A stretch of 64,000 bases of DNA from NCBI RefSeq assembly GCF_039542385.1, contig NZ_BAABIA010000004.1, forward strand, positions 124,001-188,000. Reading direction: 5' to 3'. The notes below the pieces were generated by a model. It was not told the DNA's origin, ran no database searches, and saw nothing but the letters and a program-made list of their open reading frames with translations. The stretch is from Prosthecobacter algae (lineage in GTDB: Bacteria > Verrucomicrobiota > Verrucomicrobiia > Verrucomicrobiales > Verrucomicrobiaceae). The position numbers were made by a program, and so were the translations under genes. The first letter of the stretch is position 1. Each line of letters begins with the position of its first letter. Shown piece after piece: positions 1 to 64,000 of this stretch.

Positions 1-68
1 CGGGGCCGCTGGTAGGGAAATCTGACCAGTAAGGGCGAGCGGTGGGTTGCGTTTCCTCAATCCTGACC

Positions 69-1787
69 ATGACCCGCTCTTCCTTTTGCTCCCGGACTGC
101 CGCCTTTTTGGTGCTGGCGACTTGCAGCCCTTCACTCCTTGCCGCTGACGTCATCGAGGCGGATGTCTGCATCTATGGCGGCACCAGCGGTGGTGTGGCG
201 GCGGCGGTGCAGGCGGCCCGCATGGGGAAACGTGTGGTCATTGCGGAACCCGGTCGCCATCTGGGTGGCATGACCTCCGGGGGCCTCAGTGCTGTGGATA
301 TCGGGGATCCTCGCAGTGTGGGAGGGATCTCGCGCGAATACTTTACCAAGCTGGCGGCCACCGTGGGAACAGTCCTCGCCTGGGACAAACCGTTTGTTGC
401 CAAAGGCGGCGGCCCGGCCACCGGCGGGGCTTATGCCATCGAGCCCCACAAGGCTGAAGAGGTCTATGCAAAAATGGCGCGTGAGGCGGGCGTCCAGGTT
501 CACTTCGGAGCGAGGCTGGCCAGGGTGCTCAAAGAGGGGGCGAGCATCACTGAATTTGTCACGGAGGACGGCACGATCTTCCGCGCGAAGATGTATGTGG
601 ACACCACTTATGAAGGCGACCTGATGGCGAAAGCCGGTGTCAGCTACACGCTGCTGCGTGAGGGCAATGCGAAGTATGGGGAGACCTACAATGGCATCTA
701 TTACGATGAAAAATACGTGCCCCGCACAGGCCACCTACAGCCGGGGACGACAGGGCGTGTCAAAGGCGGGCAGGGCGTGTGGGATCGGGATTTTCCGCTG
801 GACCCTTTTGTGGTGAAAGGCGATCCCAAAAGCGGCCTCTTACCCCTGATTCAGGAAGGTGATCCCGGCCGCCCTGGCGAGCCTGCACCGGGGGTTCAGG
901 CCTACTGTTTCCGCCTCTGCCTGAGCGTGGACCCTGCTAATAGCACCCCCATAGCGCCACCTCGCGGCTATGACCCGAAGCGGTATGAGATCGTCGCACG
1001 CTTCATCGAGGCCTGCCTTGCCAACGGGGATGACATGGACCTGCGTTGGTTTTCCAAGCATGATGCTCTGCCTAACCAAAAGTGGGATTTTAATACCGCC
1101 ACCTTTGGGGGGAATCTGCCAGGAGCCAGCCATGAATGGCCGGAGGCCAGCTATGCTCGTCGACAGGAGATCGCCAAAGAGCATGAGAACTACCATCGGG
1201 GGCTGCTCCACTTTTTGGCAACCGATCCCCGAGTGCCGGCGAAAGTCCGCAAGGACATGGCGCGCTTTGGCCTACCAAAGGATGAGTTCACCGACAATGG
1301 CGGCTGGCCACACCAGATCTACGTTCGCGAGGCCCGCCGCATGATCAGCGATCTGGTGCTGACCGAGCACCACACCTTTGGCCGTGAGATCGCCCCCAAA
1401 CCGGTGAGCCTCGGCAGCTACGGCACGGACACCCATGAAATCCGCCGCATCGTGAAGGATGGCATCGTCATCCGCGAAGGCAAGACCGCAGGTGGCCGGG
1501 GGGGCTTCGGCCCTTACCAGATCGGCTATGACTGCATCGTGCCCAAGCCGTCGGAGTGTGAAAACTTGTTCGTCACCTTTGCCCTCAGTTGCAGCCACAC
1601 CGCCTTCAGCAGCCTGCGTATGGAGCCTGTCTTCATGGTCACCAGCCAGAGTGCCGCGACAGCCGCCGTCATCGCCATTGAGGACGGTGTGTCCGTCCAA
1701 AAAGTGGACTATGAGAAACTGCGGACCCGGCTGGAGAAGGACGGGCAGGTTTTGACCTGCAAGTTCAAGGACAGCGGAGGTCATTGA
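69..1787 (+). CDS. Secreted FAD-dependent oxidoreductase
   Basis: 572 residues. I chose the ATG at 69 because it opens directly into a signal peptide (basic start, hydrophobic core, cleavage after a Leu-Leu-Ala-Ala run); an in-frame GTG at 42 would add nine residues that spoil it. The mature protein begins with a Rossmann dinucleotide motif GGTSGG (residues about 37-42), a ribose-binding Glu about 20 residues later and HLGGMTSGGL, the signature of the FAD_oxidored family (pfam12831). A C-terminal segment of the same fold follows (YDCIVPK, MEPVFM). These flavoproteins are frequent as exported enzymes in Verrucomicrobia and Planctomycetes, often near polysaccharide genes, but the substrate cannot be read from sequence. 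The next gene on the same strand is another secreted protein, 179 bp downstream. Confidence 0.85.
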   Translation: MTRSSFCSRTAAFLVLATCSPSLLAADVIEADVCIYGGTSGGVAAAVQAARMGKRVVIAEPGRHLGGMTSGGLSAVDIGDPRSVGGISREYFTKLAATVGTVLAWDKPFVAKGGGPATGGAYAIEPHKAEEVYAKMAREAGVQVHFGARLARVLKEGASITEFVTEDGTIFRAKMYVDTTYEGDLMAKAGVSYTLLREGNAKYGETYNGIYYDEKYVPRTGHLQPGTTGRVKGGQGVWDRDFPLDPFVVKGDPKSGLLPLIQEGDPGRPGEPAPGVQAYCFRLCLSVDPANSTPIAPPRGYDPKRYEIVARFIEACLANGDDMDLRWFSKHDALPNQKWDFNTATFGGNLPGASHEWPEASYARRQEIAKEHENYHRGLLHFLATDPRVPAKVRKDMARFGLPKDEFTDNGGWPHQIYVREARRMISDLVLTEHHTFGREIAPKPVSLGSYGTDTHEIRRIVKDGIVIREGKTAGGRGGFGPYQIGYDCIVPKPSECENLFVTFALSCSHTAFSSLRMEPVFMVTSQSAATAAVIAIEDGVSVQKVDYEKLRTRLEKDGQVLTCKFKDSGGH

Positions 1788-1966
1788 TAACCTCAAATCG
1801 AGGCATGCTTCCAGAGATCGGGGAGATGCCTGATTCGAAGCTCTTTCCAAAGTTTCCCCAATGTTTACACCAGCCACGGTCGGAACGAACCCGCTACCAC
1901 AGACGAAATCATCCCGCGGCGAAGCACTACTGGCGATGTGGAATGTATTGCACTCGAAGTGACCTT

Positions 1967-3457
1967 ATGAAACGAACCATCCTTCTATCGTCGATCTTCG
2001 CATTGGTCGGCGGCTCTCTCTGGGCGGTCGGACCTGTGGAAGCTGGTAAAACCCAGGGAGAAGCGACGAGCGGATTTGAGGTGCGGATCCCTGCGCCAGG
2101 CCCGGATGTCATAGCCGATGATGTCCTCCAACAGGCCATTGACAAGGTCTCCGCGACAGGTGGCGGGGTGGTCTTGCTCGGGGCAGGGGACTTTAAACTG
2201 ACGCGTCATGCAGATGACGAAACCGTGGTGATCAAAAGTGGGGTGACACTGCGAGGTCAAGGTTATGCCACACACATCTATCTGGACCCCAAGACTCCGC
2301 CGAATGATCTGCGTTACTTTCCGATGCGCATCGGCACGGCTACGGTTCCAGCGCACAATGTGGTGATCGAGCACTTGCGGTACACCGGCAATGACAAGGC
2401 CATTGGCGGTGGTTCCGTGATGGGCTTCAATGCCAGGCTGGACGAAAAGGAATCACTCTTGCTGTCATGTGACAACATCACCGTTCGCCATTGCTGGATC
2501 TATGATGCCAAACAGGCGGTGGGCTGCACGAAACCGGCCACGGCGATGTACCTGGCCAAGCATGTCATAAGCGCAGAGGAAGCGAAAGCTGCGGCTGGCG
2601 AAATTGAAAAGACGCGCACTGGCTATTTCGATGCGGATAGAATGGCCACCCAGTTCAAAAACTGGCAGGTTTATAACAACTACATCGAGACCTGCGGAAA
2701 CAAGGCGATCGAACTCGCTGAATGCAATGGCGGCCTCATTGCGGACAACCACATTGTCAATGTGGTGGATGGACCCCAAGTGATCTTTGGCAGCCGCAAT
2801 GTGCAGATTCGCGACAACATCGTCTATTTTACCAAGACCGGCATCAACATCACGGAAGGCTCGCATCACATTCGGGTCACCGGCAATCATGTGGAGCCGA
2901 TGCTGAATGCGTCCAAAACCGAAGCGCTGCCGTGTCTGATTTTTCGCACGGAGCCACTGCCGCTGCACTCAAAAATCAGCGATGTGGTTGTGACGGGGAA
3001 CATCTTCCGCAACCAGCATACCAAGGCCAAATGCGCCATGCGTTTTGTGACTCGCCCCGAAGCGCTCTCCTGCACCTATGAAGGCATTACGCTTTCGGGC
3101 AATGTCTTCGATGGGGATGTGCAATTTTACGATTTACGCAACCCGAGTCAGACAACGATCCGGGACATCCTGTTTGCTGACAATGTGTGCGAAGGGACGG
3201 TGCTCACCGAGCCAAACAGCACGATGGTTTCCAGCCATGTCATGGTGCGTGGCAATCTCCTGCGCCAGACCGGTACCGTCATCCTGAATGCAAACCAGTG
3301 GATCTGGTCCGGCAACACCCATGTCAATGGCACGCTTGAGGTTGCCGAGGGCGCCAAGTCTAACATGATCCGCGACAACGTCACGGCCAGTCCGATCCTG
3401 GGCGGTGGTGCCGAAAACGTGTTGGCCGAAAACATCGTGATGAAGGCATCCAAATGA
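1967..3457 (+). CDS. Secreted right-handed beta-helix protein (pectate lyase-like fold)
   Basis: 496 residues. The ATG at 1967 starts a clear signal peptide (MKRTILLSSIFALVGGSLWA); upstream in-frame codons reach 1784 but have no export signal and poor coding character. The mature part opens with a glycosyl-hydrolase-28/pectate-lyase-type entry (DVLQQAIDKVSATGGGVVLL, then GVTLRGQG). It then runs through many short turns of the type NVVIEHLRYTGN, NITVRHCWIYDA, VQIRDNIVYF and HIRVTGNHVEP, typical of a parallel beta-helix. Carbohydrate binding or lysis outside the cytoplasm is likely, but no catalytic residues are assignable. It follows the secreted oxidoreductase on the same strand, so co-expression is plausible. 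Confidence 0.8.
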   Translation: MKRTILLSSIFALVGGSLWAVGPVEAGKTQGEATSGFEVRIPAPGPDVIADDVLQQAIDKVSATGGGVVLLGAGDFKLTRHADDETVVIKSGVTLRGQGYATHIYLDPKTPPNDLRYFPMRIGTATVPAHNVVIEHLRYTGNDKAIGGGSVMGFNARLDEKESLLLSCDNITVRHCWIYDAKQAVGCTKPATAMYLAKHVISAEEAKAAAGEIEKTRTGYFDADRMATQFKNWQVYNNYIETCGNKAIELAECNGGLIADNHIVNVVDGPQVIFGSRNVQIRDNIVYFTKTGINITEGSHHIRVTGNHVEPMLNASKTEALPCLIFRTEPLPLHSKISDVVVTGNIFRNQHTKAKCAMRFVTRPEALSCTYEGITLSGNVFDGDVQFYDLRNPSQTTIRDILFADNVCEGTVLTEPNSTMVSSHVMVRGNLLRQTGTVILNANQWIWSGNTHVNGTLEVAEGAKSNMIRDNVTASPILGGGAENVLAENIVMKASK

Positions 3458-3619
3458 AACACCCCGCCCCAGGCCGAGCCTGGCGATACTGAGGTTCTTT
3501 CGGTGCATCGTTGGCAGGCTCTTTTGACTGCGGCAGGCCACAAGGCTGGGAAGAGCCTGAGCGAGGGAACGGTGACCCTTGGGCAGGCCCTGGTGGTGCT
3601 GTGGGAATTCATCGAATAA
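3458..3619 (+). pseudogene. Possible vestigial C-terminal coding fragment
   Basis: Reading frame 2 of the gap after the beta-helix gene is open from 3458 to a TAA at 3617-3619 with no start codon. From about 3500 it gives a protein-like stretch (VHRWQALLTAAGHKAG, then TVTLGQALVVLWEFIE). It looks like the end of a decayed gene, conceivably a transposase, but I do not recognise it firmly. The rest of the gap, to 3780, shows nothing clear. Confidence 0.25.
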
Positions 3620-3780
3620 AGGGCCAGACAAAGGGGTTGTTTGTCAGCTTAGCCCTGGCCGGCGGGTCTCAATATGTCTTCAGGGCATCTTTCTGGTCTC
3701 ATGAGGCGGGCCGACCCAGGATGAGGGCCAAATCCTGCTTCCGTTCGCAAAGTTGTCTCAGCCCACACGTTATTTCCGCT

Positions 3781-4569
3781 ATGAACCGCCTCCCTTCACC
3801 CTTTGATCTCACAGGCCAGCGCATCTGGGTCATTGGCGGGGCGGGATGGTTAGGCCAGTCCACGGTGCTCACCCTGGCTGAAATGGGGGCCAGTGTTTTA
3901 TGTGCAGACCTGCCGGGGCGCAGCGCGGCCTTTCTCGAAAAAGCCAGCTTTGCCGGAGACATCACCCCGGTGGATCTGGATGCCCACGATACCGATGCTC
4001 TGTTGCCCTTCGTGCAAAACCATCAGCGCAGCCATGGCGTGCCGCATGGATTGGTCAATCTGACCTATGCTTCCACTCCCAAGCGGATGGCGGAGCTCAC
4101 GGCCGCAGACTTCGATGAAGTGAACCACGGCAATCTCACCAGCACTTTTGTCCTCACACGGGCTGTGGCAGATCTCATGGCCGCAGCCGGGCAGGGGAGT
4201 GTGGTCCTGTTTTCCAGCATGTATGGTGGTGTGGCACCCGATCCCCGAATCTACGAGGCCCCCATGAATACCAACCCCATTGAGTATGGAGTGAACAAGG
4301 CCGGCATGCGCCAGATGGCCCGCTACATGGCCGTGCACTACGGCAGCCGGGGAGTCCGCTGTAACACGATCTCACCCGGACCTTTCCCAAACCCCAGTAT
4401 TCAGGCTTCGCAGCCTGATTTTATCGAGAGGCTGTCGCAAAAAGTGCCTTTAGGCAGGGTGGGAGCGCCCGTGGAGATCGCAGGGGCAGTAAGCTTTTTG
4501 CTCAGTGATGCGGCCAGCTTTATCACGGGAATTGATCTGCCTGTGGATGGCGGCTGGACGGCTTGGTGA
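3781..4569 (+). CDS. SDR-family NAD(P)-dependent oxidoreductase
   Basis: 262 residues from the ATG at 3781, the usual length of classical short-chain dehydrogenases; upstream in-frame codons (to 3511) look non-coding. The N-terminal nucleotide-binding loop is atypical (VIGGAGWLGQ instead of TGxxxGIG). The catalytic elements are present: the Ser strand VVLFSSMYGG and the YxxxK helix (YGVNK), followed by CNTISPGPFPNPS and the C-terminal ITGIDLPVDGGWTAW. The family reduces or oxidises sugars, polyols, steroids or acyl chains, and no substrate is implied here. It is likely a monocistronic cytoplasmic enzyme, since the atp promoter region follows. Confidence 0.85.
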   Translation: MNRLPSPFDLTGQRIWVIGGAGWLGQSTVLTLAEMGASVLCADLPGRSAAFLEKASFAGDITPVDLDAHDTDALLPFVQNHQRSHGVPHGLVNLTYASTPKRMAELTAADFDEVNHGNLTSTFVLTRAVADLMAAAGQGSVVLFSSMYGGVAPDPRIYEAPMNTNPIEYGVNKAGMRQMARYMAVHYGSRGVRCNTISPGPFPNPSIQASQPDFIERLSQKVPLGRVGAPVEIAGAVSFLLSDAASFITGIDLPVDGGWTAW

Positions 4570-4640
4570 GGCCTTTTTTCTGATTTAATTCGGAAAGCCG
4601 AAAAGTCGTCGGACACCTGTAAAATAAGGGCACGGACGAC

Positions 4641-4660
4641 TTTGTGAAATTTTTCACAAA
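4641..4660. promoter_or_regulatory. 9-2-9 palindrome upstream of the atp operon
   Basis: TTTGTGAAATTTTTCACAAA has perfect 9-bp arms (TTTGTGAAA/TTTCACAAA) around a TT spacer and lies 65 bp before atpB. There is no U-tract, so an operator for a dimeric regulator is more likely than a terminator, although a weak SDR transcript end is possible. It sits directly upstream of the candidate -35 element. Confidence 0.45.
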
Positions 4661-4666
4661 TAAGTC

Positions 4667-4694
4667 TTGCCTCTCTTCTCCCCACTGCTAAAAC
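4667..4694 (+). promoter_or_regulatory. Candidate sigma-70-type promoter of the atp operon
   Basis: TTGCCT (4667-4672) and TAAAAC (4689-4694) are separated by 16 bp and end 30 bp before the atpB ATG. The palindrome at 4641-4660 lies just upstream, a usual activator position. This is a pattern match only. Confidence 0.3.
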
Positions 4695-4724
4695 ACACTC
4701 TGCCGACTCGGCCCGCTATTTGCT

Positions 4725-5630
4725 ATGGACGTAAGTTTTACCTTTCCCTCATCCGCCATCGTGCTCGCTGAAGTGAGCCGCAAGGCCGTGTCTTTGCTTG
4801 GTGGGGACGGCAAGGAGAGTTTCTGGGCCTTTGTCACCAACTCTTGCTTCGTGGCGGCTCTTGTCACTGGAATCATCATCTGGGTATCCAACAAAGCGAC
4901 CTCCAAGATGACGCTCATCCCGCATCCGTGGCAGAACTTTTTTGAGTCCATCATCGAGGCTGTTTACAATCAGGTGGAGGCTATTGTGGGGCCCAAGCAG
5001 GCACCTCGCGCTTTCCCTCTTCTGGCGACTCTTTTTATCTTCATCCTGGTGGCCAACTACTTTGGTCTGCTTCCAGGTGTTGGCACCATTGGTTGGGGGC
5101 ATGGGCACGGGATGCTTAGCCTTGACCACGTCAGTGCTCCGCTTCTCCGCCCGGCAACGGCAGACCTTAACATGACCTTGGGCATGGCTCTTTGCTTCAT
5201 GTTGATTTGGTTTTACCTGACGATCCGCGAGCTAGGTGTTTGGGGCTTCATCAAACATACCTTCGGTCCTAAAGGTGGTGCCAAAGGCTTGATGGGCGTT
5301 TTCATTGCGTTGGTGTTCCTTCTGGTGGGAGCAATCGAAATCGTCTCCATCATGTTCCGCCCGGGTTCGCTTTCCCTGCGTCTCTTCGGGAACATTTACG
5401 CAGGTGAAACTCTTCTTCACACGATGATGACTCTGGGTGACATGTTCGGCCTTGGCAGCATCGGTAAGTTCATTGTCGCGACCATCGCTCCGATTCCTTT
5501 TTACTTCATGGAGCTGCTGGTGGGTCTTCTGCAGGCCAGCGTTTTCACTCTCCTTTGCGCCGTTTACATCCAGCTCTCCACCACTCATGACGAGCATCAT
5601 GATGAAGAGCACGGGCACGATCACCATTGA
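4725..5630 (+). CDS. atpB: F1Fo ATP synthase subunit a
   Basis: 301 residues. This membrane stator subunit forms the ion half-channels against the c-ring. The essential arginine is in SLSLRLFGNIYAGE (R219, equivalent to E. coli R210). Several hydrophobic helices are evident (for example FVAALVTGIIIWV, LLATLFIFILVANYFGLLPG, MGVFIALVFLLVGAIEIVSI). The C-terminus is unusually His/Asp/Glu rich, ending HDEEHGHDHH, which could bind metal or simply be a charged tail. It is the first gene of the operon; atpI is not present upstream, where an SDR gene lies instead. Confidence 0.97.
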   Translation: MDVSFTFPSSAIVLAEVSRKAVSLLGGDGKESFWAFVTNSCFVAALVTGIIIWVSNKATSKMTLIPHPWQNFFESIIEAVYNQVEAIVGPKQAPRAFPLLATLFIFILVANYFGLLPGVGTIGWGHGHGMLSLDHVSAPLLRPATADLNMTLGMALCFMLIWFYLTIRELGVWGFIKHTFGPKGGAKGLMGVFIALVFLLVGAIEIVSIMFRPGSLSLRLFGNIYAGETLLHTMMTLGDMFGLGSIGKFIVATIAPIPFYFMELLVGLLQASVFTLLCAVYIQLSTTHDEHHDEEHGHDHH

Positions 5631-5707
5631 AGCCTTTGACCTCCGGGACCATGCCTCTGAGCGTGGGCGGTGGCCAGAACAACCAAATACAGAAAGACTA
5701 ATACACT

Positions 5708-5971
5708 ATGATGATGGAAGTTATGACCCTCGCGGCTGAAGCCGCCGCCGCTGCTCCTGCAGCCGCCGCTGGTATCTCCGGTTCCCTTACCCTGGGTCTC
5801 GCTGGTGCTGGTGCCGCTATCGGCATCGGTCTGATCGGTGGCAAGGCAGTGGAAGCTGTCGGCCGCAACCCAGGTGCTGCTGGCAGCATCCAGACTCTGG
5901 CAATCATCGGCATGGCGCTGGCAGAAGCCGTCGCCATTTACGCTCTGATCATCGCGTTCCAGGGCCGTTAA
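5708..5971 (+). CDS. atpE: F1Fo ATP synthase subunit c
   Basis: 87 residues: two glycine/alanine-rich transmembrane helices joined by the polar loop GRNPGA (RNP at 53-55). The ion-binding carboxylate is E73 in ALAEAVAIYAL. The residue after it is Ala, and the Gln and Ser/Thr ligands typical of Na+-type rings are not seen, so proton coupling is expected. The N-terminus has an Ala/Pro-rich extension of about 20 residues before helix 1. Three Met codons at 5708, 5711 and 5723 leave the exact start open. It lies 77 bp after atpB. Confidence 0.96.
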   Translation: MMMEVMTLAAEAAAAAPAAAAGISGSLTLGLAGAGAAIGIGLIGGKAVEAVGRNPGAAGSIQTLAIIGMALAEAVAIYALIIAFQGR

Positions 5972-6038
5972 TCCTCCCAGAAGGCGGTGGTCGCCAGTCG
6001 ACCACCGCTTTCTCCCCGCTCACTTACTTGATCTTGTC

Positions 6039-6563
6039 ATGACCACGACCCTCCTTGCTGCTGCCTCCGACATCGCTGATCAATTTGGCCTTGAATTGCC
6101 AAAGTTGATCGCGCAGGTCCTGATTTTCCTTGTCGTGTTTTATGTGCTGAAGACCAAGGCTTTTGGCCCCATCCTGGCCATGCTTGAGCAGCGCCGCCAG
6201 CGCATTGCCGATGGCGAATCCAAACTGGATAAAATTGCCCGTGACCTCGCAGAGGCTGAAAAGAATGCCCAGGCCATTGTTGATAAGGCCAATGATGACG
6301 CCAACCGCCTCGTGAAGGAAGCTGGTGACAGTGCCAAATCCCTCGCAGAGAAGCGTCAGCAGGAAGCCATTCAGGAAGCTGGCCAGATCCTGGCCAAGGC
6401 CCGCGAAGCCGCCAAGCTTGAGCACGAACAGCTCATGGCCCAGCTTAAAAGCGAATTCGGCCGCATGGTTTCTGACGCTACTTCCCGCGTGACTGGCAAG
6501 GTCCTCAACACCGACGATCAGGCCCGCATCAATCAGGAAACCTCCGCCCAGGTCAGCCTGTAA
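6039..6563 (+). CDS. atpF: F1Fo ATP synthase subunit b
   Basis: 174 residues. A short periplasmic N-terminus and one membrane helix (KLIAQVLIFLVVFYVL, about residues 22-37) lead into a long charged, alanine-rich coiled coil (RRQRIADGESKLDKIARDLA onward). This is the peripheral stalk that holds F1 against rotation. It is encoded between the c and delta subunits in the standard order, with a 24-bp gap to atpH. Confidence 0.95.
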   Translation: MTTTLLAAASDIADQFGLELPKLIAQVLIFLVVFYVLKTKAFGPILAMLEQRRQRIADGESKLDKIARDLAEAEKNAQAIVDKANDDANRLVKEAGDSAKSLAEKRQQEAIQEAGQILAKAREAAKLEHEQLMAQLKSEFGRMVSDATSRVTGKVLNTDDQARINQETSAQVSL

Positions 6564-6587
6564 TCCCTTTTCCTCGCCACCACGACT

Positions 6588-6983
6588 ATGAAAATCAGCA
6601 AGGAAGTCCGCCGCACCTCTCGCCAGCTCTTCCGCGTCTGCCTGGTGAATGGCAAGCTGGATGAATCCCGCGTTCGTCTCGTGGTGAACAAGATCATCAC
6701 CAGTAAGCCCCGTGGTTATCACGGCATGCTCGATTCCTTTGCTGCCCTGGTGCGCAATGAAGTCGAAAGCCAGCGCGCCGTTGTCGAGAGCGCTACTTTC
6801 CTGACAAATGACATCCAGGCTGGTTTGAAAGCCAGCCTCACCCAGAAGTACGGTCGTGAACTGGCTCTGGAGTTTCACATCAAGCCCGAGCTTCTTGGCG
6901 GTGTCCGTGTCAAGGTTGGCAGCGATGTCTGGGACGGTTCCGTCAAAGCCCGTCTCGAAGCCCTTAAAGCCTCTCTTTCATAA
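6588..6983 (+). CDS. atpH: F1Fo ATP synthase subunit delta, short form
   Basis: 131 residues against about 175-180 in most bacteria. The C-terminal part is clearly OSCP/delta ([20 protein letters not shown], then [20 protein letters not shown]). The N-terminal six-helix domain, which docks on top of F1, is reduced: roughly 45 residues are missing compared with E. coli. The ORF opens at an ATG 24 bp after atpF with no in-frame extension upstream, so the shortness looks genuine rather than a start error. Confidence 0.88.
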
Positions 6984-7036
6984 TCGTTACCGTTCGGCAG
7001 CAGCCTTCATTTTCCCTTTCAAAACCAGCAGTTATC

Positions 7037-8566
7037 ATGAGCAACATCCTCCAGGAGATCGAATCCCAAATCGCCGGACTTAAGACGGCGGTCACCAAAT
7101 CCAATGTCGGCGTGGTCCGCGAGATCGGTGACGGCGCAGCCAAGATCGAAGGTTTGAGCGATGTCATGCTCAATGAAATGATCGAGTTCCCAGGCGGTCA
7201 GTTCGGCTTGGCTCTTAACCTTGAAGAAACTGAAGTCGGTTGCGTGCTTCTCGGTTCTTCCGAAGGCATCAAAGCAGGCGACGAAGTCCGCACCACGGGC
7301 CGCCTCCTTTCCGTTCCTGTCGGCCGTGCGCTTCTCGGTCGTGTGGTCAGCACCCTCGGTGAGCCTCTCGACGGCAAAGGCCCGATCAAGGCTGACGCTC
7401 AGTATCCTGTCGAAAAACTGGCTCCTGGCATCATTACGCGTAAGTCCGTGTCCGTTCCTGTGCAGACCGGCATCATGTCCATCGACGCCATGATCCCAAT
7501 CGGCCGTGGCCAGCGTGAGCTGATCATCGGTGACCGCTCCACCGGCAAAACCACCATCGCGGTGGACACCATCATTTCCCAGGCCCAGCAGAACAAAGCT
7601 GCCGAGCAGGGCAAGCTGGCTGGTCACAAGCCTCTTTATTGCATCTATGTCGCCATCGGCCAGAAGCAGTCCAACGTCGCTCGCGTCGTCAAGACTCTGG
7701 AAGACGCCGGTGCCATGGAATACACCGTCATCGTCAATGCTTCGGCTTCTGACAGCGCTGTTAACCAGTATCTCGCCCCATACACAGGCTGCTCCATCGG
7801 TGAGTGGTTCATGGACCAGGGCCAGGATGCCCTCATCGTCTTTGATGACCTTTCCAAGCAAGCTGTGGCTTATCGTCAGGTTTCCCTCGTGCTGAAGCGT
7901 CCTTCCGGCCGTGAAGCCTATCCGGGTGACGTGTTCTATCTCCATTCGCGGTTGCTTGAGCGTTCCGCTCGCGTGAATGAAAACTACGGTGGTGGTTCCC
8001 TTACCGCTCTTCCGATCATTGAGACGCAGGCTGGTGACGTGTCTGCCTACATCCCGACCAACGTGATCTCCATCACGGACGGTCAGATCTTCCTCGAAAC
8101 CGATCTCTTCTATCAGGGCATCCGCCCAGCCATCTCGGTGGGTCTCTCCGTGTCCCGTGTGGGTTCCGCAGCCCAGACGAAGGCCATCAAGAAGGTTTCC
8201 GGTACGACAAAGCTCGATCTCGCCCAGTTCCGCGAACTGGCTGCTTTCGCCCAGTTCGGTTCCGATCTCGACGCCGCCACCAAGGCCAAGCTCGATCGCG
8301 GTGCCCGCATCGTGGAGCTCTTCAAGCAGCAGCAGTATCAGCCGAAGAGCCTGCCGATCATGGTCATCAGCCTTTACGCCATGCAGAAAGGCTACTTCGA
8401 CAGTGTGCCTGTGGATCGCGTCAAGGAATTCCAGGCCAAACTGGAAACCTATCTCACCGAGCGCAAGTCTGAGCTGGTTGAAAAGCTCGCCAATGAAAAG
8501 GCCCTCGACAATGTCGAAGCCGACATCAAGACCGCCCTCGAAGACTTCAAGACTGCCTGGAAGTAA
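7037..8566 (+). CDS. atpA: F1Fo ATP synthase subunit alpha
   Basis: 509 residues, full length. The Walker A motif GDRSTGKT is at 165-172, with the Walker B region [13 protein letters not shown] and the alpha signature [18 protein letters not shown]. It is the non-catalytic nucleotide-binding subunit of the F1 hexamer. The gene starts 53 bp after atpH. Confidence 0.98.
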
Positions 8567-8610
8567 TTCTCCTGGTTCGCTGCCCTACGTTTTTCTAGCT
8601 CTCCGCTCCC

Positions 8611-9492
8611 ATGCCCTCCACCCGCGACATTCGCCGCCGAATTAAATCGGTCAAAAACACGGCCCAGATCACCAAGGCCATGCAGCTCGTCGCGGCTGCG
8701 AAGATGAAAAAAGCGCAGGATCAGGCCGCTAATGGTCGTCCCTACGCGGAGCTGATGAACAAAATCCTCGTCAGTCTGAAGGAAAGTGCCGCCGAAGGTG
8801 TGCATCCATTCTTCAGTGAAGGGGCCGGGAACAAGACTTTGGTTCTGGTCATTGCGACCGATAAGGGACTTTGCGGTGCCTTGAACACTAACTTGCTCAA
8901 GAAGCTAATCAACACCCCGATCGAAGGTGAAGTGGAATACGTTACCATCGGTCGTAAAGCCTCCCAGGGTCTTGGCCGTCTCCGCAAGACCTTGATCGCC
9001 GACTTCCCCATCAAAGACCCGGCGAAGTTTGTCGAAGCCCGCACCGTTTCCAAATTCATCCAGGACAAGTTCCTATCTGGCGAATACAAACGTGTGCTCG
9101 TCGCTTTCAACAACTTCATCAACGTCGTCACTCAGGTGCCTTCGATTGAGCAAGTTCTCCCGGTCAATCCTGTGACGCTGGGCGGTAAGCGTAACTTTGA
9201 TGAAACCTCCAAGGAAGCGAATCCTACGGACATCCCGGATTACACCTTTGAGCCCGATGCGGCCACCGTTTTCCAAATGGTCCTGCCCCAGTATGTCAAT
9301 GGCACTATCTTCCAGATGGTCCTCGAAGCCCGCGCTTCTGAGCACAGCAGCCGAATGGTGGCTATGAAAAACGCCACCGACAACGCCAAGCAGATGCTCA
9401 AAGATCTCAGCCTCGAATACAACAAGCTGCGCCAGGCCGCGATCACCAACGAACTCCTCGAAATCACCACCGCCAAAATGGCTCTTGAATAG
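8611..9492 (+). CDS. atpG: F1Fo ATP synthase subunit gamma
   Basis: 293 residues, normal length. The conserved N-terminal helix (RDIRRRIKSVKNTAQITKAM) and C-terminal helix (RQAAITNELLEITTAKMALE) form the rotary shaft inside the alpha3-beta3 ring. The central Rossmann-like domain carries TDKGLCGALNTNLL. It lies 44 bp after atpA. Confidence 0.97.
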   Translation: MPSTRDIRRRIKSVKNTAQITKAMQLVAAAKMKKAQDQAANGRPYAELMNKILVSLKESAAEGVHPFFSEGAGNKTLVLVIATDKGLCGALNTNLLKKLINTPIEGEVEYVTIGRKASQGLGRLRKTLIADFPIKDPAKFVEARTVSKFIQDKFLSGEYKRVLVAFNNFINVVTQVPSIEQVLPVNPVTLGGKRNFDETSKEANPTDIPDYTFEPDAATVFQMVLPQYVNGTIFQMVLEARASEHSSRMVAMKNATDNAKQMLKDLSLEYNKLRQAAITNELLEITTAKMALE

Positions 9493-9518
9493 CCTCTTTT
9501 GCATTCTCGACCCTCTGA

Positions 9519-10997
<1,479 letters not shown>

Positions 10998-11092
10998 GCC
11001 CGCATGGTCAAGGGTCGAGATGGTCAACAGTTGCGACTGATACCATCTTGACTGGTTTGACCGTTTGATTCTTTGACTTTCAGATCCCTCTC

Positions 11093-11509
11093 ATGCCTCT
11101 CAAACTCGAAATCGTTACCCCCGAAGCCCGCATCTTCTCGGATGAAGTGGACACTGTTGTGCTCCCGGGCTTTGAAGGTGAAATGGGCGTCCTCCCTGCT
11201 CACGCCCCTTTGGTGACGACCCTTCAAGTGGGTGAACTTCGTTATACGAAGGGTGGCAAAACCACGGAACTCGCAGTGGGCGAAGGTCTGGTCGAAGTGA
11301 CTGGCTCCACCACCCGCGTGCTGACGGACATGGCCCTCAGCAGCGATGAGATTGATGAAAAGGCCGTCGAAGAAGCCATGGAGCGCGCCAAGCACTCCTT
11401 GGAAAGCCTGAAGCATGGCGAACAGCAGGAAGAAGTGGCCGCCGTCATGGCCATGATCCAGCGCAGCGCCGCCCAGCTTCAGCTCAAACGCAAGCGCAAG
11501 ACCCTCTAA
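11093..11509 (+). CDS. atpC: F1Fo ATP synthase subunit epsilon
   Basis: 138 residues. The N-terminal beta-sandwich (LKLEIVTPEARIFSDEVDTV, LPGFEGEMGVLPAHAPL) is followed by the alpha-helical hairpin (EAMERAKHSLESLKHGEQQE) that regulates ATP hydrolysis. It is the last gene of the atp operon and is followed 13 bp later by an intrinsic terminator. Confidence 0.96.
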   Translation: MPLKLEIVTPEARIFSDEVDTVVLPGFEGEMGVLPAHAPLVTTLQVGELRYTKGGKTTELAVGEGLVEVTGSTTRVLTDMALSSDEIDEKAVEEAMERAKHSLESLKHGEQQEEVAAVMAMIQRSAAQLQLKRKRKTL

Positions 11510-11522
11510 GTTCGATTCTTTT

Positions 11523-11560
11523 AAAACCCTTGGATGCCTTTGGTATCCAAGGGTTTTTTA
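11523..11560 (+). terminator. Intrinsic terminator of the atp operon
   Basis: A 16-bp near-perfect stem (AAAACCCTTGGATGCC against GGTATCCAAGGGTTTT, one mismatch) with a TTT loop runs into a T-tract, 13 bp after the atpC stop. The A-rich left foot could also serve the other strand. Confidence 0.9.
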
Positions 11561-11562
11561 TT

Positions 11563-11917
11563 GGGCACTCAGGGACACCGTGCGGGGCACCCCGGCTTTT
11601 TTGCGAGTGTGAAGGGGGTTGCTTGCACTGACACGATTTAGCCACACGGATTGGCTGAACCAAGCTTCAGGACTCCTCGGCCTGAGACGCATCCCAATAT
11701 GCCGAGCGGCGTCCGTATCTGAGCCGCGCCTTTCAAGGCGCGGTTTTGGCCCGCGTACCGCCTTCACTCATCGCGTCGCAGCGCGACGCCCGAACGGCTG
11801 CGATTTCACCCATCCATCACGCTAAATCGTATGACTCCTGTGAGCTTGACGCTTTGGCTTGCCGTAAGCGGCCACACAAAAGGGCAGGGGAGAGTCAGCT
11901 CAATTGAGACGTCCGGC
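11563..11917. other. Non-coding gap rich in hairpins
   Basis: There is no convincing gene in these 355 bp. Visible elements are a hairpin with T-tail (CCGCGCCTT/AAGGCGCGG then TTTT, 11724-11747), a GCGTCGC/GCGACGC hairpin near 11775-11791, and a 10-bp inverted repeat ACGATTTAGC/GCTAAATCGT at 11633-11642 and 11821-11830 that frames about 180 bp. The framing could mark a small non-autonomous element, but no target duplication was identified. Confidence 0.4.
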
Positions 11918-12838
11918 TTACTTCTTCGGCGCTGGGCGCGGCTGTTTGGGATAACCTTCCAGTTTGACCAGGCTCAATTGGCTCTCGGTCGGAAAATCTG
12001 CAGGCACATCGGCGGTGGCCTTTACGTCTCCTGTAGCCACCCATTCGGTGCCTCGTTGGAAGGTTTCGTAAAATCCACGGCACAGCATGGAGTAGTCTGC
12101 ATGGCCCAGCGTGGTATGAAACACGCGGCCCTGGCCATAGCTGAGCACCATGAGGTTGGGCTCCTGTTCGGCTGTGAGGTCAGACTTGGCGCTGGCCAGG
12201 ATCTGGATGTTTTCTGCGGGGCCGCGCAGGCGACTGTAAAGTTCGTCTTGGGCGTGCAGCCAGCGTTTGGGCAGACCCCGTGTGATAGGGTGCTCCGCAT
12301 TTTGCACCTCGACGATGAATTCATGCTGCGGGCCATGGGCACCGCCTTTGCCGACGCTGGTGTCGCGAAACAGCTTGCCGTTTTTGACGTAGATCCAGGG
12401 TCCTGAAATTTCATCACGGCCACCCCAGCCACCGACTCCAATCATTTGGTTATACTCTTTCCATTCGGGGAACGAATTGTTGGCCGCGTGCACGGAGACA
12501 AAGCCACCGCCGCCTTTGACATAGGTATCAAAGGCAGTCCGCACCGCCTCCGGCCAGGGCTCGCCGTTGTAGTTGCTAACCACGGCTGAGTAACCCGCAA
12601 AATCAGGTTTCCAGCCAGCCCATGCTTCCGGGGTAGCACCTTTGGGCGGGGTGGTGGAGACGGTCACTTCGAAGGCACCGCTGCTTTCCAGGGCATCCTT
12701 CAGTACGGGGGTGGTGATGTCCCACTTGTGGTTATTCTGCCCGTCCACGATGAGGATTTTTAGCTTCGCGCCAGAAGCTCCAAAAGCGGTCCAAAGGGCG
12801 AGGCTTAACACCAGCAAAGTCGGGAACAGGGATTTCAT
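11918..12838 (-). CDS. Secreted ThuA domain protein
   Basis: 306 residues with an N-terminal signal peptide ([20 protein letters not shown]). The body matches the ThuA/trehalose-utilisation family, a class I glutamine-amidotransferase-like fold ([43 protein letters not shown]). The family is very common as exported proteins in this phylum and may act in sugar metabolism, but its reaction is not established. It has no obvious operon partner; the response regulator gene lies upstream on the same strand, separated by a terminator. Confidence 0.85.
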
Positions 12839-12932
12839 GCCTGCTTTAAGCCAGCGGCAGGGCTTTACGGCAAGAAAAAACCATGTTGAGCCTCAAGAAG
12901 ATTAAAGGCCGACCAAGCCTCATTCTAGACAA

Positions 12933-12971
12933 CAAAAAACCGCCAGGAGCACCCCAAGACTCCAGGCGGTT
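12933..12971 (-). terminator. Intrinsic terminator after the response regulator
   Basis: Read on the minus strand: AACCGCCTGGAG, a 10-nt loop, CTCCTGGCGGTT, then TTTTG. The stem is about 12 bp and lies 26 bp beyond the regulator stop, so it ends the kinase/regulator transcript. Confidence 0.88.
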
Positions 12972-12996
12972 GATGAGGGGATGTGAGGTTGAGATC

Positions 12997-13635
12997 CTAT
13001 TTCTCCACCCAGCGGACAGCTTCCATGAGCAGTTCGCGGGCTGAGGCAAGACCCAGCTTCTGGCGGATGTTGGCCTTGTGGGCGTCCACCGTCTTGGCGC
13101 TGAGCTGCAGTTTTTCGGCGATTTCGTGGGAGTCGAAACCACGGCCGACCATCTCGAAGACTTCGAGCTGACGGTCGCTGAGCATGCGTCCTGGTTCGCC
13201 GCGGGAGCCTGAGCGAGGACCGCCACCGGAGACGATGCTGCCCAAAAGGTTGGCACTGAAGAAGAAGCCACCACCGAGCACCTGGCGCACGGCCTGGAGC
13301 ACACGGACAGCGCTTTCACCCTTCATGATGTAGCCCATCGCGCCGGCACGGAGGCAGCGTTCGGCATACACGTTTTCGTCATGCATGGAGTACACCAGGA
13401 CATGAATTTCTGGGTGGCTCTGCTTGAGCTTTTTCACCAGATCCACACCGCTGCGGTCCTTCAGCGTGATGTCCAGAATGATCACATCAGGCTTGAGTTT
13501 AGGGATCTGCAGGAGGGCGGTATTGGCGTCTTCGGAACTGCCAACAATCTGAAGATCTTCCTGGTTCTCCAGGATTTTCTTCAGACCTTCGATCACGATC
13601 GGATGATCATCGAGGATGTAGATTTTATATTTCAC
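12997..13635 (-). CDS. NarL/FixJ-family response regulator
   Basis: 212 residues, beginning at a GTG whose GTGA overlaps the TGA of the upstream kinase by 4 bp, a sign of translational coupling. The receiver domain has the acidic pair DD at 9-10, phospho-acceptor D55 (DVIILDITL) and a conserved Lys in MGYIMKGES. A C-terminal LuxR-type helix-turn-helix follows at about 145-205 (LSDRQLEVFEMVGRGFDSHE, then LQLSAKTVDAHKANIRQKLG). The linker is Gly/Ser/Arg rich. It should bind DNA when phosphorylated by its partner kinase; the targets are unknown. Confidence 0.93.
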   Translation of the reverse strand: MKYKIYILDDHPIVIEGLKKILENQEDLQIVGSSEDANTALLQIPKLKPDVIILDITLKDRSGVDLVKKLKQSHPEIHVLVYSMHDENVYAERCLRAGAMGYIMKGESAVRVLQAVRQVLGGGFFFSANLLGSIVSGGGPRSGSRGEPGRMLSDRQLEVFEMVGRGFDSHEIAEKLQLSAKTVDAHKANIRQKLGLASARELLMEAVRWVEK

Positions 13636-15989
13636 GGTTTGTATTTTGGCTTGTGGTTTGGTTTTGTCGTCGCTTGGGGTGGTCCCTCACCGGGTGGCAG
13701 GGGAAATTTGCAGGTGATTCTGACGCCCCCTTCGGGCGGGCAGTTCACGGAAAAGTCGGCATGGATCAGCGTGGCGCGGTAGTGCATCACTCGCAGCCCG
13801 ATCCCTTCAAAGCCAGGTCGGCAGTCAAAGGAGCGGCCATCGTTGAAGATCTCCATCTCGGCATGGCCAGCGTCAGCTTGGCGCAGGCTGATGGCGATGT
13901 GCGTGGGGTTGCCATGCCGGATGGCGTTGTTGATGGATTCCTGGGCAATGCGGAAGAGGTGGCTGCTGAGGGCGGAGTCTGTGACCTTCATCTCCAGATC
14001 CGCCGTAAAGGTGCATTCACGGCGGAAGCTGGTCCGCACCGTGTCTGCCAGCAGTTCGAGGGAAGCGGCCAGATCCCGGTGCTGAATCGCTGTGGGGGAC
14101 ATATTGCGGGAAAGCTGCCGCACTTGCTGGATGGCCTGGCGCACCAGTTCACGGATGCGTGCCGCCTCAGATTCTTCGCTGCCTTCCAGTCGCAACTGCA
14201 ACATTTCGACCAGTGCCCCGATGCCCGTCAGTAACTGCCCCACCCCGTCATGAAGATCATGGCCGATACGGGCCTGCTCCTGCTCAATGGCCTCCATCAA
14301 ATGATGCTGCAGGCGCTGCTGCTCCGTGATGTCGATCGCGGTGATGATGAATCCTTCGATTTGCTGGTCCGCATTGCGCGTGGCCGTGTTGTGCACCTGG
14401 ATGATCCGCAGATCTCCCGCCTTCGTCCGTGCCCTAGAGATCGCGGTGACACGCGGCGCACCTTCAATGAGTTTTTTCAGGCGCTCTTTCGCCCTGGGCA
14501 TCTCTTCGGCATCCACCAGCCCACTTTCCCAGATGGTCTTGCCCGCCAGTTCCTTGGCAGAATAGCCGGATATTTTTTCCACGGCCGGATTCACTTTGAG
14601 GATCCGGCCTTCCAGATCCACCAGCCCGATCATTGCCGCCGATTCCCGCACCAGCGTGTCATTGAGCTGCGACTGCCGTTTCAGTTCCTGCTCGGCTTGG
14701 CGGCGTGCGCTGATGTCGGTGAAAATGATGATTCCCTGGCCGCTTTCATGGGCCGTGTCTGGCAGGAAGGTCACGGCCGCATGCGCATACAGGTATTTGC
14801 CTTCACGGCGCTTCAGGGTGATCTCGATTTCCCTTCGTGGTTTTACATTCGCTTCCACCACCTGCTTCCAAAAGTCCTCTTCCGGCCGATTCTGTCCGTC
14901 CAGCAGGTCCGGAATACGCATCTGGGTGAGTTGCTTGTCCGTGTACCCCAGCATGTGACGGAGGGCGGAGTTGACCTTGGTGATCTGGAGCGTTGTGTCA
15001 AAAACGGCCACGCCTGAGGGGTTGTTTTCAAAGAGGCCCCGATAATAGGCCGCCTGCCTGCGGGTAAATTCTTCGGCGGCCAGTTGTTCGCGAATGTCGC
15101 GCGTGGTGACTAGCACCCTTTCTCCTGGTAGTCGGCGCAAGACCACTTCCACCTTGTGTTTGCCACCGTCCTTTTGCAGGTGGGAACCTCGGATGGTGAC
15201 TTTCTGACAGGTCTTGGGAAGGGTGGGCTCCGTCTTTTTCCCTAGATCCATTTGCACCACGTGCTTGATGGGTCGCCCATGCAGCTCAGCCTGCGTGTAG
15301 CCCAGGGTGTCCAGCGCTCCCTGGTTGGCGAAGAGGATGCGCCACTTCTCATCCACCAGAAAGATTCCGTCCACCCACTCCTCCACCAGCGTGCGACATA
15401 AGGCATTGAGGGAGGCTTCATTTCTCAGTGCCTGGGTAGAGAGGGCCAGGGGGGTGATTACCTGCACCAGCCCGATCGCCCTCGTCATCGTACCCTGGGG
15501 ATTTCTTCGCAAGGCCCGCCAGTCATGCTGGATCCACTCCCAGCGTCCATCCTTGCAGGCCACCCGCATTTGCACAGTGACAGTCTCTGTCTGACCACTC
15601 GCCAGGGATTCCCGGCCTATGCGCACCCTATCCAGATCATCGGGATGGACCAGTGAATCCCACCCCTCCGGCAAAGCCTGGATTTCTTCAGGGGCATATC
15701 CATAAATGCCCGCCAGCCTGTCTCCATTCTCGATCAGTTTCTGACTGTCGAAGTCATAGATGTAGGCCACACGTTCTTCGATGCCATCGATCCACGCGTT
15801 AAACAGCGGTTCAACATTTGGCTCATCCTGCAAAGGGGATCGGGTTCCCCGCCCCTGGCGGCGTTCGATCCTCTTTAGAAGCTCCAGCTCTTCCGCTTCG
15901 ACTGAGACTGCTTTTCCCGCCGAAGATACACTCTCCGACCGATCCTGAGGATCTCGAAGAATATAGTTTTGCTGGGGGTTGATGCTCAC
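13632..15989 (-). CDS. Soluble multi-PAS sensor histidine kinase (NarX/HisKA_3 type)
   Basis: 785 residues from a GTG. Four PAS-like domains are visible (about 65-180, 196-300, 312-432 and 440-556, with motifs such as NPSGVAVFD and LGYTDKQL). The HisKA_3 dimerisation helix has the phospho-site H577 in GHDLHDGVGQLL, and the HATPase domain has an N-box (AQESINNAIRHG, about 680-691) and G-box (GFEGIGLRVM). No membrane helix is evident, so it senses a cytoplasmic signal such as redox state or a ligand; no Cys or His cluster identifies the cofactor. The tail is Pro/Lys rich. It is coupled to the adjacent regulator. Confidence 0.93.
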   Translation of the reverse strand: MSINPQQNYILRDPQDRSESVSSAGKAVSVEAEELELLKRIERRQGRGTRSPLQDEPNVEPLFNAWIDGIEERVAYIYDFDSQKLIENGDRLAGIYGYAPEEIQALPEGWDSLVHPDDLDRVRIGRESLASGQTETVTVQMRVACKDGRWEWIQHDWRALRRNPQGTMTRAIGLVQVITPLALSTQALRNEASLNALCRTLVEEWVDGIFLVDEKWRILFANQGALDTLGYTQAELHGRPIKHVVQMDLGKKTEPTLPKTCQKVTIRGSHLQKDGGKHKVEVVLRRLPGERVLVTTRDIREQLAAEEFTRRQAAYYRGLFENNPSGVAVFDTTLQITKVNSALRHMLGYTDKQLTQMRIPDLLDGQNRPEEDFWKQVVEANVKPRREIEITLKRREGKYLYAHAAVTFLPDTAHESGQGIIIFTDISARRQAEQELKRQSQLNDTLVRESAAMIGLVDLEGRILKVNPAVEKISGYSAKELAGKTIWESGLVDAEEMPRAKERLKKLIEGAPRVTAISRARTKAGDLRIIQVHNTATRNADQQIEGFIITAIDITEQQRLQHHLMEAIEQEQARIGHDLHDGVGQLLTGIGALVEMLQLRLEGSEESEAARIRELVRQAIQQVRQLSRNMSPTAIQHRDLAASLELLADTVRTSFRRECTFTADLEMKVTDSALSSHLFRIAQESINNAIRHGNPTHIAISLRQADAGHAEMEIFNDGRSFDCRPGFEGIGLRVMHYRATLIHADFSVNCPPEGGVRITCKFPLPPGEGPPQATTKPNHKPKYKP

Positions 15990-16360
15990 TTTTTCAGTAA
16001 GAAATATCTGCGTTTTTAAATTTCAATTAGCACCCTTAGGAAAGCTGATATTGGGCTAGGTGCAATTCTTTTTTCTAAATGCGCACGAAGTCCCTGCGAA
16101 AAGCATTTCCTAGGCCGTCGTCTTGACAGTCAGCTTTCTTATTCAAAACCTCCCTGGGAAATACTCAGGTGGTTGGAATACAGATACGTTTCCATTGGCC
16201 CTGTCGCTGCCTTTTTCCTTCTTTGGCATGGGTGCGGTGCAATCGTCCGATTGCTCTGCCCCAGTACGTTGATTTCCAGGGGGGATCGGTGGTTTTAACC
16301 TTGGCTCCCTGGCCATGGGGCATAATCGGGGTTCTGATCGGAATCAATTTTGAGAACCAC
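15990..16360. other. Intergenic region upstream of the kinase gene
   Basis: The first 150 bp are AT-rich and probably hold the kinase promoter. Short open frames between 16165 and 16347 lack family resemblance or a ribosome-binding site. No RNA gene was recognised. Confidence 0.35.
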
Positions 16361-16765
16361 TCAGTCGTCTTTTTCTCGTCTTTTCAGGGCAATGCGCTGA
16401 ATCCCTTTCCTTAGAACAGGCACTTGAAAATTCACGATCAGTCCTGTCTTTAAGCCGCTGAGTTTAAGCCATGTTTCCATGCTACGACGATCCATGTCGG
16501 TCATCTCATCACTGGCCAGCACCCGTACCAGCAGGCTCTGGTCGATCACAAAATCCAGGCATGTGGCCGCCAGGATCTGCTGCCCGCGATACACAAAGTT
16601 CAGGGGCTTACGCCGTTCAAACGGGAGCTCAAGACTCCTCAGTTCTACGGCGAGGCACTCTTCATAAGCATCCCTCGTCAGTCCAGTCCCCAGCGTCGCA
16701 TGCACCTGCATGCAGGCGCGGATGACGATGTGGGGCAGGTCTTGAGCATCCAGGATCGCAGTCAT
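16361..16765 (-). CDS. GxxExxY family protein
   Basis: 134 residues, normal for this PD-(D/E)XK-like family of unknown function. Its characteristic opening is present (IVIRACMQVHATLGTGL, then DAYEECLAVELR and LPFERRKPLNFVYRG). The eponymous motif is altered: GLTRDAY has Arg where Glu is expected. The Asp of DFVIDQSLLVRV and the later helix MRRSMETWLKLSG-like region (DRRSMETWLKLSGLKTGLIV) are conserved. These proteins often stand alone, and their biochemical role is unproven. There is no operon partner. Confidence 0.85.
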   Translation of the reverse strand: MTAILDAQDLPHIVIRACMQVHATLGTGLTRDAYEECLAVELRSLELPFERRKPLNFVYRGQQILAATCLDFVIDQSLLVRVLASDEMTDMDRRSMETWLKLSGLKTGLIVNFQVPVLRKGIQRIALKRREKDD

Positions 16766-16982
16766 AGGTCAGGGGCCTTGGTTAAGGGCAGGTCTCTTTC
16801 ATCTTGGCTGCTGCCACGGTGGAGACCTTCCTAACATCGCCCAAAGCTATGGAGCCAACTCTCGCCTGTCAAAGTTTCGCCCCCTTTATTTTCGCATATT
16901 CCGGTTTCAACCTATGTCAGCTCATCATCGGCCTCACTTTGAGCTTTGAACTTTGCCGAAGGATCTCTAAAACTGCTCTGTC

Positions 16983-17618
16983 ATGCCAAAAAACAGCCTT
17001 TCCAAAGAAGAAGTCAAATCCATGCTCCTGCTTGCCTGCGAGCGCATCATCGCGGCTGAGCCAGAACTTTCAGAAGCGGATCGAAACCTGGGCGATGGGG
17101 ACCATGGGCTGGGCATGGAGCGTGGCATGAAAGCCGCTACCGAGAAGCTTCAGTCCGGTGAGGTGGAGTCCGTCGAAAAAGCATTTTCCTCCGTTGGCAT
17201 GGCCATGATGAGCAGCATGGGCGGTGCCTCTGGTGCGATTTTTGGGACATTTTTCCGCAATGGTGGAAAGGCTCTCAATGGTCTCGAAACTTTCGATGCA
17301 GCCGCCCTCGCCGCCTTTTTACAGGCAGGTGTGGAGGGAGTGAAACAGCGCGGTGGTGCTGCGGTGGGTGACAAGACCGTAGTGGATGCCATGCAGCCAG
17401 CCGCTGAAAAAGCAGCACAGGTGACAGATCAACCCTTGGCCGAAGCCTTGAGCGCGGTCCATGACGCCTCCCTGGCAGGTCTGGAAGCCAGCAAAAGCAT
17501 GATCGCCAAATTTGGCCGCGCCAAAACCCTCGGCGAAGGCTGCCTGGGTTTCCCTGATGCTGGGGCCCTTTCTGTCACCGTCATCCTTGGGGCGATGAAG
17601 GACTATGTGAATGGGTAG
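16983..17618 (+). CDS. dhaL: DhaL-type dihydroxyacetone kinase ADP-binding subunit
   Basis: 211 residues, full length for DhaL. The nucleotide/Mg-binding aspartates are in NLGDGDHGLGMERGM. Further family motifs are MMSSMGGASGAIFGTFF, GGAAVGDKTVVDAMQPA and LGEGCLGFPDAGA (the usual DPGA reads DAGA). DhaL normally transfers phosphate to dihydroxyacetone bound by DhaK, using ADP/ATP. Neither dhaK nor dhaM lies within the window, so the partner must be elsewhere or the protein works in another kinase context. Confidence 0.88.
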   Translation: MPKNSLSKEEVKSMLLLACERIIAAEPELSEADRNLGDGDHGLGMERGMKAATEKLQSGEVESVEKAFSSVGMAMMSSMGGASGAIFGTFFRNGGKALNGLETFDAAALAAFLQAGVEGVKQRGGAAVGDKTVVDAMQPAAEKAAQVTDQPLAEALSAVHDASLAGLEASKSMIAKFGRAKTLGEGCLGFPDAGALSVTVILGAMKDYVNG

Positions 17619-17624
17619 GCTTTG

Positions 17625-20177
17625 TTACGGCGTCCAGTTGCGCAGCATCTCATGCCCTTCGCGGAAGCGGGGGGCCAGCAGCAGGGCGTCCAAAAGATGT
17701 TTTTTGGCAAGTGCCCTGTCTTGAGTGATCAGCAGTTTGGCCAGACGGTAATGCGTCTGTGCGGCACCTGCCGGATCTAGCAGCAGCACGCGGCGGTAGG
17801 CTGCCATGGCTTCTTCCGTCTGCCCCTGGGCTTCGGCTGCTTCAGCAAGGGCTTGCTGCGGTGTGCGGAGGAATGGATTGAGCGCTAGGGCCTGTCGCGC
17901 CAGTGTTTGCAGGGAGGCCCAGTCCTTGCGGTTGCGATCCTCCTCAATCAAACGCAGGAACACAGGCAGGGCGCTACTCTCATGGGTGGCGATGTGGCGC
18001 AGCACCTGCAGTTCCTCTTCTTTTCGTTCCAGCTTCCGCAGGGCTGTGGCCTTGATCTGGTAGCCACTTTCAGAGCCCGTGTCTTCTGGCACCAGGAGAA
18101 TGAGCTGTTCGGCCGTTTTGAGGGCCTCCTCCCACTTTTCCTCCTGCATCATCAGCTCGGCATACTGGCGTGTGGCTGGCAAGTTGGAGGGATGTTTGGC
18201 CCGGTAGGTCGCCAGGGAGTCGCGGTCCAGCGGATTGAGTTCTTCGGGACCGGGTTTCTCCCAATCGGCCAGGGCTCCAAACTGCTTCAGGGCCTGCTCT
18301 TTCAGGTGGGCTTCAAACTCCTTTTCCAGTTTCCCGATGTCTGCCGTATGGGCGGCGAGGGCCTCATTGATTCGCTTGCCGGTAGCCAGATCACTGAGAA
18401 TGCGCTGAAGCGATTCTGGGCCAAAACGTTCCAGCAGCCAGGCCACCACCTGGCTGGATTGGAAGTAGGCAAACATCAGGTGGTCCTCATCCTTGGCGTT
18501 CAGGAACGCGCTGGTGAGCTGCCCCACCGGGGTGATGGCCTCGTCTTCCAGGATCATCTGGCGAAACTGCGCATTCATCTTCATGCCCCAGGCCGGGTTT
18601 TGCAGGCTCTCCTCATGCACGCTGATGCCTTCGCTCAGCCAGCGGGGCATTTTGTTCCGCGTCAGGGTGAGCGTGACGACGTGGCAGAACTCATGCCAGA
18701 GAGTGGATTCCCAGTTGTTCCGCCCATGGGCCAGGCTTCCAGGGCTGTTCATGGTGATGACGGTGCCAAAGCACACGCCCAGCAGGCCCTGTCCGCCCAG
18801 GCTGCCAAAGGTGCGGATGGCAAAGTCCTGCTGGGCACCAAAAAACTCCACCATCACCGGTCGCTTCAATTCCAGTCCATACTTGGGGCAGAGCACGGAC
18901 TTGGCCTCCCGCAGCAAGGCCAGCGCGCGCTCACCATAGATGGGCCAGTCGCGCTTGGGCATCTTCAAAATGAAGTCATCATAGCTCTTCGTCACGTAGC
19001 CGTTCATCTCCTTTTCAAGGAGGCCAATGTTGTGGGCCTGGATGTTGTAGCCGTCCTGTTCGCGGATCTCGGCAGCCAGTTTCCACGCCTCTTCTTCCTC
19101 TCCCAGGCGCAGCAGGTCATGACAGAGCTGCACCTTTGCGGGCAAAAAGCCAGGCTCAAACGCCAGGGCCTGGCGCTGGTGTGCCTGCCCTTCGGCAAAG
19201 CGGTAAGCCCGTGAAATCACCCGGCCCAGAATGTGATCCACCTGCGGATTTCGCGCCCAGCGTTCCAGCCCCTGCTCACGCGCTGCCTTGACCTTGGCCT
19301 CGCCCGCTGCACTGAGGTGTGCCACTGTAGCCCGCAGGGCCCAGGCTTCGGGGCAGTTTTCCTGCACATCCAGGACTTTCTGGATCGCTGCCTCGGCCTC
19401 CATGAATTTCTCGGCACCAATCAGCATCTCCGCCTGCATGAGGTGCGGCTCAGCCAGCACCGGATTCAGCTCCAGTGCGCGGGTGATATTTTCCATCTGT
19501 TTTTCCCGGTCGCTGCTGGCAAAGGCCTGCGCCAGCCCGGCACGCAGCCGGGCCGTCTCCCCATGAGCCTTCAGCCCGGCACGAAAGACATCGGCGGCGC
19601 GCGCATCATCCTCCTTGGTCAGGGCCAGATGGCCCTCTGCCAAGTAGGCGTTTTCCAGCTTGGGATCTTTCTTCTGTGCTACCTTAAAATATTGCTCGAT
19701 CACCTTTTGGGCATCGGCTCCGAGCGCCAAGGCTGCCTGTCCTAGCGACACCCAATCTTGTGCACTTCGGTCCTTGGGCTGCCTGGCCTTGGCGGCGGCA
19801 TTCACGGCGGCCAGCGCTTGGTCGGCGATGTCCTGCCTGCCCAGCCGCTGGGCGTTTTCATGCTGCAGCATCAGCAGCTCCAGGTTCTCAGGGAAGGTCT
19901 TGATGGCCAGTTGCACCTCATCTCGGGCGGTTTCCTCCTGGCCCTGATGCATCAGCGCCTGCACGCGTATCAGCCGCCACTCCGTGGCCTTCATACCGCG
20001 CTGGATGGCCGCCTCGCAGATGCGCCCGCAGAGCTCGTATTCCCCTTTGGCCAGCATCTGTGCCACGGGTGCCAGATTGCGATCCTCAAACAGCCGGTCG
20101 ATATCCAGCTCCTGCGCCCTTGAGGGAAGCAACAGCGAGCAACCGGCGGCGATCAGAAGGAGAGTTCGGCAGCGCAT
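17625..20177 (-). CDS. Exported TPR protein with gluzincin (HExxH) peptidase-like domain
   Basis: About 850 residues from the ATG at 20177, which gives a signal peptide (MRCRTLLLIAAGCSLLLPSR); an upstream ATG at 20216 only adds a basic stretch. The N-terminal half is a series of tetratricopeptide repeats. A metallopeptidase-like segment lies near residue 495 (LWHEFCHVVTLTLTRNKMPR, then WLSEGISVHEE), with HEFCH as zinc site and the downstream Glu in LSEG/VHEE as a possible third ligand. More TPRs follow to the end. The order matches peptidase-MA-like TPR proteins of Planctomycetes and Verrucomicrobia. It is convergent with dhaL, with stops only 6 bp apart. Confidence 0.82.
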   Translation of the reverse strand: MRCRTLLLIAAGCSLLLPSRAQELDIDRLFEDRNLAPVAQMLAKGEYELCGRICEAAIQRGMKATEWRLIRVQALMHQGQEETARDEVQLAIKTFPENLELLMLQHENAQRLGRQDIADQALAAVNAAAKARQPKDRSAQDWVSLGQAALALGADAQKVIEQYFKVAQKKDPKLENAYLAEGHLALTKEDDARAADVFRAGLKAHGETARLRAGLAQAFASSDREKQMENITRALELNPVLAEPHLMQAEMLIGAEKFMEAEAAIQKVLDVQENCPEAWALRATVAHLSAAGEAKVKAAREQGLERWARNPQVDHILGRVISRAYRFAEGQAHQRQALAFEPGFLPAKVQLCHDLLRLGEEEEAWKLAAEIREQDGYNIQAHNIGLLEKEMNGYVTKSYDDFILKMPKRDWPIYGERALALLREAKSVLCPKYGLELKRPVMVEFFGAQQDFAIRTFGSLGGQGLLGVCFGTVITMNSPGSLAHGRNNWESTLWHEFCHVVTLTLTRNKMPRWLSEGISVHEESLQNPAWGMKMNAQFRQMILEDEAITPVGQLTSAFLNAKDEDHLMFAYFQSSQVVAWLLERFGPESLQRILSDLATGKRINEALAAHTADIGKLEKEFEAHLKEQALKQFGALADWEKPGPEELNPLDRDSLATYRAKHPSNLPATRQYAELMMQEEKWEEALKTAEQLILLVPEDTGSESGYQIKATALRKLERKEEELQVLRHIATHESSALPVFLRLIEEDRNRKDWASLQTLARQALALNPFLRTPQQALAEAAEAQGQTEEAMAAYRRVLLLDPAGAAQTHYRLAKLLITQDRALAKKHLLDALLLAPRFREGHEMLRNWTP

Positions 20178-20416
20178 GGCAGTAGGCACAGCACAGAACG
20201 TGCGCAGCCGGCGCATTCCTGCGGGAATCCTCCGCCGAGCTCAGGCTTCTTGGTCTGTTTTATCCTGCCCTGCTTCAGGATAGGGGACGTTTGTCTCGCT
20301 CATCGGATTTGAAAATGCTGCGCCGGTGAAAGCTGGATGCATGTGGTGTGACCACGCCTAACATAATGAGCTGCGTCTCGGAATTACCCATTGGCTTTCC
20401 CAGGGAAAGGGTAAAC

Positions 20417-20453
20417 ACAAAAATGGGGAATGCATTTCATACGCATTCCCCAT
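20417..20453 (-). terminator. Intrinsic terminator after the putative anti-sigma gene
   Basis: An 11-bp perfect stem (ATGGGGAATGC/GCATTCCCCAT) with a 9-nt loop is followed on the minus strand by TTTTTG. It lies 37 bp past the stop at 20490. Confidence 0.88.
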
Positions 20454-20489
20454 CAGTGAGTGAGAGTCCTGAATCGGACAATTTTCGTA

Positions 20490-20996
20490 TCAGCGGCCGA
20501 AGTCGCTAATGGGCAGCAACTCAGTGGAAATCGGAGACAGATTTCCAGAGGAGGCCGCGAGTTCCTCGCCTTCAAAGTGGCGGCTCAGCAGGATGCCTTC
20601 GATCTCCAAGGTTTGATCCTGCGGAAGGGCCTCTTTAATCAGCTCGCTGTCCACTGCAAAGGAGGGCTTATTTTGTAGCACCACAGGCATGGAACCTTCC
20701 GCAGCGAGGGCGAATTGAGCCCCTTGTTGGGAGGTGGAACCGATGACACCTAGGGTACCCCAGGCTGCCACGATGGCAAAGGCGGCCGTTGCCGTGGCGG
20801 TGGCCCATTTTGGCGAGATGACGTCGCTAAAAAAGGTGTTCACGCGCTCCCAGAGAAGACCCCGGGCAGACTGGCGCAGCAGTTCCGAACGCTGCCGTTC
20901 GCGGAACTGGGTCACAAAGTCTTCCACAAAATCATCACCAGGAGTCTCATACTGTTTCAGACGAAGCAGCCTTTGGATGTTTTCGAATTCGTTCAT
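20490..20996 (-). CDS. Small single-pass membrane protein, likely anti-sigma partner
   Basis: 168 residues. The cytoplasmic N-terminus is charged (FENIQRLLRLKQYETPGDDF, VEDFVTQFRERQRSELL). One transmembrane segment follows (WATATATAAFAIVAAWGTLG, about 64-83), then a polar outer region. The gene lies 49 bp downstream of the ECF sigma factor, the classic position for an anti-sigma factor, and its topology fits. No zinc-binding HxxxCxxC motif is present, so the assignment rests on position and architecture only. Confidence 0.65.
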   Translation of the reverse strand: MNEFENIQRLLRLKQYETPGDDFVEDFVTQFRERQRSELLRQSARGLLWERVNTFFSDVISPKWATATATAAFAIVAAWGTLGVIGSTSQQGAQFALAAEGSMPVVLQNKPSFAVDSELIKEALPQDQTLEIEGILLSRHFEGEELAASSGNLSPISTELLPISDFGR

Positions 20997-21045
20997 GGTA
21001 TTGCGTCGGAGTTGTATCAGGAGCGTATTGTTAGCAGGAACTGTG

Positions 21046-21711
21046 TCACCTTACAAAATCTTCGAGATATGTCTGGAGAAGCCGATGAGCGTAGAAAAGC
21101 CTGGATCTCACAGTGCCTTCTGACACTCCGAGAATCTTGCTGATCTCGTTGTGCTGGAGGCCCTGGACATCGTAGAGAGTCACTACGGTTCGGTGGTCTT
21201 CAGACAGCTTCATCATGGCGGTGTTCAATCTTTTTTGAAGCTCATGAATGTTTACCTCCCGCACGGTGTCCCGGTTCGCGGTGGTAATTTTAATGAATTC
21301 GGGGTCGTTTTGGATGCCGTTGTCCACGTCATCCAGGCTGATTTTGGCATGCCGCCCCCGTTTCTTCAGGAAATTGAGGGTCATGTTCACCGAGATCGAA
21401 TAGATCCAGGTGTAAAAGGAGGATTTGCCCATGAACCGCTTCAGTGAGCGGTAGGCCTTGGCAAAGATCTCCTGCAAGAGGTCGGCGGTGTCCTCCCGGT
21501 TGGAGGTCATGTTGTACACTAGGCCGTAAAGCTTTGGAGTGTATTTGCGGACAAGTTCGTCAAAGGCACGGGTGTCCCCGGCCTGGGCGCGTTCCACCAG
21601 CGCCCGATCTTCGGCTGCGCTGCTGCTGGCTGGGGTCTGATCCGTCGAGGTCTCCATGTTTCCGCTGACCGTGCGATCCGTGTCGCGCGATTCCTTGAGC
21701 AAACCATCCAT
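21046..21711 (-). CDS. ECF-family RNA polymerase sigma factor
   Basis: 221 residues from the ATG at 21711 (a TTG at 21726 and an ATG at 21657 are alternatives). After a Ser/Thr-rich N-terminal extension of about 35 residues comes sigma region 2 (FDELVRKYTPKLYGLVYNMT, then DLLQEIFAKAYRSLKRF and FYTWIYSISVNMTLNFL). Region 4 follows with its helix-turn-helix (VVTLYDVQGLQHNEISKILG, VSEGTVRSRLFYAHRLL). It is probably co-transcribed with the downstream membrane protein and released by an envelope signal. Confidence 0.93.
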   Translation of the reverse strand: MDGLLKESRDTDRTVSGNMETSTDQTPASSSAAEDRALVERAQAGDTRAFDELVRKYTPKLYGLVYNMTSNREDTADLLQEIFAKAYRSLKRFMGKSSFYTWIYSISVNMTLNFLKKRGRHAKISLDDVDNGIQNDPEFIKITTANRDTVREVNIHELQKRLNTAMMKLSEDHRTVVTLYDVQGLQHNEISKILGVSEGTVRSRLFYAHRLLQTYLEDFVR

Positions 21712-21750
21712 CGGGGATTCAGACAAGCTTTTCTTCTGGTTGGGGGTGAA

Positions 21751-22113
21751 TCAGGGGCGGGTCAGGCGGACGGCGACGTGGTCGCATCCAGGCAAGATAC
21801 GTTTGCGAAGCTGCACTGTGACAGACTTTGCGCCAAACTCGCTCAATGCACAGGCTGCGATTTCGGCGGCCAGGGTTTCAATGAGCTGCCGGGGCCGGGC
21901 CGCAGCCAGCGCACGCAGTCGGGTAGCCACGGCAGAGTAGTCCGTGGTCAGCTCCAGATTGTCCCCCATGTCCTCGAACTTTGTCGCTACCCGCAGCGTG
22001 ATATCGGCCTGCAGGGTCTGCCAGGCGGCACGCTCTTCCTCTGGAACACCGATTTGCACAGGCAGATCCAGCCCGTGGATCAGGATTTCATCAGCGGGGG
22101 CAGGGGAACTCAT
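21751..22113 (-). CDS. folB: Dihydroneopterin aldolase
   Basis: 120 residues, the usual FolB length. The family N-terminus (EILIHGLDLPVQIGVPEEER), the Tyr in LELTTDYSAVATRL, the helix RQLIETLAAEIA with its catalytic-pocket Glu, and the final strand VTVQLRKR are all present. It cleaves dihydroneopterin to 6-hydroxymethyl-dihydropterin in folate synthesis. Its ATG overlaps the stop of the HAD hydrolase gene (ATGA), so the two are translationally coupled. Confidence 0.9.
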   Translation of the reverse strand: MSSPAPADEILIHGLDLPVQIGVPEEERAAWQTLQADITLRVATKFEDMGDNLELTTDYSAVATRLRALAAARPRQLIETLAAEIAACALSEFGAKSVTVQLRKRILPGCDHVAVRLTRP

Positions 22114-22748
22114 GCACCCACTGTCAGCGAGCGCATCAGATGTGTCAAAGCCGACAGGTTCCTGACCAAAATATCTGGCTCGGCCTGCATGAGCGTGGGC
22201 ACCGATTCATAACCTGTGGCGGTGGCGATGGTGGTCAGGCCGCCTGCTTTACCGGCATGGATGTCATGCCGCATGTCCCCCACGAAGGCTGTTTCTTCAG
22301 GTGCCAGTCCATGTTTCGCCAGTAGATCATGGACATGTGCGCACTTGTCGATGACTCCGCAGTGCATGTGCTCAAAGAAATGGTCCACCCCGTTCACCCG
22401 GGCCTGCGCCAGCACATGTTCCAGAGGTGCGCTGCTGCACACAAACATGCGCCGCCCGGTATCCGCCGCAAATTGTAGGAACTCCGGCGCGTGCTCGATC
22501 ATCGGCACCGCATGGCTGTCGTCTTCAGGAAAATGTTTCAGGTACAGCGCCTGAAGGTCTGCCAGGGGGACATCCGGCAGGATGTCGCGGTAAAACTCTG
22601 TGTAAGGCAGCCGAAAGATTTCCCGGAACGCCTCCCGGCTCAGGGTCGGTTTCGCGTAGTGGGTCATGACACGGTTGGTGGCGGTGATGACGGCACCGAG
22701 GTCATCGGCCAGCGTGCCGGACCAGTCGAGAATGAGATTGCGGATCAT
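22110..22748 (-). CDS. HAD-superfamily hydrolase, phosphatase-like
   Basis: 212 residues from the ATG at 22748; an ATG six codons upstream (22766) is equally open. The fold motifs are LILDWSGTLADD, an alpha-helical cap, FVCSSAPLEHVL (motif II Ser), the Lys of VIDKCAHVHDLLAKHG, and AFVGDMRHDIHAGKAG (motif IV). The second Asp of DxD is Ser here (DWSGT), as in the phosphonatase branch (DWAGT) rather than ordinary phosphatases. Overlap with folB suggests it may supply the dihydroneopterin phosphate dephosphorylation step or simply be co-expressed; this is inference. Confidence 0.8.
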   Translation of the reverse strand: MIRNLILDWSGTLADDLGAVITATNRVMTHYAKPTLSREAFREIFRLPYTEFYRDILPDVPLADLQALYLKHFPEDDSHAVPMIEHAPEFLQFAADTGRRMFVCSSAPLEHVLAQARVNGVDHFFEHMHCGVIDKCAHVHDLLAKHGLAPEETAFVGDMRHDIHAGKAGGLTTIATATGYESVPTLMQAEPDILVRNLSALTHLMRSLTVGA

Positions 22749-22963
22749 GCGGGCGGGAAAGCCCATGCTTAAGTCACGATTGAGCGAGTCTCAAGAGGGC
22801 TCGCCTTATCTCTGGTCCCATGACGGCAATTTCTGCATGGCTTGGGTATCGGATGAAATTCGCTGCTGGACATCCTCTGGCGCGTCGTTTCCAATACCGC
22901 CGCGCTGGAAATAGGCGCGTCTTTTAGCGATTCAAACCAACAACCGACAGCAACCCCTACCTT

Positions 22964-23827
22964 ATGGCAAAAATCGAATTTGGCTCCCAGGTTTACACCT
23001 GGTTCATGCAGGGCACCGGCAAGGGCTACGACAACAAACTGGACCACATGATCAAGGTGGCCTCCGAGGCAGGCTTCACGGGCATCGAACCGATGGTGCT
23101 CGAAATCTCTGAAAGCGCTCTGGGCTGTGGCAAATACTGGCTGGGTGATTTCTGCGATCCGATCCGTCTCAAGGACGCTCTCCAGGCCCACAATATGAAG
23201 CTGGCCGGTCTGGCTCTCGTCTGCGCCTGGGATGCGGAAGAGGAAACCCCGGCTGAAAAGGCTGCGGCGGATTTCACCCTCGACCTCCTCAAACATTTCC
23301 CCGGTTCCATGCTGGGCACCGTCACTCTGCCAAGCGGCCGCAAAAACGACCTTCAGCGCCGCCGCCTGAATGTGGCCCGCAACGTGAACAACGTCTCCAA
23401 GCGCGCTGCCGACCTGGGCATCAGAGCCTCCTACCATCCAAACAGCCCGCCGCCCTCCCTGGTTCGCACCCAGGAAGACTACGACGTGGTCCTGAGCAGC
23501 CTCGACCCCAAGGTCACTGGCTGGACACCTGATGTCGGCCACATCATCCGTGGCGGCATGGATGTCATCGCCACGCTGAACAAATTCCAGCACCTGGTGA
23601 ACCACATCCATTACAAGGACTACTCTGGCGATGGTCCTGAGCCATGGGCACAGATGGGCACTGGTAAGCTCGACTTCCATAAGATCACCGAGTGGCTTGT
23701 CGCCCGCAAATACGAGGGCTGGATCATCTGTGAAGATGAGGCCCACATCGCCGTCGAAGATCCCGATGGTGTGACCAAGCAGAACGGCCAGTGGTGCAAG
23801 GAAAACCTTCACCCGCTGGTGGATTGA
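22964..23827 (+). CDS. Sugar phosphate isomerase/epimerase (TIM barrel, AP endonuclease 2 family)
   Basis: 287 residues. Features of the xylose-isomerase-like TIM-barrel family include GFTGIEPMVLEIS (metal Glu), the strand ending in SYHPNSPPPS, TGWTPDVGHIIRGGMD (Asp and His ligands), NHIHYKDYSGDG and GWIICEDEAHIAVEDPDG. The closest described functions are inosose dehydratase/IolE and sugar epimerases. No inositol genes adjoin it, so the substrate is open. A double hairpin terminator follows. Confidence 0.82.
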   Translation: MAKIEFGSQVYTWFMQGTGKGYDNKLDHMIKVASEAGFTGIEPMVLEISESALGCGKYWLGDFCDPIRLKDALQAHNMKLAGLALVCAWDAEEETPAEKAAADFTLDLLKHFPGSMLGTVTLPSGRKNDLQRRRLNVARNVNNVSKRAADLGIRASYHPNSPPPSLVRTQEDYDVVLSSLDPKVTGWTPDVGHIIRGGMDVIATLNKFQHLVNHIHYKDYSGDGPEPWAQMGTGKLDFHKITEWLVARKYEGWIICEDEAHIAVEDPDGVTKQNGQWCKENLHPLVD

Positions 23828-23848
23828 TCTAACCAACTTTGATTCCAT

Positions 23849-23931
23849 GCCGCCTTTTCGGGCGGCGTGGCCTTTGCCCCGCATGAGCAGCGTTTGAGGT
23901 TATTCTCACGCAGGTTCTGCGGGGCTTTTAT
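23849..23931 (+). terminator. Hairpin terminator region after the isomerase gene
   Basis: A GCCGCC/GGCGGC hairpin (23849-23866) is followed by an 8-bp outer stem GCCCCGCA/TGCGGGGC (23876-23883 with 23918-23925) leading into TTTTATTT. Confidence 0.65.
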
Positions 23932-24110
23932 TTGAAGCGGTGTGTTCTGCCGCAGGCATTTTTTACGTCGTGCAAGACAGAGATACATTCAATCAGCCTG
24001 CTTTCAAAGGTAGGCGCAACCTCGCCGATTGTGACGCATCCCTGTGCGGATGTCACGAATCGTCTTATCGAGGAAAGTCCAACCTACTGGCCGCGTAATG
24101 ATTGGCTTCC

Positions 24111-25085
24111 ATGATTCGCACCCTTCTCACTCTCGCCGTGGCCGTAATGGCCACCACTGCCGCTTCGGCTCAAAATATCCGCGCCGGCATCATCGGCCTG
24201 GATACTTCTCACGTGCTGTCCTTTACCAAGACCCTGAATACCGACCCGCAGAAGCCGGAAGTCATGGGAGTGCGCATGGTCGCCGCGTATCCGCAGGGAT
24301 CCAAGGACATCGAAGGCAGCGTCAAGCGTGTGCCAGAGTACACCGAGAAAGTGAAGGCCCTGGGCGTCGAAATCGTACCCAGTATTGATGTCTTGCTGGA
24401 TAAGGTGGATGTCGTATTTCTGGAGACCAATGATGGCCGCCCTCACCTTGAGCAGTTGCTTCCCTGCCTGAAGGCGGGCAAGCCTGTCTTTATTGACAAG
24501 CCCATCGCTGGCACCCTCGTGGATGCCATCAAGATTTTTGATGAGGCCAAGAAGGCCAGTGTTCCAGTCTTTTCCTCTTCATCGCTTCGGTTTGGCAAAA
24601 ACACCCAGGCCGTCCGCGCGGGCAGCATCGGCACCGTGAAGCAGGCAGAGACCTTCAGCCCAGCCTCGCTGGAGGCCACGCATCCAGATCTTTTCTGGTA
24701 TGGCATCCATGGGGTGGAGAGCCTCTTCACCACGATGGGCACAGGCTGCCTCTCCGTGAAACGCGGCACCACCGCCGATGGCAAAATCATGGTCACAGGT
24801 ACCTGGGCGGGCGGTCGCACCGGCACATTTACCGAGGGCAAAGGCTACGGTGGCAAGGCCATCGGCGACAAAGGCGAATCCCCCGTGGGTGCCTACGATG
24901 GATATGACCCGCTGCTGTTTGCCGCCGTGCATTTCTTCCGCACTGGCCAAGCTCCAGTGACTCCTGAGGAAACTCTGGAAATCTACGCGTTCATGGAAGC
25001 TGCCGATGAAAGCAAGCGCCAGGGCGGAGCCGAGGTGACCCTGAAGTCGGTCATGGATAAGGCCCAGGCTGAAGCTCGCAAATAA
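24111..25085 (+). CDS. Exported Gfo/Idh/MocA-family oxidoreductase
   Basis: 324 residues from the ATG at 24111, which gives a signal peptide (MIRTLLTLAVAVMATTAASA). The mature protein begins with a nucleotide-binding strand modified from the norm (RAGIIGLDTSHVLSF, lacking the full GxGxxG). It continues with VDVVFLETNDGRPHLEQLLP and KAGKPVFIDKPIAG, the NAD(P)-side DKP signature. The missing glycines raise the question of whether it still binds dinucleotide. The C-terminal part suits the family's substrate sheet. Such exported members are a phylum habit. A strong terminator follows. Confidence 0.8.
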   Translation: MIRTLLTLAVAVMATTAASAQNIRAGIIGLDTSHVLSFTKTLNTDPQKPEVMGVRMVAAYPQGSKDIEGSVKRVPEYTEKVKALGVEIVPSIDVLLDKVDVVFLETNDGRPHLEQLLPCLKAGKPVFIDKPIAGTLVDAIKIFDEAKKASVPVFSSSSLRFGKNTQAVRAGSIGTVKQAETFSPASLEATHPDLFWYGIHGVESLFTTMGTGCLSVKRGTTADGKIMVTGTWAGGRTGTFTEGKGYGGKAIGDKGESPVGAYDGYDPLLFAAVHFFRTGQAPVTPEETLEIYAFMEAADESKRQGGAEVTLKSVMDKAQAEARK

Positions 25086-25118
25086 GCTTTAGCCCGATTT
25101 CGTTTCTACTTTCTTGTT

Positions 25119-25155
25119 AGGCCTGTCTTCTGCGGATGACAGGCCTTTCTTTTTT
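25119..25155 (+). terminator. Intrinsic terminator after the Gfo/Idh/MocA gene
   Basis: A 9-bp perfect stem AGGCCTGTC/GACAGGCCT with a 10-nt loop runs into TTCTTTTTT, 33 bp after the stop. Confidence 0.9.
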
Positions 25156-25207
25156 ATCGCCAAGTCAGACCTTGTATTTCATGACTGAACGTCTCCTTGT
25201 TACCTTC

Positions 25208-25549
25208 ATGAACAAGCCTACCTGCCCGATGTGTGAAATGGATGAGATTCTGGATCACAACGATCGTTTTGAATGCGCCACCTGTGGTCATGAATGGCCC
25301 CATGAATCCGAGGCCGAGGTGCCTGATGCGGCCCGTGTTGTGAAGGATGCCTATGGCCATGTGCTGGCCGATGGGGACATTGTGGCCATGATCAAGGATC
25401 TCAAGCTGGGCGGCACCTCCCAGGTGCTGAAGGTGGGAACCAAGTCCAAGCCTATCCGCCTGGTGGATGGTGACCATGAAATCTCCTGCAAGATGGAGGG
25501 ACTGGCCATTGCTCTAAAGGCCTGTTTCGTGAAAAAGGTGACTGTTTAG
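25208..25549 (+). CDS. yjdM: YjdM/PhnA-family zinc-ribbon protein
   Basis: 113 residues from the ATG at 25208, matching E. coli YjdM in length. The N-terminal zinc ribbon has paired cysteines (CPMC ... CATC, in PTCPMCEMDEILDHNDRFEC). The C-terminal PhnA domain has DAYGHVLADGDIVAMIKDL and the ending ALKACFVKKV. The old name alkylphosphonate utilisation protein is misleading; the cellular role is uncertain. Upstream in-frame codons to 25136 overlap the terminator and were not used. Confidence 0.92.
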   Translation: MNKPTCPMCEMDEILDHNDRFECATCGHEWPHESEAEVPDAARVVKDAYGHVLADGDIVAMIKDLKLGGTSQVLKVGTKSKPIRLVDGDHEISCKMEGLAIALKACFVKKVTV

Positions 25550-25742
25550 CAGAGCCTAGATGGGGGGGGGAGGGAATAGGACTCTCGGAGACGGGAGTTA
25601 ACCCTTCGAAAGGGCAGGTAGAAGATTTTTTGGCGAAGTTGAATCCAAAGGCACGCCGCCGTCGGATCACCCCGCCAAGCATGGTCAAGCCGGGTTCAAT
25701 CACGGACTCGGGCAGACCATCGCTATCCTCCATCTGCTTACC

Positions 25743-28700
25743 ATGAAGACACCCACTGCTCATTCCCGTGCGCTTGCCGTGCCGCCCCGTTCTGCCACGG
25801 CCCTAACCGGTCAATGCAGGGCCGCCAGCCCACGCCCCGCCTCCACCTTCAGACCCTGGCTCTGTGGCCTCCTCTGTACACTGGCGCTCCCCTGGGCCCA
25901 TGCGGCAGACCCGACCACTCCAGTTTACCTTTTGAATGAGGACAACACACTGGCCACTGCCACCCTGGGCACCATCTCCACACCGGGGGCGGCCATTTCG
26001 GTCACGGGCGTTCAGATGGGGGATGTTCTCGTCACCCTGGACGTGCGACCGCAAAATCAGGCGCTGTATGCCTTGGGTGTGAATGCCGTGGCCGATACGG
26101 TGAGCCTCTATCATCTTTCCCCGGCCACAGGTCTGGCAGTCCTGCTGGGCACAGCTTCTACTCTGGCAGATAGCGCAGGCGTCACGCTTGATTTGCCCGC
26201 TACCGGCTGGGACATTGACTTCAATCCCTCTGTGGATCGCCTGAGGGTTATCAACGCTGCTGGGCTGAACTTCCGGATGAATCCAAACAACGGCACCGTG
26301 GTGGATGCCAATGCGGGAGTGGTGGGCAATCAGATTGATTCCAACATCAATGGGGCTACCACTTCCGTCTCCGCAACGGCCTACACCAACAGCCAGCCTA
26401 ACAACGGAGGCATCACCACTCAATACACCGTTGATGCGGTCACAGATTCCATTTACATTCAAAATCCACCTAACAATGGTGCGCAGACCAATGGCCTGAG
26501 CGTGACGGTGGCTGGCATGCCTCTGGCCATCACAGAGGTCAATGGTTTTGACATCGAGCCTGGCATCAATGCGGCTGCCAACAATGTGGCCCCGGCCGTT
26601 GGAATTGCCTATGCCATCCTTCGCACATCGGGACCATCAGGTCTTTATGAGATCAATCTCACCACTGGGGGCGCCACATTTTTGGGCGGCACCACCGTGC
26701 GCAGCTTTGCCCTGCGCACGCGCCTCGGCGCAGCCGTCGCTCTCAGCACGGGCGGCACCAGCATCGTCCGTTTCTCCCCCTTTGTGCCTGGCACCAGCAC
26801 GTCCGTGGCAGTTACCGGCATCCAGAACAGTGAAATCCTGGTCGGCATGGATCAGCGCCCGGCCACAGGCCAGCTCATGGGCCTCGGTGTCAATGCCGAT
26901 ACCAACACGGCAACGCTCTATCTTATCGATCCGCAAACAGGCGCGGCCACCGTGGTCGGCGCTGTTGCTGGGCAGATCGCCTATCAGGACGCCACAGCCA
27001 CCCCGATTGATCTTCCTTCTCCTTCGGTCGCTGGTTACGGTTTCGATTTTAACCCCACCGTGGACCGTGTGCGGGTGGTCACCAGCACGGGGCTCAATCT
27101 CCGCGTCAATCCCCTGACTGGCACCGCTGTGGATGGCAATGTCACGGATGCTGGGACCAATCCTGACGGTATGATCAATGGCGGCGGCACCGGTGTTTCT
27201 CACACCGCCTACACCAACAGTTTTGGCGGTGCGACCGTCACCACCCAGTATGGCCTGGATGATGTCAGCGATTCTCTCTACATTCAGAATCCGCCGAATG
27301 CCGGGACTCTGACCGTCGGCACCCCGCTCACGCTTAATGGGACACCCTTGGACATCTCCAGCGTCGGCGGTTTTGACATCCCGAATTTTGTCACCGTTAG
27401 CACCTCCAATACCCCGGCTGTGGGCCAAGGTTGGCTCGTGACCGATGTGGCCTCTGTTTCTTCTCTTTACCGTGTCAGCCTTGCTGATGGTGTGGCCACT
27501 TCTGTGGGTTCACCGTCGGCTGCCTTGTCATCCCTGGCCATCCTGTCTGTCCCTGTGGCACCTGTGGTCGTCTCCCCGACGACGGCGAATGTCGAAGCTT
27601 TCAGCGCCACTCTCGGCGGCAGCCTTAGCGACCATGGCGGGGCCCCCATCTTGCAACGCGGAGTGGTGTTCTCTCTGACCACTGCCAACGCGGACCCCAT
27701 GATCGGCGGTACAGGCGTCACGCAGGCGGTGAGCATGAATGCCACCAACGTTTTCTCCACGGACGTGACGGGCCTTATTGGAAACTCAGGCTACAGCTTC
27801 CGGGCCTATGCCACCACTGAAGCCGGGACCAGCTATTCTCCCGTGGCCACCTTTACCACCACCTTGGTGGAAATTCCCGAATTTGACGATGCCAGTGTCG
27901 GTGCTTCGATCTCTCTTAATGTTGGCAAATTCCCTGGGGCTACCCTCACGGTGAGCGGACTCCCACAGGGGCTGCGGTTTAATGCTGCTACCGGCACCAT
28001 CACAGGCCGTGCTACCACGGCGGGTGTTTATGTCGTTTCCATCACCGCCAAACTGCCTGGAGGGATAGAGCAGAATTTTGAAGAAACGTTGGTTATCCAG
28101 GCATTGCCAAAAACGGCGGTGGGGACCTTCATCGGCCACATTGAGGCCGAGGCAACTCTGAATGGCAATGCGGGCGGTCGTTTCGATCTCACCACCACCA
28201 CCACTGGTGCTTACACACTGAAGCTGACCCAGCGTAGCAAGACAGTGATGCTGAAAGGCTATCTCTCTGCCACCCCCGGAGCGGCGCCAGAACTCATGGC
28301 GGACGGACCCGATGGCACCGATATCCTCCTCACGCTGAATGCTGACAACACAGCCACCGGGGCTCTCACAGACGGCGTGGCCGCTGCGATATTCTCTGGC
28401 TGGCGCAAGACCTTCGACAAACTCCTCAATCCTGCGCAAGATGAGATGGGTTATTACGCCGTGGCTTTGGATTTACAGTCTGGAGATGTCGGCAATGCAG
28501 CACTCCCTCAGGGATCGGGCTATGCAGCCATCAATGTCGCGCCGGATGGCAACACGACGGTCAACGGTCGCACAGCCGATGGCAACGCCATCCTTTCCAG
28601 TGGCTTTGTGGGCTCTGCAGGTCAGGTGCTTGTCTATCAGCCGCTCTATAACAAGCTTGGTTCGGTGCATGGCGAGCTCAGCCTCACGGTGGACTCCTCC

Positions 28701-29231
28701 GGTAACTATGCTGAAAACTATCTCGAAGGCACTGTGGCGTGGATTAAGCCTGCCACCACAGGTCGCACTTACGTCGATGCCTTTGGTCCCCTCACCCTGG
28801 ATGTGTATGGCAAGTACCTGGCCCGCGCCGCTGCTGGTAGTGTTGTCCTGGGCCTGCCCTCCAGTGCCGATCCAGCCTCTTTGGTCTTCGCTGAAGGCGG
28901 CATCTCCGCCGCCTCCATCAATCCTAACATCACCAATGGCATCACCCTCCTTCGGCCTTCTCTGAAACTGGTGATCCCAACGGCTGGTGGCGTGGATAAT
29001 CTTGGACGCACCACGCTGGTGCTCAAAGCCGCCAATGGCAGCCTCACGGGCAGCTTCACTCTGAAGGATGGCACCCTCCAGCGCAAAGTGACCTTCCAGG
29101 GCATGATCATCCGGGGCGAGACGGGCAGCATCCTGGCCAGCGGTTACTTCCTGCTCCCGCAGATTCCTGCGGCTGGGCAGACTGCCGCCAAAGCCCCGAT
29201 CCTCTCTGGCCGGTTTGATCTCCTGCCATAA
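25743..29231 (+). CDS. Large exported protein with two DUF4394 domains
   Basis: 1162 residues. The N-terminus has a long basic region and then an export signal ending near residue 54 (WLCGLLCTLALPWAHA). Two DUF4394 domains follow in tandem (about 60-330 and 335-600), each with the pattern LGVNAVADTVSLYHL / GWDIDFNPSVDRLRVI and IQNPPN. Next come a fibronectin-III-like stretch (YSFRAYATTEAGTSYSP), a putative Ig-like domain (LPQGLRFNAATGTITGRA) and a C-terminal beta-rich region of about 400 residues. It is likely a cell-surface or secreted adhesive protein. Flanks: a G-rich gap upstream and a cruciform terminator downstream. Confidence 0.8.
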   Translation: MKTPTAHSRALAVPPRSATALTGQCRAASPRPASTFRPWLCGLLCTLALPWAHAADPTTPVYLLNEDNTLATATLGTISTPGAAISVTGVQMGDVLVTLDVRPQNQALYALGVNAVADTVSLYHLSPATGLAVLLGTASTLADSAGVTLDLPATGWDIDFNPSVDRLRVINAAGLNFRMNPNNGTVVDANAGVVGNQIDSNINGATTSVSATAYTNSQPNNGGITTQYTVDAVTDSIYIQNPPNNGAQTNGLSVTVAGMPLAITEVNGFDIEPGINAAANNVAPAVGIAYAILRTSGPSGLYEINLTTGGATFLGGTTVRSFALRTRLGAAVALSTGGTSIVRFSPFVPGTSTSVAVTGIQNSEILVGMDQRPATGQLMGLGVNADTNTATLYLIDPQTGAATVVGAVAGQIAYQDATATPIDLPSPSVAGYGFDFNPTVDRVRVVTSTGLNLRVNPLTGTAVDGNVTDAGTNPDGMINGGGTGVSHTAYTNSFGGATVTTQYGLDDVSDSLYIQNPPNAGTLTVGTPLTLNGTPLDISSVGGFDIPNFVTVSTSNTPAVGQGWLVTDVASVSSLYRVSLADGVATSVGSPSAALSSLAILSVPVAPVVVSPTTANVEAFSATLGGSLSDHGGAPILQRGVVFSLTTANADPMIGGTGVTQAVSMNATNVFSTDVTGLIGNSGYSFRAYATTEAGTSYSPVATFTTTLVEIPEFDDASVGASISLNVGKFPGATLTVSGLPQGLRFNAATGTITGRATTAGVYVVSITAKLPGGIEQNFEETLVIQALPKTAVGTFIGHIEAEATLNGNAGGRFDLTTTTTGAYTLKLTQRSKTVMLKGYLSATPGAAPELMADGPDGTDILLTLNADNTATGALTDGVAAAIFSGWRKTFDKLLNPAQDEMGYYAVALDLQSGDVGNAALPQGSGYAAINVAPDGNTTVNGRTADGNAILSSGFVGSAGQVLVYQPLYNKLGSVHGELSLTVDSSGNYAENYLEGTVAWIKPATTGRTYVDAFGPLTLDVYGKYLARAAAGSVVLGLPSSADPASLVFAEGGISAASINPNITNGITLLRPSLKLVIPTAGGVDNLGRTTLVLKAANGSLTGSFTLKDGTLQRKVTFQGMIIRGETGSILASGYFLLPQIPAAGQTAAKAPILSGRFDLLP

Positions 29232-29531
29232 CAGGGATCTTTACATTAGTCTGACTCCTTTCAGCGCTTCTTTGCCCACGCGAAACCTTGTTTCGCGTGG
29301 GATGAGGAAGCGCTGATTGTTTTAAACAATGGTGATGTCAGAGGAAAAGGAATGATTTTGCACATGATAATTCATGGCCGATATCTTGGATCCCACGCCC
29401 CTCTTGTTTAATCTCTCTTCGTCCCAGACTGGCTTTTCCGGCGACAACTGACGCTGCCAGGAAAGTGGGCCTCACGGTTCCCTGAAAGACCTCAGGGGGC
29501 TCCTCGTTTGAAGACGCCAGCTTTCCTTCAG
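29232..29531. other. Intergenic region with cruciform terminator
   Basis: This 300-bp gap holds the nested inverted repeat at 29262-29315 and then an AT-rich stretch with a 15-bp ATTGTTTTAAACAAT palindrome near 29316. No gene was seen. Confidence 0.5.
29262..29315. terminator. Nested inverted repeat, likely bidirectional terminator
   Basis: Outer arms CAGCGCTTC/GAAGCGCTG (29262-29270, 29307-29315) enclose a perfect 11-bp hairpin CCCACGCGAAA/TTTCGCGTGGG (29275-29285, 29291-29301) with a CCTTG loop. It follows the DUF4394 gene by 30 bp and is followed by ATTGTTTT. Confidence 0.6.
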
Positions 29532-30248
29532 ATGAAGATCTTCACACCTGCTCTCCTGGCCACCCTTTTCGCTGCATCCTGCCTGCACGCAGATGTCGCC
29601 GCTCCTGTGGCTGACCCGGATCTGCCACAGCCCCTTGACACGACGTTTGCCGAGGCTCTGCTGACGGAGTCACCCTTCACCCGCTCGGTGAATCTGGAGG
29701 AGTCGCTTCAGCTCACTGGCATGGCCTATGTGGCGGGGCATCCTGTGGCCACAGTCTTAAACAAAGCCACCCATCAGAGCTACCTCGTCACCGATCAGCC
29801 TAACGAAATGGGTTGGCACCTCACGGCCGCAATGGCTGGCACGGACCTCAGCAATTCCCAGGTGGAAATGCAGGTGGGACCAGAGACCCTGGTCATGCAT
29901 TATCACGGCCAGTCCATGTCTCCTGGCGAAGATGCAAAGGACCGCTCAAAAAGCCGCCTGGCCGGCAAGGGAGAAGGCAAAAAGGCCTCAGGTAAAACCG
30001 CAGCATCCTCTTTGTTAGGCGATAAAGGGCGCGAGCTTTATGCCTCGCTCTCTCCCGAGGCCAGAGGTAAGTTCAAGGACCTAGTGAGGTCCCAGCTCGA
30101 CAAGAAGCCGGACATGACCCCTGAGCAAAGCTCCGCCTACGCTCAGAAGGTCTTTGCCAAGATCAAAGAAAACGACCGCCCTTCGGCTGCGGGCACTCCC
30201 AAGCCCCCTAAACAAAGCAAGCCAGTCAAAAAGAAACAGGGAGCCTGA
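29532..30248 (+). CDS. Exported protein of unknown function
   Basis: 238 residues. The ATG at 29532 gives a signal peptide (MKIFTPALLATLFAASCLHA); a TTG at 29508 is also open. A globular part of about 110 residues (residues 30-135, with SVNLEESLQLTGMAYVAGHP and NKATHQSYLVTD) is followed by a Lys-rich, alanine/serine-rich tail (GKGEGKKASGKTA ... KQSKPVKKKQGA) that could contact nucleic acid or envelope polymers. I do not recognise the family. Its TGA abuts the TGA of the convergent L,D-transpeptidase gene (shared TGATCA), so there is no intergenic space. Confidence 0.7.
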   Translation: MKIFTPALLATLFAASCLHADVAAPVADPDLPQPLDTTFAEALLTESPFTRSVNLEESLQLTGMAYVAGHPVATVLNKATHQSYLVTDQPNEMGWHLTAAMAGTDLSNSQVEMQVGPETLVMHYHGQSMSPGEDAKDRSKSRLAGKGEGKKASGKTAASSLLGDKGRELYASLSPEARGKFKDLVRSQLDKKPDMTPEQSSAYAQKVFAKIKENDRPSAAGTPKPPKQSKPVKKKQGA

Positions 30249-31328
30249 TCAATGGATCGAGACGGCCACCCCTGCACGCAGGCGGGTGGCCAGCCGCACG
30301 ATGTCCCAATTGGCCAGCCGCACGCAGCCATGGCTGGCGCTGCGACCGATGGCATCCGGATCACCCGTGCCATGCAGGCCGATGCCACGCTTGTTCAGGG
30401 CGATCCAGATCACCCCCACCGGATTGTTAGGCCCTGGGGACAGCAGGTAGGTTTCATCGCTCCGCTCGCCTGTCTTCAGAAAGGATTCATCGTAGCGGAA
30501 GTCGGGCAGCCGGGCGATGCCGCGCACCTTCCAGTCGCCTTCAGGAGACTGGGTCTGCTGTGAACCGATGGTGACCGGGAAGGCGGCCGTCAGCTTTCCA
30601 GCTTCAAACAGCCGCAGCATGTTGTCGCCAGCATCCACCTTCACCTCGATCTTGGCAGCCGTGCCCTCTGGAGTTTCCTTGTCGGAGGTCTTGTCTGCAT
30701 TCTTGCCCTTGGGTTTGTCATCGTCTTCACCGCTGTCAGTCAGGTCCAAAAGGGGCAGGTCTTTGACCGCTGCCACATCAAAGGGCTCCACGTTTGGCAC
30801 CTTGATTTTGTCACCCGCCTTCACGCTTTCCAGCTTGCCGGAATTCAGCTCCTTGAGGAAGTCGAGATCGCAGTGAAATTTCTCCGCCAGAGCTTCCGCG
30901 AGACTGGCATAGGGCAGCCACTTCAGCTTCGCCATGGCCTTCACTTCTTTGGGCAATTCGCCCACGGTCTTCTGGTCTGCTTCGGTCACCGTGTATTCGA
31001 TGAAGGCCGGGCCGATGCTGGCCAGATCCAGGTCCTTGAGATCAGGCAAAGGGCGCTTGGCCTTGTCATCCTTGGCTGGCTCCGCTGCCGTTGCCTCTTC
31101 TTTCCCCTGTGCCTGGCGGTACAGGTGGAACGCCTTCTCTGTAAAGCCCCCGTAGTGGCCATCGATCTTGCCTGGGCCAAAGCCTGCGCGGTCCAGGAAG
31201 ACTTGGAGCAGGGTTGCGGCCTCCACATCCGAAGATGCAGCAGGCGGATCGGTCTGCGCCGCGAAGGCAGAGGTGAACGGCCCGAAGAGGCAGGCAGCCA
31301 GAAGCAGGAAACGTGGAAACGGATTCAT
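30249..31328 (-). CDS. L,D-transpeptidase (YkuD domain) with LysM-like module
   Basis: 359 residues from the ATG at 31328, beginning with a signal peptide (MNPFPRFLLLAACLFGPFTS). An N-terminal peptidoglycan-binding-like helix set (LLQVFLDRAGFGPGKIDGHY) is followed by a LysM-like segment (YASLAEALAEKFHCDLDFLK, KVPNVEPF). The C-terminal YkuD domain has IGLHGTGDPDAIG and the catalytic SASHGCVRLAN Cys/His. It would form 3-3 crosslinks in peptidoglycan or attach proteins to it, in the periplasm. The linker is acidic and lysine rich. Confidence 0.9.
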   Translation of the reverse strand: MNPFPRFLLLAACLFGPFTSAFAAQTDPPAASSDVEAATLLQVFLDRAGFGPGKIDGHYGGFTEKAFHLYRQAQGKEEATAAEPAKDDKAKRPLPDLKDLDLASIGPAFIEYTVTEADQKTVGELPKEVKAMAKLKWLPYASLAEALAEKFHCDLDFLKELNSGKLESVKAGDKIKVPNVEPFDVAAVKDLPLLDLTDSGEDDDKPKGKNADKTSDKETPEGTAAKIEVKVDAGDNMLRLFEAGKLTAAFPVTIGSQQTQSPEGDWKVRGIARLPDFRYDESFLKTGERSDETYLLSPGPNNPVGVIWIALNKRGIGLHGTGDPDAIGRSASHGCVRLANWDIVRLATRLRAGVAVSIH

Positions 31329-31372
31329 GCACAGCATTCGCGGCTGTGCACCTCACTGGCTGTGCATCTGTG

Positions 31373-32419
31373 TTACCTCACCAGCATCCACAGCGTGCTG
31401 GCTCCGTGGCCTGCGGGGAAATCGGTCTGCGAGGCGATCCTCACATAGTCCACGGCCCGCCGCTTGATCTTAGCGCACTGTCGCGAGCGGCGTTCCAGGG
31501 AGACGGGATCCAGCTTCGTGCAGTTGGTGGAAAGCAGGATGGCGCACTTGGGCATGGCCAGCTCGAGGGCGGCATTCACCAGGTCTTCAAAATGCTGCTC
31601 CACCTGCCAGAGACGCCCCTTGTCATTCCGTGAGAACGTGGGCGGATCCAAGATGATGACGTCGAAGCGTTCGCCCCTGCGTTCCAGCCTGGGCATGAGT
31701 TCCTGCGCATCGTCGGCGATGAAACGATGCTTTGTTTCAGCAATGCCATTGAGCGCGAGGTTTTGCTTGCCGCGATCCAGCGACTTCTTGGAAAGGTCCA
31801 CGCTCACCGTTTCAGCCCCTGCAAGCCCGGCGACGACGGTGAAGCTGCAGGTGTAGGCAAAGGTGTTCAGCATCCGCTTCGGCTTGAAGAGGGGAAGCTG
31901 GGCCCGGTTGGCACGCTGATCCAGGAACAGGCCGTGGCTGTAGCCTGCGGCAAAATCCAGGCCGTAGCGCACTCCGGCTTCCGTTACGACGGTGGTCATG
32001 GGAAGCGTGGCATCGCCGCTTTTTAGCACGGGGGATATCCGCTCGTCGTTCTTCAATGGCAAAAAGCGGGTGAACACACGCACCGGTGCCCAGCCCGACT
32101 GGCTGCTCCAGGTTTCCAGCCCAGCGCTCAGTTCCGCCAGGGCCGCATCGTTTTTATGGGAGATCATGGCGTCGTCTCCCAGGCGCTCCACCCAGCCCCC
32201 GGAACCTGAACCGATGCGGTGGGCAGTGGTCCCGGCTGCTTCAAAAAGAGCTCTTTGGGCAGGCGCAATCCAGGTGATGGGTTGCACGGCAGGACGTCGG
32301 GAAAGGGAGGGATGCACCTCGCATCCTGCCGCAGAATCCGGCCCTGAGCAAACTGCACGTGCAAACACAGTCCAGAGGCAAGATTTCACTTTGCCAAATT
32401 CAGTCTTCGCCACAACCAT
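31373..32419 (-). CDS. Class I SAM-dependent methyltransferase, RlmI-like
   Basis: 348 residues if started at the ATG 32419; the first 45 residues look weakly conserved and a later alternative start is possible. Core motifs are GLDFAAGYSHGLFLDQRANR, the SAM-binding LNTFAYTCSFTVVAGLAGAE, VSVDLSKKSLDRGKQNLALN and DVIILDPPTFSR. These match the 23S rRNA (cytosine-C5) methyltransferase group RlmI/RlmK, without the N-terminal PUA domain. A catalytic Cys is plausible in LLSTNCTKLD. The target base is not certain. Confidence 0.8.
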   Translation of the reverse strand: MVVAKTEFGKVKSCLWTVFARAVCSGPDSAAGCEVHPSLSRRPAVQPITWIAPAQRALFEAAGTTAHRIGSGSGGWVERLGDDAMISHKNDAALAELSAGLETWSSQSGWAPVRVFTRFLPLKNDERISPVLKSGDATLPMTTVVTEAGVRYGLDFAAGYSHGLFLDQRANRAQLPLFKPKRMLNTFAYTCSFTVVAGLAGAETVSVDLSKKSLDRGKQNLALNGIAETKHRFIADDAQELMPRLERRGERFDVIILDPPTFSRNDKGRLWQVEQHFEDLVNAALELAMPKCAILLSTNCTKLDPVSLERRSRQCAKIKRRAVDYVRIASQTDFPAGHGASTLWMLVR

Positions 32420-32477
32420 GAGTCGCCCAGCCCAGAGGCTGGAAACTCGCAACCTTACTCAAGACTTTCCCTGAACC

Positions 32478-32666
32478 ATGCGGAGCCAGAAACAGACCAA
32501 TAAGCCACCTCGGCCCTTCAAGAGTGGCAACTCAAACTTCGGGTGGGGCGGGAATAGCAACGGCGGTTTTATCCCCGGGCAGAAACCGGCGGTCAAAGTG
32601 AAGAAAAAAATGGTAGAGGAGCAGGTCCCACCGCCCCCGGAATCCTCGCCACCCGCGCAGGAATAG
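32478..32666 (+). CDS. Small basic, proline/glycine-rich protein (uncertain)
   Basis: 62 residues, ATG at 32478, starting divergently just 58 bp from the methyltransferase gene. The composition is Lys/Pro/Gly/Asn rich (SGNSNFGWGGNSNGGF) with a PPPPESSPP tail, and it is probably disordered. The distinct composition and defined start favour a real small gene, but there is no known family. Confidence 0.4.
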   Translation: MRSQKQTNKPPRPFKSGNSNFGWGGNSNGGFIPGQKPAVKVKKKMVEEQVPPPPESSPPAQE

Positions 32667-32728
32667 GCCCCGGCTTCCCCTTTCGGAAGCGGTTGCCTTT
32701 CACGGTTTTCAGGCCTCTTTTGCCGGGC

Positions 32729-33499
32729 ATGAAAACTCTTCACTTCCTGCTCGCCCTTGCCGCCGGGATAGGGGCTCCCCATCTCGCCCAGGCTCAAAGC
32801 GACACCGCTCACCATCGTGCGATCTACAGTCAGATCAATCAGCAGGAAAAGTCTCTCCAGCGCGTCACAGGCACACACCGGGACGACCCTTTGGTCTTTG
32901 AACTGACCGGCTGGATGGAAAAAGGTGTGCTGCGAAAGATCGTCGCCAAGTCCAATGAAGACGGGGCAGGGACGGAAGAATACTACCTGGAAAACGAGAA
33001 GCCTCTGTTTGTTTACAGCACCTACTCGAGGAACCATCTCAGCGCCACTCCGCTGCGCATTGAAAACCGGCTGTATTTCAAAGAGGGGGAGATCTTCAAA
33101 TGGCTGACCAATGACAAGGACGCCGGTGTCCTGCATGGCGAAGATTACGCGGCTGAAGGTGAGCGGTTGACCGCCAATTGTGCTGCCTTCGTGGCAGCCC
33201 TAAAGTCAAAGGGGCCTGCGAAAGCCATCGCGCCAACCCAGGTTACCGAAGGCGTCTTTGCAGGCATTGAGGAGGGCGACTACGCTCACTGGAACATGCG
33301 AACGGCGGCAGGGAAGGAACTCTCATGGTTCGTCCTGCGCCCAGATGCCACGGTTGAAAAGGTGCTCGAAAATCCAAAGGCCTTTGCAGGTCGCAAATGC
33401 AAAGTCACCTGGAAGGAATCAACGGAGGACATCCCGGAAGTCGGCGGCAAGATGAAGGTCCAGCAGATCCTCAGCGTGGAATGGACCGGCGGAAAATAG
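32729..33499 (+). CDS. Exported protein of unknown function
   Basis: 256 residues from the ATG at 32729, which starts a signal peptide (MKTLHFLLALAAGIGAPHLA, then QAQ). The mature part first resembles a small lipocalin-like or beta-rich module (VFELTGWMEKGVLRKIVAKS, LFVYSTYS, RIENRLYFKEGEIFKW). The second half (WNMRTAAGKELSWFVLRPDA, GRKCKVTWKESTEDIP) looks like a separate small beta domain. No family name can be given. It ends 31 bp from the convergent helicase gene. Confidence 0.7.
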   Translation: MKTLHFLLALAAGIGAPHLAQAQSDTAHHRAIYSQINQQEKSLQRVTGTHRDDPLVFELTGWMEKGVLRKIVAKSNEDGAGTEEYYLENEKPLFVYSTYSRNHLSATPLRIENRLYFKEGEIFKWLTNDKDAGVLHGEDYAAEGERLTANCAAFVAALKSKGPAKAIAPTQVTEGVFAGIEEGDYAHWNMRTAAGKELSWFVLRPDATVEKVLENPKAFAGRKCKVTWKESTEDIPEVGGKMKVQQILSVEWTGGK

Positions 33500-33530
33500 T
33501 CCGCAGTCCCGCCATGTGATATGCTTGGCG

Positions 33531-34652
33531 TTAGACCCTCAGTTCGCGGAAGGTCACATGCAGCGCCTTTTCAAGCTGGGGCAGCTTCCATTTTTCCTTC
33601 GGGTGGATGAGGCAGAGCGACATTCCTTTTTTGCCAGCTCGAGCCGTGCGGCCGCTGCGGTGCGTGTAGTATTCCAGTTGATCCGGGAGCTGGTGATGGA
33701 TCACAAAGGCCAGATCCGCCACATCAATGCCGCGCGCGGCCACATCGGTGGCGACGACGAACTGCACGCGCTCCTTTTTAAAGGCCCGCATCACTTTGTC
33801 GCGCTCCTTCTGCATCAGGTCCCCCTGCAGCACATCGACAGGCAGGCCCAGGGCCGCCAGCTCGCGGCACAGGGTGTTGGCATCGGCCTTGGTTCGGCAG
33901 AAGATGATGCCTCGCCCTTCCTGCTGGCGTTTCAGGAAATCGCTGATGAACTCCGTCTTTTCCTCAGGCTTCAGGATCACAAACCGATGGTCAATGTCCG
34001 GGTTCACCACGTGCCCCTGGTCAATCTGGATCGTATGTGGATTCGGTGCCATGCAGCCTTTGATCAGCGTGTGAATCGCCTCTGGGAATGTCGCCGAAAA
34101 CAGCCAAGTGCTCTGCCTCTTCGTCGTCAGTTTCAGGATCTCTTGAAGCTCCTTTTTGAAACCCATGCTCAGCATCTCATCCGCCTCATCTAGCACCACG
34201 TGCTTGACGTTTTCCAGAGACAGGGCCCGCCGCTCGATCATGTCCATGATTCGCCCTGGAGTTCCCACCACGATGCAGGTCGGCCGTTTCAGCGCCTCCA
34301 CCTGCCGGTCGATGTTGTCACCCCCGGTGATCACCTCCACAAAGATTTTTTCCTGGACCTGCTTGGTGAACTTGAAGAGTTGTTTGCCGATCTGCTTCGC
34401 CAGTTCACGGGTCGGCGCAATCACTAGCCCCTGCACCACGGGCAGCTTCGCATTCATCTTCATCAGCAGCGGCAGGCCAAATGCCGCCGTCTTGCCCGTG
34501 CCCGTCTGGGCCTGAGCGACAAGATCCGCCCCCTCTTTCAGTAAGAACGGAATCACCCGCTGCTGTACCTGCGTCGGCATCAGAATCCCCAGCTCTTCCA
34601 GCCCACGGATCAAGTCATGACGAACACCCAGCTCTCTAAAATTTTGCGACAT
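33531..34652 (-). CDS. DEAD-box ATP-dependent RNA helicase
   Basis: 373 residues from the ATG at 34652. The motif set is complete: Q-motif (LMPTQVQQRVIP), I (AQTGTGKT), Ia (PTRELA), II (DEAD), III (SAT), IV/V (GIIFCRTKA, ATDVAARGID) and VI (HRSGRTARAG). The C-terminus is short, with no RNA-binding extension, so this is a minimal helicase core, probably acting in ribosome assembly or RNA turnover. It is monocistronic. Confidence 0.93.
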   Translation of the reverse strand: MSQNFRELGVRHDLIRGLEELGILMPTQVQQRVIPFLLKEGADLVAQAQTGTGKTAAFGLPLLMKMNAKLPVVQGLVIAPTRELAKQIGKQLFKFTKQVQEKIFVEVITGGDNIDRQVEALKRPTCIVVGTPGRIMDMIERRALSLENVKHVVLDEADEMLSMGFKKELQEILKLTTKRQSTWLFSATFPEAIHTLIKGCMAPNPHTIQIDQGHVVNPDIDHRFVILKPEEKTEFISDFLKRQQEGRGIIFCRTKADANTLCRELAALGLPVDVLQGDLMQKERDKVMRAFKKERVQFVVATDVAARGIDVADLAFVIHHQLPDQLEYYTHRSGRTARAGKKGMSLCLIHPKEKWKLPQLEKALHVTFRELRV

Positions 34653-34770
34653 TCCCCTGCCATCTCTCAGGATGGGCACGAATGCCAGCAGAATGAACTG
34701 TGAGCACTTTGGATCTGCTAGACTAGGAGTCCGCTTAAAATGGAGAAAAGTTTGTTCCGGTAGCCTCCTC

Positions 34771-35271
34771 TCAGAGGTTGGCTAGGTCTTCGGCCAGCCG
34801 GTCGAACATGGACAGCCAGCTAGGGTAGGCACCCGTGCGCCGGGCTATGGATTCCTTCACGTTCTGGTGGAGTTTCAGGAGGGTGCTGCCATCGGCCTGC
34901 TCGGTCAAAGTAAGGGTGACGGTGGTTTCAGCAGGCCACTCGGGATCATGGCCTGCTTCTTTGGCGGCAATCAGGTGCCCTGCCGCATCCGCAAGGGCCA
35001 TGGTGTAAACGAGGCGTTCAGGCGGCACGATCTCCAGGTAGGTTCCCAGGCACCAGCAGTCACCAAAGCTCGGGTTGCTAATGCGCGAGTGGAAGCTGCC
35101 ACCGACGCGAAAGTCAAAGCGGGCAAAATGGATGTCACAACCCTGGGGCGCGTGCCAGCGGGTGAGGTGGGCGCGATCTGTCCAGGCCTGCCACACAAGC
35201 TGGCGCGGCGCGCGGAAGGTGCGGGTGATGAGGACTTCGCCATCGGCAGAGGGTGGAGTGGGGCTTGTCAT
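34771..35271 (-). CDS. SRPBCC (AHSA1-type) domain protein
   Basis: 166 residues with the Aha1/START-like signature (ITRTFRAPRQLVWQAWTDRA, HLTRWHAPQGCD, VGGSFHSR, and a late helix WLSMFDRLAEDLANL). Proteins of this fold bind hydrophobic ligands. The start codon overlaps the stop of the ArsR gene by ATGA, so the two are co-translated; this is the common ArsR-SRPBCC cassette and expression should follow the operator at the ArsR start. Confidence 0.88.
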   Translation of the reverse strand: MTSPTPPSADGEVLITRTFRAPRQLVWQAWTDRAHLTRWHAPQGCDIHFARFDFRVGGSFHSRISNPSFGDCWCLGTYLEIVPPERLVYTMALADAAGHLIAAKEAGHDPEWPAETTVTLTLTEQADGSTLLKLHQNVKESIARRTGAYPSWLSMFDRLAEDLANL

Positions 35272-35636
35272 AGTGTTGGGAGGTCGGTTGGAGTTTGGGG
35301 GGGATGGGCTTGCAGTTCGGCAAGGTAAGTGTCCAGACGGTCAAAGCTGGCCTCCCAGTGGCGGCGGTAGCTTTCCATCCACGCCTGGGCCTGCTGCATG
35401 GGGCCGGCATTCAGGCTCAGCGAGTGGACTCGGCCCAGGCGGCGGCGGCTGATGAGGCCCGCCTCTTCAAGCACGCGCAGGTGCTTGGAGACGGCGGGCA
35501 GGGACATGGCGTGGGGTTTGGCCAGATCCGTCACACAGCAGTCACCCCGCGAAAGGTGGTCCAATAGGCTGCGACGGGTGGGATCCGCGAGGGCGGCAAA
35601 GGTAAGATTCAAAATTCCGGCCTGACATTTAACCAT
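35268..35636 (-). CDS. ArsR-family transcriptional repressor
   Basis: 122 residues from the ATG at 35636 ([20 protein letters not shown]); codons reach 35777 but are not coding-like. The winged helix-turn-helix is clear ([53 protein letters not shown]). There are no obvious metal-site cysteine pairs besides CC in the helix. Its start codon lies inside a perfect palindrome that is probably its own operator. It heads the two-gene unit with the SRPBCC protein. Confidence 0.9.
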
Positions 35637-35646
35637 GTGGTTAAAT
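35627..35646. promoter_or_regulatory. Palindromic operator over the ArsR start codon
   Basis: ATTTAACCATGTGGTTAAAT has 9-bp arms (ATTTAACCA/TGGTTAAAT) and a TG spacer; the regulator's ATG is embedded in it. ArsR/SdpR-type repressors are known to use AACCA-type dyads, so autoregulation by blocking the start region is likely. The divergent dienelactone hydrolase gene (ATG at 35767) lies 120 bp away and might be co-regulated. Confidence 0.65.
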
Positions 35647-35766
35647 ATTGCGTTCAACAAAAAGAGCAAGAGCTCTTTTCTGAACAATGGCTGCCCGCGC
35701 TTGTTACGAGACCACCACCGGATTTTCCCGCTTCCAGCCTTCCCATTCGTCGCGCCGTTCTTTACC

Positions 35767-36672
35767 ATGCCGCGCATGAACCGCCAAACTGCCGCCGACT
35801 TTGATCAGGATCTCCTCAATCTGTATGACGACTATGCCCATGGCCGCGTGGACCGGCGGGGCTTTTTGGAGCGCGCCTCCCGGTTCGCCGTAGGCGGCAT
35901 TACGGCGGCGGCTCTGCTGGAAATGCTCAGCCCCAATTATGCCCTGGCCGAGCAGGTGGCAAAGGACGATCCACGCATCCAGGCTGCCTATGCGGAGTAT
36001 GATTCGCCCCAGGGGGCAGGCAAGATGCGCGGCCTGCTGGTAAAGCCCGCCAAGGCGGAGGACAAGCTTCCTGGCGTCCTGGTCATCCATGAAAACCGGG
36101 GCCTCAATCCTTACATCGAGGACGTGGCCCGCCGGGTGGCCGTGGCAGGCTATGTGGCCTTTGCTCCCGATGCCCTTTTCCCTCTCGGCGGTTATCCTGG
36201 CAGTGATGATAAGGGGCGTGAGATGCAGGCCAAACGCGACCCCGCGCAGATGACCGAGGACTTCATTGCCGCCGCCCAATGGCTGGCCGCACATGACGGT
36301 TGCAATGGCAAGGTGGGCGTGGTCGGCTTCTGCTACGGAGGTGGCATGTCAAACACACTTGCGGTTAGGTTGCCAGACGTCATTCTTGCTGCCGTCCCTT
36401 TCTACGGCCGCCAGCCCGCCGCCGAGGATGTGCCCAAGATCAAAGCCGCCCTGCTGATCCACAACGCAGAGATGGACCAGAAGGTCAACGAAGGCTGGCC
36501 AGCCTACGAAGCCGAGCTGAAAAAGGCCAATGTCCGCTACACCGCCCACATGTATCCGGGTGCCAATCACGGCTTCCACAATGACACGACGCCTCGTTAC
36601 GATGCCGCCGCTGCCAAACTGGCCTGGGAGAGGACCCTTGCTTTCTTCAACGAGACCCTCAAGGCTGGCTGA
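35767..36672 (+). CDS. Dienelactone hydrolase family protein with Tat-like leader
   Basis: 301 residues from the ATG at 35767 (35776 also possible). The N-terminus has a Tat-type motif ([20 protein letters not shown]) inside a long leader. The alpha/beta-hydrolase shows the DLH nucleophile Cys in [10 protein letters not shown], the acidic residue region [12 protein letters not shown] and the His of [10 protein letters not shown], plus [17 protein letters not shown]. Family members hydrolyse dienelactone or other esters; the export signal suggests periplasmic action. Confidence 0.88.
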
Positions 36673-36795
36673 ACTCTCTCTTTCTGGCGGTCTCTGAGCA
36701 CCGTGATGCGAATTACAATCCGTTCGCGGCCATGCTTCTCCGTGAACTTGAATTCCGCCGTTCTTGTGGGTAGCTGATCTTCACCCCCATTCACC

Positions 36796-37263
36796 ATGCC
36801 TCACGTCCCTGGTCTCCGCAGTTGCTACGCCAAAGTCGGCCGCCTCATCCACTTTGGCCGCATGCTGGATAAGATTCGCCTCCATGCCCAGGGCAAGCTT
36901 CCTGCCGACTACGTACCCCTCGTCGGCGATAGCCAGGTTTACACGCTCGACAGCCGCCTCTGCCGCTTCCTCGGCGTGCCTTATGAGATCATCCGGCATC
37001 ATGTCCTTCTTCATCCCGCCGAGAGTGACGAAGACATCCTCACCTGGACTCAGGCACGCGGCGCTCTGCGTTCGGATGAAGAGTGTCACATCTGGAACCG
37101 CTTCATTGCCAAACTCGGCTGGCGCGATGAACGCAGCCACGTCCTCCCCCAGCGCATCATCGACAGCGGCCTAACCGGAAAGACCATCGAAACCCTCATC
37201 GACCACATTGAGTACGACGAAGGCCGTGACCCCGTCGCCGACCGTTCCTGGGAGAAGATCTAG
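36796..37263 (+). CDS. DUF5069 domain protein
   Basis: 155 residues, the full domain (LRSCYAKVGRLIHFGRMLDK, then IRLHAQGKLP, YEIIRHHV and CHIWNRFIAK). This is a small cytoplasmic family of unknown function common in Verrucomicrobia. It is monocistronic, with no hint of partners. Confidence 0.82.
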   Translation: MPHVPGLRSCYAKVGRLIHFGRMLDKIRLHAQGKLPADYVPLVGDSQVYTLDSRLCRFLGVPYEIIRHHVLLHPAESDEDILTWTQARGALRSDEECHIWNRFIAKLGWRDERSHVLPQRIIDSGLTGKTIETLIDHIEYDEGRDPVADRSWEKI

Positions 37264-37413
37264 CCGATCGTTGTCAGGCGTCATCGCTAGCAATCATTCT
37301 CCCATGTTCCCCCTAACACTGATGTTGGTATGCGACCGCTTCGCTGTCCTGGAATTTTGGTGACACGCCTGCTCTGGCGGGGTAAAGCAAGCGACTGTAT
37401 GTGGAACTTGCGA

Positions 37414-38193
37414 ATGAATCAAATGTGGTTGGGCATCAGCCTTTTAATTCTTGTGCCTGCAATGGTTCAGGCGGGTGGAAAACATTTGGAAGTGATGGCT
37501 CCTCTGTGTATGCAACATGATTTTCATGGTAAACCACACTTGGTGACGGAAAGCAGTTTCGAGTCCTCCGAGGGGGATCAGGACAAATTGGAATCCGTCA
37601 AGCGTTCTGAGTATGACAAAGATGGAAACGCGATCCGGGTGGAAACCTTTGATTCTTCAAATCGTAAGACTGACTCAGAGATATACACTTACGACGAGGG
37701 GGGCACGTGGGTATCACTTGTTGAATTGAGCGAGGGCACCCAAACCACCTATCAAATCTTTGTGGATCTCAAAACGAAACGCATCGCCAAGGTGGACCAG
37801 CGATCAAAAAACACCGAGTTCATCAGCTATTCCGAGCAAGGCTTTGAATTGGGAAGTATTACTCAAACTATCGCAGGGAAGACTTTGGAGAAGACGACAT
37901 TCAAGCGGAATGCCCTCAACAAAGAAGAACATGTTCTTTTTGAAGAGCCGATTGGAAAAAAGACATCCGAATTTATCATCCAATGGCTGCCCGAAGGTTT
38001 TGAGCGTACTTCCACCATCATCATGCACGACAAGGACGGGGATCAATTCGTCATGACTTATGAATACCCTGAAATCGATTCGGCAGGGAATTGGCTAACC
38101 CAGATTGAAAAATCAGTTCTGATTCTAAAGAACGGCGAAAAACGTTCACTGCCAACTGTGACCAACAAACGGAAGATCACTTATTATCCTTAG
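37414..38193 (+). CDS. Exported protein of unknown function
   Basis: About 259 residues. The ATG at 37414 (MNQMWLGISLLILVPAMVQA) gives the best signal peptide; 37399 and 37330 are in-frame alternatives. The mature sequence is a run of beta strands with repeated Y-D-x-x-G-N-like turns (SEYDKDGNAIRVETFDSSNR, IYTYDEGGTW, YEYPEIDSAGNWL), reminiscent of RHS/YD-type or toxin-immunity-style strands. Base composition is more AT-rich than its neighbours, which suggests acquisition. No family assigned. Confidence 0.65.
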   Translation: MNQMWLGISLLILVPAMVQAGGKHLEVMAPLCMQHDFHGKPHLVTESSFESSEGDQDKLESVKRSEYDKDGNAIRVETFDSSNRKTDSEIYTYDEGGTWVSLVELSEGTQTTYQIFVDLKTKRIAKVDQRSKNTEFISYSEQGFELGSITQTIAGKTLEKTTFKRNALNKEEHVLFEEPIGKKTSEFIIQWLPEGFERTSTIIMHDKDGDQFVMTYEYPEIDSAGNWLTQIEKSVLILKNGEKRSLPTVTNKRKITYYP

Positions 38194-38236
38194 CCCACCC
38201 CGAAAGTCAGGCAAGGCGCGAGCGTTGAGATTTAGG

Positions 38237-38992
38237 TTAGCGCACCTCAACTGAACTGCCCAGCCAAGCATCAAAGCGCGTTGTGCCGAGCAGGGGATTC
38301 GCACCGGGCGTGAGGCTCTGGTCATTGACTTCGGTGCCAAAGTATCCGGCATCACGGTCTGTCTCCACCCTGCGGTCATCCAGGGTCGCACTCAGGTAGC
38401 GGCGGGCGATTTCATCCAGCCGGATCGGCTCGGGACCGGCCAGTTCCACCATGCCTCGGGCGGGCGCAGCGACGGCGATTTCCACCAAAGCGGTTGCCAC
38501 ATCTTCCGCGGCAATCGGCTGCATGAGCACCGAGGACAAACGTACCGTCTTCCCCACCGTGCTGGCGTGGGCAATGCTGCTGACGAATTCAAAAAACTGC
38601 GTCGCGCGGACGATGGTGTAAGGAATTGGGGATGCTTGGATGAGCTGTTCCTGCGCCATCTTCGCACGGAAGTAACCGCTGGCCAGCAGACGCTCCGTGC
38701 CTACCACCGACAGCGCGATGTGATGCTTCATTCCAGCGGCCTTTTCAGCCGCCAGCAGGTTGCGGCCCGAGGTCTCAAAGAACTCCATCACAGGCCCGTC
38801 TTCAAAGGAGGGCGAATTCGCCACATCCACCACCACCTGCGCACCTGCCAGTGCCTCCGCCAAGCCTTCACCCGTCAGAGTATTGACACCCGTGCGCGGA
38901 GAGGCAGCCACCACCTCGTGGCCCCGCTGGCGAAGCTTGTGGGTGAGCTTGCCCCCGATGAGGCCCGTGCCACCGATGATGACGATTTTCAT
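38237..38992 (-). CDS. NmrA-like NAD(P)-binding protein
   Basis: 251 residues from the ATG at 38992, chosen because it directly opens the Rossmann strand MKIVIIGGTGLIGGKLTHKL (GGTGLIG at 7-13); an upstream ATG at 39028 adds a polar stub. Other marks are VVDVANSPSFED and PIPYTIVRATQFFEFV, typical of atypical SDR/NmrA sugar- or quinone-reductase relatives. It diverges from a LysR gene across 110 bp, so that regulator probably controls it. Confidence 0.87.
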   Translation of the reverse strand: MKIVIIGGTGLIGGKLTHKLRQRGHEVVAASPRTGVNTLTGEGLAEALAGAQVVVDVANSPSFEDGPVMEFFETSGRNLLAAEKAAGMKHHIALSVVGTERLLASGYFRAKMAQEQLIQASPIPYTIVRATQFFEFVSSIAHASTVGKTVRLSSVLMQPIAAEDVATALVEIAVAAPARGMVELAGPEPIRLDEIARRYLSATLDDRRVETDRDAGYFGTEVNDQSLTPGANPLLGTTRFDAWLGSSVEVR

Positions 38993-39102
38993 ATTCTTGT
39001 TTTTGTCGCTGGATGTTTGGTTATTCATGGCGAGGTCAGCATGGCATCAGCATCGCTTTCCGTGTAGCCACCCCTTTCGCATAACAGTCATTCAACATTT
39101 GC

Positions 39103-40029
39103 ATGAGAGCCTTTGAAGACCTGACCCTGCTTCGCGCCTTCGTTAGCATCGTCGAATCCGGCAGCATCTCCGCTGCGGCACGTTGCGTGCGGGTGTCTCA
39201 GCCCACTCTCAGCCGCCAGTTGCGGTCTCTGGAGGAACTGTGCGGCACCGCACTTCTGCGCAGGGACACTCACCAAATGAGCGTAACGGAGACCGGGCAG
39301 CGTTTCCTGGCCGATGCCCGGACCCTGCTGGGCCATGCCGAGGAAGCGGCCCGCCGCCTGCATGCAGACCACACGACCTTGAGCGGTCAGTTGCATCTCT
39401 TTGCCACCGTGGACCTGGGGCAGTGGGTGGTCACACCTTTGGTTAGCCAATTCTTGCAGGCAAACCCTCAGGTCACCGCCACCCTGGCCTTGAACAACCG
39501 TCCTCTGCACATGATCCAGGAGGGCTGCGACGTCGGGATCGTGCCGGGCCGGATCACTGATGACAGCGTCATCGCCCGGCCCGCAGGCGTCATCCCGCTC
39601 CACCTCGCGGCCTCACCCGCCTTGGTTCAGGGGCGGCCTCCGGCAAAGACACTGGCAGATCTCAAGTCCTGGCCCTGGGTCTCCCTTTCGGGCTCTCATT
39701 TCTGGGGCACGACGGAGGTCACCCTTTACGATTCCAACGATGCCGCTCAGACCTTGCCGACTACGCCCGTCCTTGTCTCAGAAGGCGTCACCAGCATCCG
39801 CGAAGCCGTGCGCGATGGGCTCGGCGTTGCACTGCTCCCAGATTGGCTGATCGAAAAAGACCTCGAGTCAGGCACCCTCGTACGCGTCCTGCCACGGCTC
39901 AAAGCCAAGGACCTACCCATCCACGTGGTCTATGCTGGCCAGCGGGTGCTCCCGGCACGCGTCAGTGCCTTCATTGACTTTGCCGTTCGATATCTGGTGG
40001 CATTCGGCAACACACCGCCCAACCCCTGA
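39103..40029 (+). CDS. LysR-family transcriptional regulator
   Basis: 308 residues with the N-terminal winged helix (FEDLTLLRAFVSIVESGSIS, AAARCVRVSQPTLSRQLRSL) and the periplasmic-binding-like effector domain (LHLFATVDLGQWVVTPLVSQ-type core). It is divergent from the NmrA-like gene, the usual arrangement for a LysR regulator and its target. The inducer is unknown. Confidence 0.92.
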   Translation: MRAFEDLTLLRAFVSIVESGSISAAARCVRVSQPTLSRQLRSLEELCGTALLRRDTHQMSVTETGQRFLADARTLLGHAEEAARRLHADHTTLSGQLHLFATVDLGQWVVTPLVSQFLQANPQVTATLALNNRPLHMIQEGCDVGIVPGRITDDSVIARPAGVIPLHLAASPALVQGRPPAKTLADLKSWPWVSLSGSHFWGTTEVTLYDSNDAAQTLPTTPVLVSEGVTSIREAVRDGLGVALLPDWLIEKDLESGTLVRVLPRLKAKDLPIHVVYAGQRVLPARVSAFIDFAVRYLVAFGNTPPNP

Positions 40030-40059
40030 CGATGGCGATTGAGCAACTCGTGCATTCCT

Positions 40060-40521
40060 TCAGGCTTTCGGTGGCCATTGAGTCCCCGCGAGTTCGGGAG
40101 GCAATTGAGTCGGGTCCACCGGGTAGATCAAAGACATGTCGGGCGGCGTGGTCGCGCTTGGCAGGAATTCAGTTTCCTCGGGACCGCCGATAATAAGCCA
40201 AAGCACTTCGCTCTCCGTGTCATTAAACACCTGACGGAGCTGATCTGGTCCCACCAAAACCCCGCCGTATCGGGGGAGGGTCAGACTTTCCTCGCCCACT
40301 CTCAGGCGGCCGGTGCCTTCCAGCACAAAGTAAAATTCCTCCGCCCGCACGTGCTTGTGCAGGGTGTTGGCACTGCCGGGCGGCATTCGCCACAGTCGCG
40401 CGCCCAGATTCTCACTGCCCGTGCGCTCCAGATAGTCCGCATTCGGGATCTTCATCAGATTCGACAGCCGCCATGAAAGGTCTTCTGGGCGAATGAGATG
40501 GTAACCTTGGATGGCGCTCAT
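40060..40521 (-). CDS. Cupin domain protein
   Basis: 153 residues from the ATG at 40521; codons further upstream overlap the FKBP gene tail and were not used. The single cupin barrel has its metal motif in HKHVRAEEFYFVLEGTGRLR (His-x-His and Glu) and the second motif region GVLVGPDQLRQVFND, in which the usual His is replaced by Gln/Val. A mononuclear metal site is therefore uncertain. The function may be as a small binding protein or isomerase. It follows the FKBP gene on the same strand. Confidence 0.85.
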   Translation of the reverse strand: MSAIQGYHLIRPEDLSWRLSNLMKIPNADYLERTGSENLGARLWRMPPGSANTLHKHVRAEEFYFVLEGTGRLRVGEESLTLPRYGGVLVGPDQLRQVFNDTESEVLWLIIGGPEETEFLPSATTPPDMSLIYPVDPTQLPPELAGTQWPPKA

Positions 40522-40595
40522 ACAAAAAAGCGGCGTTGGAAAACGCGACTCAAACGAAGTTGCGAAAGGCGATCGATGTGTGGCGGCGCAGCCAC

Positions 40596-41093
40596 CTATC
40601 TTCCCACCACTTCCAGCAGCTCCACCTGAAAGATCAGATCGCTGTTCGGCGGAATTTTGCCGCCCACGGCACGGTTGCCATAGGCCAGCCGGGCTGGGAT
40701 CAGAAGCAGCCACTTGTCCCCCGGTTTCATCAACTGAAGCGCCTCCGTCCAGCCGGGAATCACCTGGCCCACGCCAAAGGTCGCAGGCTGGCCTCGCTCG
40801 ATCGAGCTGTCGAAGACCGTGCCATCAGCGAGCGTGCCGTGGTAATGCACCGACACGGAATCGCTGTAGGAGGGGGACCTGCCGTAGGTGGGCCCAGAGG
40901 CCAGCACCCGATATTGCAGACCGCTGGCGGTCGTCACCACACCGGAAGGAGAGACGCTGGGCGTTACCGCCGCCGCACCCCCCACACCCGGCGCTGGCGG
41001 CTGCCTCACCGTCTTCTTCTTTTTCACAGGTTCCGTTTGGCAAGCCGTCAGGCACAGCAGGAGGGCGGCAGAGAAAAAGGGGAAAAGCTTCAT
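40596..41093 (-). CDS. FKBP-type peptidyl-prolyl isomerase lipoprotein
   Basis: 165 residues from the ATG at 41093. The leader ends in a lipobox (LLLCLTAC, Cys then QTEP), followed by a Lys-rich linker and an FKBP domain with VSVHYHGTLADGTVFDSS, FGVGQVIPGWTEALQLM and IPARLAYGNRAVGGKIPPNS. The lipid-anchored envelope foldase accelerates proline isomerisation. An alternative long start at 41174 would remove the signal. Confidence 0.92.
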   Translation of the reverse strand: MKLFPFFSAALLLCLTACQTEPVKKKKTVRQPPAPGVGGAAAVTPSVSPSGVVTTASGLQYRVLASGPTYGRSPSYSDSVSVHYHGTLADGTVFDSSIERGQPATFGVGQVIPGWTEALQLMKPGDKWLLLIPARLAYGNRAVGGKIPPNSDLIFQVELLEVVGR

Positions 41094-41263
41094 GGAATGA
41101 AAAGGGGGAATGGCAGACTGCACCGGAATATGTTCAGAAAGGGCCGCCCAGAGCCAGCACTTTTTCATCGGCAAGGGCGGATCCTTTCTCCAGCCTCCTT
41201 TTCCATCTGGCCTGTTTCAAGCTGCATGCATCTATAGACGAGCGATGAATTTCCAGGTATTAA

Positions 41264-43639
<2,376 letters not shown>

Positions 43640-43663
43640 CACTTCACGTTAGGCCTTCTGGCG

Positions 43664-43698
43664 CGCCTCCGGATCTCCTCAGGTCCGGGGGCTTTTTT
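43664..43698 (+). terminator. Intrinsic terminator after katG
   Basis: A GCCTCCGGA stem against TCCGGGGGC with a 10-nt loop is followed by TTTTTT, 25 bp after the katG stop. One mismatch. Confidence 0.7.
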
Positions 43699-43746
43699 GT
43701 GCACCCGCCGCCAAGTATAACAATAAGCGTATTCGTCGGGGTATTC

Positions 43747-44313
43747 TCAGGCCCGCGTGCTCTCACTCACCTTGGCCAGAATGTCCCCATAATGCTCCGC
43801 CGCGCACTCCGGGCACACCCCGTGGCTGAATCGTGCCTCCGTCCGCGAAGTCACAAAGTCCTCGATCTCGTGCCAGTTCCCCGCCTCATCCCGGATGTCT
43901 TTGCAAAAGGAGCACGTCGGCAGGATGCCCTCCAGCGTCCGCACCCGGGCCCGCAGCGCCTGCGTCTGCTGCGAAAGCTTGCCCGCCAGAAACGTGATGA
44001 AAAGCAGCACCCCCAGCCGCAGCACCGCATTCACGATGGCCTCCGGCAGCGTGTAGGGGATGCCCCAGGCATACTGGATGCAAAAGCGGATCACGCACAA
44101 AATCGACCCCAAGACCAGGGCCGTCCGCAGCCCGCAATTCCACGACATCAGCGTCACTGGAATCACAAACATAACCGGAAAGAAAATGATCGGCCCCGAC
44201 AGGAAATCGAAACACGCCATCACCAGCGCAATACCAAACAACACCCACCGGTTGTTCCAGGGAGCTCGCTCGAAAAAGTACTCGGTAGGGGGTAGCGGCA
44301 CACGCTCACTCAT
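43747..44313 (-). CDS. Membrane protein with cysteine-rich C-terminal motif
   Basis: 188 residues. About four hydrophobic segments occupy residues 20-115 (WVLFGIALVMACFDFLSGP, IIFFPVMFVIPVTLMSWN, LVLGSILCVIRFCIQYAW, LRLGVLLFITFLAG). A coiled-coil-like linker follows (QQTQALRARVRTLEGI), then a cytoplasmic tail LPTCSFCKDIRDEAGNWHEI ending in SHGVCPEC. That CxxC...CPEC tail is the motif often found at the end of bacterial sensor proteins just after a coiled coil. Here it is attached to membrane helices with no kinase or cyclase output. Role unknown. Confidence 0.75.
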   Translation of the reverse strand: MSERVPLPPTEYFFERAPWNNRWVLFGIALVMACFDFLSGPIIFFPVMFVIPVTLMSWNCGLRTALVLGSILCVIRFCIQYAWGIPYTLPEAIVNAVLRLGVLLFITFLAGKLSQQTQALRARVRTLEGILPTCSFCKDIRDEAGNWHEIEDFVTSRTEARFSHGVCPECAAEHYGDILAKVSESTRA

Positions 44314-45045
44314 GTTCGTAAATGCCTAAGGAGCAAGGTTTTAGCCCCACACAAGTGTTTATTAAACCCAACTCACCTCCTCGACGAACCTACAACCACC
44401 CCCAAATGTGCCTCATGTCCCTCCGTTCAGGCTCAAGATCTCCGAGCTTCCCCAGCACCCCAAGGAGCGGGACTTGCCAAGTCCCGGCCTTTGAATCTCC
44501 CTCCATCTCATGCCTCATTCCCCGAGAATGGCAAAAAGAGGTCGGCAAAAATGCAGCCCTTCTTCCAGGGCAATCGCCACCAGTGCTCACCCCAAGCCGC
44601 AAAAATCCAGTTCCATGGAGCCCTTGCGCGCCCATTCATCCAGACCGCATCCTCACTCCATTCCCGACAGCTCTCCGGGTGTCTAGCCTTGAGGCGATCT
44701 TGGAGAAGGTCCGGCAGGTCATGGAATCGCCTAAAGGCTAAACACCCACAAACCCAACAAACCAGCCTCCTTGCAACACTTATTGTTAATCCTGTAATCC
44801 TGTCTAAAAAATCCCCGCCCCCGTCCGCCCCCAACCACGGGACTTGGGCTTCTCTTCGTCATCCACACCTTCCGTGTTTTCCGAATCTTCCGAGGTTGAA
44901 AATTCATCCCTACCCCCTCGCGAGCGCAGCCACAGCAAGTAGCTGCCCATGTCAGCAGGAGGCTGACCCGAAAGCTCCTCCACCTTCGTTCACCCCATTG
45001 ACACACTTCTTGTTAATACTGTCATCCTCTCAGGGCCATTCGTCT
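44314..45045. repeat. Non-coding gap with REP-like palindrome and a direct repeat
   Basis: There is no persuasive gene in 730 bp. A perfect hairpin CGGGACTT/AAGTCCCG with a 3-nt loop lies at 44468-44486. An imperfect direct repeat of about 30 bp (core TTGTTAATCCTGTAATCCTG and TTGTTAATACTGTCATCCT) appears near 44778-44804 and 45004-45030. Open frames on either strand have no family resemblance. Confidence 0.5.
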
Positions 45046-46260
45046 TCAGGGTTTCTTGGGGGCAGCAGCCTTAAAATAATCGGCCACGGCTTGCCGGAAA
45101 TCCTTCTCGCTGGGTGCTTGTCCCGTGCGTCTATAGGCTTCGGAGACGAACTCGCGTGCCCAGGCATAGTAGCGTCGGTGGGTTTCATGGATGGGTTGCT
45201 TCACGCCCTTGTCATCGATCATCCAGTAGCCACGATGCTGGCCCCCTGCCTCGACTTCATTGTTATACAGCTCCCAATAGAGGATAAACGGACAGCCCCA
45301 TTCCACCGCCGCTTGAATCGTGATGAGTGAAAGGTCATTCTGCTCTTGCGGCGTTCGGTGGGGCATGCCGTTGTGGGAGACTGTGTAGCCATACTCTCCG
45401 ATAAACACGCGTTTGCCCGTGATCTCCGGTTTCGGGGTCAGCTTTGATTCGATGTAATCCAGCACGGTCTTGATGTTCTCCGCCTTGGGTTCATTCGTCA
45501 CGTCGTAGGCGGAGTAAGAGACAAAATCCACGGGCACAAAAGGCAGCACCTGATTGACCAGAGACGGGCGGTCTTTTTTCAGGGAGATAGTCGGGTGGTT
45601 GATTTCCGTGTAATGCCAGACCTGGACCTTTTCATGCTTCGTCTCGCGTTTGGCATCATCCACAGCGCGTTGCCGTGTATTCAGCCAGGAGATCATTCCC
45701 TGAACTTTTTCCGGGGTCATCATCGCATCGGCTTTTTCGCTGATGTCGCCGCGCAAAAGGTTGTCACCCTCCCAATGGCCGAGATAAAAGGTTTTGCCGC
45801 TGCCTGTGTAGGTCTTCAGCAGGTAGGCAGTCTGATCATAAATCTCACGATATTCCGCCTCCGCATCCTTGTTGGAAAAGCCCTTCTTCCATGAAGTTCC
45901 AGCAAAGGATTCAGCCCACATCTGGTAGTAGGCAAAGGGCATGTCCAGCACCTCCCGGTGGGCAGGTTCTTGGCTCACCAGTTCCACCAGGGAGTGAATG
46001 TGGGGATACTGTGTCGGTTTGGGCCGCAGATCAAATTTCATGGTCGTTGCACCCATCGCTCGGATCTCCTTGGCGGCTTCGACCAACGGATCCTGCTCCG
46101 TAAACTGATACTTACCGCCGATGGCCTGCGTCCCCAAAAGGTAGTTGTAGGAGTCTGCGACCGATTGAGCTTCGCCTGGCGTTTGGGCATTTAATTTGGC
46201 CACATGAGGCACGCACACCCACACCAGCAAGAGCAGGCGGCAGAGGAGATGTTGGGTCAT
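45046..46260 (-). CDS. Exported TIM-barrel protein, glycoside-hydrolase-like
   Basis: 404 residues with a signal peptide (MTQHLLCRLLLLVWVCVPHV). The sequence order resembles a clan GH-A type barrel: VQVWHYTEINHPTISL (candidate acid/base Glu), PVDFVSYSAYDVTNEP, and GKRVFIGEYGYTVSHNGMPH (candidate nucleophile Glu), then FILYWELYNNE. No exact family can be named. It could degrade polysaccharide outside the cytoplasm. Monocistronic. Confidence 0.68.
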   Translation of the reverse strand: MTQHLLCRLLLLVWVCVPHVAKLNAQTPGEAQSVADSYNYLLGTQAIGGKYQFTEQDPLVEAAKEIRAMGATTMKFDLRPKPTQYPHIHSLVELVSQEPAHREVLDMPFAYYQMWAESFAGTSWKKGFSNKDAEAEYREIYDQTAYLLKTYTGSGKTFYLGHWEGDNLLRGDISEKADAMMTPEKVQGMISWLNTRQRAVDDAKRETKHEKVQVWHYTEINHPTISLKKDRPSLVNQVLPFVPVDFVSYSAYDVTNEPKAENIKTVLDYIESKLTPKPEITGKRVFIGEYGYTVSHNGMPHRTPQEQNDLSLITIQAAVEWGCPFILYWELYNNEVEAGGQHRGYWMIDDKGVKQPIHETHRRYYAWAREFVSEAYRRTGQAPSEKDFRQAVADYFKAAAPKKP

Positions 46261-46421
46261 TCGAGGATGTGTCGCAGCCTTTTCTGCATGTCAAAGAGCC
46301 GATGTATTCAAGAGTCCTTGGCACTCCTACAGAGCCAATGAAAATCTCTGCATCACCAGGGTAAAAGTCGCCATCTCCTGGGCCACGACGAGCAATCACT
46401 CAACGGCCCGTCTTTTCAAAA

Positions 46422-48957
46422 TCAGATCCGGCGCAGGATATCGAGCGGTGGATGATTGGAAACGCCACGGCTGAGAGCGAGGCCTCCCAGAACCGAGATA
46501 GCCGTGGTGGTGAAAAAGGCACCCAGCAGTGTCACGACATCCGGCGACGGCGAAGTTTTGAAAACGTAAACGGCAAGGATAGAAGTAGCTCCCACGGCGA
46601 GAAGAGTTCCGGTGAGGGCGGAAAGGCAACCCAGGGTGGCGTACTCGATGACGAGGATGGTGCGAACCTGCCGCGCCGAAGCGCCCAGCGTTCGGAGCAA
46701 GACACTTTCGCGGAGGCGTACGTCCCTGCCATTGAGCAGCGTGCCCACCACAATAGGCAGCGCAGCGATCAGCGTGAATCCACCCATGATCGTGATGACC
46801 CACGAGATCTTCGAGAACAGCGAACGAACCGTTTCTAAAATTTGGGACAGGTCAATCGACGAGACGTTGGGAAACTCTCGCATGAGGCCTTGTTGTAGAC
46901 GGCCCACCGCGGCTGCATCCGGGGTGCGGGTGGTCACCACATGAAAGCCCGGTGCACCGTCTAGAGGTCCAGGTGGAAAAACCATGAAAAAGTTGAGGTT
47001 AAACCGGCTCCAATCCACTTTTCGGATGCTGGTCACACGGGCTTCCAGGGTGATGCCCTGGACATCCAGCGTCAGCGTGTCGCCAAGTTGAAGACGCATG
47101 TCCCCGGCGATTTTTTCTTCGAGCGAAACCGGGATGGGGCCCTCTGGGTTGGGCAGGCTCTCATGCCATTCTCCGGCAATCAGAGTTTCGCTGGAGTTCA
47201 GATTCGCTCGATGGGTGGACCGGAATTCGCGGTTGGCAATCCAGCGTGGCACCCCTTCCGCCTGGGTCACCGGAACCCCCTTGAGGGCCAGGACCCGCAT
47301 GGTCACCATGGGGGCGGTTTCTAAAACGGGCAGCCCCTGGTTTTTCACCAGCGAAGTCACGCCTTCGACTTGATCCGGCTGGACGTCGATCAGGTACAGG
47401 TTGGGGTTTTCCTGGGTCTCGCTGATGCGGAGACGCTGCTGCAAAAGATCCCCAGTAAGCAGGATGGTGAGCAGGAGAAAGGTGCCCAGCCCGAGCGAGA
47501 GCAGGAACAGCAAAGTTTGGTTGCCCGGACGATGAAGATTGGAAATGCCCTGCCGCAGGAGGTAAGGCCAGCTTGGCCGGACGATGCGGCGCGTGAAGGC
47601 CATCAGTGCCCGGGCCACTCCAATGACCAGGGCAAAGGCAGCGCCCAGTCCGCCAACCAAAAGCATGGCGCGTTTCCAGTCCGCATCATTGGTTAGGGCT
47701 AGCAGAAGCAGCAGGGCGGTGAGAAGCAAATAGACAGGGAGGGTGCGGAGGGGACTGCCGGGTAAAAAGCTGCCGCTGCGCAGCGTGGCGGCGGGTGAAA
47801 TGCGATGAATTTTCAGGATGGGGATGAGCGCAAATCCACAGCACACACCCAGGCCCGCCAGGGTGGTGCGAAAGACGATGGCCCACTCGGGGGTGGCCTC
47901 CACCGCCACTGGAAGACTGTCTTTAAACAGCACCAGCAGGCCAGTTTGCAAAAGCACCCCCAGGCCCGCGCCCAGGATGGCCCCCAGAAGGGCCAGCGTG
48001 GCGCTCTGGGCGATGTAAACGGCTGCGGCGAGCTGGCGGGGTGCGCCGAGACAGCGGAGGATGGCAATCGTCGTCACGCGGCGGTTGATGTGAGACTGCA
48101 CCGCCCCCGCCACCCCTAGCGCACCAAGGGCCAGGGACGCCAGCGCCAGGATGCCGAGGTACCGTTGAAACAGATCCAGGGCATCGCCCAGCGTTTCCTG
48201 GCGGTCCTCCGGTGTCTCCAGTCGCCAGGATGCACTCGGAAATTCGCGGCGCAGGTTTTCCTTCAGTTCGGCGGAGGGAGTTTTTTGAGCGGTCTGTAGA
48301 TGGACCAGATGCGTCACCATGCTGTTGGCGCCGATGAGGCCGCTCTGCTGGATATCGGACAGGTGAACATACGCCTCGGGAGCGATGCCACTGAATCGGC
48401 TCGCGCGCGGCGGGGAGTTGAGGATGCTGCCGAGAATCTTCAAACGCAGTCGCCCCAGCTCGATCTCGTCACCCGGCTTCACCTGGAATTGCTCCAAAAG
48501 AGCGGCCTCTAAAAACACACCGGGTTCATCCGCGCGGCGCTCCCAGGCATCCGCTGGCAGGGTTTCGATTTTCCCATAATAAGGATACTCCCCTTCGAGG
48601 GCGCGCACGTTCACCAGCCGGGCCCCGCCATTGGGGAAAGTCATCATGGATGGGAAAGCCACCTCGCGAGTGGTCCGGGAGGACATCTTGGCCAGCTTGG
48701 CAAACTCCTCCGCCTTGATCGGCTGCGACGAAGAAACCTGAAGATCCGAGCCGAGGAGTTCCTTGGCCTGGGTTTGGATGCCGGTTTCGACACTGCCTTT
48801 CAGCGAATGAATGGCGACCAGTGCAGCAATGCCGGAAACGATGGCGAGGGAGAAAATGAGCAAACGCAGGCGCTGTGTGCGGCTGTCCCGCCACGCCATT
48901 TTCCAAGTCCAGGGATGCAGCAGGGCAGGGATGAGGTGGGTCGGGAGCGGGCGTGGA

Positions 48958-48968
<11 letters not shown>
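46422..48968 (-). CDS. ABC transporter permease, FtsX/MacB type (YbbP-like)
   Basis: 848 residues from the ATG at 48968, which overlaps the ATPase gene end by 11 bp. A first membrane helix (LLIFSLAIVSGIAALVAIHS) and a large periplasmic MacB_PCD-type region are followed by a central FtsX block (about 265-420), a further extracytoplasmic region, and a C-terminal FtsX block with the end signature LGGLALSRGVSNHPPLDILR. Two FtsX units in one chain match YbbP. Together with the ATPase it likely drives mechanotransmission or lipid/lipoprotein release rather than solute import. Confidence 0.85.
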
Positions 48969-49683
<715 letters not shown>

Positions 49684-49685
49684 GG

Positions 49686-50336
49686 ATGAAATGGCTGGTG
49701 TTCGGACTGCTGATGTCAGTGTCGGGGGGCTGGATGGCTACGTTGCCCGCTCAAACTCCAGCCGTAGCAAAAAAAAGAATCGTCGTTTTAGGCGACAGCA
49801 TCTCCGCCGGCTACGGCCTGGATCGTGATCAGGCCTACCCAGCTTTGTTGCAAAAGAAAGTGGATGCCGAGGGCCTGCCCTATGAGGTGGTGAATGCCGG
49901 TGTGAGTGGCGATACCACCGCAGGCGGCCTCCGGCGGATCGACTGGGCCCTGGGCCCGAAAGGAGCGGACGTGCTCGTGATCGCCCTCGGTGGCAACGAC
50001 GGCCTGCGTGGCGTCTCCCCCGATCAGACGGAAAAGAACCTGACTGGCATCGTCGCCAAAGCCCGGGCCAAAAACCCCACCATCAAAATCCTCATCGCCG
50101 GCATGCAAATGCCCGACAACCTCGGCCCCAAATACGTCGAGGCCTTCAAAGCCGTGTTCCCCAAAGTCTCCACCACCGAAAAAACCGACCTCCTCCCCTA
50201 CCTCCTCGAAGGCGTCGGCGGCGATGAAAAACTCAACCAACCCGACCGCATCCACCCCACCGCCGAAGGCCAACAGAAGATTGCCGACATGGTTTGGGCG
50301 AAGCTGAAAGCCATGCTGCCCGAGGCGGGGAATTGA
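49686..50336 (+). CDS. Exported GDSL-type arylesterase/lysophospholipase (TesA-like)
   Basis: 216 residues from the ATG at 49686, best for a signal peptide (MKWLVFGLLMSVSGGWMATL); ATGs at 49659 and 49677 would overlap the divergent ATPase gene. SGNH-hydrolase blocks are block I IVVLGDSISAGYGLD (catalytic Ser), block II NAGVSGDTTAGG, block III ALGGNDGLRG and block V DRIHPTAEGQ (Asp/His). E. coli TesA is the closest described relative, acting on acyl esters in the periplasm. The pairing with YbbAP-like genes supports the call. Confidence 0.9.
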   Translation: MKWLVFGLLMSVSGGWMATLPAQTPAVAKKRIVVLGDSISAGYGLDRDQAYPALLQKKVDAEGLPYEVVNAGVSGDTTAGGLRRIDWALGPKGADVLVIALGGNDGLRGVSPDQTEKNLTGIVAKARAKNPTIKILIAGMQMPDNLGPKYVEAFKAVFPKVSTTEKTDLLPYLLEGVGGDEKLNQPDRIHPTAEGQQKIADMVWAKLKAMLPEAGN

Positions 50337-50668
50337 TCGAAGGTTGTCGAGCGCCCTTCGCAGGACAGCAGTGCGTTTGCAAACACGATTCTTTTTTCGT
50401 TTTCCGGCCTGCTTTTTGGTTTTTCTGGTCTGCTTTTTTTGAAAAGCAGACCTGCATTTTGATTTTCCTGGCAGGATTTTGGCCTGGAGAGGATGCATAG
50501 CCATTACCACCCCTACGATCCGCCAAGAATCCACCCCTCGTTCATGCATCTTGCTTGCCACCAGGGCGCGGGACCGCTTTATAGGACAAGCAGCAAATGC
50601 CTGCTTGAAGAGTCCAATTTCCCGCACACGACAAGCGAAAAGTAACCTCAACATCTATCCTTTACAAA
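50337..50668. other. Gap at the edge of the restriction-modification region, with a long hairpin
   Basis: No gene seen. A perfect 11-bp stem GGTCTGCTTTT/AAAAGCAGACC with a TTTG loop lies at 50427-50452, preceded by an imperfect direct repeat of its left arm (GCCTGCTTTTTGG). The T-rich flanks make a terminator for the esterase gene possible. Composition shifts to AT-rich after about 50640. Confidence 0.5.
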
Positions 50669-51754
50669 ATGCCATTAACACCAATCAGACAAGTGTTCGA
50701 AGCCGCTGTCGAAGCCACCCGATTCAGTGACCGAAACGTTTACGACCAATCGGAACTACTGCGGGAATGGGCACCCGCAAAGGACCTACAAGTCACGTTG
50801 GGGTCTTTTATCTCCGCCGCAGAATGCCAGGTCATTCACCGCAGGCTTGTTCGTGCAGTATTCTTCATTGAACTTGTCAAGGCGGACGTAACCTCGACAA
50901 AATATGACGTTCGGTGGGCTGAACGTTTTCCGGAAGGCGACCCACGGATTGCCACCTTTGATCAATGCTGTGAAATTTATGAAAAGATATGCCGCCAAAT
51001 CCATGAACTCTTAAATGATGAGGTCTTCAGAACGGAATTTGCGTTGGTTGTCCGTTGGGGTTTGTCGCCGCACGAAATCCCACTCGACTATGAGACCAAG
51101 AATGCACGTCCGATTCATTCGACAGCTAATCTCAGCGTCCTCCGTGACCCGAACTATTCTCGGTTGTTAAGAATACGACGCTCGCTTTTAGATCCTACAC
51201 TGAACCCTGATTTTCAGCTCTTCGTCGGAATCTTCGACAAAATCCGAGTAAAGAGCTACCTGACCGACCGTGCCTTGACGGGAGGCTATAAAACAAACCG
51301 AGAGAAACGTTGGGAAGCGCATCCTGCATCGCCGCAATTCGCATACCGTCGCGACTGTCTCGCAATTGAGCTTTGTCTGATCGAGCAGCTAATCCATTTC
51401 GAGTCTTTCCCGCCCGGAACGATTCGTTATTTGGAAGCGGAAGGACTGATAAACCCGGAGCGAAAGGTTGCCCGCTGTCCGGTGACCCTCGATCCCCTCG
51501 ACTTTGAATTGTTGGCTCAAGAGGTCGCAGATCCAACATTCGGAAGGTCCGCCTACCAAGTGGGGCATTTGAATCCCTTGAAGGCCGGTGAAGGAGAGGA
51601 GTTTCGTCACGCGCCCGCGAACATTTCTTGGATCACCGAGGACGGAAACAGGATACAAGGCCACCTCACGTTGAAAGAAACGCGCGAACTCCTGCTGAGA
51701 ATATCCCGAAACTATGAAGCCCTGATTGCATCGGGTGAAATCAGCCCGCCATGA
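50669..51754 (+). CDS. Putative restriction endonuclease with HNH-like C-terminal domain
   Basis: 361 residues. The N-terminal 260 residues are unrecognised. The C-terminus has a single-Cys strand ARCPVTLDPLDF (C270), then a GHLNPL turn (H300) and HAPANISWITEDGNRIQG (H314, N318, N327) with a final H332. This order fits the beta-beta-alpha-metal HNH nuclease fold, so H300 and N318 are candidate catalytic residues. Codon use is more AT-rich than the core genes. Its 3' end overlaps the convergent methylase gene by 14 bp, which, with the methylase, argues for a type II restriction-modification pair. Confidence 0.6.
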   Translation: MPLTPIRQVFEAAVEATRFSDRNVYDQSELLREWAPAKDLQVTLGSFISAAECQVIHRRLVRAVFFIELVKADVTSTKYDVRWAERFPEGDPRIATFDQCCEIYEKICRQIHELLNDEVFRTEFALVVRWGLSPHEIPLDYETKNARPIHSTANLSVLRDPNYSRLLRIRRSLLDPTLNPDFQLFVGIFDKIRVKSYLTDRALTGGYKTNREKRWEAHPASPQFAYRRDCLAIELCLIEQLIHFESFPPGTIRYLEAEGLINPERKVARCPVTLDPLDFELLAQEVADPTFGRSAYQVGHLNPLKAGEGEEFRHAPANISWITEDGNRIQGHLTLKETRELLLRISRNYEALIASGEISPP

Positions 51755-53669
51755 CCTCCTCGCAGGCTTTTCGCGCAAGCTCACGAGCTTCGGTTCGATC
51801 TCGGATAGCTTTCTCGACGAGGTTAGCTATCCGATCCCTTGTCTTTTTTGCTTTTGGGAGTGCCAAGCGAATTTCGTGGATCTTGTTACCCAGCGAATCA
51901 ATAATGTCCTGGCTGACGCAGAAACTCTTGATCTGTCGCTGTGCAAATGGACATGTCAGGGCAGCTAAAAGCAAGAATGGCGTCATCTTCTCCGGCTTCT
52001 CGACACGGATTTTGTAGATATGACTTTGGTAGAGCATCGGTAGGTCGTATCCAGTGACTACGGCGCATGTGCCAATCAGATAAGTCCCGTCTCTCACCAT
52101 GAGGATATCATTCTCGCGAACATCCTGACGTGGACGGTAGCGCTCATAGATTTCTTCCGAGACGCAGTGCTTTGGATCGCTCTTTACCTCCCAGTTCGAA
52201 ATATCCGACGTGCGAACGAATGGAATCTCACCCGTGCCGTAAGCTAGTTTACCCACTTCGTCACCAGTGGAGAGCGAAAGCACCCCGTCCTTGATCAAGT
52301 CTCCAAACGAAACAATGTCGTGCGTTTCCGTTAGCCGTTCTGACTCGCTTTCAGCATCGAATTCAAATGCGCGAGGAGCGAGATTTAGCCCAAGCCGGTC
52401 CTTGGGAACCAAAATTCCCATGTGCCCATGGTTTCCAACGCCTGTCTTCTGGAAATCAGCGAAATTTGCCGCAATTTGAGGAACATGATTTAGAGGCACT
52501 GACCGCCCGCGGCTGTCATGGCCGCACCATTTTGCGTCGGCAAAGAATACCGAACTCCGTTTGCTCTTTGACGGCTTTTTTTGTAGCACGACCGCGACCG
52601 TTTTCGTGTGAGTTCCGCCCTTTCCTGATGTTTTAAACAGCGCTTCCGGCATTCCGACCACTGCAACAAGGTCCGCGACACTCTGCATATACTGAACAAC
52701 ATACGCATGCGATTTGGACGATACGATACTCTCTGGGAGAATTGCTCCCAAGAATCCGCCAGGCTTCACAAGTTTTAGGCATCGCTCAACAAACAGAACC
52801 TGGGGTGGCGTAGACGGATTCATCGCCCCATTCGGAACGAACGCTTCTTTTGCCCCATCGGATTTGATCCATTTCCGCGCTAGGTCGTAACGCATCAAGG
52901 TGTTTGGCGAGGCGGCAACAATCTTTGCGCCAAATGGTGGATTGGTGAGAACGACGTCAAACAACTTGTCTTCGATTGCAATACCGTCTTGAGAGATGTC
53001 GGCCAAAGAGTCACCGCAAATGACCTCTGGCATTTTATCGAGATAAAGAGCCAGACGTCCGCGAGTAATACGGGCGAGGTAAGCGTCCTTGTCCACACCA
53101 CGCAGTGAAGCGGCTACATCAGTTGGGTCGGCCCCGGCCCCGACGAGGTGCTTCGCCGCAGCTATAAGAAAACCGCCAGCGCCACACGCAGGGTCACAGA
53201 TAGTCTGGTTCGACTTCGGATTTACTAAACTCACAAGCAGATCGACGGCGACAGTTGGAGTGAAAAATTGTCCTTCGCTGGATTTCACACCCGACCCAGC
53301 AAACGCTTCATAGAGTTCGCTGAAAATGTCCGCTCGGCACTTCTCAAGATCGATAATGTCAAATTGACGATCTACATACTGCAGCGAAACTGGATCTAGT
53401 TCGATTTCGTCGGCGAGAAGAAAGATTCCAGGAAGCACACTCTTCACATGGGCGAACGATGCGCGGTAAGACTTCGACAAATCCCCAGAGACCGTCAATC
53501 TTGGCGATTTTAACAGCCAGTGCTTCGCAAACACGCACTTGAACAGTTCATCCATCAAAGCGCGGTCTCGGGTGGCCCCAAGAAGTCGGCCTGCAAGGAA
53601 ATTGCGGATGTTTTGAAAAGCCGAACGGTGTGAGGTCGGCAAGAGTTCAAGAGTTTGTTCAACTTGCAT
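51741..53669 (-). CDS. N6-adenine DNA methylase fused to a specificity (HsdS-like) domain
   Basis: 642 residues from the ATG at 53669 (a TTG at 53705 is also open). The HsdM-like part has GQFFTPTVAVDLLVSLV, motif I CDPACGAGGFLIAAAKHL (about 158-170) and motif IV NPPF (about 243). From about residue 455 the protein becomes a target-recognition domain (GEIPFVRTSDISNWEVK, ILMVRDGTYLIGTCAVV, MLYQSHIYKIRV), ending in a coiled helix. One chain therefore covers M and S functions. No nuclease motif is inside it; the convergent HNH gene is the likely restriction partner. Confidence 0.87.
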   Translation of the reverse strand: MQVEQTLELLPTSHRSAFQNIRNFLAGRLLGATRDRALMDELFKCVFAKHWLLKSPRLTVSGDLSKSYRASFAHVKSVLPGIFLLADEIELDPVSLQYVDRQFDIIDLEKCRADIFSELYEAFAGSGVKSSEGQFFTPTVAVDLLVSLVNPKSNQTICDPACGAGGFLIAAAKHLVGAGADPTDVAASLRGVDKDAYLARITRGRLALYLDKMPEVICGDSLADISQDGIAIEDKLFDVVLTNPPFGAKIVAASPNTLMRYDLARKWIKSDGAKEAFVPNGAMNPSTPPQVLFVERCLKLVKPGGFLGAILPESIVSSKSHAYVVQYMQSVADLVAVVGMPEALFKTSGKGGTHTKTVAVVLQKKPSKSKRSSVFFADAKWCGHDSRGRSVPLNHVPQIAANFADFQKTGVGNHGHMGILVPKDRLGLNLAPRAFEFDAESESERLTETHDIVSFGDLIKDGVLSLSTGDEVGKLAYGTGEIPFVRTSDISNWEVKSDPKHCVSEEIYERYRPRQDVRENDILMVRDGTYLIGTCAVVTGYDLPMLYQSHIYKIRVEKPEKMTPFLLLAALTCPFAQRQIKSFCVSQDIIDSLGNKIHEIRLALPKAKKTRDRIANLVEKAIRDRTEARELARKACEEVMAG

Positions 53670-53752
53670 TACAGCTTCTGTAGATGGTTGGTCGTCACCC
53701 GTCAATTACAGGTTCTGTAAAAACTTCATCCAGGAAATACCTGATCGGCCAG

Positions 53753-53772
53753 TTTGCCGCGGGTGCGGCAAA
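53753..53772. repeat. Perfect short hairpin between the methylase and DUF1552 genes
   Basis: TTTGCCGCGGGTGCGGCAAA forms an 8-bp stem with a GGGT loop in the 181-bp gap at the island boundary. It has no U-tract on either side. Confidence 0.55.
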
Positions 53773-53850
53773 GGCGGGCAATTTCTACAGATTTCCGACA
53801 TACTTTCCACCATCGTCACCCTACTCAGCCAAGAGTGTGGCAGATCAGCT

Positions 53851-55233
53851 TTATCCGCCAACCATCTCCTCCATCCGCTTCGTCGCGATCCCAATCGGCC
53901 GGTCCAGGGGCACGCCTGCGCAGGTCAGTAGCGTGGTGAGCAGATCCCCCTGATTGCCCTTTGTATCAGCGAGGAAGCGGCCGGTGTTCACGGAGCCGCC
54001 GCCTTTGCCGGCGATGATGAAGGGGAGGTTTTTGCGGCTGTGGTCGTTGCCGTCTTCCAGGCCGGAGCCCCACATCATGAGGCAGTTGTCCAGGAGGGTA
54101 CCGTTGCCTTCGCGGAGGCTGGCCATCTTTTTCACCATGTAGGCAAACTGGGTGATGTTAAAGGCGGTGATGGCGGCGACTTTCGCGACCTGATCCGCCT
54201 TGTGGTTGTGATGCGTCTGGGAGTGATGCGAGTCGGTGAAGCCGAGTTCGGGATACGACACGCCGTTGGGCGTGGAGCCGATGTAGGTGCTGACGCGGGT
54301 GGTATCCGTCTGGAAGGCGAGCACGTTGAGGTCGCACATGACCTGCATGTATTCGCTACGTTTGTCGCCCTCGGGAATGCGGATCTCGATGGGCGGTGAA
54401 TCCGTGGCGCTGCGCTTGCTGGAGGCGACGCCGGCTTTCTCCAGGGCGGATTCTTTCTGGCGCATCTCGATGGCGGCGATGCGGCGCTCCACCGAGCGCA
54501 CGCTGTCCAGGTATTCGTCCAGCTTGTGCTGGTCGTTCTGCGGCAGCTTCTTGCGCAGGTCACGCGCACCGCTGATCACCAGGTCCAGCATCTGCCGCTC
54601 CAGCGGATCGGCCTTGCGGCTGCTGCCGGAGGAGTCCGACTTGCCGAACAAACGATTCAGTACGTTGCGCGGATTGATCTCCGCCGGGACGGCCTGCGTG
54701 GGCGAGCGGTAGCTGCAGTGCGAGTAGTAACCTTCGTTCAGGCCCTCCTGATTCTCCTTGTGCGTCTGCGGCATGGTGGCCAGTTCCAGCGAGGGCAGGG
54801 AAGTCATCGCGCCCACGTAGTTCGCGGCGATCTGATCCGCCGAGATGGCGATGTGGATCTGGTTGCGCTTGCTCGGGTCCGGCAGGCAGGCGGTGAGCCA
54901 GGTGGAAAGCTCCAGCGCATGCGGAGCGCCATTGAAGGGGGCAATCGGCACCCCGGAGATGCCCTTCATGAGCAGGCACTGATCCAGAATGGGCCGCAGG
55001 GACTCCAGCGCAGGCGGCGGGGAGCTGAGGTAGCTCTCCGGCGTGGCAGGCCAGAACTGATCTGGAATCACCCCATGCGGCATGTACATGAACCCGAGGC
55101 GCACGGGTGGCTTCACCGCCGCGCGCCCCTTCACGGAGTCTGCCCAGCCCATCGTTTCCAAAAGCGGCAGGCCCAGGCTGGCTCCAATGCCTTTCAAATA
55201 GGTGCGGCGATCAATGAGGTTCTTGCGGGTCAT
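53851..55233 (-). CDS. DUF1552 exported protein
   Basis: 460 residues. The N-terminus is Tat/Sec-like with [20 protein letters not shown], standard for DUF1552. Inside are [32 protein letters not shown] and [20 protein letters not shown], and the C-terminal [17 protein letters not shown]. The family has a sulfatase-like fold seen almost only in Planctomycetes and Verrucomicrobia. It forms a unit with the DUF1592 protein 28 bp upstream. The function is unknown but it is presumed periplasmic and associated with electron-transfer cytochromes. Confidence 0.9.
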
Positions 55234-55261
55234 GGCAGTGACAATGGAAGGGGGGCTAAAC

Positions 55262-57190
55262 TCAGTCTTGGACGCGGCGATTCAGAAAGGGGTAACTGGT
55301 GACGATCTCCGTGATGAGGGTCTGCATCCGATAGCCATCCTGGGCGATGGTTTTCATGAGCTGATCCACCACGATCTTGTCATAACCTTCAAGCTGCCGG
55401 CACAGCGCATAGGCCATGAGTTTCTCCGTTAAGTTACGGGCCAGATCGTCCTTTCGTGCAGCGATGATGCTTTTCAGCTCGCCAGGGGTGGAGAACCGCT
55501 TGCCCCCTGGCAGCTCGCCCGCGGCATCAATGGCGCCTCCCGTATCATCCTTGTCCCGCCAGCGCCCGATGGCATCGAAGTTTTCCAGGCCAAAGCCGAT
55601 GGGGTCCAGGATCTTGTGGCAGTTGGCGCACACGGCATTCGTGCGGTGCAGTTCCGTGCGCTGCCGCAGGGTCAGATTGGCCACCTTTTTTTGGTCCTGC
55701 TTTTCCAGCGCCGGGACATTCGGTGGGGCAGGGGGCACGTGTTCCCCCAGCACCTGCTCCAGCACCCACACGCCCCGGTTCACCGCGCTGGTGCGGTTGG
55801 GGAAAGAGGTGGTGGCTAAAATGCCCGGCATGCCGAGGATGCCACCGCGATTCGCATTGGTCAGCTTCACCTTGCGCATCTTGGGCCCGGTGACGTCCTT
55901 CTCCAGGCTATAGACCTTGGCGAGTGTCTCATTGAGGAAGGTGTAGTCGCTGGCCACAAAGGCGACCACGCTGAGGTTCCCCCGCACGATGCTGTCAAAG
56001 AACAGCCGCGCCTCATCATACATGGCCGTGCGCAGCGCGGGTGTCATCTGCGGGAACTTCTTCGGATCAAACGTCTTGCCCTCCAGACTGCCCAAACCCA
56101 GCCACTGTGACCCGAAGCCATCAAACAAGGCCCGCGCACGAGGATGGGCCAGCATGCGCTTCACCTGGGCCTTGAGCACGGCAGGCTCATGAAGCTGGCC
56201 CGCATCCGCCAGTGCGGACAGCTCCTCATCCGGCATCGTGGCCCACAGCAGGTACGACAGACGGGAGGCGAGTTGGTAATCATCCAGGGGCACGATCTTC
56301 TTGCCCGCCTCCGCTTCCTTTGCCGGAGTGATGTAAAGGAACTGAGGGGAAACGAGAAGCGCCTTGAGCATGAGCCGCAGTGACCCCTGGTAATCTAGTT
56401 GGTTAGACCGACCCAGATCAAACACGCCCGTCAGCGTGGCCACCTCCGCCTCCGAGGGCGGCCTGCGGTAAGCCTTTCGTGCCAGCGAACGAGCCACCTT
56501 CCGAGCGGCTTCGCGTTCGTCCGTTCCTGGGGTTGGTGGTTTGCCTAACAAACGATTCTGCCATTCCGTGGGCGGCTTTTCCGGTGTGGCGAAGATGCGG
56601 TCCAGTACTTCATTGGCGATGCCGAGGTATTGCTCTGTCTGCATGGGCGAGAGGGAATTCAGATACCCCTGGCCGGCCACTTCATCCGGTAACTCCTCCG
56701 CCACCGCGGGGTCCACACCGAAGAGATCGTGCAGCGTGTTGCCATACTCCACCTTGGTCAGGCGACGGATCACAAACGGGCCCGGATCCTTCGCGCTGAG
56801 GTACTTGATCTTGCCTAGGCTTTGCAGAAACAGCTCGCGCTCCTCAGCCGCAGGCTGGTCCGAATCATCCGGCGGCATGTCATGCGCGTTCACATTGGCA
56901 AAGGCCTGCATCCACTTCCGGCTCGCGGAAGACTCGCCTGGATTCTTCAGCGCCGGCTCAAAGTTCAGCCCGCCCTTCGTGCGCCGATTGCTATGGCACT
57001 CACTGCAATACGTCTTCACAAAGGGCACCACGCCTTTCTTGAACGACTCCTTGGCCTCCGCCTGCAGCGCGGCAAATTCCGCATCTGCCACCCCCTCGGC
57101 TGGCATCCTACTAGGCCTCGCCAGCATCAGCCCAAGGCTCAACACACTGAAAAACATCAGGCCAGGGCTGGTCAATTCGGATTTCGTCAT
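55262..57190 (-). CDS. Cytochrome-type DUF1587/1592/1588/1585 protein
   Basis: 642 residues from the ATG at 57190. After a hydrophobic leader ([17 protein letters not shown]) comes a PSCyt1 haem motif (YCSECH). Next are DUF1587 ([20 protein letters not shown]), DUF1595/1592 ([40 protein letters not shown]), DUF1588 with a second CxxCH ([20 protein letters not shown]) and DUF1585 near the C-terminus. Two CxxCH sites suggest covalent haem c. It is transcribed before DUF1552 in the typical planctomycete-type operon and lies in the periplasm. Confidence 0.92.
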
Positions 57191-57369
57191 TCGGATCTTC
57201 AAAAAAGGGGGGATTAGATTACGGAGGACCGTCTGTTGGGTTATCATCAAAACGCTTTGGTGGAAAAGCATTCTGCGAATGCTGGCGGCCTGCGCAAATA
57301 GTTGGCCGAAGCATGTCCTTTGTCTTGATCCTCGTTCGTCATTGTCTTGGAATCTTACATCGCCCCATC

Positions 57370-57828
57370 ATGAACACTGACACCCATACCATCCGTCTGC
57401 ACCGCGTCCTGCGTGCCAAACCTGAGCGCGTCTATCGCGCCTTTCTCGATGCCGATGCCAAGGCCAAGTGGCTGCCGCCGCATGGCTTCACGGGCAAGGT
57501 GCATCATCTGGATGCCCGGGTGGGTGGGACTTACCGGATGTCGTTCACCAATTTCACCACCGGCTCCAGTCACTCGTTTGGCGGCACTTACACGGAGCTG
57601 ACGCCGAATGAGCGCCTCTGCTACACGGACAAGTTCGAGGACCCGAATCTGCCGGGGGAGATGCATGTCACGGTGGAGCTGAAGGAGGTCTTCTGCGGCA
57701 CGGAGCTGAACATCACGCAGGCCGGTGTGCCTGTTATGATCCCTGCGGCGGCCTGCTATCAAGGGTGGCAGGAGTCGCTGATTCTTCTTGCCCAGTTAGT
57801 CGAGCCTGAGATTCCGGATGAGGCTTAA
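57370..57828 (+). CDS. SRPBCC (AHSA1-type) family protein
   Basis: 152 residues from the ATG at 57370 (codons to 57313 overlap the promoter region of the divergent gene). The Aha1-like START fold is shown by IRLHRVLRAKPERVYRAFLD, KWLPPHGFTGKVHHLD, VGGTYRMSFTNF and the C-terminal helix ACYQGWQESLILLAQLV. It binds small hydrophobic ligands; its role is unknown. Not linked to an ArsR gene, unlike the copy at 34771. Confidence 0.88.
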   Translation: MNTDTHTIRLHRVLRAKPERVYRAFLDADAKAKWLPPHGFTGKVHHLDARVGGTYRMSFTNFTTGSSHSFGGTYTELTPNERLCYTDKFEDPNLPGEMHVTVELKEVFCGTELNITQAGVPVMIPAAACYQGWQESLILLAQLVEPEIPDEA

Positions 57829-57832
57829 CCAA

Positions 57833-57958
57833 GGCCACCCGCTGGCGCGGGCAGCTACGGGGGGAGTGTGCAGAGAGGAGGGCCACCCGCTGGCGCGGGC
57901 AGCTACGGGGGGAGTGTGCAGATCGGAGGGCCACCCGCTGGCGCGGGCAGCTACGGGG
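57833..57958. repeat. 48-bp tandem direct repeat, about 2.6 copies
   Basis: Units begin at 57833, 57881 and 57929 (GGCCACCCGCTGGCGCGGGC start of each), exactly 48 bp apart and almost identical; the third is cut after CTACGGGG. Each unit carries a CCCGC/GCGGG mini-hairpin. No protein is convincingly encoded. Confidence 0.85.
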
Positions 57959-57990
57959 TTATTTCAAAGAGCTAAGGTGGCCCCGACTGT

Positions 57991-59142
57991 TTAGGCGGAG
58001 GCTTCGGGGCGTTGTTGTTCGGCTTCCATGGCGGCTTTTTCGGCGGCGATGGCGGCCAGAGCTGCGGCGCGGCGGGCGCGTTCCTTGGCCTCTTGCTCGG
58101 CGCGGGCCTTGGCGGCGGCGGCTTCGCGGCGGGCTTTGGCTTCTTCTTCGATTTGGCGGGCGGCTGCTTTTTCAACGTCCTGCTTGGCCTTCAGGGCGGC
58201 TGCTGCTGCTTTCACGGCTTCGATTTCACGGCGTGCCAGTTCTCGGGCGGCTTCCTTGGCGGCTTCGCGTTCGGCATCGGCTTTGGCCTTGGCTTCGGCG
58301 GCGGCCTGACGGGCAGCGATCTTCTCGGCCTGGAGGCGGGCGTTCTCGGCAGCTTTCTCTGCGGCTGCTTGGGCACGGGCCAGAGTGGCGGCTTCCTTTT
58401 CGGCTTGGAGTCTAGCTTTCTCGGCCGCCTTTTCGGCAGCGGCTTGTTCCTTGGCCATGCGGGCAGCTTCTTTCTCTTCGGCGATGCGTGCCTTCTCGGC
58501 GGCTTTCTCAGCGTCGGCCAGTTCTTTGGCCAAGCGGGCGGCTTCTTTCTCTTCGGCCAGACGGGCTTTTTCGGCGGCCTTTTCGGCTGCGGCTTGTTCG
58601 CGGGCGAGGATGGCGGCTTCCTTTTCGGCTTGGAGGCGAGCCTTCTCAGCGGCCTGCTCGGCTGCGGCTTGTTCTTTGGCTAACCGGGTGGCTTCTTTCT
58701 CTTCGGCGATGCGGGCCTTCTCTGCTGCTTTTTCGGCTGCGGCTTGTTCGCGGGCGGCGATGGTGGCTTCCTTTTCGGCCTGGAGTCTAGCTTTCTCGGC
58801 CGCCTTTTCGGCAGCGGCTTGTTCCTTGGCCACTCGAGCAGCTTCTTTCTCTTCGGCGATGCGGGCTTTCTCGGCAGCGTGTGCTGCTGCTTTTTCGGCA
58901 ATGGCTTGCTCGCGGGCGAGGATGATGGCCTCTTTGGCGGCGATGTCGGCGGCGAATTTGGCTTCCTGGGCCTGGGCCAGTTGGGTGGTGAACTCGCGCA
59001 ACTGGCGGGCGAGGTTCTGGGCGGTTTCGGTCAGGACCGGGGCGGCGTCGGTGGGCACGCGTGGCAGGAGTTCGAGCGACTCAAGCCGGGCGGCGGTGTC
59101 GCTGAGGAGGGCGGTGAACTTGGGGTCGAGTCTCGTGGTCAT
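57991..59142 (-). CDS. Alanine-rich coiled-coil protein of 25-residue repeats
   Basis: 383 residues. A short N-terminal globular part (LDPKFTALLSDTAARLESLE) is followed by some eight repeats of 25 residues, of two alternating kinds: EKARIAEEKEAARVAKEQAA and EKARLQAEKEATIAAREQAA (each plus AEKAA). A less regular Ala/Lys/Arg helix runs to a C-terminal QQRPEASA. This must be a very long alpha helix, either a coiled coil or a single stable helix; 25 residues in 7 turns gives 3.57 residues per turn. It may be a TolA- or IncA-like spacer or scaffold. Same strand as the terminase-like gene 150 bp upstream. Confidence 0.78.
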   Translation of the reverse strand: MTTRLDPKFTALLSDTAARLESLELLPRVPTDAAPVLTETAQNLARQLREFTTQLAQAQEAKFAADIAAKEAIILAREQAIAEKAAAHAAEKARIAEEKEAARVAKEQAAAEKAAEKARLQAEKEATIAAREQAAAEKAAEKARIAEEKEATRLAKEQAAAEQAAEKARLQAEKEAAILAREQAAAEKAAEKARLAEEKEAARLAKELADAEKAAEKARIAEEKEAARMAKEQAAAEKAAEKARLQAEKEAATLARAQAAAEKAAENARLQAEKIAARQAAAEAKAKADAEREAAKEAARELARREIEAVKAAAAALKAKQDVEKAAARQIEEEAKARREAAAAKARAEQEAKERARRAAALAAIAAEKAAMEAEQQRPEASA

Positions 59143-59292
59143 CGGAGGGTTGGCTGAAACGGGACCTTCATGAATGGAGACGGTTGGGGGCGTGTAAAGT
59201 TCTTCTGGGCCGGATTTGAGGGCGGCTGGGGGGCGGGTATTTTACACCGCTGAGATTGGAAGGCCGCAGAGTAGGCCATGAGTGGGGCTGGG

Positions 59293-60246
59293 TCAGATGG
59301 AATGGGTGGCTAGGTGGCGGCGGCGAGGGCGGGTGATAGCAGGAACGGAACGGGGGATTTTGGCGCTGGGCAGCGCGGTGACGATGTGTGGGGATGGAAA
59401 AGGTTGCGGGGATGGGGATGGGAGGAGGTTAAGGTGTTGAGAGACAGCGGGTTGGGGTGGGGATTTGGTTGGGGATTCGAGGGGGGATGATTGATGGAGG
59501 AAGAGGCTGGGGGGGAAGGAGTGAGAGGCTGATTCGGATTCTGGGAGGGGGATTTTGGACAGGATTGCAGAATGGGCAGGATATACAGGAGGGGGATTTT
59601 GGTTGCGGGATTCGTGGGGTGAGGCGTGGGCGGCTAATGGGGTGAGGATGGCTTCGGGGGCGGGGGTGGGGGTGGGGATGGGGGTGGGGATGGGGCGGCC
59701 GAGGGTGTCTTGGCGGAGGCTGGGAAGGGCGTGGTCGGCCATGAGGGTTTGGAAGCGGGTGAGGCTTTCGGGGGAGCGAGGGGTGCCGGTGCGTTCGTGG
59801 GCGATGTTTTCGCGGCTGGCCATGGCGAGGAGGGCTTGCTCGGCCGGGGTGATGTCGGCGGGGGCGGGTGATTCGGCGGAGGGGAGGCCTTTGCCGAGGT
59901 GCCAGCCGCGCATGCGGCAGTAGAGGGTGGCGGCGCGCATCTGGGCGGGGCGGACTTCGCGGGTGCCGTTCATGACCTGCCAGAGCCAGACGAGCATTTC
60001 ATGCCGGGTTTCGGGCATGAGGAGGAGAGACGGGCAGTGGTGGTCGTGGAGTTCGGCGATGCGGGGTAGGCAGCCCCTCAGGTGATTGATGCGGGCCTGG
60101 ATGGCGGGGTTTTGCAGGAGTTTGCGGGAGCGTTGTTTGATGTTTTTGACGCTGTATCCGGCGTGGACGTAGGCGGAAGCGACGTCGTGGCCGGAAGCGC
60201 GGAGGGAAGCGAAGGTTTCGTGGCGAGGATCGGGGAGAGTGTGCAT
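59293..60246 (-). CDS. Terminase-small-subunit-like protein with long proline-rich tail
   Basis: 317 residues. Residues about 8-55 resemble the phage terminase small-subunit DNA-binding helices (RHETFASLRASGHDVASAYV, HAGYSVKNIKQRSRKLLQNP, AIQARINHLRG). A middle segment of 90 residues (HEMLVWLWQVMNGTREVRPA, MRAATLYCRMRGWHLGKG) retains helical character. Beyond residue 170 the sequence is low-complexity Pro/Ser/His, encoded by a G-rich plus strand. No large terminase, portal or other phage gene is near, so it is a domesticated or stranded phage-type gene. Likely nucleic-acid binding. Confidence 0.6.
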   Translation of the reverse strand: MHTLPDPRHETFASLRASGHDVASAYVHAGYSVKNIKQRSRKLLQNPAIQARINHLRGCLPRIAELHDHHCPSLLLMPETRHEMLVWLWQVMNGTREVRPAQMRAATLYCRMRGWHLGKGLPSAESPAPADITPAEQALLAMASRENIAHERTGTPRSPESLTRFQTLMADHALPSLRQDTLGRPIPTPIPTPTPAPEAILTPLAAHASPHESRNQNPPPVYPAHSAILSKIPLPESESASHSFPPSLFLHQSSPLESPTKSPPQPAVSQHLNLLPSPSPQPFPSPHIVTALPSAKIPRSVPAITRPRRRHLATHSI

Positions 60247-60875
60247 GGAAGGGTTCGAGGTTCGAATGATTTATATACAATATAATGTTTTGCGATGGGT
60301 GGCAACCTGGGAGATCGGGGGTGGATCTTCCGCCGTCAGCCATCTGACCAAGAACGCTAGGCAGGGTAGGGGGCTGTTTTGTCGTGAACACCAGTTGCTC
60401 CTCTAGCGCAGGGTTTTATGAATCAGCGGTTTGGGCGGTTTTTCATGGACCCATGAAATGCCCGGCAAGGCGACTATGGGCAGAATCTCCAGCTTTCCCA
60501 AGAACGCGCGGAACGCATCTCCCGGGAGCTGGTTTATCATGGCGTCAGTGCCGAGCGTCTCATGCCCGTGGGCTATGGTGAAGCCGAAGCCTCCTCCCCG
60601 GCAGATGCCAACGAAGCTACCCGCCGTCTGGACCGCCGGGTTGTCGTCTTCCACATGCGCTGAGGCCAAGGAAATTTCGGACCCAGCTTAGCGCATACCT
60701 ACCAGTCACGGACAGTAATTGTCCCGCAAGATGCGGGAGGTCGGGTGCTTGCGCCCCTTGACATAAATACCCGCCAGCGCGTCGGTGATACTAGTTACTG
60801 GCCACCTTCACCGCCGCCCCGGCCTTCCACTCCGGCATGCAATGGCCCTCCGGCTGCATCAGGAGGATGGAGTGC
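60247..60875. other. Gap holding gene remnants
   Basis: The OmpA remnant at 60457-60663 is described separately. A short minus-strand frame at about 60798-60850 reads ILLMQPEGHCMPEWKAGAA and then VKVASN before a stop, possibly the tail of another broken gene. A TATATAC-like AT run upstream of the terminase-like gene (about 60270-60285) may belong to its promoter. Confidence 0.4.
60457..60663 (+). pseudogene. Remnant of an OmpA C-terminal domain gene
   Basis: The frame is open from just after a TGA at 60454 to a TGA at 60661-60663, about 68 codons, with no start codon. It reads GDYGQNLQLSQERAERISRE, then LVYHGVSAERLMPVGYGEAE and ATRRLDRRVVVFHMR. This is the second half of the OmpA/MotB peptidoglycan-binding domain (N-x-x-LSxxRA, the GYGE turn and NRRV-like DRRV). 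The N-terminal half is missing, so it is a truncated gene. Confidence 0.75.
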
Positions 60876-61064
60876 ATGCGCCAATCAATGGGGGGCATTT
60901 ACACGCAGCTTCCGGCTAAAATGCCAGGCAAAACAGCTGCAAGAAAATCTAAGAAGGGCAAAAGTCGTGCGTTTTTTGCTATGGATGATAATTACGCCGT
61001 CAAAGATGAACACGAACGAGAGCAGTTTCGCCTGCTTCTTGCTGCCAGGGTCGAGACCTGGTGA
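60876..61064 (+). CDS. Small basic protein of unknown function
   Basis: 62 residues from the ATG at 60876, chosen because AGGAGG lies 9 nt upstream (60861-60866). It has a Lys/Arg-rich N-terminal half (MPGKTAARKSKKGKSRAFFA) and an acidic helical end (YAVKDEHEREQFRLLLAARV). It is followed 9 bp later by the next gene, suggesting an operon. No family recognised; a later start at 60924 is possible. Confidence 0.4.
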   Translation: MRQSMGGIYTQLPAKMPGKTAARKSKKGKSRAFFAMDDNYAVKDEHEREQFRLLLAARVETW

Positions 61065-61073
61065 CGGCGCCAT

Positions 61074-61493
61074 ATGTCAAAAAAACACATGGCCTTACCG
61101 AGGCAAAAGTCGGTTATTAAAAGAGCAAAGTCATTCAAGTCAAAATCTGCCGCTTCCGCTTGCGAAAAAGAGGAGGTGCCGGACTCAAATCGGAGTTTCT
61201 CATCCTACAAAGGATGGGCGACCCGCCGAGCAAATCACGAAGCGCGAGCAAATGTGCTTCGGGGTCCTGAATTTGAACTGTTTCAGTCTGTGACTGGGGA
61301 TAGTAAAGATTCCTGGATACTCTGTGAAGTCTGCCCGGGGAAATGGCTGGTCTACAGGAGCCGTTCTTCCACGAACGGTAAGGGTAGCTACCGCATTCAA
61401 TTCACAGAGGATCAATGGGATGGATTTGTTTTCGAAGGTAGTTCTTTACGATCTATTGTAGCGGCTACAATCAAATCTCAAAATATTCTGTAA
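61074..61493 (+). CDS. Unknown protein upstream of the retron
   Basis: 139 residues. The basic, Ser/Lys-rich N-terminus (KSVIKRAKSFKSKSAASA) is probably disordered and is followed by a compact alpha/beta segment (WILCEVCPGKWLVYRSRS, GSYRIQFTEDQWDGFVFEG). A strong terminator 34 bp after the stop supports a real gene. AT-richer than the core and unlike any family I know. It probably forms a two-gene unit with the preceding small ORF. Confidence 0.6.
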   Translation: MSKKHMALPRQKSVIKRAKSFKSKSAASACEKEEVPDSNRSFSSYKGWATRRANHEARANVLRGPEFELFQSVTGDSKDSWILCEVCPGKWLVYRSRSSTNGKGSYRIQFTEDQWDGFVFEGSSLRSIVAATIKSQNIL

Positions 61494-61526
61494 TGGGAGG
61501 CGATTGTTAACCGAAGAAGATTTTAG

Positions 61527-61555
61527 ACGCGAGCAGCAATGCTCGCGTTTTTTTC
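61527..61555 (+). terminator. Intrinsic terminator before the retron locus
   Basis: ACGCGAGCA/TGCTCGCGT, a 9-bp perfect stem with a GCAA tetraloop, runs directly into seven T. It separates the upstream gene from the retron transcript. Confidence 0.92.
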
Positions 61556-61677
61556 TTCCATGCCTTAAGAGCAGGCGGAGACGAATTTGTTGAATTCGGC
61601 TTAATAGTTCTTGAAATGCATGACCAATAGTGCTGGAATATGGAGTCACATTACAATGATTGAAAATTTCTGAATTT

Positions 61678-61848
61678 GGCTCCGAGAAATGCTTGAATTA
61701 CTTGTTGGGTTGTTGTTCCTGCAACCTGTTTTTACCAATGTATCTAGATTACGCTAGATGACCAGCTTATCATTATTCCGACGACTACAGCTTCCGGTTA
61801 TACGGACGACAGGTTTGCGGAAAGAAAAATTCGGTGCTTCTCGGAGTC
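61678..61848 (+). ncRNA. Putative retron msr-msd RNA
   Basis: This non-coding stretch ends 13 bp before the reverse transcriptase ATG. Its ends pair: GGCTCCGAGAA (61678-61688) with TTCTCGGAGTC (61838-61848), 11 bp with one G-U, plus a second block GAATT/AATTC (61695-61699 with 61828-61832). This is the a1/a2 layout of retrons. Inside are two stem-loops: GGGTTG/CAACCT around TTGTTCCTG (61707-61727), which resembles the UUGUUUC loop of known msr RNAs, and ATCTAG/CTAGAT (61742-61759). The segment 61762-61827 would be msd; it has TTCCG/CGGAA pairing (61776-61780 with 61818-61822). G61691 is a candidate branching guanosine. Candidate promoter elements: TTGAAA 61611-61616 and TGGAAT 61634-61639. 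Confidence 0.68.
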
Positions 61849-61861
61849 TACTATTTTCGCG

Positions 61862-63355
61862 ATGAATTTAGATAAAACTGTTGAAGCTATTTTTGTGAGA
61901 ATAGCTTCATTTGATGACTTGGCGAAAATGCTTGGGGCATCACCAAAGCAGTTACGGTTTTTGTTGTATGGATGTTCAGATTATTCAAAATATACTATCT
62001 TCAGCATAGCAAAACGAAAAGGTGGAACCCGCTTGATCAAGGCCCCTCGAGTTGAGTTGAAATGCATTCAGCGGCGCCTTGCTTCATTGATTCAAGACCG
62101 TGTTCGACCAAGGGCTTGTGCGCATGGCTTTGTGCGATCCAGAAGTGTTGTAACTAATGCACTCCTCCATGTTCGCCATCGCACAGTATTTAACATAGAT
62201 CTAAAAGACTTCTTCCCAACAATTAATTTTGGTAGAGTGCGAGGCCTTTTTATGGCAGCTCCGTTTGGTGCCCCCGAAAAGATAGCTACTGTCATAGCCC
62301 AGCTCTGTTGCCATGAAGGGGTTCTTCCTCAAGGTGCTCCTACATCACCGGTGGTTTCCAATTTGATATGCATGCGGTTAGACACTCAACTGCAAAAACT
62401 GGCTAAAAATCATAGGTGTATTTTTAGCAGGTATGCCGACGATATAACATTCTCCAGGCGTAAGGGCAACATGCCTTCCGATATCGCTAGCGAAGATGCT
62501 AATGGCGATTTTGTTGTGGGTAATGAACTCCGTCGAATTATAGATAGTAACGGTTTTTCAATCCATCCAGATAAAGTTCATCTCTATAGAAATACCACTC
62601 GCCAATCTGTTACTGGCCTTGTGGTGAATAGACGAGTTAATGTCCCTCGCGAATTTATCAGAAATATTCGCGCAATGATTTCTGACTGGCATAAGAACGG
62701 ACTGGATTCTGCAGAAAAAAGTCACCATGAGAAACACTACCGTAGAGCACTGATCGCTGGATTAAAACCACCCCTTCCGCGGATCATAGAAGGAAAATTA
62801 AATTTTTTAAGAATGGTTAAAGGCATTGACGATCCTGTGCGTCGAAATTTGCAAAGACAGTTCGTGAATGTTTATCCCGAATATCAAAAGGTTATGGAAA
62901 AAGAAAATAGTGAACTATCAATGCGTGATTTATTCATTTCGCACGCCTCTGAAGATAAGGATGCATTTGTGCGACCATTAGTTCAAGCGCTCGTTAAGGT
63001 GGGTGTAAGTGTTTGGTACGATGAAGCTGAAATGACTATCGGTGACAAGTTGACAAACAAGATTAATGAAGGCTTAACTAAATCAAGATATGGCTTGGTG
63101 GTTTTGTCCCCAAGCTTTTTTAGTGTAAAAAAAACATGGCCTGACAGAGAGGTGAATGCCCTGTTTGCTATGGAAGATGCCGATGGAAACTCTCGAGTTC
63201 TACCCCTTTGGTATAAGGTCGACAAAGAACAGGTATCAAAGACAAATCCTCTTTTAGCCGGACAATTGGCGTGGAAAGCAGCGGATTTTTCTGTAGACGT
63301 TCTGGCAGAGAAATTTCGAGACTTTATGAAAAATAGAAGATCTAAAGATGCTTGA
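61862..63355 (+). CDS. Retron reverse transcriptase fused to a TIR domain
   Basis: 497 residues. RT domain about 30-330: NIDLKDFFPTI (catalytic Asp), LPQGAPTSPVVSNL, YADD at 191-194, then VTGLVVN at 250-256. The retron hallmarks NAxxH (NALLH 99-103) and VTG (250-252) are both present. From about residue 355 a TIR domain begins (LFISHASEDKDAFVRPLVQA) with SVWYDEAEMTIGDKL and a candidate NADase glutamate E430 in KTWPDREVNALFAM. In known retron-TIR systems the RT makes msDNA that restrains a TIR effector; phage interference frees it to deplete NAD+. That function is inferred here from the family. The gene is markedly AT-rich. Confidence 0.92.
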   Translation: MNLDKTVEAIFVRIASFDDLAKMLGASPKQLRFLLYGCSDYSKYTIFSIAKRKGGTRLIKAPRVELKCIQRRLASLIQDRVRPRACAHGFVRSRSVVTNALLHVRHRTVFNIDLKDFFPTINFGRVRGLFMAAPFGAPEKIATVIAQLCCHEGVLPQGAPTSPVVSNLICMRLDTQLQKLAKNHRCIFSRYADDITFSRRKGNMPSDIASEDANGDFVVGNELRRIIDSNGFSIHPDKVHLYRNTTRQSVTGLVVNRRVNVPREFIRNIRAMISDWHKNGLDSAEKSHHEKHYRRALIAGLKPPLPRIIEGKLNFLRMVKGIDDPVRRNLQRQFVNVYPEYQKVMEKENSELSMRDLFISHASEDKDAFVRPLVQALVKVGVSVWYDEAEMTIGDKLTNKINEGLTKSRYGLVVLSPSFFSVKKTWPDREVNALFAMEDADGNSRVLPLWYKVDKEQVSKTNPLLAGQLAWKAADFSVDVLAEKFRDFMKNRRSKDA

Positions 63356-63396
63356 GCGATTTGGCGGCTGTTCAGAACCGCTAGTTCTGCGCAAAT

Positions 63397-63421
63397 CAGC
63401 CACCCCGTGTTATAGTGGCTG
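63397..63421. terminator. Possible weak terminator of the retron operon
   Basis: CAGCCAC/GTGGCTG, a 7-bp stem with an 11-nt loop, lies 41 bp after the RT-TIR stop. There is no clear T-tract, so function is uncertain. Confidence 0.35.
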
Positions 63422-63471
63422 AAATTCACTAGCTTTCGGCCATCAATTCGATGGTAAGGGCGGCAGAACTG

Positions 63472-64000
<529 letters not shown>

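What the first reader, a model, noticed from the sequence alone, without database searches (positions are those of the whole stretch)
61678..61848. Candidate msr-msd RNA with 11-bp a1/a2 repeat
The ends of a 171-nt non-coding segment just before the RT pair over 11 bp, with a second 5-bp block, and two stem-loops lie on the msr side. One has a loop similar to the UUGUUUC loop of known retrons. The likely branch G and msd boundaries can be proposed (G61691; msd about 61762-61827). The msd side lacks an obvious long perfect hairpin, which may make it unusual.
Basis: partly seen in the sequence, partly recalled or inferred. Interest (0 to 1): 0.75.

Follow-up and report, generated by a model that had tools for sequence, protein, structure and literature searches.

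The report
RNA template of a TIR-fused retron
The segment is very probably the RNA that a bacterial anti-phage reverse transcriptase, fused to a TIR self-killing domain, copies into a small DNA; the kind of system is known, but this one sits on an unusual branch and may have gained its TIR domain separately from the known TIR retrons.

Summary
In detail: 61678-61688 pairs with 61838-61848 over 11 bp (one G-U), 13 nt before a 497-aa RT-TIR gene (61862-63355), with two msr-side stem-loops (61707-61727, 61741-61760). The repeat alone is only moderately rare (35 of 2000 shuffles). Comparison makes it convincing. In the RT's clade, 44 of 52 upstream regions (window included) carry such a repeat, against 11 of 1040 shuffles and 2 of 45 downstream controls. 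In 15 related RNAs (window not among them) 17 of 18 pairs of the two helices change on both sides. The window's first stem-loop matches those of cyanobacterial and Herpetosiphon retron RNAs.

The missing long msd hairpin is common among relatives examined; the branch G cannot be assigned. The surprise is lineage: the RT does not group with E. coli-type Retron-TIR (type XII) RTs (AU p 0.038, 0.045), its RT part scores slightly higher with type XI models, and it is below the NCBIfam Retron-TIR cutoff. Independent TIR recruitment is likely but unproven. Only one of three covariance models built without the window finds the RNA, weakly. msDNA and defence are inferred.

The parts
61525..61555 (+). 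intrinsic terminator that probably ends the upstream 139-aa gene; the retron unit probably starts after it
   Evidence: 11-pair stem plus T-run
61678..61688 (+). a1 arm of the retron RNA
   Evidence: 11 pairs with 61838-61848; R2 model match starts exactly here
61691..61699 (+). 5' side of the second a1/a2-proximal helix; holds the candidate branch Gs 61691 and 61695
   Evidence: minimum-energy fold; a similar second helix in the fold of L127 and in the consensus of the E. coli-type RNAs
61707..61727 (+). msr stem-loop SL1, loop motif UUGUUCCUG
   Evidence: same motif before the RTs of L002, L003, L006, L127, L191, L192
61741..61760 (+). msr stem-loop SL2, 7 pairs, 6-nt loop
61762..61837 (+). 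approximate msd (template for msDNA); boundaries inferred; holds an imperfect hairpin 61776-61822 and a degenerate 23-nt tandem repeat
61828..61837 (+). 3' side of the second helix (U61835 bulged)
61838..61848 (+). a2 arm of the retron RNA
   Evidence: R2 match ends exactly here
61862..63355 (+). RT-TIR fusion protein, 497 aa; YADD at 62432-62443, VTG at 62609-62617
62930..63241 (+). TIR domain (Pfam TIR and TIR_2), putative catalytic Glu430 at 63149-63151
   Evidence: Pfam TIR_2 1.7e-19; aligns with the NADase AbTIR, 8g83; E430 invariant in the 5 RT-TIRs aligned, window included

Best explanation
61678-61848 is the non-coding msr-msd RNA of a retron whose reverse transcriptase is fused to a C-terminal TIR domain. 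Inferred mechanism: the transcript folds so that a1 and a2 pair; the RT binds the msr stem-loops, primes at a guanosine near a1 and copies the msd into a small branched DNA (msDNA). The RNA-DNA-RT complex keeps the fused TIR silent until a phage disturbs it. The TIR then destroys NAD+ and the infected cell dies or stops growing. Shown here: the RNA anatomy, its place, co-variation of the same helices in relatives, and the RT and TIR domains with their motifs. Inferred: transcription, msDNA, NADase activity, phage defence.
For: RT domain E 2.5e-17 and TIR_2 1.7e-19. PADLOC RT-TIR_XII 500 bits. Ec67 and Ec86 retron RTs are the best RT matches in the PDB, and a TIR domain protein and the NADase AbTIR the best TIR matches. 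Fold z -3.2. 44 of 52 clade rows, window included, have an a1/a2 repeat of score 13 or more before the RT, against 11 of 1040 shuffles and 2 of 45 downstream stretches. Across 15 related RNAs, window not included, 17 of 18 pairs show changes on both sides, 96.6% of cells paired, 0 of 500 shuffles as good. Six E. coli-type Retron-TIR RNAs have a1/a2 with compensatory changes. SL1 pattern: one site in the 6.12-Mb genome at up to 1 mismatch. The two-part descriptor (SL1 inside a helix of 10 or more pairs) hits the window once on two strands and, among loci L001-L241, only the window's own copies and six related RT loci. Model R2, built without the window, has one match in 64 kb, exactly 61678-61848.
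Against: R2's score is weak: 16.5 bits, E = 1 for the window, and in a joint search with 11 other loci it ranks just below one spurious match. Models R1 and R3 do not find the full element. The closest RT found is 51% identical over residues 20-198 only (L067) and 47-48% over the whole RT (L007), so co-variation could not be measured on close orthologues of the window's RNA. The covariation alignments A8 and A9 were fitted to the structure. Rfam gives no match. SL1 is followed, one base on, by TTTTT and scores as terminator-like. The msd has no stable DNA hairpin. No promoter-like site on the + strand. No expression or msDNA data.
Confidence: 0.9

Rival explanations
1. SL1 plus the T-run (61707-61733) is an intrinsic terminator or attenuator in the leader of the RT gene, and the a1/a2 pairing is chance.
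For: Scan calls 61706-61728 terminator-like; the repeat alone arises in 35 of 2000 shuffles.
Against: SL1 loop and stem are shared with RNAs before other RTs of the clade, where a1/a2 is present too. In the cyanobacterial, L127 and E. coli-type rows SL1 is not directly followed by a run of five T.
Confidence: 0.05
2. The RNA is real but degenerate: the retron no longer makes msDNA (weak msd fold, weak match to models).
For: msd DNA fold z +1.0; only one of three models finds it.
Against: a1/a2, second helix, SL1 and SL2 are intact and the RT-TIR frame is open with YADD, VTG and the TIR Glu. 14 of 16 relatives also lack a strong DNA hairpin by the same rough measure.
Confidence: 0.05
3. Same retron, but TIR was inherited from a common RT-TIR ancestor (an ordinary, divergent type XII), not gained separately.
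For: PADLOC type XII models score best on the whole protein. On the unrooted TIR tree the window sits between free TIRs and the other RT-TIRs, so one origin is not excluded. In the second RT tree no starred fork forces two origins. The AU p values are borderline, and I had seen the quick tree before testing.
Against: RT trees: AU p 0.038 and 0.045 against one RT-TIR clade, 0% of 200 bootstraps in both. RT part alone scores type XI 436.1 and type XII 428.4, whereas three RT-TIR controls score XII 63-70 bits above XI. NCBIfam equivalog 484.6, cutoff 600, against 657-678 for five others. TIR 46% identical to two free TIRs of the same genus (a third 41%), 34-44% to eight RT-fused TIRs.
Confidence: 0.4

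Closest known systems
Retron-TIR / PADLOC type XII RT-TIR (E. coli loci L117, L118; NCBIfam NF042941)
   Same: Single protein with retron RT and C-terminal TIR; a1/a2-bounded RNA upstream with a UUGUU-type msr loop; similar size (136-144 nt in six loci against 171).
   Different: RT not in the same clade; below the NCBIfam cutoff; SL1 and spacing differ; the E. coli-type RNA ends 208-215 nt before the RT core, here 59 nt.
Retron RNAs before cyanobacterial and Herpetosiphon RTs (L002, L003, L006, L190, L191, L192, L127)
   Same: SL1 stem-loop with UUGWUCCYG loop inside the a1/a2 helix (L190 has a variant); among the nearest RTs by path length.
   Different: No TIR by profile in these loci; L127 has a Toprim-like C-terminus (by eye), L190 and L191 are followed by a hypothetical gene and an ATPase, L192 has a 753-aa frame with unknown C-terminus; RT identity 42-44% for L127, L002, L003, L006.
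Type XI RT-protease retrons (L004, L007 and their branch)
   Same: Best PADLOC match of the RT part alone; L007 has the highest identity over the whole RT, 47-48%; RNAs of this branch found by model R2.
   Different: L004 and L007 have a trypsin-like C-terminus (by eye; no family search run on them) instead of TIR; SL1 loop differs.
Retron-Eco2 / Ec67 (type I-C, RT-Toprim; PDB 9lm3, 9i2f)
   Same: Best RT match with a solved structure, E 3.4e-58; RT fused to effector; a1/a2 and branch G per PMC12405507 (passages).
   Different: Toprim effector; Eco2 has one msr stem-loop and a 67-base msd that folds into one long hairpin (PMC12405507, passages); here two stem-loops and no long hairpin.

Membership tests
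Retron (general) | Retron-clade reverse transcriptase with YADD and VTG motifs | tested here: met
   that VTG marks retron RTs is recalled
Retron (general) | msr-msd RNA bounded by inverted repeats a1/a2 next to the RT | tested here: met
   co-variation in relatives
Retron (general) | branched msDNA with 2'-5' link at a conserved G | not testable with these tools
   candidate Gs 61691 and 61695 only; position of a G after a1 differs between branches
Retron (general) | effector fused or adjacent | tested here: met
   TIR domain fused
Retron type XII (RT-TIR), PADLOC | whole-protein match to RT-TIR_XII models | tested here: met
   500.5 and 495.7 bits, best of library
Retron type XII (RT-TIR), PADLOC | RT of the type XII clade | tested here: not met
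   AU p 0.038 and 0.045 (borderline); RT part scores type XI 8 bits higher
NCBIfam NF042941 Retron_TIR_antiphage | score at or above curated cutoff 600 | tested here: not met
   484.6 bits; L117, L118, L140, L133, L135 score 657-678, the cut-off L091 458.7
Retron type XI (RT-protease) | trypsin-like protease fused to RT | tested here: not met
   C-terminus is TIR
Rfam RNA families | match at gathering score | tested here: not met
   0 of 4227 families over the window; no retron family among 6 matches at E up to 10
TIR NADase | catalytic glutamate | tested here: met
   E430 aligned with a glutamate of AbTIR in the same WxxxE setting and invariant in the 5 RT-TIRs aligned, window included; its catalytic role is recalled
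TIR NADase | NAD+ cleavage | not testable with these tools
   needs an assay

The most novel reading that the evidence does not exclude
A retron lineage of its own that recruited a TIR domain independently of E. coli-type Retron-TIR: its RT and RNA belong near the type XI / cyanobacterial branches and its TIR derives from free AbTIR-like TIR proteins. TIR would then have been coupled to an msDNA sensor at least twice, and 'RT-TIR' would not be a single type.
Probability: 0.55. Interest if true: 0.55.

Novelty: new variant of a known kind. Interest (0 to 1): 0.45.

Why it matters
Retrons are sorted into types largely by effector. If the same effector was fused twice to different retron RT/RNA modules, effector-based typing misleads, and TIR seems easily coupled to msDNA sensing. 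The candidate RNAs listed here, for the window and for six E. coli-type Retron-TIR loci, give concrete templates to test. Whether such RNAs are already in print I cannot say: in the listings, and in the passages read of four papers, I saw none described, but the key papers (Mestre 2020, Khan 2025) were not held.

Tried and rejected
Tried without gain: Rfam. Model R1 built from five cyanobacterial RNAs: no window match, only SL1 locally at 10.2 bits, and nothing in the whole genome. Model R3 from 15 RNAs: window element not found, two weaker chance matches instead. Searches for close orthologues: among 95 relatives besides the own genome the best RT match is 42% over part of the RT; in samples of 386 other genomes of the phylum and 383 of the class no further full RT-TIR was found, only the cut-off L091 (the last at E 1e-85 or better). 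Viral contigs gave RTs of at most 48% identity to the window and none for L091; phages gave 52 records, all below 60% identity. The 21-mer of the cyanobacterial SL1 gave none.

Considered and rejected: that the TIR tree alone shows a separate origin (the window lies between the two groups, root unknown); that the window groups with the SL1-sharing RTs as one clade (not in the best tree, 0% of 200 bootstraps; AU p 0.21, so not rejected either); that the absent msd hairpin is special (2 of 17 RNAs that I chose, window included, have z below -2; the msd of the relatives was taken as about the second half of each RNA). Literature: Mestre 2020 and Khan 2025 are not held, so what they say of type XII RNAs was not checked; Gao 2020 was seen only through passages of a commentary. 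No structure was predicted.

Full report
OBSERVATION. The 171-nt segment 61678-61848 ends 13 nt before an open frame of 497 codons (61862-63355). Its ends pair over 11 bp with one G-U. The fold holds a1/a2, a 2-nt bulge, a second helix of 9 pairs, SL1 (61707-61727) and SL2 (61741-61760), and an imperfect hairpin in the msd (61776-61822); z -3.2. By itself the repeat is not rare: 35 of 2000 shuffles, and 24 repeats of equal or better score in the 64-kb window, this one included.

PROTEIN. The gene codes for an RT (Pfam RVT_1) and a C-terminal TIR (Pfam TIR_2). PADLOC calls it RT-TIR, type XII, at 500 bits; the NCBIfam Retron-TIR model gives 484.6 bits, below its cutoff of 600. In the PDB the best RT matches are retron Ec67 and Ec86, the best TIR matches a TIR domain protein and the NADase AbTIR. 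YADD, VTG and the TIR glutamate E430 are invariant among the five aligned RT-TIRs, window included.

RELATIVES. RT-TIR fusions were few. In E. coli, 99 of 5426 genomes match the L115 region somewhere and 92 over at least 80% of the query (the weakest listed hit covers 3% and is another retron). Others lie in viral contigs (L123, L124, L133, L135, L137-L140), and one is cut off at a contig end (L091).

THE RNA IS A CLADE FEATURE. In a quick tree of 143 RTs the window falls in a set of 53 (SH-aLRT 97). One of these has no upstream DNA (L091). Of the other 52, window included, 44 have an inverted repeat of score 13 or more, arms 105-200 nt apart, within 400 nt before the RT core; shuffles give 11 of 1040 and stretches 2 kb downstream 2 of 45. 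The eight that miss are L005, L007, L009, L011, L058, L116, L137, L160. For L005, L007 and L011 model R2, and for L009 and L116 model R3 (built with their near relatives), find an element just before the RT; L058, L137 and L160 stay unresolved. Six E. coli-type Retron-TIR RNAs align over a1/a2 with both-side changes at five of its pairs; 8 of 31 predicted pairs have such changes; five of the six have an SL1 loop UUGUUUCG. On 15 other related RNAs (L002, L003, L006, L190, L191, L127, L004, L193, then L005, L007, L008, L010, L011, L134, L136; window not included) 17 of 18 pairs of a1/a2 and SL1 change on both sides and 96.6% of cells pair, 0 of 500 shuffles as high. That alignment was fitted to the structure and leans towards it; L199, given to the same search, was not found and is not in it.

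THE WINDOW'S OWN ELEMENT. Its SL1, GTTG-TTGTTCCTG-CAAC, has the form of the SL1 before the RTs of L002, L003, L006 and L127; the third stem pair is T-A, T-G or C-G. A pattern drawn from these and the window also matched two of three cyanobacterial loci fetched in the same turn (L191 and L192; not L190), 9 of 236 loci in all, three of them copies of the window. In the whole genome of 6.12 Mb the pattern has one site at up to one mismatch. A two-part descriptor hits the window once and, among L001-L241, only its own copies and L002, L003, L006, L127, L191, L192; loci L242-L361 had been picked for the motif, and hits in 11 of those 120 are not a test; the two examined are 9-nt repeat arrays. Aligned to model R2, 17 of the window's 18 pairs are standard, and 10 of 18 differ on both sides from L002.

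Model tests are mixed. R1 misses the window's element. R2 has it as its single match with exact ends, 16.5 bits, E 1 in 64 kb and 0.0097 in 601 nt; in a joint search with 11 other loci it ranks below a spurious match. R3 misses it.

BRANCH G AND MSD. In the branch of Ec67-like, roughly 600-aa RTs (not typed one by one) a G directly follows a1 in 20 of 21 rows by my reading, in line with rG15 of Retron-Eco2 (PMC12405507, passages). The window has A-U-G after a1; G61691 and G61695 are both possible. The E. coli-type RNAs have no invariant G between a1 and SL1. As DNA the msd does not fold better than shuffles, and 14 of 16 relatives show no strong fold either on a rough definition of msd. It holds a degenerate tandem repeat, 17 of 23 identical, 1 of 1000 shuffles, length chosen after the fact.

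LINEAGE. The RT is not in the clade of the other 11 RT-TIRs: two careful trees on overlapping sets of 47 RTs have 0% of 200 bootstraps with one RT-TIR group and AU p 0.038 and 0.045. In the first, starred forks force two changes; in the second they do not. The group was defined by domain content, but I had seen the quick tree before testing, and the p values are borderline. The RT part alone scores RT-Protease_XI 436.1 and RT-TIR_XII 428.4, while three RT-TIR controls favour XII by 63 to 70 bits. The TIR domain is 46% identical to two free TIRs of the same genus and 41% to a third, against 34-44% to eight RT-fused ones. Of its 360 plasmid records the best 30 were listed: 27 annotated as TIR or DUF1883 proteins and three unannotated or hypothetical, none as RT. 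The TIR tree puts the window between the two groups and does not decide. Separate recruitment is therefore likely, about 0.55, not shown.

MECHANISM. By analogy with studied retrons: RNA folds, RT primes at a G near a1, copies msd, and the complex holds TIR in check until a phage disturbs it. A commentary on Gao et al. reports that msDNA synthesis and structure are needed for retron defence and lists Retron-TIR (PMC7699616, passage). In Retron-Eco2, the nearest relative with a solved structure, msDNA holds an RT-Toprim trimer together (PMC12405507, passages). None of this was tested for the window.

VERDICT. The system is a known kind in a divergent form; interest moderate.

Noticed in passing
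63472-64000 and L238:666-4632: A partial copy of thiC lies between the retron and a DpnII-type restriction gene with a second, methyltransferase-like gene (by eye), followed by the full-length thiC; this looks like R-M insertion at thiC with partial duplication, beside the retron.
   Followed up: partly
61763-61810: Degenerate 23-nt tandem repeat inside the msd, 17 of 23 identical, 1 of 1000 shuffles as good.
   Followed up: partly
61843-61846: The a2 arm contains GGAG, 15 nt before the RT start; a1/a2 pairing would hide this possible ribosome-binding site.
   Followed up: no
L117 1643-1782, L118 1501-1641, L123 2810-2949, L124 2808-2949, L139 2152-2295, L140 2137-2276: Candidate msr-msd RNAs of E. 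coli-type Retron-TIR. In L117 and L118 the RNA ends 51 and 34 nt before the annotated RT start, and these proteins carry some 50 or more N-terminal residues that the window's lacks.
   Followed up: partly
L258, L281 (viral contigs): The SL1-like 17-mer lies within 9-nt repeat arrays with no RT found in the stretch; probably repetitive sequence unrelated to retrons.
   Followed up: partly
61074-61493: 139-aa gene with no family match in Pfam, PADLOC or NCBIfam, just upstream of the retron and followed by a terminator.
   Followed up: no
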